Shown: positions 1 to 32,221 of the stretch, piece after piece
Numbering within the stretch: position 1 is the stretch's first letter
Layout of the letters: every line of letters starts with the position of its first letter
Source: Gammaproteobacteria bacterium
GTDB lineage: Bacteria; Pseudomonadota; Gammaproteobacteria; Poriferisulfidales; GCA-002705445
DNA: 32,221 nucleotides
Assembly: GCA_018674175.1 (NCBI GenBank)
Contig: JABHAT010000006.1
Span: 1 to 32,221 of the forward strand
Direction: 5' to 3'
The notes under the pieces: generated by a model
Told to the model about the DNA's origin: nothing
Databases searched by the model: none
Seen by the model: the letters and a program-made list of their open reading frames with translations, nothing else
Program-made: the position numbers and the translations under genes

Positions 1-47
1 AGCAGCAGGCGCTTCTTCAGCAGCAGCAGCAGGCGCTTCTTCAGCAG
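1..47 (-). repeat. 24-bp in-frame tandem repeat coding AEEAPAAA
   Basis: The stretch aggcgcttcttcagcag begins at 7 and again at 31, a period of 24 bases (eight codons). The repeat probably continues beyond the left edge, because positions 1-6 match the end of a previous unit. It encodes the Ala/Glu/Pro tail of the truncated small protein. Confidence 0.8.
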
Positions 48-204
48 GTTTTTTTCTAGGAGATAACTTTATAAGGCCTTCCGCTAATAAAATCTCTTCT
101 TTTTCTTTTTCTGCTAGATATTTCTTATCTTTATTTTGGACAGCATGCCTACCCGATTTTTTCTTATAGATAGTGTACTTATCTGTTTTTTTTACTAATT
201 CCAT
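1..204 (-). CDS. Conserved small protein with Ala/Glu/Pro repeat tail (C-terminus cut off by window edge)
   Basis: This open frame starts with ATG at 204 and runs off the left edge of the window without a stop, so 68 residues are visible. The first 50 are basic and compact (MELVKKTDKYTIYKKKSGRH, later AEGLIKLS); the rest is a low-complexity tail built on AEEAPAAA. The start codon follows directly on the stop of the upstream ACR3 gene (TAG then ATG), so the two are probably translated together. I have a recollection of similar short 'KKTDxYxIxKKxSGRxAV' proteins in marine gammaproteobacteria, but I know no function for them. No signal peptide or membrane segment is visible. Function unknown; only the reading frame and the repeat are solid. 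Confidence 0.75.
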   Translation of the reverse strand, partial: MELVKKTDKYTIYKKKSGRHAVQNKDKKYLAEKEKEEILLAEGLIKLSPRKKPAEEAPAAAAEEAPAA

Positions 205-1224
205 CTAAATTTCCTTAAAATAATGTTTTGTTCTATTTGCATAGTTCACAAGCAACAACATTATAGGCACTTCTACTAAAACGCCTACAACTGTTGCTAA
301 GGCTGCTCCTGAGTCTAAACCAAATAGACTTATAGCTACAGCTACAGCTAGTTCGAAGAAGTTAGATGTCCCGATAAGAGCTGCTGGAGCTGCTATATTA
401 TAGGGAATAGATAGTTTAAATGCTAGAAAATAAGTAATTGCAAAAATACCAATAGTTTGAATTATTAATGGAATAGATATTAATAACATTATAAAAGGTT
501 TGTCATTAATTTTGTCTGCTTGAAGTCCAAATAAAATAGTAATAGTTAACAATAATCCTAAGATTGAAAATGGTTTTAGTAAATCAATTAGTTTATTTAC
601 TTTTTCTTCTTTATTACTTAGAAAAAAATATCTAGTTATTGCTGCAGCAACTAACGGCGTGATAATGTATAAAACTACAGAACCAATTAATGTGCTCCAG
701 GGAATTGTTATGCCAGTTACATCCAAAAGAATTTTTGTAATAATTGGAAAAGCTAAAATTAAAATCAGATCGTTTATTGATACTTGAAGCAAAGTGTAAT
801 TAGGATCTCCATTTACAAGCCTTGACCAAATAAAAACCATAGCTGTGCAGGGTGCAACACCAAGTAAAATCATTCCTGCGATATAGCTATTTGCATCTTC
901 AGTAGTTACGAAGTCTTTAAAAATAAAATGAAAGAATAGAATGCCAATCCCAGCCATACTAAATGGTTTAATTATCCAATTTATAAATATTGTTAAATAA
1001 AGACCACGTGGCTTGCGCCAGAATTTTTTTATACATTTAAAGTCAATACTTAACATCATTGGATAAATCATTATCCAAATTAATATAGCTATAATTAAAT
1101 TAATATTTGCATAACTGTAGTTAGCAATATTAATAAAAATATTATTAAAATTATTTCCTAAAAATAGCCCTAGTAAAATTGAAATACCAACCCAAATAGT
1201 TAAATACTTTTCAAAAATTCTCAT
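205..1224 (-). CDS. acr3: ACR3-family arsenite efflux permease
   Basis: This is an inner-membrane carrier that exports arsenite (the bile/arsenite/riboflavin transporter superfamily, distinct from ArsB). At 339 residues it has the usual length and about ten hydrophobic spans. The family hallmark APCTAMVFIWSRL contains Cys126, matching the essential cysteine in the fourth span of characterised ACR3 proteins. A second hallmark, GTSNFFELAVAVAIS, contains Glu291, matching the conserved acidic residue of the ninth span. It lies downstream of pstS on the same strand, behind that gene's terminator; a TATAAT-like hexamer between terminator and start may drive it separately. A small conserved protein follows without a gap. 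No arsR or arsC is visible here. The family is certain; use of arsenite specifically is inferred from the family. Confidence 0.93.
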   Translation of the reverse strand: MRIFEKYLTIWVGISILLGLFLGNNFNNIFINIANYSYANINLIIAILIWIMIYPMMLSIDFKCIKKFWRKPRGLYLTIFINWIIKPFSMAGIGILFFHFIFKDFVTTEDANSYIAGMILLGVAPCTAMVFIWSRLVNGDPNYTLLQVSINDLILILAFPIITKILLDVTGITIPWSTLIGSVVLYIITPLVAAAITRYFFLSNKEEKVNKLIDLLKPFSILGLLLTITILFGLQADKINDKPFIMLLISIPLIIQTIGIFAITYFLAFKLSIPYNIAAPAALIGTSNFFELAVAVAISLFGLDSGAALATVVGVLVEVPIMLLLVNYANRTKHYFKEI

Positions 1225-1244
1225 AATTTCATACTATAAATAAT

Positions 1245-1274
1245 TATAAGAAAACGGAGTGAATGATCACTCCG
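1245..1274 (-). terminator. Rho-independent terminator of pstS
   Basis: A perfect 8-bp stem, CGGAGTGA at 1255-1262 and TCACTCCG at 1267-1274, encloses a 4-base loop. Read on the minus strand it is followed by TTTTCTT. It lies 27 bases beyond the pstS stop and before the acr3 start, so it should end or attenuate pstS transcription. Confidence 0.85.
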
Positions 1275-1301
1275 CCTCATAATAATTTAAATTAAAAGTT
1301 T

Positions 1302-2366
1302 TTATTTTTTTATTTTTGATGGCGACTGGTCTCCAACAATTAATGTTAAATTCAAAACTTTAGGATTTAATTCTGCTCTCTCTACAGCAGGCATGGATAT
1401 TAAGCCTTTTTCTCCTAGATAGCCATCATCTCCAGATGCAGAATCACTTAGAAATTCTTCAACATACTCTTGCATTCCTGGAATAACACCAACATGCGCA
1501 TTTTTTATATAAAAGAATAATGGTCTTGATATTGCGTACTTACCATCTGCAATATTATCGAAAGATGGCTCTATTCCGTTTATTATTGATCCTTGAACTT
1601 TATCAGAGTTTTGATCTAAAAAACTAAAGCCAAAAATAGCTAAAGACTTTGGATTACTAACTAGTTTTTGAACCATTAAGTTATCATTTTCACCAGCTTC
1701 AATAAAATGCCCATCTTCTCTAGTAGTGTGACATTTTGACTTATATTCTGTTTTATTTTTTTTCTTTAAAGCCTTAATCCATTTTATCTTTTTGCACCCG
1801 CCTTTCTCTAATGCTAATTCACTAAAGGCATCCCTTGTACCAGAAGTAGGAGGAGGACCTAAAACTTCAATTTTAATAGCAGGAAGTTCAGCATTTACAT
1901 CTTTCCATGTCTTATTAGGATTTTTAATAAATGTTTCGGAGCCATCAGGATTAGGTATATCTTTTGCTAATGCTAAATAAATATCCATGGTGCTCAATGA
2001 AAACTTTTCTGCAGTGTTCGAATTTGCTATAACTATTCCATCATAACCAACTTTTACTTCTGTTATATCGCCAACATTATTCTTTCTGCAGAGCTTTATT
2101 TCACTTTCCTTAATTGCTCTTGATGCATTTGTAAAATCAGGATGTTTGGTACCAACACCGGAACAAAAAAGTTTTAATCCACCACCAGATCCAGTTGCTT
2201 CAATTTTTGGTGTTTTATAATCTGTAGTTTTACCAAATTTTTCAGCAACCACAATTGCAAAAGGATACACTGTTGATGATCCCACAATGTTTATTTGATC
2301 TCTTGCAAAAGCAGAAGGTGTTACTATAGAAATAGTAAGGACAAGACCAAGTATTTTCTTTAGCAT
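1302..2366 (-). CDS. pstS: Phosphate ABC transporter substrate-binding protein PstS
   Basis: This is the periplasmic phosphate receptor of the high-affinity Pst system. I place the start at the ATG at 2366, giving 354 residues: it is preceded by GGAG six bases upstream and opens a clear signal peptide (MLKKILGLVLTISIV...SAFA). An in-frame ATG at 2411 lies upstream but would add 15 residues before the signal peptide and is unlikely. Phosphate-binding loops are visible as IVGSSTVYPF near the mature N-terminus, SGGGLKLFCSG, and GPPPTSGTRDAF. Several cysteines (FCSG, KLCRK, GGCKK, KSKC) suggest two disulfides, as in PstS sequences I recall from marine bacteria. No pstC, pstA, pstB, phoU or phoB lies in the window, so the membrane part must be encoded elsewhere. 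The gene is divergent from a porin across a region with a PhoB-box match. Confidence 0.93.
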   Translation of the reverse strand: MLKKILGLVLTISIVTPSAFARDQINIVGSSTVYPFAIVVAEKFGKTTDYKTPKIEATGSGGGLKLFCSGVGTKHPDFTNASRAIKESEIKLCRKNNVGDITEVKVGYDGIVIANSNTAEKFSLSTMDIYLALAKDIPNPDGSETFIKNPNKTWKDVNAELPAIKIEVLGPPPTSGTRDAFSELALEKGGCKKIKWIKALKKKNKTEYKSKCHTTREDGHFIEAGENDNLMVQKLVSNPKSLAIFGFSFLDQNSDKVQGSIINGIEPSFDNIADGKYAISRPLFFYIKNAHVGVIPGMQEYVEEFLSDSASGDDGYLGEKGLISMPAVERAELNPKVLNLTLIVGDQSPSKIKK

Positions 2367-2442
2367 TTTTTTCTCCATTAAGTTTATATTTAACGCGGAC
2401 AAATATCTCATAACAATATGACAAATTTATTAAGAAAATAAA

Positions 2443-2460
2443 ATGTCATAAAACTTTAAT
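2443..2460 (+). promoter_or_regulatory. Candidate PhoB box between pstS and the porin gene
   Basis: ATGTCATAAAACTTTAAT matches the enterobacterial Pho-box consensus CTGTCATAWAWCTGTMAY at 16 of 18 positions. It lies 115 bases before the porin start and 77 before the pstS start, in their shared divergent region. A TATTAT hexamer at 2493-2498 could be a -10 for the porin; a poorer box-like stretch (TCGTAACAAT) lies between. No phoB gene is visible here, so the regulator is inferred. Confidence 0.6.
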
Positions 2461-2574
2461 AAATTATTAAGATTATCGTAACAATCGCACCCTATTATCT
2501 CAATCGTAGAAAGATTATTGAACTAAAAAATATATCTAAACTCTATATATTATTAATTTTTTTAGGAGAAGGAC

Positions 2575-3927
2575 ATGAAATTAAGGTTATTACTACCTTT
2601 AACAGCATTGGTGGCATTAATATCTCAGCCTGCTTATTCTGTAACAGAAGCTGAGTTCTATAAAATGCAAGAACAACTCCAGACTGCTTTGATGAAAATT
2701 CAAGCATTAGAGCAAGTTCAAAAGCAAGGTTCTGAAAAGAAAAGTGGGATTGTAAAAACAAAATTAAAGAAAGGACTTACAATAGACACATCTGGTGGTG
2801 GTATTAAAATTAAATCAGGAGAACAAAAGTTTGCTATTGGTGGACGTTTAATGTTGGATTACGATTCAATGGATTCTGGACATCAAACTGAGAATAAATC
2901 GTTTTCTGATATGGAATGGAGAAGAACAAGAATAAATATTAAAGGATCTGTGAACAAACATTGGTCTTACAAAGCTACATACGATTTTAATTCAGAAAAA
3001 GATACAGCTAATTTAGATGAAGGATATGTGAAGTATGATACAAATAAAGGTTTTACAATCACAGCTGGTAAAACAAAAGCTGACATGATGCTTGAGCAAC
3101 GAACTTCATCAAAATGGATTTCAACTGTTGAAAGAGGATTGTTAAATGCAATGAATGAAAAAGTAAATTACTTGGTTGGTAAACCAGGAGATGGTGCTGG
3201 TGTGAAACTAGGTTTTTATGATAAGGAAAGTCGTATTTCTGGCGCGATCTCAGTATTTGATGCATATAAAAATGACTCAGATGACGATAACGATATGATT
3301 TGGCATACAACAGCAAGGCTTAACTACTCACCAAAAATGGGAAAAAATGAATATGCCCATTTTGGTGTTTCATATGGAATGGCTGATTATAAAGGTGAGA
3401 CATCAAAAGCTGAATTACAACTTGGTATCCACCAAGGTGATAAGACGCTTTTAGCTGACGCAGCTGCTGGTGACATAACAAACTTAGGTATAGAAGCAGC
3501 ATATGTTAACGGCCCATTTTCTGTACAAGCTGAATACTTTGATAATGAAACAGAATTGGAAGATGGCACAAAAGGTTTTGAGTGGGATGGATACTACGGC
3601 CAAATTTCATATGTATTGACTGGTGAAACAAGAGGCTATAAGTGGAAAGGCGCTAAGTTTGATAAAATTAAACCAAAAGGAAAAAATGGTGCTGTTGAAT
3701 TAGTTTTACGTTATGAAGACATTTCAATTGATGATGCTGATGAAGGAACAGTTGCTGCCAACGAAGTTGATGTTGATAGAACTGTTCTTGGTGTTAACTG
3801 GTATGTAACTAAAACAGTCAAATTCATGGCGAACTACTCAACAGTTAGTTTAGATAATGAAGTGAACCCAGGTGCAACTTCTGAAGATCTAGATAGTTTC
3901 CAAATTAGAGCACAATACGCGTTTTAA
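2575..3927 (+). CDS. Outer-membrane porin of the phosphate-selective OprO/OprP family
   Basis: This 450-residue protein is an outer-membrane beta-barrel of the Porin_O_P type, likely an anion or phosphate channel. It begins with a signal peptide ending PAYS (about residue 22), then a short heptad-like segment (EFYKMQEQLQTALMKIQALE) as in trimeric porins. A Lys/Gly-rich linker leads into the barrel from about residue 75 (KFAIGGRLMLDYDS, then alternating aromatic strands). It ends in FQIRAQYAF, the terminal phenylalanine signature for outer-membrane assembly. A strong AGGAG lies seven bases before the ATG. It is divergent from pstS and has its own terminator. Phosphate selectivity is inferred from the family, the neighbour and the Pho box; a general anion porin is the alternative. 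Confidence 0.85.
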   Translation: MKLRLLLPLTALVALISQPAYSVTEAEFYKMQEQLQTALMKIQALEQVQKQGSEKKSGIVKTKLKKGLTIDTSGGGIKIKSGEQKFAIGGRLMLDYDSMDSGHQTENKSFSDMEWRRTRINIKGSVNKHWSYKATYDFNSEKDTANLDEGYVKYDTNKGFTITAGKTKADMMLEQRTSSKWISTVERGLLNAMNEKVNYLVGKPGDGAGVKLGFYDKESRISGAISVFDAYKNDSDDDNDMIWHTTARLNYSPKMGKNEYAHFGVSYGMADYKGETSKAELQLGIHQGDKTLLADAAAGDITNLGIEAAYVNGPFSVQAEYFDNETELEDGTKGFEWDGYYGQISYVLTGETRGYKWKGAKFDKIKPKGKNGAVELVLRYEDISIDDADEGTVAANEVDVDRTVLGVNWYVTKTVKFMANYSTVSLDNEVNPGATSEDLDSFQIRAQYAF

Positions 3928-3952
3928 TCATTAATCTCCTAATGATTTAAAG

Positions 3953-3985
3953 ACCACTATTCAGGGATGAATGGTGGTTTTTTTT
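3953..3985 (+). terminator. Rho-independent terminator of the porin gene
   Basis: ACCACTATTC (3953-3962) pairs with GAATGGTGGT (3969-3978), ten pairs with one G-T wobble and a 6-base loop, followed by a run of seven T at 3979-3985. It lies 26 bases after the porin stop codon. Confidence 0.92.
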
Positions 3986-4012
3986 ATAATAAAATAATAT
4001 TTTATAAGATAT

Positions 4013-4049
4013 AATAAAAAAAATACCGCTGTGGCTAGTAGCGGTATTT
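4013..4049 (-). terminator. Strong hairpin with a minus-strand U-tract; no gene assigned to it
   Basis: AAATACCGCT (4021-4030) and AGCGGTATTT (4040-4049) form a perfect 10-bp stem around a 9-base loop. Read on the minus strand the stem runs into an uninterrupted T tract, as in an intrinsic terminator. On the plus strand it is followed only by ATATGG. No minus-strand gene lies to the right that it could end. It could be a bidirectional backup for the porin terminator or the 3' end of a small antisense transcript. Confidence 0.55.
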
Positions 4050-4080
4050 ATATGGAGGAGTCCATTTAACTTTAAAATTT

Positions 4081-4117
4081 ATTAAAGATTAGGAGGATCA
4101 ACAATATTATCTTTAAT
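4081..4117. other. 9-bp inverted repeat in the gmk leader, with a Shine-Dalgarno-like loop
   Basis: ATTAAAGAT (4081-4089) and ATCTTTAAT (4109-4117) are perfect inverted copies around a 19-base loop that contains AGGAGG at 4091-4096. No convincing reading frame follows the AGGAGG. It lies 53 bases before the gmk start and could be a leader structure, an operator or chance in AT-rich DNA. Confidence 0.35.
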
Positions 4118-4169
4118 GATGAAATAATAAATGTTTTTTGTTACATAATGATTAAAGAAAAATTACAAA

Positions 4170-4793
4170 ATGATTAATTTTAATAGTGAAATATTTAAAA
4201 ATCTTTGCGTTGTATCAGCGCCTTCAGGAGCAGGTAAAACTAGCTTGATTAAAAAAATATGCTCACATGAAAAAATCTCTGTATCCGTTTCTGAAACTTC
4301 AAGGAAGCCTAGAAAAGGAGAAGTAAATGGTGTTGATTATACATTTATAGATAAAGAAGATTTTATGTTGAGGGTACAAAATCAGAATTATATAGAGCAT
4401 GCATTAGTCCATGATAATTATTACGGGACTCATCTTGACTCTGTAACAAAGCAATTAAAGAAAGATAATATTGTCATACTAGAAATTGACTACCAAGGCG
4501 CAGAAATAGTTAAAAAAAAATTTCCACTATCTAGAAATATATTTGTATTACCTCCATCTTTAGAAATTCTTGAAAAGAGGCTCAGAGAGAGAGGTACTGA
4601 TACAGAAGATGTTATTTTAAAAAGGCTTGAGAATGCAAAAATTGAACTTAGCAAAGCAAGTAATTATGATTATATTTTAATTAATGCGGATTTTGAACTT
4701 GCAGAAAACAAACTTCTATCTTATGTCCTAGACATAGATATGAATATAGATGAGAAAAAACGTAAAGAACCTTTGATAGATAAAGGTTTTTAA
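4170..4793 (+). CDS. gmk: Guanylate kinase
   Basis: This enzyme phosphorylates GMP to GDP with ATP in the cytoplasm, feeding GTP and (p)ppGpp pools. The 207 residues are the normal bacterial length. The P-loop VVSAPSGAGKTSL lies at residues 14-26, followed by the GMP-binding region (SETSRKPRKGEVNGVDYTF) and YYGT; LEIDYQGAEIVKKKF and RLRERGTD are also typical. It heads a co-directional run with rpoZ and spoT, an order widely kept in gammaproteobacteria and one that links the GMP kinase to the alarmone enzyme. The 15-residue N-terminal extension before VVSAPSG is slightly longer than in E. coli. Only a weak Shine-Dalgarno sequence precedes the ATG. Confidence 0.95.
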   Translation: MINFNSEIFKNLCVVSAPSGAGKTSLIKKICSHEKISVSVSETSRKPRKGEVNGVDYTFIDKEDFMLRVQNQNYIEHALVHDNYYGTHLDSVTKQLKKDNIVILEIDYQGAEIVKKKFPLSRNIFVLPPSLEILEKRLRERGTDTEDVILKRLENAKIELSKASNYDYILINADFELAENKLLSYVLDIDMNIDEKKRKEPLIDKGF

Positions 4794-4837
4794 AGTACTA
4801 TTTACATATAAACATTTAATAATTAAGGATATTTAAG

Positions 4838-5251
4838 ATGGCTAGAATTACTGTAGAAGATTGTCTAGAGAAAGTTGATAACAGATTTCATTTAGTTAGA
4901 GTTGCAAGCAAAAGAGCAAGGCAATTAATGAATGGAAAAGAGCCAACTTTAGAGTGGGACAATGATAAGGCTACAGTACTTGCATTGAGAGAAATAGCTG
5001 CAGGAAATATTACTGAAGAGATGTTAAATGAAAAGCCTATAATTAATGACGAAGACAGTATTTTCGAACAGGGCGAAATCGACGCTGAAATCGGTGCTGT
5101 TTTAGATGCTGACGCTTCAGAAAATCAAGAAACAGTTGAATTAAAAGTAGATGAGATTTTAGAGGATGCTTTAGGTGAAGCTAGTAACGTTAAGATGGAA
5201 GATGAAATTACTGAAATTACTGAAATTACTGAAACTACTGAAACAATATAA
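4838..5251 (+). CDS. rpoZ: RNA polymerase omega subunit with an acidic C-terminal extension
   Basis: The first 70 or so residues are a canonical omega subunit, which helps assemble the beta-prime subunit ([20 protein letters not shown], then ASKRARQL and [11 protein letters not shown]). The protein is 137 residues, against about 91 in E. coli. The extra C-terminal half is strongly acidic and ends in a Thr/Glu/Ile repeat ([13 protein letters not shown]) that comes from a 9-bp DNA repeat. AAGGAT lies nine bases before the start. It sits between gmk and spoT as usual. The extension has no recognisable domain and is probably disordered. Confidence 0.95.
5204..5239 (+). repeat. 9-bp tandem repeat at the 3' end of rpoZ
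   Basis: Three exact copies of gaaattact (5204-5230) are followed by a one-base variant, gaaactact (5231-5239), and a partial fifth. The 9-base period keeps frame and codes Glu-Ile-Thr. Copy-number change by slippage would lengthen or shorten the omega tail without a frameshift. Confidence 0.85.
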
Positions 5252-5271
5252 CTTTAGTATGAATAAATGAT

Positions 5272-7455
5272 ATGGCTGAGACTTCAAATTTAAAAGAAAC
5301 TAATTTGAATCAGCAAAGCTCATCTAATCCTGCACTAAATAATCTTTTAAAAAAATCAAAATTATACTTAAATACTAATCAAATCATTTTAATTAGAGAG
5401 GCATATACTTTTAGTAATGCCAGTCACAAGGGTCAACTGAGAAAGAGTGGCGAACCTTATATCAATCATCCTTTATCTGTAGCTTCTATTCTCGCCGATA
5501 TGAAAATGGATGCGGTTTGTATTGCGGCTGCTATATTACATGATGTTGTAGAAGATACTGAGGCAGGAAAAGAAGATATTGAGAAAAGATTTGGACTAGA
5601 AATATCAAAAATCGTAGATGGTGTAAGTAAGATTGATAAAAATATTAAATTTCTTTCGAGAAATGAGGCGCAAGCAGAAAATTTTAGCAAGATGCTGCTC
5701 GCTATGTCTGATGATTTGAGAGTTATATTGGTTAAGTTAGCTGATAGATTGCATAATATGAGGACCCTAGATTGCTTATCAAAAGAAAAAAAACTTAGGA
5801 TAGCAAAAGAAACATTAGAAATTTATGTGCCAATTGCTCTAAGGCTTGGGATGAATAAACTTAGATTAGAATTAGAAGAAATTTCTTTTAGAACTATAAA
5901 TCCTCTACGTTATAAAATTATAGTCAAGGCAGTAGAGAATCATAGAGGAAATAAGACAAAATTTTTATCTGGAATAAAAGAAAAAATTAACGATAGACTT
6001 GGTGATTTAAGTATTGATGCAGATATCTATACTAGACAAAAAAATCCGTATAGTATTTATAAAAAAATGAAAAAAAAGAAACTTAGTTTCAATGCTGTTT
6101 TTGATATATATGGACTTAGAGTGGTAGCTGGCAAAATAGACGAGTGTTATAGAATTTTTGGAGCTAGTCATAATTTATTTAAACCTGTGCCAGGAAAATT
6201 TAAAGATTATATAGCAATACCCAAATCAAATGGATACCAAGCTCTTCATACTGTCTTATTTGGCCCCAATGCTATTCCTATCGAAGTACAAATAAGAACT
6301 AAGGAAATGGATCAATTTGCAGAGTCTGGTATTGCATCACATTGGCAATATAAGACTGGAGGTCATTCATCAGCACAAGCATATGCAAGAGATTGGTTAC
6401 AAAATATCATAGAAATGAAGCAAAATACGTCTAACTCCATTGATCTCCTAGAAAATATGAAAATTGATTTGTTCCCAGATGAAATATATATCTTCACCCC
6501 TAAAGGAGAGATTAAGGAATTACCTTATGGAAGTAGTGTTATTGATTACGCATATTCTGTTCATTCGGATGTCGGTAACAAATGTACAGCAGCAAAAATT
6601 AATGACATTGATGTTCCGTTAAGCACAACATTATCATCTGGGCAGACTGTGCAAATTATTACAACTCCGCTGGGGAAACCAACTCCATCTTGGTTAGAAT
6701 TTGTTGTTACTGTAAAAGCCAGAACAAATATAAAAAGTTATTTGAGAAATCTGCAAAGACAGCAAGCATCTGATCTTGGTTTGAGAATTTTAGATAAAGC
6801 ACTCCATGATTATGACACTTCTTTCACAGAGACTCCGTATGCAAATATTAGAAGACTGCTGGATGAATATAATTTGAAAGATGAAGAGACATTGTTTGTA
6901 GAGATTGGATTAGGGAATATAGTCCCACATTTAGCAGCGCAAAATATAGCTATTAAAAAAAGTTTCGTTAAGCAAAAATATCGTGATCTAGTTTCAAAAG
7001 TTTTAGGTGAAAGTAGAAAAGATAATATAGCTATCAAAGGATCAGAGGGGTTAGTTTTGAAATATGCCAGATGTTGTAGACCGATACCTGGAGATAACAT
7101 TGTAGGTTTAACATCATCAGGTAATGGTTTTGTAGTTCATAGGTCTGTTTGCCGCAACATAAAAAAATCTAAATCAAAAAAATTATTTATTGAATGGTCA
7201 AATGAAGTTTCAGGTGAGTATCAAACTCAAATTAGAGTATATTCTGAAAAACAAAGAGGAGTGCTCGCCAATGTTGCAGGTGTAATTTCACGTCTTTCAT
7301 GTAATATAGAAAATGTTAAATTTGATGAAGTTCAAAATCCATATGCTTCATTTGTATTCACAATAGAAGTTAGAAATAGAAAACACTTAGCAGATTTAAT
7401 TAAAGAACTTAAAAAGCTTAAAAACATAAATAAAGTAATGAGGACAGTTGGCTAA
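5272..7455 (+). CDS. spoT: Bifunctional (p)ppGpp synthetase/hydrolase (RelA/SpoT family)
   Basis: This 727-residue cytoplasmic enzyme makes and degrades the alarmone (p)ppGpp. The HD hydrolase domain is intact: His66 (NHPLS), His90-Asp91 (LHDVVEDT) and Asp158 (LADRLHNM). The synthetase domain carries YSIYKKM, GYQALHT (321-327) and the acidic EVQIRT (Glu338), so it too may be active. A TGS domain follows at about 400-465 (IYIFTPKGEIKELPYGSS), then the zinc-finger-like region with CCRPIPGD, and a C-terminal ACT domain (about 650-727). With hydrolase residues present and its place after rpoZ, SpoT is preferred over RelA. No separate RelA is visible here. The start is the first ATG after the rpoZ stop. 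Confidence 0.95.
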   Translation: MAETSNLKETNLNQQSSSNPALNNLLKKSKLYLNTNQIILIREAYTFSNASHKGQLRKSGEPYINHPLSVASILADMKMDAVCIAAAILHDVVEDTEAGKEDIEKRFGLEISKIVDGVSKIDKNIKFLSRNEAQAENFSKMLLAMSDDLRVILVKLADRLHNMRTLDCLSKEKKLRIAKETLEIYVPIALRLGMNKLRLELEEISFRTINPLRYKIIVKAVENHRGNKTKFLSGIKEKINDRLGDLSIDADIYTRQKNPYSIYKKMKKKKLSFNAVFDIYGLRVVAGKIDECYRIFGASHNLFKPVPGKFKDYIAIPKSNGYQALHTVLFGPNAIPIEVQIRTKEMDQFAESGIASHWQYKTGGHSSAQAYARDWLQNIIEMKQNTSNSIDLLENMKIDLFPDEIYIFTPKGEIKELPYGSSVIDYAYSVHSDVGNKCTAAKINDIDVPLSTTLSSGQTVQIITTPLGKPTPSWLEFVVTVKARTNIKSYLRNLQRQQASDLGLRILDKALHDYDTSFTETPYANIRRLLDEYNLKDEETLFVEIGLGNIVPHLAAQNIAIKKSFVKQKYRDLVSKVLGESRKDNIAIKGSEGLVLKYARCCRPIPGDNIVGLTSSGNGFVVHRSVCRNIKKSKSKKLFIEWSNEVSGEYQTQIRVYSEKQRGVLANVAGVISRLSCNIENVKFDEVQNPYASFVFTIEVRNRKHLADLIKELKKLKNINKVMRTVG

Positions 7456-7841
7456 TGACAAAAGAATATATATATACAGAAAAAGCTCCTTCAGCAATAG
7501 GGGCTTACTCACAGGCAGTTAAATTTAACGGTATAGTTTATTTATCAGGGCAAATCCCTTTAGATCCTAAAAAAATGATATTAATTTCTACTGAAATCGA
7601 AATGCAAATTGAACAAGTTTTTATAAATTTATCCCATGTATTGAATGAAGCAGGTTCTTCTTTAAGTGAAATTTTGAAACTCAATGTTTATTTAACAAAT
7701 CTAGAAAATTTTTCAAAAGTTAATGAGCACATGGAAAAAATATTCAAAAAACCCTATCCAGCAAGGGCAGCTATAGGAATTAAAGAACTTCCGAAAGGTG
7801 CGTTAATAGAAATAGATGCAATTGCTGCAGAAAAAAAATAA
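7455..7841 (+). CDS. ridA: RidA family enamine/imine deaminase
   Basis: RidA hydrolyses reactive enamine/imine intermediates, such as 2-aminoacrylate, made by PLP enzymes like threonine dehydratase. The 128 residues match the family length. Hallmarks are AIGAYSQAVKFNG, YLSGQIPLDP, PYPARAAI with the substrate-binding Arg104, and LIEIDAIA with Glu119. The start overlaps the spoT stop (TAATG), so translation is coupled. The order spoT-ridA is known from pseudomonads, where E. coli has trmH instead. Confidence 0.93.
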   Translation: MTKEYIYTEKAPSAIGAYSQAVKFNGIVYLSGQIPLDPKKMILISTEIEMQIEQVFINLSHVLNEAGSSLSEILKLNVYLTNLENFSKVNEHMEKIFKKPYPARAAIGIKELPKGALIEIDAIAAEKK

Positions 7842-7846
7842 TTCAA

Positions 7847-9910
7847 ATGAGTTATAGCCTTTTAGAACTTAAGGGTGTTGGAGAAAAAAGCCTATTAAAA
7901 CTAAGAAAAATAGGCATAAAAACAGTTGAAGATCTTTTGTTTCATTTACCAATAAGGTATCAAGATAAAACAAAAATCACTAATATTTCTAATACTGAGG
8001 AAGGCAAAAAGTATCTTTTGCAAGGTGTTGTAGAGAAAGCAAACATAGCTTTTTACAAAAGAAGAATGCTAGTTGTTAGGGTTTCTGATAAAACAGGTTT
8101 TGTAAGATTAAGATTTTTTTATTTTAACAAGAGCCAAATAGAAAATTTCAAAATTGGAAGCAATGTCAGATGTTACGGAGAAATAAGACTTTCAAATAAA
8201 GTTAAAGAAATAGTGCATCCAGAATGTCAATTTTTCAAAAAAAATAATGCACCTATATTAGAAGAATATTTAACTCCAATATATCCAGCAACTGACGGAC
8301 TAAATCAAAATAGCCTAAGAAAAATTATAAAACAATCATTAGTTTTATTGAAGAATAAAAAAATATCTTTTCCTGAGCTTCTTCCAAAAGAAGTATTAAA
8401 AAAATATAAACTTATAGATGTAAACTCTGCTATTTTTAATATTCATAATCCAGATAAAAATACTAGATATGAAGATTTGGTAAGCTCAGAAAATAAAAAT
8501 AAAAAAAGACTAGTCTTTGAAGAATTATTATCACATCAACTTGTATTCAAAAGAATTAGGTCTTTCAATAAAACATTAAAATCCTTTCAACTAGATAATA
8601 ATAATAAACCAATAAATATACTGATAGAAAAATTACCTTTTAAACCAACAAAATCACAAATGACAGTCATGGATGAAATTATAAAAGATATGCAAAAAAT
8701 TACTCCAATGACGAGGTTAGTGCAGGGTGATGTTGGATCTGGAAAAACCTTAGTAGCTTTGTTTGGTGCACTACATGCAATAAGTAATGGTTATCAAGTG
8801 GCATTTATGGCGCCAACAGAAATTCTATCACAACAGCATTATCAAAGTATAAAGCTAATGTTAAAGTCTTTTAATATTAATATATCTTTATTATACGGAG
8901 GTATGAAAGTTAAAGAAAAGGAAGTAATAATAGAGGATATAAAATTAGGCAATACAGATTTAATAATAGGAACTCATGCATTAATTCAAAATCAAATTAA
9001 ATTTTATAATTTAGCTTTAGTGATAATTGATGAGCAACATAAGTTTGGAGTTCATCAAAGGATGACTCTTACGTCAAAAGGGAAAAATTCAGAAACTTTT
9101 CCGCATCAATTAATATTAACAGCAACACCAATACCAAGAACATTAGCAATGACTTTATACGGTAATTTAGATTATTCAGTGATAGATGAGATGCCAATGG
9201 GAAGAAAAAAAATTGATACAATTGCTTTATCGGAAGATAGAAGAAACGAGATCTTTAAAAGAATTATTTTAAAATGTAAAGAAGGAAACCAAGTATATTG
9301 GGTTTGCCCACTTATTAATGAGTCTGAAGTTATGGAATGTAAGGCAGCAATAAGTACATATGAGGAGTTAAATAATAAATTAAAAGAATTAAATGTAGGT
9401 TTAATTCACGGCAAAATGAAAATGAATGAAAAAGAAAAAGTTATGAATGATTTTAGAAATAAAAAAATAGATCTTTTAGTTTCAACAACAATAATAGAAG
9501 TTGGTCTAGATGTTCCTAACGCAACGGTAATGATAATAGAAAATTCTGAAAGAATGGGTTTGTCTCAACTTCATCAACTAAGAGGAAGAGTTGGCAGAGG
9601 TGAGAAAAAAAGTACATGTATATTAATTTATAAGACTGGATTAAGCGAATTAGCGAAAAATAGAATAGATATTTTAAGAAAATGTAGCGATGGGTTTGAT
9701 ATTGCAAAAGAGGACCTAGAAATAAGAGGTCCTGGAGAAATATTAGGTAAAAAACAAAAAGGTGATATTAATTTTAAAATTGCAAATATTACTAGAGATT
9801 ATAAATTTATAAAAGACACTAAAAATTGTGTAGATATTATTTCAGATAAAACCTCAGAGTCTCTTGTGTCAAGATGGATAAATGAGGAAATAGAAATTGG
9901 AAAATCATAA
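7847..9910 (+). CDS. recG: ATP-dependent DNA helicase RecG
   Basis: RecG remodels stalled replication forks and branched DNA. The 687 residues cover an N-terminal wedge/OB domain (helix-hairpin-helix-like LLELKGVGEKSLLKLRKIGI at the start, OB fold about 55-150) and two helicase lobes. Walker A is GDVGSGKT at 294-301, the DEQH box is at 395-398, and TATPIPRT and QLRGRVGRG (motif VI) are intact. It follows ridA by five bases and is probably the last gene of the gmk operon. Its end faces hemD across only 16 bases. Confidence 0.96.
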   Translation: MSYSLLELKGVGEKSLLKLRKIGIKTVEDLLFHLPIRYQDKTKITNISNTEEGKKYLLQGVVEKANIAFYKRRMLVVRVSDKTGFVRLRFFYFNKSQIENFKIGSNVRCYGEIRLSNKVKEIVHPECQFFKKNNAPILEEYLTPIYPATDGLNQNSLRKIIKQSLVLLKNKKISFPELLPKEVLKKYKLIDVNSAIFNIHNPDKNTRYEDLVSSENKNKKRLVFEELLSHQLVFKRIRSFNKTLKSFQLDNNNKPINILIEKLPFKPTKSQMTVMDEIIKDMQKITPMTRLVQGDVGSGKTLVALFGALHAISNGYQVAFMAPTEILSQQHYQSIKLMLKSFNINISLLYGGMKVKEKEVIIEDIKLGNTDLIIGTHALIQNQIKFYNLALVIIDEQHKFGVHQRMTLTSKGKNSETFPHQLILTATPIPRTLAMTLYGNLDYSVIDEMPMGRKKIDTIALSEDRRNEIFKRIILKCKEGNQVYWVCPLINESEVMECKAAISTYEELNNKLKELNVGLIHGKMKMNEKEKVMNDFRNKKIDLLVSTTIIEVGLDVPNATVMIIENSERMGLSQLHQLRGRVGRGEKKSTCILIYKTGLSELAKNRIDILRKCSDGFDIAKEDLEIRGPGEILGKKQKGDINFKIANITRDYKFIKDTKNCVDIISDKTSESLVSRWINEEIEIGKS

Positions 9911-9926
9911 AAAATTTAATTGAGTT

Positions 9927-10646
9927 TTAATTAAGTATAGTATTTAACATTTCTTCATTAGTGGGATTTAAAGAAATCAAGATTTTATTTGTAGGAAAAG
10001 ATTTTTTTACAGCAGTAGCAATTCTTTGATTTCCAGATACAAAAATAATATTTTTTAGGATATCAAAATCCAAAATATCACATGTTTTTTTAAAATTATT
10101 TAGAATATCAATACTCGTTATACATATGTGGGTGATACCCTTGAACGTAAAAGAATGAAAATCATTAAGATTGTCTGGGAGACGTCTTTCATAGGACTCT
10201 ACATCCTCAAAAACCATATTATCTATTGATAATCTTTTATGAAGGTGATCTCTGCCACCAACTCCCTTAATAATTATAATTTTCTTGTTTATAATTTTAT
10301 TTCTTTTAATTTCTTTGAGAAGAGATTCACTGGTAAAATTTTCTTCCGGAGATATATTAACTTTAATCTTATAGTCGCCCAATATTTTTTTTGTTGCCCC
10401 ACCTATGGCAGCAATATTTTTTCCCACAAAATCTTTTTTAGATAGCGTTTTCATCAATGATGCTACTGAATTTTGACTTGTAAATATTATAAAATCAGAT
10501 TTCTCTATTCTTTTAATATCAATATTCTTTAATTTAAGATATTTAATTGAAATAACTGGTAGAATAAAATTCTTAATATTATGTTTTTCTAAAACGGAAG
10601 AGAATTTTTTTGATTGCTCTAATTGCCTAGTTATCAATACATACAT
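9927..10646 (-). CDS. hemD: Uroporphyrinogen-III synthase
   Basis: HemD cyclises hydroxymethylbilane to uroporphyrinogen III with inversion of ring D, the branch-point tetrapyrrole for haem, sirohaem and cobalamin. The protein has 239 residues, the normal length, and low overall conservation as usual for the family. Typical short motifs are LITRQLEQS at the start, FTSQNSV, IKGVGGRDHL, SYERRLP and a C-terminal NPTNEEML. The gene begins one base after the hemC stop, so the two are co-translated. Context and motifs together make the call strong. Confidence 0.9.
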   Translation of the reverse strand: MYVLITRQLEQSKKFSSVLEKHNIKNFILPVISIKYLKLKNIDIKRIEKSDFIIFTSQNSVASLMKTLSKKDFVGKNIAAIGGATKKILGDYKIKVNISPEENFTSESLLKEIKRNKIINKKIIIIKGVGGRDHLHKRLSIDNMVFEDVESYERRLPDNLNDFHSFTFKGITHICITSIDILNNFKKTCDILDFDILKNIIFVSGNQRIATAVKKSFPTNKILISLNPTNEEMLNTILN

Positions 10647-10647
10647 A

Positions 10648-11571
10648 TTATAATAATTTCCTAGCCCCTTTTTGCTCTAATTTAGAAGACACATTAAAAC
10701 CAATCTTTTTAGAGATTCCTATTGGCCCACTCTCTTCGTAATATATTTTCTCACTCCCATCAATTGCTCCAATCATTGAAGATAATATAATTGTATTTTT
10801 ATCAATAACAGCATTTGCTGCTATGGGTGTGCTACAACTAGCTTCAAAAAACGCACTAACTTCTCTTTCCGCATCAACACATATTTTGGTGTGCTCATGA
10901 TTTAGCTTACCTACTATATTATTTATTATTTTATTATTTTTTCTAGATTCTATTCCTATGGCTCCCTGACCAATTGCAGGAATCCATATTTTTTTATCCA
11001 TATAAGATGTTATGTATTTTTCTAGACCCAGTCTTTTAACACCTGCAGCTGCCAAAATTATTCCATCCATTTTCCCATCAAGAACTTTATTAATTCTTGT
11101 ATCAATATTGCCACGCATATCTGATATTCGAATATTCGGATATTCATATTTTATATTACAAATTCTGCGAACACTTGATGTGCCAAGAGAAGATGTGCTT
11201 GTAAAATCTGCCAAAGAATGGTGTTTTTTAGATATTAATACATCTCTAGAATCTTCTCTCTCTAAAATAGCACTTATAGTAAGATCTTCATGAAGCTCTG
11301 CTGGCATATCTTTCATAGAATGAACTGCTATATCACAGTCATTATTTAACAATGCCTGCTCAAGTTCTTTTAGGAAAAGTGATTTACCACCAATATCATA
11401 CAAAGGTTTATCTAAAATTTTATCACCTGAAGTAGTTATTTTGACAAGCTCAATATTAATAGAATTATCAATATTTTTAAGTAATTCACTAACTTTTCTT
11501 GCCTGCCACAATGCTAATGGGCTTTTCCTAGTAGCAATTCTTATATTTTTTGGCATTAAACTTTCGTCCAT
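10648..11571 (-). CDS. hemC: Hydroxymethylbilane synthase (porphobilinogen deaminase)
   Basis: HemC joins four porphobilinogen units into hydroxymethylbilane, using a covalently bound dipyrromethane cofactor. The N-terminus IRIATRKSPLALWQA, the central HSMKDMPAEL and RRICNIKYEYPN are family signatures. The cofactor-binding cysteine is Cys246 in EASCSTPIAA. The first ATG is at 11571; an internal ATG at 11556 (MPKNIRIATR) aligns better with the E. coli start and would place the cysteine at 241, so it is the more likely true start. The gene is divergent from argH across 53 AT-rich bases, the arrangement also seen in pseudomonads. Confidence 0.95.
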   Translation of the reverse strand: MDESLMPKNIRIATRKSPLALWQARKVSELLKNIDNSINIELVKITTSGDKILDKPLYDIGGKSLFLKELEQALLNNDCDIAVHSMKDMPAELHEDLTISAILEREDSRDVLISKKHHSLADFTSTSSLGTSSVRRICNIKYEYPNIRISDMRGNIDTRINKVLDGKMDGIILAAAGVKRLGLEKYITSYMDKKIWIPAIGQGAIGIESRKNNKIINNIVGKLNHEHTKICVDAEREVSAFFEASCSTPIAANAVIDKNTIILSSMIGAIDGSEKIYYEESGPIGISKKIGFNVSSKLEQKGARKLL

Positions 11572-11624
11572 ATTGGTAACTTAATGTTATACTTATTCTC
11601 AATTATATAAGATAGTATTTCACA

Positions 11625-13025
11625 ATGGCAAAGAATACAAAAAAACCTTGGCAAGGAAGATTTTCGGGCAAAACTGATAAGTTTGTGGAAGGCTTTACTT
11701 CATCTATTGATTTTGATAACAGACTTTATGAGTATGATATCCAAGGATCCATAGCGCATTCTATGATGTTGAATTCAATAGGTATATTGAGTGATACAGA
11801 GTTAAAAAAAATTCTTTTAGCTTTAGAAAAAGTTAAAAAGAAAATAGAAAGTGGAAAAATGGTATGGAAAGATTCCTTAGAGGATATTCATATGCATATT
11901 GAGCATGAGCTTATAGAGTTAATAGGAGATACTGCAAAAAAAATTCATACTGGTAGATCAAGAAATGACCAAGTGGCAACCGATATTAGATTATATGTTA
12001 GAGATGAAATTAGAAATGTTCATGAAAGTATTATTATTTTACAAAAAACATTGATCACTTTAGCAGAAAAATATTCTAAAAGTATTATACCGGGTTTTAC
12101 TCATTTACAAGTTGCGCAACCAATGACATTTGGATTTATTATGATGGCTTGGTTTTTTATGCTTGAAAGAGATAAAGCAAGATATATTGATAGCTATAAA
12201 AGAGTAAATATATCTCCGTTAGGAGCAGGAGCATTATCTGGTTCATCTCATAAGTTAGACAGAGAGTACACTGCTAAATTATTAGAATTTGATGGAAGTA
12301 CTGACAATGCTTTAGATAGCGTTAGTGACAGAGACTTTATAGTAGAGTTTATTAGTAATTCATCTTTACTTATGTCTCATTTGTCTAGATTCTCAGAAGA
12401 AATTATAATTTGGTGTTCAACAATGTATAACTTTGTGGATTTAGACGACAAGGTTTGCACTGGCTCATCAATTATGCCGCAGAAAAAAAATCCTGATGTT
12501 TTAGAGCTTATAAGAGGAAAGACAGGAACAGTTTATGGCCAGCTGGTAAATATATTGACGATTATGAAAGCGCAACCATTTGCTTACAATAGGGATAATC
12601 AGGAAGATAAACCTGCATTGTTTAGCTGTGTGGATACAGTTATTATGAGCGTCCAAGCTATGAATATTTGTTTTGAGAATCTTAAATTAAATGAAAATAT
12701 TGCAAAAAATTCTGCAAAAAAAGGGTATTCAACGGCTACAGATTTTGCAGACTATTTAGTCAAAAAACAAATTCCTTTTAGAGATGCTCATGAGATTGTT
12801 GGTAAAACTGTTGCGTATGCTGTGAGTAAAAAACTAGATTTAGATGAGTTATCTATGAAAGATTTTAAATCTTTTTCTTCGTTAATTGAAGAAGATATAT
12901 TTGATTTTTTGAATGTTGAAGGCTCAGTTAATAGTAAGCAAACATCTGGCGGAACCTCTTATGAACAAGTAAAAATTCAAATAAGAAAAGCAAAAAAAAT
13001 TATTAAAGAATATGAAAAAAACTAA
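11625..13025 (+). CDS. argH: Argininosuccinate lyase
   Basis: ArgH splits argininosuccinate into arginine and fumarate, the last step of arginine synthesis, as a homotetramer in the cytoplasm. It has 466 residues, the usual length. Signatures include PWQGRFSG near the start, DIHMHIEHEL, TGRSRNDQVATD, and the fumarase/aspartase-superfamily loop GSSIMPQKKNPD, whose catalytic Ser is residue 282. It begins a long plus-strand run; the following lptM gene overlaps its last 14 bases. Confidence 0.97.
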   Translation: MAKNTKKPWQGRFSGKTDKFVEGFTSSIDFDNRLYEYDIQGSIAHSMMLNSIGILSDTELKKILLALEKVKKKIESGKMVWKDSLEDIHMHIEHELIELIGDTAKKIHTGRSRNDQVATDIRLYVRDEIRNVHESIIILQKTLITLAEKYSKSIIPGFTHLQVAQPMTFGFIMMAWFFMLERDKARYIDSYKRVNISPLGAGALSGSSHKLDREYTAKLLEFDGSTDNALDSVSDRDFIVEFISNSSLLMSHLSRFSEEIIIWCSTMYNFVDLDDKVCTGSSIMPQKKNPDVLELIRGKTGTVYGQLVNILTIMKAQPFAYNRDNQEDKPALFSCVDTVIMSVQAMNICFENLKLNENIAKNSAKKGYSTATDFADYLVKKQIPFRDAHEIVGKTVAYAVSKKLDLDELSMKDFKSFSSLIEEDIFDFLNVEGSVNSKQTSGGTSYEQVKIQIRKAKKIIKEYEKN

Positions 13026-13152
13026 TAATTTTTTACGAGCATGCTACTGTTTTTTATTTTTAATAATAATGCAGGGATGTGGTCAGACTGGAGATTTATA
13101 CTTACCAGAAGAAGCTAACTATATAAATAAAAAAAATGAATTTAGAGCATAA
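13012..13152 (+). CDS. lptM: Small outer-membrane lipoprotein, LptM (YifL/LppL) family
   Basis: This 46-residue gene overlaps argH by 14 bases and lysA by 17, each in a different frame. It has a basic start (MKKTNNFLRA), a hydrophobic core, and a lipobox-like LIIMQGC, so Cys23 should be lipidated. The mature part begins CGQTGDLYLPEE, which matches the family signature CGQKGxLYLP. In E. coli LptM assists maturation of the LPS transporter LptD; the same gene precedes lysA in pseudomonads (lppL). The mature peptide here is only 24 residues, at the short end for the family. Identification rests on this motif plus position, and is firm. Confidence 0.88.
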   Translation: MKKTNNFLRACYCFLFLIIMQGCGQTGDLYLPEEANYINKKNEFRA

Positions 13153-14383
13153 TAATAAAGCATATAGAATTGATGGAGTATCAATTAAAGAGTTAGCTGA
13201 AAAGTTTGGAACTCCATGTTTTGTATATTCTGAGAGCTCTATATCTAAAAGTTTTCAAGAAATAAAAGATGTTTTTGGTAGTGATAAAAAAAATATTTAT
13301 TATTCTGTTAAAGCAAATTCCAGTTTAAGTATTTTAAAACTATTACTAAACATGGGCGCAGGTTTTGATATAGTTTCTATGGGCGAGCTTGATAGAGTAA
13401 TAAAAATAGGAGCAAACCCTAAAAAAATTGTGTATTCCGGAGTAGGTAAATCAGAAAGTGATATTAAGCACTCTATAGAATTGGGAATCTATTGTATTAA
13501 TGTTGAGTCATTTGCTGAATTAGAGCGAATAAACAAGATTGCAGGTGATTTAAATATTAAAGCTCCAGTTGCAATAAGAGTAAATCCAAATATAGACCCA
13601 GGATCCCATGAATATATATCTACAGGTTTGGAGTCAACAAAATTTGGTATAAATCTGAAAAATATGATGGATGCTTTTATTTATGCTGATAAGGAACAAT
13701 TTATAGATTTAATAGGTATAGATTATCATATTGGATCGCAGATAGAGACTCTTGATCCTTTCATAGAAGCTATAGTTTCAGTTTCAAAAATTATAAAAGA
13801 ACTTAAAAGTAAAGATATTAACTTGGAGTTAATAGATATGGGCGGAGGCTTAGGTATAAATTATGAAAAAAATACCTCACCCACAATGAAGCAATATGGT
13901 GAAGCTATAAATAAAGCAATAAAAGATAATGAACTAGATAGTTATAATTTAATACTAGAGTTAGGAAGAAGTATTGTAGGAAACGCAGGTTACTTAATTA
14001 CAAAAGTTGAATATATAAAAAAAGATAGTGAAAAAAACTATGTGATAGTTGATGCTGGAATGGATAATCTAATAAGACCTGCACTATATGGCGCATGGCA
14101 TAATATAGTTTGCATAAATACTAATAATGAAGAAAAAATATTATGTGACGTAGTTGGGCCAGTATGCGAGTGCTCAGATTTCTTAGGGAAAGATAGGGAG
14201 CTATCTGTAAAACAGGATGACATTTTAGTAATTTGCTCATGCGGTGCATATGCATCATCAATGGCTAGTAATTATAACTCGAGACCAAAACCACCAGAGA
14301 TTATCATAAGAAATGGTGAGGCGATATTGATAAGTAAAAAAGAAGAAATTAGTGACTTATACTCTAGAGAGATAATTATTTAA
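13136..14383 (+). CDS. lysA: Diaminopimelate decarboxylase
   Basis: LysA decarboxylates meso-diaminopimelate to lysine, using PLP. The 415-residue protein has the alanine-racemase-like barrel with PLP lysine Lys59 in YYSVKANSS, then FDIVSMGEL, HIGSQI, the phosphate-binding GGGLG, and a C-terminal domain with GPVCECSDFL, whose cysteine belongs to the active site across the dimer. It starts inside the 3' end of lptM and is followed five bases later by dapF, so the lysine and peptidoglycan-precursor steps are co-expressed. Confidence 0.96.
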   Translation: MNLEHNNKAYRIDGVSIKELAEKFGTPCFVYSESSISKSFQEIKDVFGSDKKNIYYSVKANSSLSILKLLLNMGAGFDIVSMGELDRVIKIGANPKKIVYSGVGKSESDIKHSIELGIYCINVESFAELERINKIAGDLNIKAPVAIRVNPNIDPGSHEYISTGLESTKFGINLKNMMDAFIYADKEQFIDLIGIDYHIGSQIETLDPFIEAIVSVSKIIKELKSKDINLELIDMGGGLGINYEKNTSPTMKQYGEAINKAIKDNELDSYNLILELGRSIVGNAGYLITKVEYIKKDSEKNYVIVDAGMDNLIRPALYGAWHNIVCINTNNEEKILCDVVGPVCECSDFLGKDRELSVKQDDILVICSCGAYASSMASNYNSRPKPPEIIIRNGEAILISKKEEISDLYSREIII

Positions 14384-14387
14384 AATT

Positions 14388-15209
14388 ATGAAGAAATTAT
14401 ATTTTACAAAAATGCAGAGTCTTGGGAATGATTTCGTAATAATAGATCAGTTAAAAAATCCAATTAAATTCAGCAAGAATGATATTAAAAAAATATCAAA
14501 CAGAAACTATGGTATTGGTTGCGACCAAGTATTGGTTTTAGAAAAATCAGAAAAAAAAGAAATAGCTTTTAAGTATAAAATTTATAATAAAGATGGCACA
14601 GAATCAGGACAATGTGGTAACGGTGCAAAATGTATAGGAAAATATTATTTTGATAAATATGGTAAGAATAGAAAAGAGATAAAAATAGAAACTATCAGTA
14701 GAAGAATGTCACTTCGTATCCTTAAAAACAGTCTTATAGAAGTAGATATGGGATTACCGTTATTCAATTTTAAAGAATATAAATCTTCAAAAAATATTTT
14801 CAACTTCAAAGGTAAAAAACATTATTTTTCTGCTATTTCAATTGGTAATCCACATGCTGTATTTTTTATTAAAAATATAAATAAGGTAGACTTAGCTGAT
14901 TTTGCAAATAATTTTAATAAGAAACTATTTTTCAACGGCGATGTAAATATCAGCATAGTAGAAGAAATAAAAAAAAATAATTGGTTGGCAAGAATATATG
15001 AAAGGGGGTCAGGCGAAACTATGGCGTGCGGATCTGCAGCTTGCGCAATATCATTATCTACTTCTACTATTAAAGATATTTCCTCGAAAAACAATTATGT
15101 ACATATGCATGGAGGTAAAGCTCAAGTAAAATGGTCAGGTAATATTACTGAACCAGTTTATTTAATTGGATCGTCGCAATATGTATTTGATGGAAATTAT
15201 AAAATATGA
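14388..15209 (+). CDS. dapF: Diaminopimelate epimerase
   Basis: DapF interconverts LL- and meso-diaminopimelate by a two-base mechanism with paired cysteines. Both are present: Cys76 in SGQCGNGAKC and Cys214 in GETMACGSAAC. The protein is 273 residues, normal for the family, and begins with the expected FTKMQSLGNDFVIID. It supplies the substrate of the upstream LysA and of cell-wall synthesis. The next gene overlaps its last four bases. Confidence 0.96.
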   Translation: MKKLYFTKMQSLGNDFVIIDQLKNPIKFSKNDIKKISNRNYGIGCDQVLVLEKSEKKEIAFKYKIYNKDGTESGQCGNGAKCIGKYYFDKYGKNRKEIKIETISRRMSLRILKNSLIEVDMGLPLFNFKEYKSSKNIFNFKGKKHYFSAISIGNPHAVFFIKNINKVDLADFANNFNKKLFFNGDVNISIVEEIKKNNWLARIYERGSGETMACGSAACAISLSTSTIKDISSKNNYVHMHGGKAQVKWSGNITEPVYLIGSSQYVFDGNYKI

Positions 15210-15901
15210 CTTTAAGAAAAGAGAGTAAGAAATCAAAAAAAACACTGTCAGAAAATGAAGTATTAGAGTTCTTGGCAGAAAATCCTAATGTAATTAATAA
15301 AAATATTGATTTGTTTAATCAAATGTTTTCCTTTGATAAAAATAAAGGAAATTTAATATCTTTTGAAGATATAAGAATAAAGTCTTTAATTAAAGAAAAT
15401 AATTCTTTGAAAAAAAAAATAGAAGGTATTGTAAATACAGCCAAATCAAATAAAAATATTCAGGAAAAACTCTCAAAATTTTCAAATGAAGTTATAGCTT
15501 TTAGAAAAATTGAGTTATTAATTAATTATATTGAAGAATTTATTGATAAAGAATTTTCTTCTTTACGTATAGATTTTAGTTTAATAAAGTTTAATGGATT
15601 TTCAGATCTTGATAAAAAATACTTTCCAGAAAATAATAATTTAATTAACTTAATAAATAATACTTTTTTAGAAAAAAATCCAATTTTAATTACTAAAGAA
15701 ATTATTAATAAATATGCTTTAGAAAGATTTATACAGGATAAGGAGTCTTTAGTAATATGCCCATTAGGCGTTGAATATCCAACAGGAGTAATTCTTGTGA
15801 GATACAAAAGTGAAATGATGGGAGTTGATCTTCAATTTGATTTATTAAGATCTTTAACAGAAACTATTTCATATTCATTGGAGCAATATATTCAGAAATA
15901 A
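15206..15901 (+). CDS. DUF484 family protein
   Basis: A 231-residue soluble protein of the DUF484 family, placed between dapF and xerC as in other gammaproteobacteria. The N-terminal part carries the family's VLEFLAENPNVINKN-type motif and a likely helical segment (about 55-95). The rest resembles a GAF-like fold ending in DLLRSLTETISYSLEQYI. It overlaps dapF by four bases and xerC by one, so all three are translationally coupled. The biochemical function of this family is not established; the constant pairing with xerC hints at chromosome or cell-division work but proves nothing. Confidence 0.85.
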   Translation: MTLRKESKKSKKTLSENEVLEFLAENPNVINKNIDLFNQMFSFDKNKGNLISFEDIRIKSLIKENNSLKKKIEGIVNTAKSNKNIQEKLSKFSNEVIAFRKIELLINYIEEFIDKEFSSLRIDFSLIKFNGFSDLDKKYFPENNNLINLINNTFLEKNPILITKEIINKYALERFIQDKESLVICPLGVEYPTGVILVRYKSEMMGVDLQFDLLRSLTETISYSLEQYIQK

Positions 15902-16833
15902 TGAGTAATAAATTACAATATATGCTTAAGGATTACATTTTTCATATAGAAAAAGTTATAAATTACTCACCTAACACAGTGGCTTCGTATAATAGAGATT
16001 TAATTTCTTTCTTGTTTTTTTGTGAAAAAATAGAAATTAATAGTATCAATAGTCTAGATGAAAAAATAATAAGAGATTTTGTTTCGCACCTTCATAGAAA
16101 TGGAATTAGCCCAAAATCGATCAAGAGGTCCTTATCAAGCCTAAGAAGCTTTTTAAATTTTTTGCTTAAGAAGAAAATTATTAAGATAAATTTTGCTGAA
16201 AATGTTAAGTCTCCTAAAGCAGAAAAAAATTTACCAGAGATACTACAACATTCTGATATCAATTTGCTTGCAAATTATAAAACTAAAAAAATTGAATATT
16301 ATAAAAATAATGACTTACTAGTTCGTGATGTAGCAATATTTGAGTTATTTTATTCCTCAGGTTTAAGATTAAGTGAGCTCTCAAACATAAAATTCTCAAA
16401 TATAAATTTTAATGAACGCATGCTCAGAATTACCGGTAAGGGTAATAAAACCAGAATAGTTCCGATAGGATCTAAAGCAGTAATAGCAATAAATTCGTGG
16501 GTTGATGTTAGAAAAAAATATTCTAAGAACTCATCTAATTTGTTATTTATTGGTAAAAGTGGTAAAGCTATGTCAGTACGAAATATACAACTTCGTATGA
16601 ATATTCTGGCAAAAGCATCTGGAGTAGAACAAAAGCTGTATCCACATAAATTAAGGCATACTGTAGCAACCCACTTACTAGAGTCTTCCGGGAATATTAG
16701 GGCTGTACAAGAGTTTTTAGGCCATGAAAATATTAGCACGACCCAAATATACACACATTTGGATAATCAGTATCTAATGACTGTTTATGATAAAGTACAC
16801 CCAAGATCTAAGAAAAAATTGAACAAGGAATAA
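15901..16833 (+). CDS. xerC: Tyrosine recombinase XerC
   Basis: XerC acts with XerD at the dif site to resolve chromosome dimers. The 310 residues include the N-terminal SAM-like core-binding domain (about 1-95, with SPNTVASYNRDL) and the catalytic domain. The full catalytic set is visible: Arg156 (SGLRLSEL), Lys180, His249 and Arg252 (HKLRH), His275 (LGHENIS) and the nucleophile Tyr284. XerC is chosen over XerD because of its place after dapF and DUF484. The HAD-type gene often found after it in relatives is absent; DUF971 follows instead. Confidence 0.94.
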   Translation: MSNKLQYMLKDYIFHIEKVINYSPNTVASYNRDLISFLFFCEKIEINSINSLDEKIIRDFVSHLHRNGISPKSIKRSLSSLRSFLNFLLKKKIIKINFAENVKSPKAEKNLPEILQHSDINLLANYKTKKIEYYKNNDLLVRDVAIFELFYSSGLRLSELSNIKFSNINFNERMLRITGKGNKTRIVPIGSKAVIAINSWVDVRKKYSKNSSNLLFIGKSGKAMSVRNIQLRMNILAKASGVEQKLYPHKLRHTVATHLLESSGNIRAVQEFLGHENISTTQIYTHLDNQYLMTVYDKVHPRSKKKLNKE

Positions 16834-16836
16834 TTT

Positions 16837-17196
16837 ATGGCAACAGTAATACCAGAGGAAATTAACTTACACCAGCAATCAGCTTATCTAACTTTGAAAT
16901 ATTCTAATCAGTCTTATGATTTAACAGCTGAATATTTACGAGTACACTCTCCATCTGCAGAAGTTATGGGTCACGGTCCGGGGCAAGCAAAACTTCAGAT
17001 AGGAAAAGAGAATGTTTCAATACAAAGCATTGTCCCAGTTGGCAATTACGCAATACAAATAGTATATGATGATGGGCATGATACCGGTATATATTCATGG
17101 GAGTATCTATATGAACTTAGTTGTGGGTACTCAGAAAAATGGAATAGTTATTTGGAAAAATTAAAGGAAGCTGGTTATGAGCGAGTTAAACAATAA
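16837..17196 (+). CDS. DUF971 family protein (GBBH-like N-terminal domain)
   Basis: A 119-residue stand-alone domain of the DUF971 family, which also forms the N-terminal part of gamma-butyrobetaine hydroxylases. Visible signatures are LTLKYSNQSYDLTAEYLRVH, SPSAEVMGHG, a glycine-rich VPVGNYAIQIVYDDGHDTG and IYSWEYLYEL. It follows xerC by three bases with an AAGGA ribosome site and overlaps the ubiE start by 20 bases. A DUF971 gene next to ubiE is familiar from pseudomonads. The role is not proven; possible links to iron-sulfur or ubiquinone metabolism are inference only. Confidence 0.87.
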   Translation: MATVIPEEINLHQQSAYLTLKYSNQSYDLTAEYLRVHSPSAEVMGHGPGQAKLQIGKENVSIQSIVPVGNYAIQIVYDDGHDTGIYSWEYLYELSCGYSEKWNSYLEKLKEAGYERVKQ

Positions 17197-17935
17197 TAAA
17201 ACTAGTGCTAATTTTGGCTATAAAAAAGTTACAGAGATTGATAAAACATCATTAGTTGATAATGTTTTTACTTCTGTTACAGAGAGATATGATCTAATGA
17301 ATGATTTAATGTCATTTGGTCTACATCGATTCTGGAAAAAATATTTTTTACTTTGCTCAAATATAAAGAAAGGTGAAAAAGTTCTAGATTTAGCGGCTGG
17401 AACTGGAGATATAACTAAATTAATTAGCGAGGCTGTTGGCGATAGCGGAAAAGTTATATCATGCGACATAAATTATGCGATGTTAAGTCAAGGGCGTGAT
17501 AACTTAATTGATGCTGGATTTATGGAAAATATTTTTTATGTGCAATCTGATGCTCAAGCATTATCATTCCAAGAAAATAGTTTTGACCATGTCACGATGG
17601 CCTTTGGTTTAAGAAATACAGCAAATATCAGTAAAGCTTTGGAATCAATTTATAAGATACTTAGACCAGGTGGTTCTCTTCAGGTACTAGAATTTTCAAA
17701 AGCTGAAAAAATTATTGAAAAACCATATCGTATATTTTTAAACAAAGTTATACCACTTTTAGGAAAATATGTTGCGAAAGATGAAGATAGTTATAAATAT
17801 TTAGCAGAATCAATTGATATGCATCCATCGCAAAATGATCTGGTAAAAATAATGGAAAATAGTAATTTCAAAAATTGTAAATACAACAACTTATCATTTG
17901 GAGTTGTTTCTATTCATAAAGGTTATAAAATATAA
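17177..17935 (+). CDS. ubiE: Ubiquinone/menaquinone C-methyltransferase UbiE
   Basis: UbiE carries out SAM-dependent C-methylation in ubiquinone (and menaquinone) synthesis. The 252-residue protein has FGYKKVTEIDKTSLV, VFTSVTERYDLMNDLMSFGLHR, SAM motif I DLAAGTGD at 71-78, and MAFGLRNTANISKAL, all typical of UbiE. AGGAAG lies nearby upstream of the ATG, which falls inside the end of DUF971, so the overlap of 20 bases looks real. The ubiJ start follows the stop directly. Confidence 0.96.
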   Translation: MSELNNNKTSANFGYKKVTEIDKTSLVDNVFTSVTERYDLMNDLMSFGLHRFWKKYFLLCSNIKKGEKVLDLAAGTGDITKLISEAVGDSGKVISCDINYAMLSQGRDNLIDAGFMENIFYVQSDAQALSFQENSFDHVTMAFGLRNTANISKALESIYKILRPGGSLQVLEFSKAEKIIEKPYRIFLNKVIPLLGKYVAKDEDSYKYLAESIDMHPSQNDLVKIMENSNFKNCKYNNLSFGVVSIHKGYKI

Positions 17936-18505
17936 ATGATTATAGAAAAAATTAATAAATTTATTTCTATAGCAATAGAAAACAGTAATTTAGAAAAACA
18001 AGATTTTTCATCTTTAAATGGAAAAAAAATTACTATCATTTTAAGTAACACTTCTACAATTATTAATATAAAAATTAATGATGAAAATATAATGTTACAA
18101 GAAAGTAATGATGTAGAGCCTGATTTATCATTAGAAGGAAGCCCAATAGCATTTATAAATTATTTTAATAATATAGATACTGACAACTCTATAAAAATTT
18201 CTGGCGCAGCGTCTTTAGCAGAAAAATTTTCAAACGTAGCAGAAAAAATAAACATAGATTGGGAGCAGATTATTGCTAACTATACAACCGATGATATAGC
18301 TTATTACACAGCAAAAATTTCAGAATCTTTGAAGAAAAATTCGGGCGGTGTAAAAGAAAGCTTTATAAGAAATCTAAAAGAATATATTAGAGACGAGACA
18401 GATATAATCCCATCTAAAGAATCAATAAATAGTTACGTAAGAGATGTTGATAATTTAAGAAATAAAATAGAAATGTTAGATGTAAAATTAAAAAGAGTAA
18501 AATAA
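17936..18505 (+). CDS. ubiJ: Ubiquinone biosynthesis accessory factor UbiJ (SCP2 domain)
   Basis: UbiJ is a lipid-binding accessory protein that, with UbiK, organises the soluble ubiquinone-synthesis complex. The protein is 189 residues, near the family length. The N-terminal half fits an SCP2 sterol-carrier-like fold: a conserved EPDLSLEGSPIAF segment and ISGAASLAEKFSNV. The C-terminus is a predicted coiled coil (VDNLRNKIEMLDVKLKRV), as in known UbiJ. Sequence is divergent, so the assignment leans on the domain layout and on its invariant place between ubiE and ubiB. It begins immediately after the ubiE stop and ends one base before ubiB. Confidence 0.87.
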   Translation: MIIEKINKFISIAIENSNLEKQDFSSLNGKKITIILSNTSTIINIKINDENIMLQESNDVEPDLSLEGSPIAFINYFNNIDTDNSIKISGAASLAEKFSNVAEKINIDWEQIIANYTTDDIAYYTAKISESLKKNSGGVKESFIRNLKEYIRDETDIIPSKESINSYVRDVDNLRNKIEMLDVKLKRVK

Positions 18506-18506
18506 T

Positions 18507-20039
18507 ATGGGGCAGATTCTTAGATTGATAAAAATCTATATTGTTGTAATGAGAAATTCATTAGACAAAGATTTATTTGATTTTAAATACTTAAAATTTA
18601 TTAAAATTTTTAGGATTTTTTTTCCAAATTTATGGTTTAGAAATAACTCTCTATCAAGAGGAGAGAGAATTAAGAATGCTTTTGAGGAGCTAGGTCCAAT
18701 TTTTGTAAAATTAGGTCAAACAATTTCAACTAGAAAAGATTTATTACCAGAAGATATAGCAGAAGAGCTTGTAAAGCTTCAAGATAAGGTCACTCCATTC
18801 TCAGGTCAAGAAGCTAAAAAATTAATTGAAATTGCATTGAGTGATAAAGTAGAAAATATTTTTGAAAATTTTGATATAGAGCCTCTTGCTTCAGCCTCGG
18901 TAGCTCAAGTTCACGCAGCAAAATTAGAAGGTAAGGATGTTGTAATAAAAGTCTTAAGGCCAAATATTGAAAATCTTATAAGAAGAGATATCAATCTAAT
19001 GTATTTTATTGCCAAAATAATAAATAAATTTTGGGAAGAGTCAAAAAGACTTAAGCCAATGGAAATAGTTGGTGAATACGAAAGAGTGATTTTTGGTGAA
19101 TTGGACCTTGTTAAAGAAGCATCAAATGCCAATTTACTAAGAAAGAATTTTACAGAATCAAGTTTTTTGTATGTACCAGAAATATATTTTGACTACACAA
19201 GAAAAAATGTATTAGTTATGGAGAGAATTTTTGGAATTCAAATTAGTAATATGGAGGAACTAAGGAAAAATAATATTAATATTCAAAGATTAGCTGAAAA
19301 AGGTGTTGAGATTTTCTTCACTCAGGTTTTTCAACATAATTTTTTCCACGCAGACATGCATCCTGGTAATATATTTGTATCTTATGAGAACCCAGATGAC
19401 CCGAAATACTGTGCTGTTGATTTTGGAATAATGGGGTCTTTGTCAGAAAGTGATCAAAAGTATCTGGCTTTAAATTTTCAAGCATTTTTTCAAAGAGATT
19501 ATAGAAAAGTAGCTGAGCTTCATATAGATTCAGGATGGGTAGGTGAAAATACTAGAATTGATGAGTTTGAAAATTCTATTAGAAGTGTGTGCGAGCCTAT
19601 ATTTGAAAAACCTTTAAAAGATATTTCATTTGGGAATGTATTGCTGCAGTTGTTTTCAGTAGCTAGACAATACGATATGACAGTCCAACCTCAACTTGTC
19701 TTACTACAAAAAACATTACTAAATATAGAAGGATTGGGGCGTGATTTATATCCGGATCTAGATTTATGGGTTACTGCAACTCCATTTTTTGAAAAGTGGG
19801 CTAAAGATAATATGAGTTTATCGTCGTTTGTAAAAAAGATTTCTAAAAATGGGCCGAAATTTATAGATGAGATATCAGATCTCCCTAAGACGCTATTGTT
19901 AATTAAAAAGAAATTAAAAAATGATGAGTCAAAAAAAGAAATAAGAGAATTAAAAACTAATATAAAAAAGACTCAGCAAAAAAATATGTTATTATTTATA
20001 GTAATATTTTCTATGATTCTATTCGAATTAATCCAATAA
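18507..20039 (+). CDS. ubiB: UbiB, atypical ABC1/ADCK-family kinase-like protein of ubiquinone synthesis
   Basis: UbiB is a membrane-anchored ATPase of the ABC1/ADCK family needed for ubiquinone synthesis. The 510-residue protein carries the family KxGQ signature (Lys68-Gln71, FVKLGQTISTRKDLL), the alanine-rich loop ASASVAQVHAA, the catalytic HADMHPGN and the metal-binding AVDFG. A hydrophobic C-terminal segment (about 493-509) is the expected membrane anchor. It follows ubiJ by one base and is followed by uvrD two bases after its stop. Confidence 0.95.
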   Translation: MGQILRLIKIYIVVMRNSLDKDLFDFKYLKFIKIFRIFFPNLWFRNNSLSRGERIKNAFEELGPIFVKLGQTISTRKDLLPEDIAEELVKLQDKVTPFSGQEAKKLIEIALSDKVENIFENFDIEPLASASVAQVHAAKLEGKDVVIKVLRPNIENLIRRDINLMYFIAKIINKFWEESKRLKPMEIVGEYERVIFGELDLVKEASNANLLRKNFTESSFLYVPEIYFDYTRKNVLVMERIFGIQISNMEELRKNNINIQRLAEKGVEIFFTQVFQHNFFHADMHPGNIFVSYENPDDPKYCAVDFGIMGSLSESDQKYLALNFQAFFQRDYRKVAELHIDSGWVGENTRIDEFENSIRSVCEPIFEKPLKDISFGNVLLQLFSVARQYDMTVQPQLVLLQKTLLNIEGLGRDLYPDLDLWVTATPFFEKWAKDNMSLSSFVKKISKNGPKFIDEISDLPKTLLLIKKKLKNDESKKEIRELKTNIKKTQQKNMLLFIVIFSMILFELIQ

Positions 20040-20041
20040 TA

Positions 20042-22189
20042 ATGAGTTCAAACTATAATCTTGATGATCTTAATGAAGCACAAAGAGATGCTGTATGTAA
20101 TTTATCGCAAAATAGTTTAGTTATAGCTGGCGCGGGTAGCGGAAAGACTAGGGTTCTAATTCAAAGAATTCTCTGGTTAGTAGAAGATAATGAATTCTCA
20201 CCTTTTTCTATCTTGGCTGTAACATTTACAAATAAAGCTGCCAAAGAAATAAAAAGTAGATTATCTGATAGCCTAGATATTAGTATTGATAGTATGTGGG
20301 TTGGAACTTTTCATGGGATTTGTTATAGAATATTAAGAGCCAATTATCAAAAAGTTTTTTTACCAAAAAATTTTCAAATTATTGATACTGACGATCAAGT
20401 TAGAATTATAAAAAGAATAATGAAAGATAATGAAATTGATAACTCACAGGTTCTTCCAAAACAAGTAGCTTGGTATATTAATAAAAAGAAAGATCAGAGT
20501 ATAAGAAGTGCCAAGGCAAAAGATGATGATTTCATAAGTATCCAATATAATAAAATATACAAGATCTACGAGGAGTATTGCAATAACAGTGGGCTTGTAG
20601 ATTTTGGAGAAATTATTTTAAGAACATTAGAATTATTTAAAAATAATAGCGATACAAAATCTTATTACCATAGTTTATTTAAATCAATATTGATTGATGA
20701 GTTTCAGGACACAAATACTATTCAATATGAACTAATAAAAATTATGACTAGTAGCGATACATCTATATTCGCTGTTGGTGACGACGATCAATCAATCTAT
20801 GGGTGGCGAGGGGCAAAAATAGAGAATATTGAAAAACTACAAAAAGATTTTAAGAACACAGAAGTGTTTAGACTGGAGCAAAATTACAGATCTACAGGAA
20901 ACATATTGAATGCAGCAAACAGTGTAATTTTAAATAATAATTCTAGAATGGGAAAAAATTTATGGACAGAAGATAAGAGCGGAGACCCAATAAAAATTTT
21001 TTCAGCGACTGATGAAATCGATGAAGCTATTTTTGTTATTGAGACAATAAATAAGCATGTATTAGAAAATTATAAAAGAAACGAGATTGCTATATTATAC
21101 AGATCTAATGCACAATCTAGAGTTTTTGAGGAAAAACTAATAGCAAGAGGAATCCCTTATAAGATATATGGCGGATTTAGATTCTTTGAAAGAGCTGAAA
21201 TTAAAGACGTTATAGCTTACATGAGGCTTGCTACAACTAATAACGATAATAATTCTTTTGAAAGAATAGTTAATACTCCTCCAAGAGGTATAGGAGAAAA
21301 GACTAAAGAGTTGCTAAGAGAGTTCTCTAAAGAAAATAAAACTTCTTTGTACGATTCAATACCGTTAGCAATAGAAAAATCTATTTTTACTAGAAAAGCT
21401 GGCGAATCATTAATAGAATTTCATAATCTTATTAGCTTAGTAAAAAGTATACTTGAAAAAGATGATTTGCCTCACCAGATTAATGAGATAATTAAAATAT
21501 CTAATATAAAATCTATTTATGAGAAAAATAAAACAGAGCAGGCAAGATCAAAGTTAGAAAATTTAGATGAATTGGTATCTGCAGCGCAAGAATTTACAAA
21601 TACTGATTTAGATGAAAATGAGACAATTATTGATGCTTTTTTAACACATACATCTTTAGAGGCAGGAGAAGGTCAAGGTAATGAATGGGATGAATGCGTT
21701 CAATTAATGACTCTTCATTCTTCGAAAGGTCTAGAGTTTCCGATAGTTTTTTTAGTAGGGCTAGAAGAAAATCTTTTTCCAAGTAGAATGTCTATAGAAG
21801 GTGATAATTTAGAAGAAGAAAGACGACTATGTTATGTTGGTATTACAAGAGCTAGGAAAAAACTTTATATTTCTCATGCGCAAATGAGGAGACAATATGG
21901 TTCTGATAACTATTGCTTGCCATCAAGATTTTTGAATGAACTTCCAGAAGAAGTTATTGAAGAGATTGGATATAGTCCAAAAAAATTCTTTAAAAGAGAT
22001 AATAGGATGAATAAAAATACTTATAAAGAGAGCTCGATGATAGGAAAAAGAGTTATTCATAAAAAATTTGGAGAAGGAATGGTAACTTCAACAGAAGGCT
22101 CTGATTCAAATACTAGAGTTCAAATTTCTTTTGATGAGGTTGGAACGAAATGGCTGATTTTAGCAATCGCTAATCTCGAGATTATTTAA
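20042..22189 (+). CDS. uvrD: UvrD-family DNA helicase (helicase II)
   Basis: A superfamily 1A 3'-5' helicase for nucleotide excision and mismatch repair. The 715 residues contain Walker A GAGSGKT (30-36), AVTFTNKAAKEI, LIDEFQDTN, GDDDQSIYGWRGA, QNYRSTGNIL, LMTLHSSKGLEFPIVF and VGITRARKKL. The C-terminus has the Tudor-like GKRVIHKKFGEG...FDEVGTKWL segment that favours UvrD over Rep; PcrA is the equivalent name in Gram-positives. It joins the ubi genes without a promoter-sized gap, and dctP follows by 12 bases. Confidence 0.94.
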   Translation: MSSNYNLDDLNEAQRDAVCNLSQNSLVIAGAGSGKTRVLIQRILWLVEDNEFSPFSILAVTFTNKAAKEIKSRLSDSLDISIDSMWVGTFHGICYRILRANYQKVFLPKNFQIIDTDDQVRIIKRIMKDNEIDNSQVLPKQVAWYINKKKDQSIRSAKAKDDDFISIQYNKIYKIYEEYCNNSGLVDFGEIILRTLELFKNNSDTKSYYHSLFKSILIDEFQDTNTIQYELIKIMTSSDTSIFAVGDDDQSIYGWRGAKIENIEKLQKDFKNTEVFRLEQNYRSTGNILNAANSVILNNNSRMGKNLWTEDKSGDPIKIFSATDEIDEAIFVIETINKHVLENYKRNEIAILYRSNAQSRVFEEKLIARGIPYKIYGGFRFFERAEIKDVIAYMRLATTNNDNNSFERIVNTPPRGIGEKTKELLREFSKENKTSLYDSIPLAIEKSIFTRKAGESLIEFHNLISLVKSILEKDDLPHQINEIIKISNIKSIYEKNKTEQARSKLENLDELVSAAQEFTNTDLDENETIIDAFLTHTSLEAGEGQGNEWDECVQLMTLHSSKGLEFPIVFLVGLEENLFPSRMSIEGDNLEEERRLCYVGITRARKKLYISHAQMRRQYGSDNYCLPSRFLNELPEEVIEEIGYSPKKFFKRDNRMNKNTYKESSMIGKRVIHKKFGEGMVTSTEGSDSNTRVQISFDEVGTKWLILAIANLEII

Positions 22190-22201
22190 TAAAATAAAAT
22201 T

Positions 22202-23272
22202 ATGAAAAGAAGAGATTTTTTTAAAAGCTTTAGCAGCGTTGCTTTATTAGGAGCGTTGCCATCTATTGTTAAATCCAAAGATCAAAAACCTGAATATAAT
22301 TGGAAAATGGTTACCACATGGCCAAAAAACTTTCCTGGTTTAGGAACTGGAGCGCAGTATTTAGCTGATACCATACAAAAATTATCCGGCGGAAGAATTA
22401 AAGTTACAGTTTATGGTGCTGGGGAATTAGTTCCCGCATTTGAAATCTTTGATGCTGTCTCTAATGGGGTTGCAGAATTAGGACACGGATCTGCTTATTA
22501 CTGGAAAGGTAAAAATGATACATTTCAGTTTTTTTCAACAGTTCCTTTTGGCATGTCATCTAACGAAATGAATGCTTGGCTTTATAAAGGTGGAGGAATG
22601 GAGTTATGGGAGCAAGCTTATTCCGACTTTAATCTAATTCCAACAGCAGCAGGAAATACTGGAGTTCAAATGGGAGGTTGGTTTAATAAAGAAATTAACT
22701 CTATACAAGACCTAAAAGGCTTGAAAATGAGAATTCCTGGTTTAGGAGGAGAGGTTTTAAGGAGAGCGGGAGGTACGCCAGTAAATTTACCTGGAGGAGA
22801 ATTATTTACAGCATTAAAAACAGGAACTATAGACGCCACTGAATGGGTTAGCCCATACAATGACTTAGCTTTTGGGCTTCATAAGGCAGCAAAGTACTAT
22901 TATTATCCAGGGTGGCATGAGCCTGGGACAACTCTTGAATGTTTTATTAATAAAGAAAAATTTCTTGAATTACCAGAGGATTTAAAACAAATCGTACTTG
23001 GTGCTTCAAAGATAGCCAATTTAGATATGCTATGTGAATTCATTTCTAGGAACAATGATGCTCTTCATATTTTGCAAAATAAACATAAAGTTGACATTAG
23101 GCCTTACCCAAAAGAAGTTTTGAAAGAATTATATGAAATTTCGGGGAATGTAGTTAAGGAATTATCTTTAAAAAATGATTTTGCAAAAGAAGTTTACAAT
23201 TCTTATACATCTTTTCAAGAAAAAACAAAAGCTTGGAATGAAATATCAATTAAATCCTACTTAAATATTTAA
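22202..23272 (+). CDS. dctP: TRAP transporter solute-binding protein (DctP family), likely for 2-oxo or hydroxy acids
   Basis: A periplasmic receptor for a tripartite ATP-independent transporter. It starts with a twin-arginine-type signal (MKRRDFFKSFSSVALLG), so export through Tat is likely. The mature part opens YNWKMVTTWPKNFPGLGTG and has GVQMGGWFNKEI, LKGLKMRIPG, and ATEWVSPYND...PGWHEPGTTLE. These features resemble the TakP-like group that binds 2-oxo acids or lactate; the exact substrate is inference. At 356 residues it is of normal size. Its membrane partners are not adjacent on the same strand but lie 0.7 kb away, convergent (24005-25857). A short AGTCT/AGACT hairpin at 23281-23297 is at best a weak terminator. 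Confidence 0.9.
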   Translation: MKRRDFFKSFSSVALLGALPSIVKSKDQKPEYNWKMVTTWPKNFPGLGTGAQYLADTIQKLSGGRIKVTVYGAGELVPAFEIFDAVSNGVAELGHGSAYYWKGKNDTFQFFSTVPFGMSSNEMNAWLYKGGGMELWEQAYSDFNLIPTAAGNTGVQMGGWFNKEINSIQDLKGLKMRIPGLGGEVLRRAGGTPVNLPGGELFTALKTGTIDATEWVSPYNDLAFGLHKAAKYYYYPGWHEPGTTLECFINKEKFLELPEDLKQIVLGASKIANLDMLCEFISRNNDALHILQNKHKVDIRPYPKEVLKELYEISGNVVKELSLKNDFAKEVYNSYTSFQEKTKAWNEISIKSYLNI

Positions 23273-23375
23273 AAGTAGAAAGTCTGTACCAAAGACTATT
23301 TATAATTTATACTATTTATACAAAATAAGTAGATAAAAAATCTATATATTCAAAAAACAGAAATATGGGGAAAAA

Positions 23376-23993
23376 ATGCAAGAATTACTTTTAAATCAAT
23401 GGTTTAATTATTCAATTTTGATTTTGAATGCTATAGTAGCAGGCCAAGTATTGTGGTTCGCTATTAATATTAAAAAATCAAATACGCTAAAAACTATAAT
23501 TTTTACCGTAGGTATAGCTTATGCAGTATCTATCGGTGGATTATTTAAGGCTCCTGGTTTTATAGTGCAGCCAGAAGTAGAGACATTTTGGCTATTTTTA
23601 AATGCGATAATTGGTCTATTTATTATTTATACATTCTTAAGAAGTAATTTAATACCAGCGACTGTTTCATACGTTGCTATAGTTTTATCTTTAATTGGAG
23701 CTACAATTGTTTTTGGTGGTATACAAGAGTTCGGTATGAGGTATATGCCAACAATCTTGTTCTTTACAATATGTGTTTACTCTGGTGTCGGATTAATAAT
23801 ATATCAAGTTAAAGTAGCGACAATGCAAAAAATGCAAAAAAGACTTTCTTATGTTGCTGCTGGATTAGTTTTTACGGTAGTTTGCTTAAGTGCTTTTGAT
23901 ACTTATACTCTTGTTAGAGATACTTCCTATACTGGTGTTTCAGAGGGCTGGGAAGGCGGAGTTACTGAACAGCAAGATGAGTTAAGTAACTAG
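23376..23993 (+). CDS. Unrecognised multi-span membrane protein within the TRAP locus
   Basis: A 205-residue hydrophobic protein that I do not recognise. About six membrane spans can be drawn, at roughly 10-30, 38-56, 68-87, 93-115, 122-143 and 156-174, with a hydrophilic, acidic C-terminal tail (from about residue 178, ending EQQDELSN). A strong GGGGA lies before the ATG. The 103-base gap upstream of it has TATAAT (23301-23306) and TATACT (23308-23313) hexamers, so it may have its own promoter. It sits between dctP and the convergent dctM, 11 bases from the latter's end. It could be an accessory part of the TRAP system or unrelated. Translation is well supported; function unknown. Confidence 0.8.
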   Translation: MQELLLNQWFNYSILILNAIVAGQVLWFAINIKKSNTLKTIIFTVGIAYAVSIGGLFKAPGFIVQPEVETFWLFLNAIIGLFIIYTFLRSNLIPATVSYVAIVLSLIGATIVFGGIQEFGMRYMPTILFFTICVYSGVGLIIYQVKVATMQKMQKRLSYVAAGLVFTVVCLSAFDTYTLVRDTSYTGVSEGWEGGVTEQQDELSN

Positions 23994-24004
23994 TAAAATA
24001 ATCT

Positions 24005-25363
24005 TTATCCAAAAATCTTATTAGGTAACCAAGTAGTTATCTCAGGAACTATAATTATCAAAATTATAGTGATGATTTGAATTACGATAAAAGGTATTAC
24101 TCCTTTATAAATATCAACAGTTTGAATATCTTTAGGTATTACACTTTTTAAATAAAAAATTGCAAAACCAAAAGGTGGTGTTAAGAAAGACGTCTGAAGA
24201 TTAATAGCTATCAGTATACCCAGCCATACAGGATCAATACCCATTGATAAAAGTATTGGCGCAACAACTGGAATTACAACATATGTAATTTCTATAAAAT
24301 CCAGTATAAATCCCAATAGAAATATAGCGAACATAACAATTGATAGTTTAAAATAAATATCTCCAGGTAAATTAGACAAAGTATTATTAATAAAGATATC
24401 TCCCTCTAATCCTCTAAAAACAAGAGAAAATATAGTTGCTCCAATAAGTAAAATAAAAATCATACTAGTAATTTTTGATGCCTGAATAACTACATCTCTT
24501 AAAATCTCTAAATTTAATTTTTTATTAATAAAAGCTAGAAGTGTAGAACCAATAGCTCCAAAAGATGATGCCTCTGTGGGTGTAGCAATACCCAATATAA
24601 TTACACCAAGAACTATTAGTATTAAAAATAAAGGAGAATACAAAGATAAGATAATTTCTTTGGCAGTAAAGTTTTTCTTTGATTTATACTCAGGAATTAG
24701 ATCACTTCTAAAATGAGCAATATATACTATATATATAATATATAAGCCTACGAGAATTAAACCAGGGAAAATTGCTCCAGCAAATAAATCTCCTACAGAG
24801 ATACTTTCTTGAGAAAAAATACCTAACATATTTTGTGCTTCTTGATATGAAGAAGACATGACATCACCCAGTAGAATCAGGATAATAGAGGGAGGAATAA
24901 TCTGACCAAGAGTACCTGATGCTAATATAGTGCCCGTGGCAATTTTAACATCATATTTTTGTTTTAGCATTGTGGGTAAAGATAATAGCCCCATAGTAAC
25001 TACAGTTGCTCCAACAATACCAGTGCTAGCTGCTAATAAAGCTCCAACAATAATGACAGAAATACCTAAACCACCTTTAACTTTACTAAACAAAGATGAC
25101 ATAGCCTCCAAAAGTCTTTCAGCAATTTTAGATTTTTCTAACATAATACCCATGAATATAAACATAGGTATCGCAACCAAAGTTTCATTTGTAATAATTC
25201 CAAAAATTCTACTTGGTAAAGCAAATAAAAGTGTTAAATCAAAATTATTTGTAAAACTACAAATAATTGCAAAAATTATAGATACCCCAGATAGAGTAAA
25301 AGCCACAGGATAACCTAGCATTAAAATAAATATCACAAATATAAAAAGTAACATAGATAACAT
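24005..25363 (-). CDS. dctM: TRAP transporter large permease subunit DctM
   Basis: The large inner-membrane subunit carries the sodium-driven translocation pathway. The 452 residues are very hydrophobic, with about twelve spans, and show the DctM hallmarks: IPMFIFMGIMLEKS near the N-terminus, GATVVTMGLLSLPTML, ILASGTLGQIIPPSI, ATPTEASSFGAIG and NLQTSFLTPPFGFAIFYL. Its ATG overlaps the dctQ stop (TAATG), giving translational coupling. The partner binding protein is probably the convergent dctP at 22202-23272. Confidence 0.95.
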   Translation of the reverse strand: MLSMLLFIFVIFILMLGYPVAFTLSGVSIIFAIICSFTNNFDLTLLFALPSRIFGIITNETLVAIPMFIFMGIMLEKSKIAERLLEAMSSLFSKVKGGLGISVIIVGALLAASTGIVGATVVTMGLLSLPTMLKQKYDVKIATGTILASGTLGQIIPPSIILILLGDVMSSSYQEAQNMLGIFSQESISVGDLFAGAIFPGLILVGLYIIYIVYIAHFRSDLIPEYKSKKNFTAKEIILSLYSPLFLILIVLGVIILGIATPTEASSFGAIGSTLLAFINKKLNLEILRDVVIQASKITSMIFILLIGATIFSLVFRGLEGDIFINNTLSNLPGDIYFKLSIVMFAIFLLGFILDFIEITYVVIPVVAPILLSMGIDPVWLGILIAINLQTSFLTPPFGFAIFYLKSVIPKDIQTVDIYKGVIPFIVIQIITIILIIIVPEITTWLPNKIFG

Positions 25364-25857
25364 TAATAGTTTTCCCCGTTATAATTTTTAAATAACTCTG
25401 ATATTGCTTGTAAAAAAAGTGTTAATGAAAGTAGTAAAATATATATTTTTAGCACATATAAAATAGGTAATCCTCCAGACTCTTTAGAAGATTCTAAAAG
25501 CAATATAGAAGAAAGAACATAGTTATAACTAGTTATAAAAATTAAAAGGCACGTAGGTATTAGAAAGAAAATTGTGCCGTAAAAATCTATAAATTTTTTT
25601 TTTCGAATAGAAAATTTATTATAAAAAATATCAATTCGAACATGCATATTATTTTTCAAAGTATATGCAGCACCAATTGTAAAGATTAAAGCATGCAGAT
25701 AAATGATAATTTCTTGAATTGCAATACTGCCAAAATCTAGAACATATCTCATAAATGCAACAAGAAAAGTTATTAAAATCATAGGTATACATAAATAAGA
25801 TGTTAGAATGCCAATCTTTTCATTGAAAAAATCTATCTTTTTAGAAATAATATTCAT
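25363..25857 (-). CDS. dctQ: TRAP transporter small permease subunit DctQ
   Basis: A 164-residue inner-membrane protein with four spans, at about 18-40, 46-66, 86-110 and 136-158. The first hairpin ends in the family's RYVLDFGSIAIQEIIIYLHALIFTIG-like stretch, followed by KNNMHVRIDIFYN, the typical 'HVRVD' motif of the small subunit. It overlaps both neighbours by one base (TAATG): thrB upstream and dctM downstream. The size and motif make the assignment firm despite low overall conservation. Confidence 0.92.
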   Translation of the reverse strand: MNIISKKIDFFNEKIGILTSYLCIPMILITFLVAFMRYVLDFGSIAIQEIIIYLHALIFTIGAAYTLKNNMHVRIDIFYNKFSIRKKKFIDFYGTIFFLIPTCLLIFITSYNYVLSSILLLESSKESGGLPILYVLKIYILLLSLTLFLQAISELFKNYNGENY

Positions 25858-26804
25858 TAATCTATCTTAATGGTGTAATCTTTTAGGATTCTATCCGCAA
25901 GAATATTATAAAAAATATCTGGGTCTAATTGATGGGTAATTTCACCATCTAAAGGAAAGTGTTTGTCATGAAGTCGTGACAACCAAAACCTTAAAGCGGC
26001 GTGTCTAAGGGCATTTGGCCAAAACTCTTTTTCTACTTCCTTAATTATTCTATATTTGTTGTAAGAACTAATTAAAGCGTCTTGTCGTTTTAAATTAATT
26101 GTGTAGTCCATATTTAAACACCAGTCATTAACAATTATAGCTAAGTCATAAAGATAATAACCATTGCAAGCGTAATAAAAGTCTATTACACCAGTTAAAT
26201 TATCACCAATAAACAGTGCGTTATCTCTAAATAAATCAGAATGTATTACTCCTGATGGTAGATTTTTTCCTAAGCAATATGATAGATTTTCTAATTCATT
26301 ATTTATTATGTTTATTTCGTAAGGTTTTAAAACAGGATTTAATTTTGTAGCTGTTTTTTTAAACCATTCGATATCTCTTAATCCAACATAATGCGCTTTA
26401 TGTTTTTTTGAATGTAAATGCATTTTTGCCAAAGTCTCTCCAATTTGCATACACATCATTTCTGAAGGAGTTTTTTTTGTAATAGTTTTTCCTGGAAGAA
26501 GAGTAAAAATAGACAAAGGCTTATCTTTAAAATTTAGAACGCACTTTCCGTCTTTTGATTTAACTGGTATCGGACATGGAATTCTATTTGTTGACAATAA
26601 ATCCATTAACTCAATAGCATAATTTAAATTTAAATTAGGTTCTTCAAAAATAGTTAATATGTATTTATTAAGAGAAGTTGTTAAATAGTAGTTTGAATTT
26701 GTTATTCCTTCACTGATACCTTCAATATCAACAAATTTACCTATATCGTACAGATATAGTAATTGTTCTAGTTCTTCTTTTGTAAGTCGTGTATAAACAG
26801 ACAT
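25857..26804 (-). CDS. thrB: Homoserine kinase (aminoglycoside phosphotransferase fold)
   Basis: This 315-residue enzyme phosphorylates homoserine on the way to threonine. It belongs to the APH/choline-kinase-like ThrB found in pseudomonads and alphaproteobacteria, not to the GHMP-type ThrB of E. coli. Catalytic motifs are VIHSDLFRDN (His188, Asp190, Asn195) and GVIDFYYA (Asp208); the N-terminal IEGISEGITNSNYYL and the C-terminal ALRFWLSRLHD are family signatures. It is divergent from polA, as in pseudomonads. The stop codon is shared with the dctQ start, tying threonine synthesis to a TRAP transporter in one message. Confidence 0.93.
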   Translation of the reverse strand: MSVYTRLTKEELEQLLYLYDIGKFVDIEGISEGITNSNYYLTTSLNKYILTIFEEPNLNLNYAIELMDLLSTNRIPCPIPVKSKDGKCVLNFKDKPLSIFTLLPGKTITKKTPSEMMCMQIGETLAKMHLHSKKHKAHYVGLRDIEWFKKTATKLNPVLKPYEINIINNELENLSYCLGKNLPSGVIHSDLFRDNALFIGDNLTGVIDFYYACNGYYLYDLAIIVNDWCLNMDYTINLKRQDALISSYNKYRIIKEVEKEFWPNALRHAALRFWLSRLHDKHFPLDGEITHQLDPDIFYNILADRILKDYTIKID

Positions 26805-26851
26805 AGGATTTTAATAATATTTTTGATAATGATTATAGCAATATAGAGCGT

Positions 26852-29572
26852 ATGAATGGAAAACAAAAAGAAGATATTTTAGTTTTATTAGATGGAAGTG
26901 CCTATTTATATAGGGCTTATCATGCATTACCCCCTCTAAAAAATACAAAAGGTGAAAATACTGGAGCAATTCATGGTTTCTTAAAGGCATTGAATAAAAT
27001 AATGACGGACTTTAACCCAAAACATATTGGTGTTGTATTTGATGCAAAAGGAAAAAATTTTAGACATAAGCTATATGATCAATATAAAGCTAACAGATCA
27101 TCAATGCCCGAGGAATTAGTAGAACAAATACCAAAACTATATGAAATATTAAATTTATTAGGATACCCCCCAATAATTATATCTGGGGTGGAAGCTGACG
27201 ACACAATTGGCACACTATCAGAAAAATTTAAGAGAAAGATCAACATTAAAATATTTTCCGGTGACAAGGATTTTGCACAGCTTGTCGACAAAAATGTATC
27301 AATAATTAATCCAATAACGTTAAATGTTATGGATAGGGAGGGAGTTAAGGAAAAATTTGATGTTAACCCTGAAAATATTATTGACTACTTGGCACTTCAA
27401 GGAGATAAATCAGATAATATTCCCGGGGTCCCAGGAGTTGGGAAAAAAACAGCATCACGATTAATTAATAAATATGGTGATGTGGAAAGTATAATTAATA
27501 AAAAAGATGATATTCCAGGTAAAGTTGGAGGTTTTATAAAATCTAACATAGAGCAATTAAAACTATCAAAAATATTAGCGACAATAAAACTGGATGTAGA
27601 AATATCTGAAAAATTAGAGGATTTAGTAAAGCACAAATCAAAAAAAGATGAATTAATAAAAATTTACGAAAGATTAGAGCTAAATTCATTTTTAAAAAGT
27701 GAAAACTTAGAAAAAAATTCTGGTTTTCAGATCGTTGCGAATAAAGAAAATAAAAAGGAATTAACAAAAAATTTTAATATCGTCACAAGTAAAAAAGAAT
27801 TCGAAAAAATTTTAAGAGATATAGAAAAAAATAATTTTTTTTCATTTGATCTTGAGACAACAAGTCTTGATTACATGGTTGCAGAAATCGTAGGTTTTTC
27901 TCTAGCTCTAAATGTAAAAGAAAGTTTTTACATACCTGTATTACATGAAAATAATTCAAAATATAAGCAACTTGATATTAATTATGTATTAAATAAATTT
28001 AAGCCCATTCTTGAATCTAAAAACATAAAAAAACTTGGGCATAATCTCAAGTATGATAGAAACGTTCTATTGAATTACAATATTACACTGAATGCGATTG
28101 TGCATGACTCAATGTTACTATCTTACGTATATGACCCAACAGCAATAAGACATGGTTTAGATAATGCTGCAGAAAAATATTTATCATATAAGACAATTCA
28201 TTACGAAGATGTTGCAGGAAAAGGTGCTAAACAGATACCTTTTGCACAAGTAGACATAGATACGGCAGCAGAATATGCCTGCGAAGACTCAATAGTAAGT
28301 TATGAGTTATATGATTACCTTTGGAAAAGAGTTTCAGAGAATAAAAGTGTTGTAAATATTTATACTGATATTGAAATGCCATTGCTTCCAGTATTATCTA
28401 ATATAGAAAGAAATGGTGTTCTTATAGATCCAAATCAACTTCATATACTTAGTAAAGATTTGGAAAAGAGCCTACGAGAAATACAAAAAAAATGTTTTAA
28501 AATCACAGGTAAAGAATTTAATTTAAATTCTCCTAAGCAGCTTCAGGAAATTCTTTACATAGATATGGAGATACCAGTTACGAAGAAAACTCCAACAGGA
28601 AAGCCGTCAACAAACGAAGACACGCTTCAATTTTTAGCTCAGTCTCATGAATTACCTGCATTAATTTTAGACTATAGATCTTTAAATAAACTAAAGACTG
28701 GTTATACAGATAAACTACCTTTACAAATTTCTAAAAAATCTGGAAGAGTTCATACTTCGTATCAACAAGCAATAACATCAACAGGAAGACTTTCGTCAAC
28801 AGAGCCAAATTTACAAAATATACCTATAAAAAGCTTACAAGGTAAAAAAATTAGAAATGCGTTTGTATCCGAGCCCGGAAAGAAAATATTTGCAGCTGAT
28901 TATTCCCAAATAGAACTTAGAATAATGGCCCACCTTTCAAATGACAGTAATTTATTAAAAGCTTTTAATAATAATATTGATATACATTCTTTTACAGCAT
29001 CAGAAATTTTTAATATTGATTTGAATAAAGTAACTTCAGATAATAGAAGGTCAGCAAAAGCAATAAATTTTGGATTGATCTATGGGATGTCATCTTTTGG
29101 TTTATCAAAACAATTAGGAATTTCTATTCCTGATGCCAAGGATTATATGGACATATATTTTCAAAGATATCCAGATATAAAATCATACATGAATGAGACA
29201 AAAGAATTTGCTAAAAAAAATGGCTACGTTCAGACAATTTATGGTAGGAAATTGTTCTTACCAGAAATCAATTCTAAGAATTCTCAAAGAAGAAAGTATG
29301 CAGAGAGAACAGCTATAAATGCTCCTGTACAGGGTAGTGCCGCTGATATCATAAAAATTGCAATGATTCAGATAGATAAATTATTAACTCAAAATAAATC
29401 AAGAACTAAAATGATAATGCAGGTTCACGATGAGCTAGTTTTTGAAATATTTGAAAATGATATTGATTCAGAAGTAAGTAATATTATTAACATAATGCAA
29501 GATTGTGTTAAATTAAATTTACCTTTAGCAGTGAACTATGGAATAGATAATAATTGGGGCGATGCTCATTAG
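26852..29572 (+). CDS. polA: DNA polymerase I
   Basis: A 906-residue polymerase for Okazaki fragment maturation and repair synthesis. The 5'-nuclease domain (about 1-290) starts LVLLDGSAYLYRAYHAL and contains VEADDTIGTL and QGDKSDNIPGVPGVGKKTA. The 3'-5' proofreading domain is intact (Asp333 and Glu335 in FDLETTS, HNLKYDRN, YACEDS). In the polymerase domain, motif A ADYSQIELR has Asp683, motif B is RRSAKAINFGLIYG, and motif C MQVHDE has Asp860. It is divergent from thrB by 47 bases, and its last four bases overlap the end of engB on the other strand. Confidence 0.97.
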   Translation: MNGKQKEDILVLLDGSAYLYRAYHALPPLKNTKGENTGAIHGFLKALNKIMTDFNPKHIGVVFDAKGKNFRHKLYDQYKANRSSMPEELVEQIPKLYEILNLLGYPPIIISGVEADDTIGTLSEKFKRKINIKIFSGDKDFAQLVDKNVSIINPITLNVMDREGVKEKFDVNPENIIDYLALQGDKSDNIPGVPGVGKKTASRLINKYGDVESIINKKDDIPGKVGGFIKSNIEQLKLSKILATIKLDVEISEKLEDLVKHKSKKDELIKIYERLELNSFLKSENLEKNSGFQIVANKENKKELTKNFNIVTSKKEFEKILRDIEKNNFFSFDLETTSLDYMVAEIVGFSLALNVKESFYIPVLHENNSKYKQLDINYVLNKFKPILESKNIKKLGHNLKYDRNVLLNYNITLNAIVHDSMLLSYVYDPTAIRHGLDNAAEKYLSYKTIHYEDVAGKGAKQIPFAQVDIDTAAEYACEDSIVSYELYDYLWKRVSENKSVVNIYTDIEMPLLPVLSNIERNGVLIDPNQLHILSKDLEKSLREIQKKCFKITGKEFNLNSPKQLQEILYIDMEIPVTKKTPTGKPSTNEDTLQFLAQSHELPALILDYRSLNKLKTGYTDKLPLQISKKSGRVHTSYQQAITSTGRLSSTEPNLQNIPIKSLQGKKIRNAFVSEPGKKIFAADYSQIELRIMAHLSNDSNLLKAFNNNIDIHSFTASEIFNIDLNKVTSDNRRSAKAINFGLIYGMSSFGLSKQLGISIPDAKDYMDIYFQRYPDIKSYMNETKEFAKKNGYVQTIYGRKLFLPEINSKNSQRRKYAERTAINAPVQGSAADIIKIAMIQIDKLLTQNKSRTKMIMQVHDELVFEIFENDIDSEVSNIINIMQDCVKLNLPLAVNYGIDNNWGDAH

Positions 29573-30168
29573 ATCTTTATTTTTGTATTTTCAATAATTC
29601 TTAAGGCGTTATCAACACCATCACCGTTTTTCGCAGAAAAAGTTTGTATATTTGATATATTTTTATAGTCGCTTAACATATTTTTTGTAGTAATCTTTGT
29701 TTTCGCTTTTTCACTATTACTAACCTTATCTGATTTTGTCATAATGATATTTGCATTTATATTAAAATTTTCACATAGCTCTAGCATTGCTTCGTCCAAT
29801 CTACCAACGCCTCTTCGTATGTCTACTGCTATGAACATAGAGACTATATTTTTTCTATGTTCTAAGTAACTCATAACCATTGTTTCCCAAGAGCGTTTTA
29901 CATTTTTTGGTGTATTAGCAAAACCATAACCGGGTATATCAACAAAACTAATATCATTATTTATTAAGAAGAAATTAATTAATTGAGTTCTTCCCGGAGT
30001 TTTACTAGTAATGGCCAATTTCCTTCTGTTGCAAATTTTATTAAGCATACTTGATTTTCCAGCATTAGATTTTCCTGCAAAAAAGAATTCTGGAAAAATA
30101 TCTTCTGGATACTGAGATGGTTTAGTAGCACTTTTAACAAAATCTGATTTTTTTATATTTAGGGGCAT
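29569..30168 (-). CDS. engB: Ribosome-biogenesis GTPase EngB (YihA/YsxC)
   Basis: EngB is a GTPase of the TrmE-Era-EngA-EngB-Septin group that helps assemble the large ribosomal subunit. I start it at the ATG at 30168 (MPLNIKKSDFV), giving 199 residues, which fits E. coli YihA. The open frame reaches back to a TTG at 30213, but that would add 15 residues of no family character. G motifs are visible: FAGKSNAGKSS (Walker A at 32-40), TPGRTQ, DIPGYGFA and TKSDK. It lies between polA and the divergent cytochrome c4 gene, a familiar gammaproteobacterial order. Confidence 0.94.
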   Translation of the reverse strand: MPLNIKKSDFVKSATKPSQYPEDIFPEFFFAGKSNAGKSSMLNKICNRRKLAITSKTPGRTQLINFFLINNDISFVDIPGYGFANTPKNVKRSWETMVMSYLEHRKNIVSMFIAVDIRRGVGRLDEAMLELCENFNINANIIMTKSDKVSNSEKAKTKITTKNMLSDYKNISNIQTFSAKNGDGVDNALRIIENTKIKI

Positions 30169-30253
30169 TTTTATCACTTTTAATATATTGGTTTTTTCCA
30201 AAATAGTATACAATGTTTGAAACGGAATTATGAAATAAATTAGAGGAGAACAA

Positions 30254-30886
30254 ATGCAAAATAAACTTTTCAGCAGGGCTATTTTCAGCCTGATAATGTT
30301 GCTGTTACCTAATTTTGTGTCCGCTGATGAGGCCGCAATTAAGGCTGGCGAGCAGAAGTCTATGATTTGTACCGCATGTCATGGTATTGAAAATAGCAAT
30401 AACCCTGAGTGGCCTAATTTATCACAACAAAGTAAAAAGTATATAATAGAGCAACTTCATGCATTTAGAGGTGGAGTAAGAAATAATGCTTTGATGAGTT
30501 CTCAAGCAATGGGTCTTTCTGACCAAGATATAGTAGATATTGCTTCTTATTATAATAGTATTCCATCAAAAAAAGGTGAAATTGATAGCTCTGCTAAAAA
30601 TGTAGAATTAGGGCAAAGTATTTATCGTGGTGGAATCTATGATAGAGGTGTTCCAGCATGTATGTCGTGTCATGGCCCTAAAGGTTTAGGAATTGATAGG
30701 ACAGGTTACCCTAAAGTTTCAGGTCAGCATTCTGTTTATACTCTCAATAGATTAAAGAATTATAAAGAAGGTTATGATGATAGAAATTCAGTTAGTAAAA
30801 ATTATTCAATAATGAGTGGTATATCATTCAAATTATCAAATTTAGAAATGAAAGCGCTTTCAGAATACTTACAGGGTTTATATTAA
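30254..30886 (+). CDS. Dihaem cytochrome c4
   Basis: A periplasmic electron carrier with two haem c groups, donating electrons to terminal oxidases. The 210-residue precursor has a signal peptide (cleavage after about VSA, residue 24) and two CxxCH sites: Cys39-Cys42-His43 (ICTACHG) and Cys136-Cys139-His140 (ACMSCHG). Likely axial methionines are Met81 or Met86 in the first half and Met187 in the second (SIMSG). Both halves repeat the same c-type fold, including the LSDQDI and LSNLEM helices. A strong GAGGAGA lies before the ATG. It is followed by dsbA 17 bases later, as in pseudomonads. Confidence 0.94.
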   Translation: MQNKLFSRAIFSLIMLLLPNFVSADEAAIKAGEQKSMICTACHGIENSNNPEWPNLSQQSKKYIIEQLHAFRGGVRNNALMSSQAMGLSDQDIVDIASYYNSIPSKKGEIDSSAKNVELGQSIYRGGIYDRGVPACMSCHGPKGLGIDRTGYPKVSGQHSVYTLNRLKNYKEGYDDRNSVSKNYSIMSGISFKLSNLEMKALSEYLQGLY

Positions 30887-30903
30887 GCTCAGGAACAACA
30901 CGA

Positions 30904-31539
30904 ATGATTAAGAAAATATTATTTCTACTTATTGTTTTTAGTTCAACTGTTTATGCAGAAGAAAAATTTAATGTAGGAATAGATTTTGAATTAATGAATG
31001 ATAGTCAAAGCCCTTATGTATTAAAAAAAACTGAAAAAATAATGGTTGTAGAAGCTTTTTGGTATGGTTGCCCACACTGTTACGTATTTGAAGATCATCT
31101 ATCAAAATGGAAAGAAAAAGATGCGGATGATATTAATTTTATAAATATGCCAGTGGTTTTTAATAAACCATGGCTATTACATGCAAGAGCATTTTATACT
31201 ATGAAGGCATTAGAAAATTCTGAGCAACTCCATAAGAATTTTTTTATCTCTTACCATGAACAGGGTAGAACATTTCCTAACGTAGAATCAATATTAAACT
31301 TTCTTGAAAGTCAGGGAGCTGATATAGAAAAAGCAAAAAAGATTATATCTTCAGAGAGTGTTTCCAAGAAAGTGCAAGAAGCAAATTACTTATTGGAAAG
31401 TTATAAAATTGACAGTGTTCCAGCAATTATTATAAATGATAAATATAGAATTTCTGGTAGAATGGCAAAAACTTACAAAAGAATGATAGAAATATCTGAA
31501 TATATTATAGATTTAGAGAGAGCAAGTAGAATAAAATAA
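30904..31539 (+). CDS. dsbA: Thiol:disulfide interchange protein DsbA
   Basis: A periplasmic oxidase that inserts disulfide bonds into exported proteins. The 211-residue precursor has a signal peptide ending VYA (residue 18). The thioredoxin-fold active site is Cys56-Pro-His-Cys59 (FWYGCPHCYVFE), the classic DsbA CPHC, and the cis-proline loop is SVPAI (Pro173). CAGGAAC lies before the start. The tRNA-Arg gene begins seven bases after its stop. Likely clients nearby are the cysteine-rich PstS and the copper protein with two extra cysteines at the right edge. Confidence 0.95.
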   Translation: MIKKILFLLIVFSSTVYAEEKFNVGIDFELMNDSQSPYVLKKTEKIMVVEAFWYGCPHCYVFEDHLSKWKEKDADDINFINMPVVFNKPWLLHARAFYTMKALENSEQLHKNFFISYHEQGRTFPNVESILNFLESQGADIEKAKKIISSESVSKKVQEANYLLESYKIDSVPAIIINDKYRISGRMAKTYKRMIEISEYIIDLERASRIK

Positions 31540-31546
31540 TACAGAT

Positions 31547-31619
31547 GCGCCCATAGCTTAAATGGATAGAGCAACAGCTTCCGGAGCTGAAGATATAGGT
31601 TCAATTCCTATTGGGCGTT
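31547..31619 (+). tRNA. tRNA-Arg (anticodon CCG)
   Basis: The 73-base gene folds as a cloverleaf. The acceptor arm pairs GCGCCCA (31547-31553) with TGGGCGT (31612-31618), closing with a G-U pair at 1-72. The D arm is GCTT/GAGC, the anticodon loop TTCCGGA gives CCG, and the T arm is a perfect ATAGG/CCTAT around TTCAATT. The D arm and loop match E. coli tRNA-Arg(CCG) closely. Odd points are an A-A mismatch at 27-43, a four-base variable region and a U at the discriminator position. No CCA is encoded. It lies between dsbA and the copper-protein gene, all on the same strand. Confidence 0.9.
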
Positions 31620-31660
31620 CAAAAACAATTAATAAAATCTAATAGAAGAAGGAAAAATTA

Positions 31661-32221
31661 ATGAACGATAAGCAATTTATGACAGTTTTATTAGGCGTAA
31701 CTGGAGTCATAGTAATTATTTTTTTTATGATTTTCTTTATTGCACAAATGATTGCCCCAGTATCTAAAAAAACAGATGAATTTACAAATAATTCTGTAGT
31801 ACAAAGAATAGAACCAGTTGGTAAATTAAATTATGCTGGATCAGGCAGTTCAGACAATAAAACAGAAACTGAAACTGTATCTGTCGAAAGAGAATCTATA
31901 TGTAAAACAGCAGAAGGTGATTTTAAAACTTATGAAGTAAAAATGCTTAATCAAGGAGATCAAGGGTCTATGATCTTCGAGCCAGCTTTTATAAAAATCA
32001 ATACATGTGACAGTATAAAATTTGAAATGGTTGACGCAGGTCACAATGCAGTTACCGTTGCTGCGCCAGCTGGCAGTGTGCCGTTTGATACAAAATATAA
32101 ACCAAGCACTTTAGTTCAATTTGATACTAGTGGAATTTATCTATATAAATGCTCACCTCATGCAATGATGGCAATGGCTGGATTAATTCAAGTTTCGGAT
32201 GCAAGCAACAAGGCTGATATG
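31661..32221 (+). CDS. Membrane-anchored pseudoazurin-like blue copper protein (3' end beyond window)
   Basis: This frame starts at an ATG behind GAAGAAGG and stays open for 187 codons to the window edge. Residues 8-32 are one membrane span, followed by a linker with VVQRIEPVGKLN, a motif I associate with the membrane anchor and linker of gammaproteobacterial cytochrome c5 proteins. From about residue 88 it is a pseudoazurin-type cupredoxin (YEVKMLNQGDQGSMIFEP). All four type-1 copper ligands are present with pseudoazurin spacing: His128 (AGHNAV), Cys164, His167 (YKCSPH) and Met172. Cys81 and Cys116 are extra; Cys116 replaces the usual glycine of 'PGD'. It should face the periplasm and carry electrons. 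Very few residues can be missing from the domain itself. Confidence 0.88.
   Translation, partial: MNDKQFMTVLLGVTGVIVIIFFMIFFIAQMIAPVSKKTDEFTNNSVVQRIEPVGKLNYAGSGSSDNKTETETVSVERESICKTAEGDFKTYEVKMLNQGDQGSMIFEPAFIKINTCDSIKFEMVDAGHNAVTVAAPAGSVPFDTKYKPSTLVQFDTSGIYLYKCSPHAMMAMAGLIQVSDASNKADM

Follow-up and report, generated by a model that had tools for sequence, protein, structure and literature searches.

A cytochrome c5 membrane anchor carrying a pseudoazurin-type copper head, with the haem head at the same locus in sister species

A gene at the end of a gammaproteobacterial contig encodes a pseudoazurin-type cupredoxin on a cytochrome c5-type transmembrane anchor and linker, and in sister species the gene at this locus joins the same anchor to a haem c5 domain. 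The most likely reading is that the protein is a membrane-tethered blue-copper electron carrier, made by same-locus replacement of the head on a c5 anchor. The window, that is, the whole stretch of DNA analysed, has 32,221 nucleotides; the family search that it served to seed covers 12 genomes, 11 of which belong to the window's genus, including its own genome (G000). No earlier report of a c5-anchored pseudoazurin or of such a head swap was found in the open-access literature searched. The components (c5, pseudoazurin, tethered carriers) were already known; new are the presence of both head states at one locus in sister species and the recurrence of the exchange.

The 187-residue ORF (31661 to 32221, plus strand) is still open where contig C10 of the window genome stops, at position 32221, and consists of one transmembrane helix, a polar linker containing the conserved RIEPVGKLNY, and a cupredoxin of the pseudoazurin type that has all four copper ligands (Table 1). 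A single long hydrophobic helix lies around residues 3 to 31. Copper-bind PF00127 matches residues 94 to 178 (E 1e-12), and alignment to the solved pseudoazurin 1pmy (E 4.6e-19) brings H128, C164, H167, and M172 into register. Against the pseudoazurin model TIGR02375 the truncated protein reached E 4.6e-26 and 90.8 bits, under the curated cut-off of 109.85; the complete homologue from G006 also falls below this equivalog cut-off (91.6 bits), and the soluble pseudoazurins of the genus reach at most 108.8 bits. The translation lacks the CxxCH haem motif, which four sister species have, and also lacks a lipobox cysteine behind the leader, its first Cys being residue 81, far from the helix. The initial annotation, which had described a single span, a RIEPVG linker, and a cupredoxin with all four copper ligands, is upheld on these points by the ORF, the domain profiles, and the ligand alignment.

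An AF2 model of the complete G006 homologue, built on 18 sequences (mean pLDDT 83.7), has a transmembrane helix at residues 3 to 31, a disordered linker to about residue 89, and a cupredoxin with pLDDT mostly >95. Its best structural matches in the PDB are solved pseudoazurins (TM-score 0.85, by target length). The pseudoazurin fold with its C-terminal helices is met in this homologue; the C-terminus of the window protein is cut off. A disulfide between Cys81 and Cys116 is possible, an idea that comes from the conservation of both cysteines without bond data. The 3' end, which the initial annotation had wanted extended, probably continues on contig C21, judging by synteny with sister species; that contig begins ...IVKFDVNGLYLYKCSPHAMMAMAG... 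and finishes ...SSVMIPAAKTRMSDLFTKNIK.

Table 1. Features of the anchored pseudoazurin-type gene and its upstream neighbours in the window
Feature	Coordinates	Strand	Evidence
Transmembrane anchor, cytochrome c5 family (residues 1-33)	31661..31759	+	Hydropathy; helix 3-31 in AF2 model of complete homologue; similarity to c5 anchors of other Gammaproteobacteria
Conserved c5 linker ...DEFTNNSVVQRIEPVGKLNYA (residues 34-59)	31760..31837	+	Column comparison of c5-head and copper-head proteins, profile tests; homologous linker in PDB 8SMR chain named cytochrome C5
Variable linker with fusion joint, probably disordered (residues 60-89)	31838..31927	+	Alignment; pLDDT < 50 at residues 50-75; 39% linker identity
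Cys81	31901..31903	+	Present in 6/6 anchored copper-head proteins, absent from soluble paralogues (alignment)
Cys116 (INTCDS; Gly in soluble paralogues)	32006..32008	+	Present in 6/6 anchored proteins (alignment)
Pseudoazurin-type cupredoxin domain (residues 90-187, cut by contig end)	31928..32221	+	Domain profiles, alignment to solved pseudoazurins; fold of complete homologue
Copper ligand His128	32042..32044	+	Alignment to 1pmy/1py0/1bqk; invariant across homologues
Copper ligand Cys164	32150..32152	+	Alignment to solved pseudoazurins; invariant
Copper ligand His167	32159..32161	+	Alignment to solved pseudoazurins; invariant
Copper ligand Met172	32174..32176	+	Alignment to solved pseudoazurins; invariant
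96-bp tract identical to soluble pseudoazurin gene on contig C15, read as gene-conversion tract	32009..32104	+	DNA comparison
80-bp tract identical to soluble pseudoazurin gene, at contig break	32142..32221	+	DNA comparison
tRNA-Arg(CCG), conserved 5' neighbour	31547..31620	+	tRNA gene; locus comparison
dsbA-like gene, conserved 5' neighbour	30904..31539	+	Domain profiles, locus comparison
Di-haem cytochrome c (c4-like), conserved 5' neighbour, candidate partner carrier	30254..30886	+	Domain profiles, locus comparison

Comparison shows that the window protein has a cytochrome c5-family anchor and linker. A profile made from c5 N-termini outside the genus gave 56.8 bits on the window protein and 56.8 to 67.0 bits across the copper-head proteins, and -1.0 to 3.1 bits on soluble pseudoazurins. 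Over 200 shuffles of the window protein, the mean score was 32 with the transmembrane segment shuffled, 33 with the linker shuffled, and 12 with both. When copper-head anchors were compared profile to profile with c5 anchors from outside the genus, they matched at 99.5% probability (E 1.1e-22); the initial annotation would have been refuted by a lack of linker similarity to c5 in profile searches, and this did not occur. Between copper-head and haem c5-head proteins, 29 of 59 anchor columns are invariant. The PDB 8SMR chain named cytochrome C5 has the same linker (RLEPVGKV); a PDB search with the isolated anchor and linker returned no match, and the linker was found only together with the c5 head (8smr_L).

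The full 1-187 architecture recurs at the same locus in five further species, with 68 to 72% identity, and for this reason the architecture is not a matter of chance. Four sister species match only over the first ~76 residues (55 to 62% identity), the remainder being a haem c5 domain (CQSCH ... MPAKGG), an assignment that PF13442 and solved structures (cytochromes c5 and relatives, 1cc5 and 8smr_L) confirm. The locus reads c4 - dsbA - tRNA-Arg(CCG) - X - ubiK - outer-membrane protein - glnK - amtB with both kinds of head, where X denotes the anchored gene. At X, six species carry the copper head (G000, G002, G006, G007, G008, and G010) and four the haem c5 head (G003, G004, G005, and G011); G009, whose contig breaks as in G000, is likely a seventh copper-head species. 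Two of the loci are partial, in that the G008 contig starts near the dsbA end and the downstream genes of G000 sit on the separate contig C21. No other PF13442 match of c5 strength was detected in the copper-head genomes, some of which are incomplete, and two c4-like cytochromes and c1-like matches remain. The domain swap of haem c for copper on a c5 anchor, as the initial annotation had proposed, is thus supported both by the c5 profiles and by the haem c5 at the same locus in four sister species, and the N-terminus that it had suggested searching for on c5 and cupredoxin genes occurs on both. As a separate observation, neither the c5 anchor nor pseudoazurin was matched in G001, a 94% complete genome from another genus of the same family.

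The c5-anchor profile finds matches in 17 of the 20 genomes from the order and in 45 of 369 from the class, and the matched anchored proteins that were inspected carry one or more c5 domains, with G311 as the single exception. Within the order, TIGR02375 pseudoazurin is confined to the window's genus. Because anchored c5 is spread over order and class and pseudoazurin is so confined, this comparison shows that c5 was the ancestral head in the order. A tree built from about 16,000 aligned residues, limited by partial genomes and long outgroup branches, requires at least two changes of head type, and two satisfy parsimony. A single origin with simple vertical descent, in which copper-head species fall on one side of a branch, was rejected by the AU test (p 4e-108); since head type departs from the species tree in this way, the history includes reversal or transfer. 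The fusion joint and the fusion-specific cysteines C81 and C116, common to all six copper-head proteins, suggest one fusion event, after which either G004/G011 reverted or the gene passed between species. We also observed that head number varies in other Gammaproteobacteria, where two to four tandem c5 domains sit on the same c5 anchor (L143 142-1686, L152, L147, and L154).

Besides the anchored gene, most of the genus encodes a soluble pseudoazurin that starts with a conventional signal peptide. In the window genome, the soluble gene lies at the end of contig C15, and diverged DNA separates its 96-bp and 80-bp tracts identical to the anchored gene. Contig C15 has a 141-bp overlap with both C21 (on the ubiK side) and C20 (on the dksA side), which explains the contig break. 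The longest tract shared by anchored and soluble genes within one genome was 96 bp in G000, 74 bp in G010, 46 bp in G002, and 11 to 17 bp in G006 to G008, and comparisons between genomes gave 11 to 27 bp. The identical tracts suggest gene conversion between the two genes. The overlaps at the ends of C15, C20, and C21 further hint that the anchored gene of some strains has a longer conversion tract than C10 shows.

We infer that the anchor stays uncleaved in the mature protein, for which there are no localisation or biochemical data. The anchor helix has about 28 residues and no A-x-A end; anchor identity among copper-head species averages 75%, whereas the leaders that are cleaved from the soluble paralogue average 44%, and dN/dS in the anchor (about 0.01 to 0.16) indicates purifying selection. 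As far as can be inferred from sequence alone, these properties speak against cleavage as an ordinary signal, the second outcome that would have refuted the initial annotation.

The respiratory setting was surveyed across the genus. The bc1 Rieske protein was present in 11 of 11 genomes, and the oxidase of the window genome is of the aa3 type, its CuA subunit lacking a fused cytochrome c domain. COX1 was single in most of the genus, with two copies in G004 and none seen in G003 and G009. No copper nitrite reductase was found in the 11 genomes of the genus, in a search limited to the copper type that did not extend to cd1 or nitrous oxide reductases. In G004, a c5-head species, a second haem-copper oxidase (602-aa frame) adjoins a 453-aa frame with cytochrome c matches (G004:C10, about 9.8 to 11.9 kb).

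In the mechanism that we propose, the haem head of an ancestral membrane-anchored c5 would have been replaced by a pseudoazurin head at the original gene position. The mature protein is predicted to be held in the inner membrane with its periplasmic head on a linker of about 58 residues, and the copper head, working beside cytochrome c4, would carry electrons from bc1 to the CuA site of the aa3 oxidase, by analogy with the tethered shuttling done by cytochrome cy or c5 in other bacteria. The cytochrome cy linker has 69 residues, of which about 45 are enough for the oxidase (PMC7876108), and c5 has been proposed as a carrier to cbb3 oxidase in Neisseria (PMC2924362). Copper in place of haem may cut the iron (haem c) cost of this electron-transfer step, as inferred by analogy with plastocyanin and cytochrome c6. 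Both the bc1-to-oxidase shuttling and the iron sparing are inferences without expression, redox, or activity data. Two functional claims of the earlier reading, that the anchor keeps the carrier next to its oxidase and that the swap saves iron, did not advance beyond inference: the oxidase is aa3-type, and any iron saving is at most partial because two haem cytochromes c4 are retained. The anchored copper protein may even be redundant, as cytochromes c4 and a soluble pseudoazurin are also present.

Among the alternatives, the one that survives best, which we nonetheless consider unlikely, is that the anchored cupredoxin serves in copper handling or against stress, for example by storing copper for oxidase assembly or by donating to a periplasmic peroxidase, and is not a respiratory carrier. 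In its favour, cupredoxins can donate to peroxidases, as lipid-modified azurin does in Neisseria (PMC10452240), and a respiratory role for the anchored cupredoxin lacks direct evidence. Against it, the copper domain replaces a c5 head on a c5 anchor, beside c4 and dsbA as the c5 of sister species is, no other c5 remains, and the electron-transfer copper ligand set of pseudoazurin is intact. Donation to denitrification enzymes is very unlikely. This is the classical role of soluble pseudoazurins, which donate to nitrite and N2O reductases; the reported source is Pearson et al. 2003, cited in PMC10452240. In a search limited to the copper type, however, no nitrite reductase was found in any of the 11 genomes, and most have a single aa3 oxidase. 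An ordinary secreted pseudoazurin with a cleaved signal peptide and a chance resemblance to c5 is all but ruled out: the genus does have a true signal-peptide pseudoazurin of the same family, but the window protein scores 57 bits against the independent c5-anchor profile where soluble paralogues score about 0, the corresponding locus of sister species encodes this anchor with a haem c5, and the anchor is strongly conserved under purifying selection, with a helix that lacks an A-x-A end. An assembly or binning chimera of an anchored c5 gene and a soluble pseudoazurin gene at the contig end can be dismissed almost entirely. The window gene does stop at a contig break, in DNA that it has in common with the soluble gene, but five other genomes contain the fusion in full (two inside contigs over 200 kb), real divergence interrupts the shared tracts, and the fusion-specific cysteines are kept in six of six proteins.

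Beyond the window's genus, exchange of the head recurs in at least two other bacterial groups, on a c5 linker behind a signal peptide in one, and as tandem pseudoazurins on an anchor (seen once) in the other. The first is the family of G194 (40 genomes, 0.8 to 1.3 Mb), with the locus X - HAD hydrolase - xerC and hflX upstream in two genera; the HAD and xerC neighbours were checked only for retrieved loci. In 30 genomes of this family, X encodes a signal peptide and c5-type linker (MREEAIxxR...SVC..DCG) followed by pseudoazurin, and in six species of one genus the same leader is joined to a c5 domain and pseudoazurin is absent. Eight sister species of that genus and G398 of another have pseudoazurin on the c5-type leader, immediately followed by a short, independent c5 gene that has a leader of its own. 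This tandem layout looks as if either head could be attached to, or detached from, a single leader, which is no more than a possibility. Loci with pseudoazurin and a short c5 with its own signal peptide in tandem include L248 3107-4035, L255 2797-3727, and L254 2575-3532. In G300, from another family, the copper form adjoins HAD and xerC. The tandem case is G311, a 5-Mb genome of another family, in which a transmembrane anchor and linker lead to at least three tandem pseudoazurin domains; this protein scored 245.8 bits to TIGR02375, above the cut-off. As a side observation, tRNA-Arg(CCG) lies beside the exchanged gene in two unrelated families (the window, 31547-31620; L242, L245, L246, L247, L249, and L254). 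The wider loci differ (dsbA side vs hflX side), as does tRNA orientation, and either coincidence or a recombination hotspot could account for this.

Among known systems, the membrane-anchored cytochrome c5 (CycB-type; PDB 1CC5, 8SMR chain L) shares the anchor, the linker R-x-E/K-P-V-G, and the place by cytochrome c4 and dsbA in sister species, whereas the window protein has a blue-copper head instead of a haem c head (CxxCH). With pseudoazurin (TIGR02375; 1PAZ, 1PMY) it shares the fold, the His-Cys-His-Met ligands, and, in complete homologues, the C-terminal helices, but differs in its membrane anchor and long linker, two extra cysteines, a two-residue deletion, and a sub-cut-off equivalog score. 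It does not fit a soluble cleaved-signal pseudoazurin, given its conserved c5-type transmembrane anchor, a distinction for which biochemical data are lacking. One plasmid record, the only one to cover 80% of the query, was rejected, as it translates to a signal-peptide pseudoazurin of the ordinary kind. Cytochrome cy of Rhodobacter capsulatus likewise combines a transmembrane helix, a long flexible linker, and a carrier head and, so tethered, carries electrons from complex III to IV (PMC7876108), but has a haem head and an anchor of another family. Other cupredoxins also sit at the membrane (Laz of Neisseria, a lipoprotein, PMC6277709; auracyanin, halocyanin, and sulfocyanin). These differ from the window protein in cupredoxin type and attachment, and to our knowledge none has a c5-derived anchor or a same-locus haem counterpart. 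In the plastocyanin/cytochrome c6 replacement, a copper carrier likewise replaces a haem carrier for one electron-transfer step, but as two separate soluble proteins rather than by head exchange on one anchor at one locus.

A bolder reading, which we would neither press nor discard, treats the c5 N-terminus as a mount with interchangeable heads: in several streamlined marine lineages of Gammaproteobacteria, haem c5 and copper pseudoazurin would have replaced each other on it in situ, more than once and in either direction, with tandem copper-plus-haem genes as intermediates and gene conversion with the soluble paralogue keeping the copper head in step. If true, it would be a respiratory counterpart of the plastocyanin/cytochrome c6 exchange. 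Replacement of a haem carrier by a copper carrier is a textbook low-iron adaptation of photosynthesis. A clean respiratory case, with one anchor, one locus, and sister species, would allow its cost and benefit to be measured directly, and pairs with the same anchor, the same neighbours, and different metals make it testable whether head type tracks iron or copper supply and whether the oxidase needs the tether or the metal. Cytochrome c5 anchors serve as modular mounts, and labelling such genes as just pseudoazurin or just cytochrome misleads annotation. The exchange between copper and haem heads is seen in some small-genome marine bacteria whose sister species keep the haem version.
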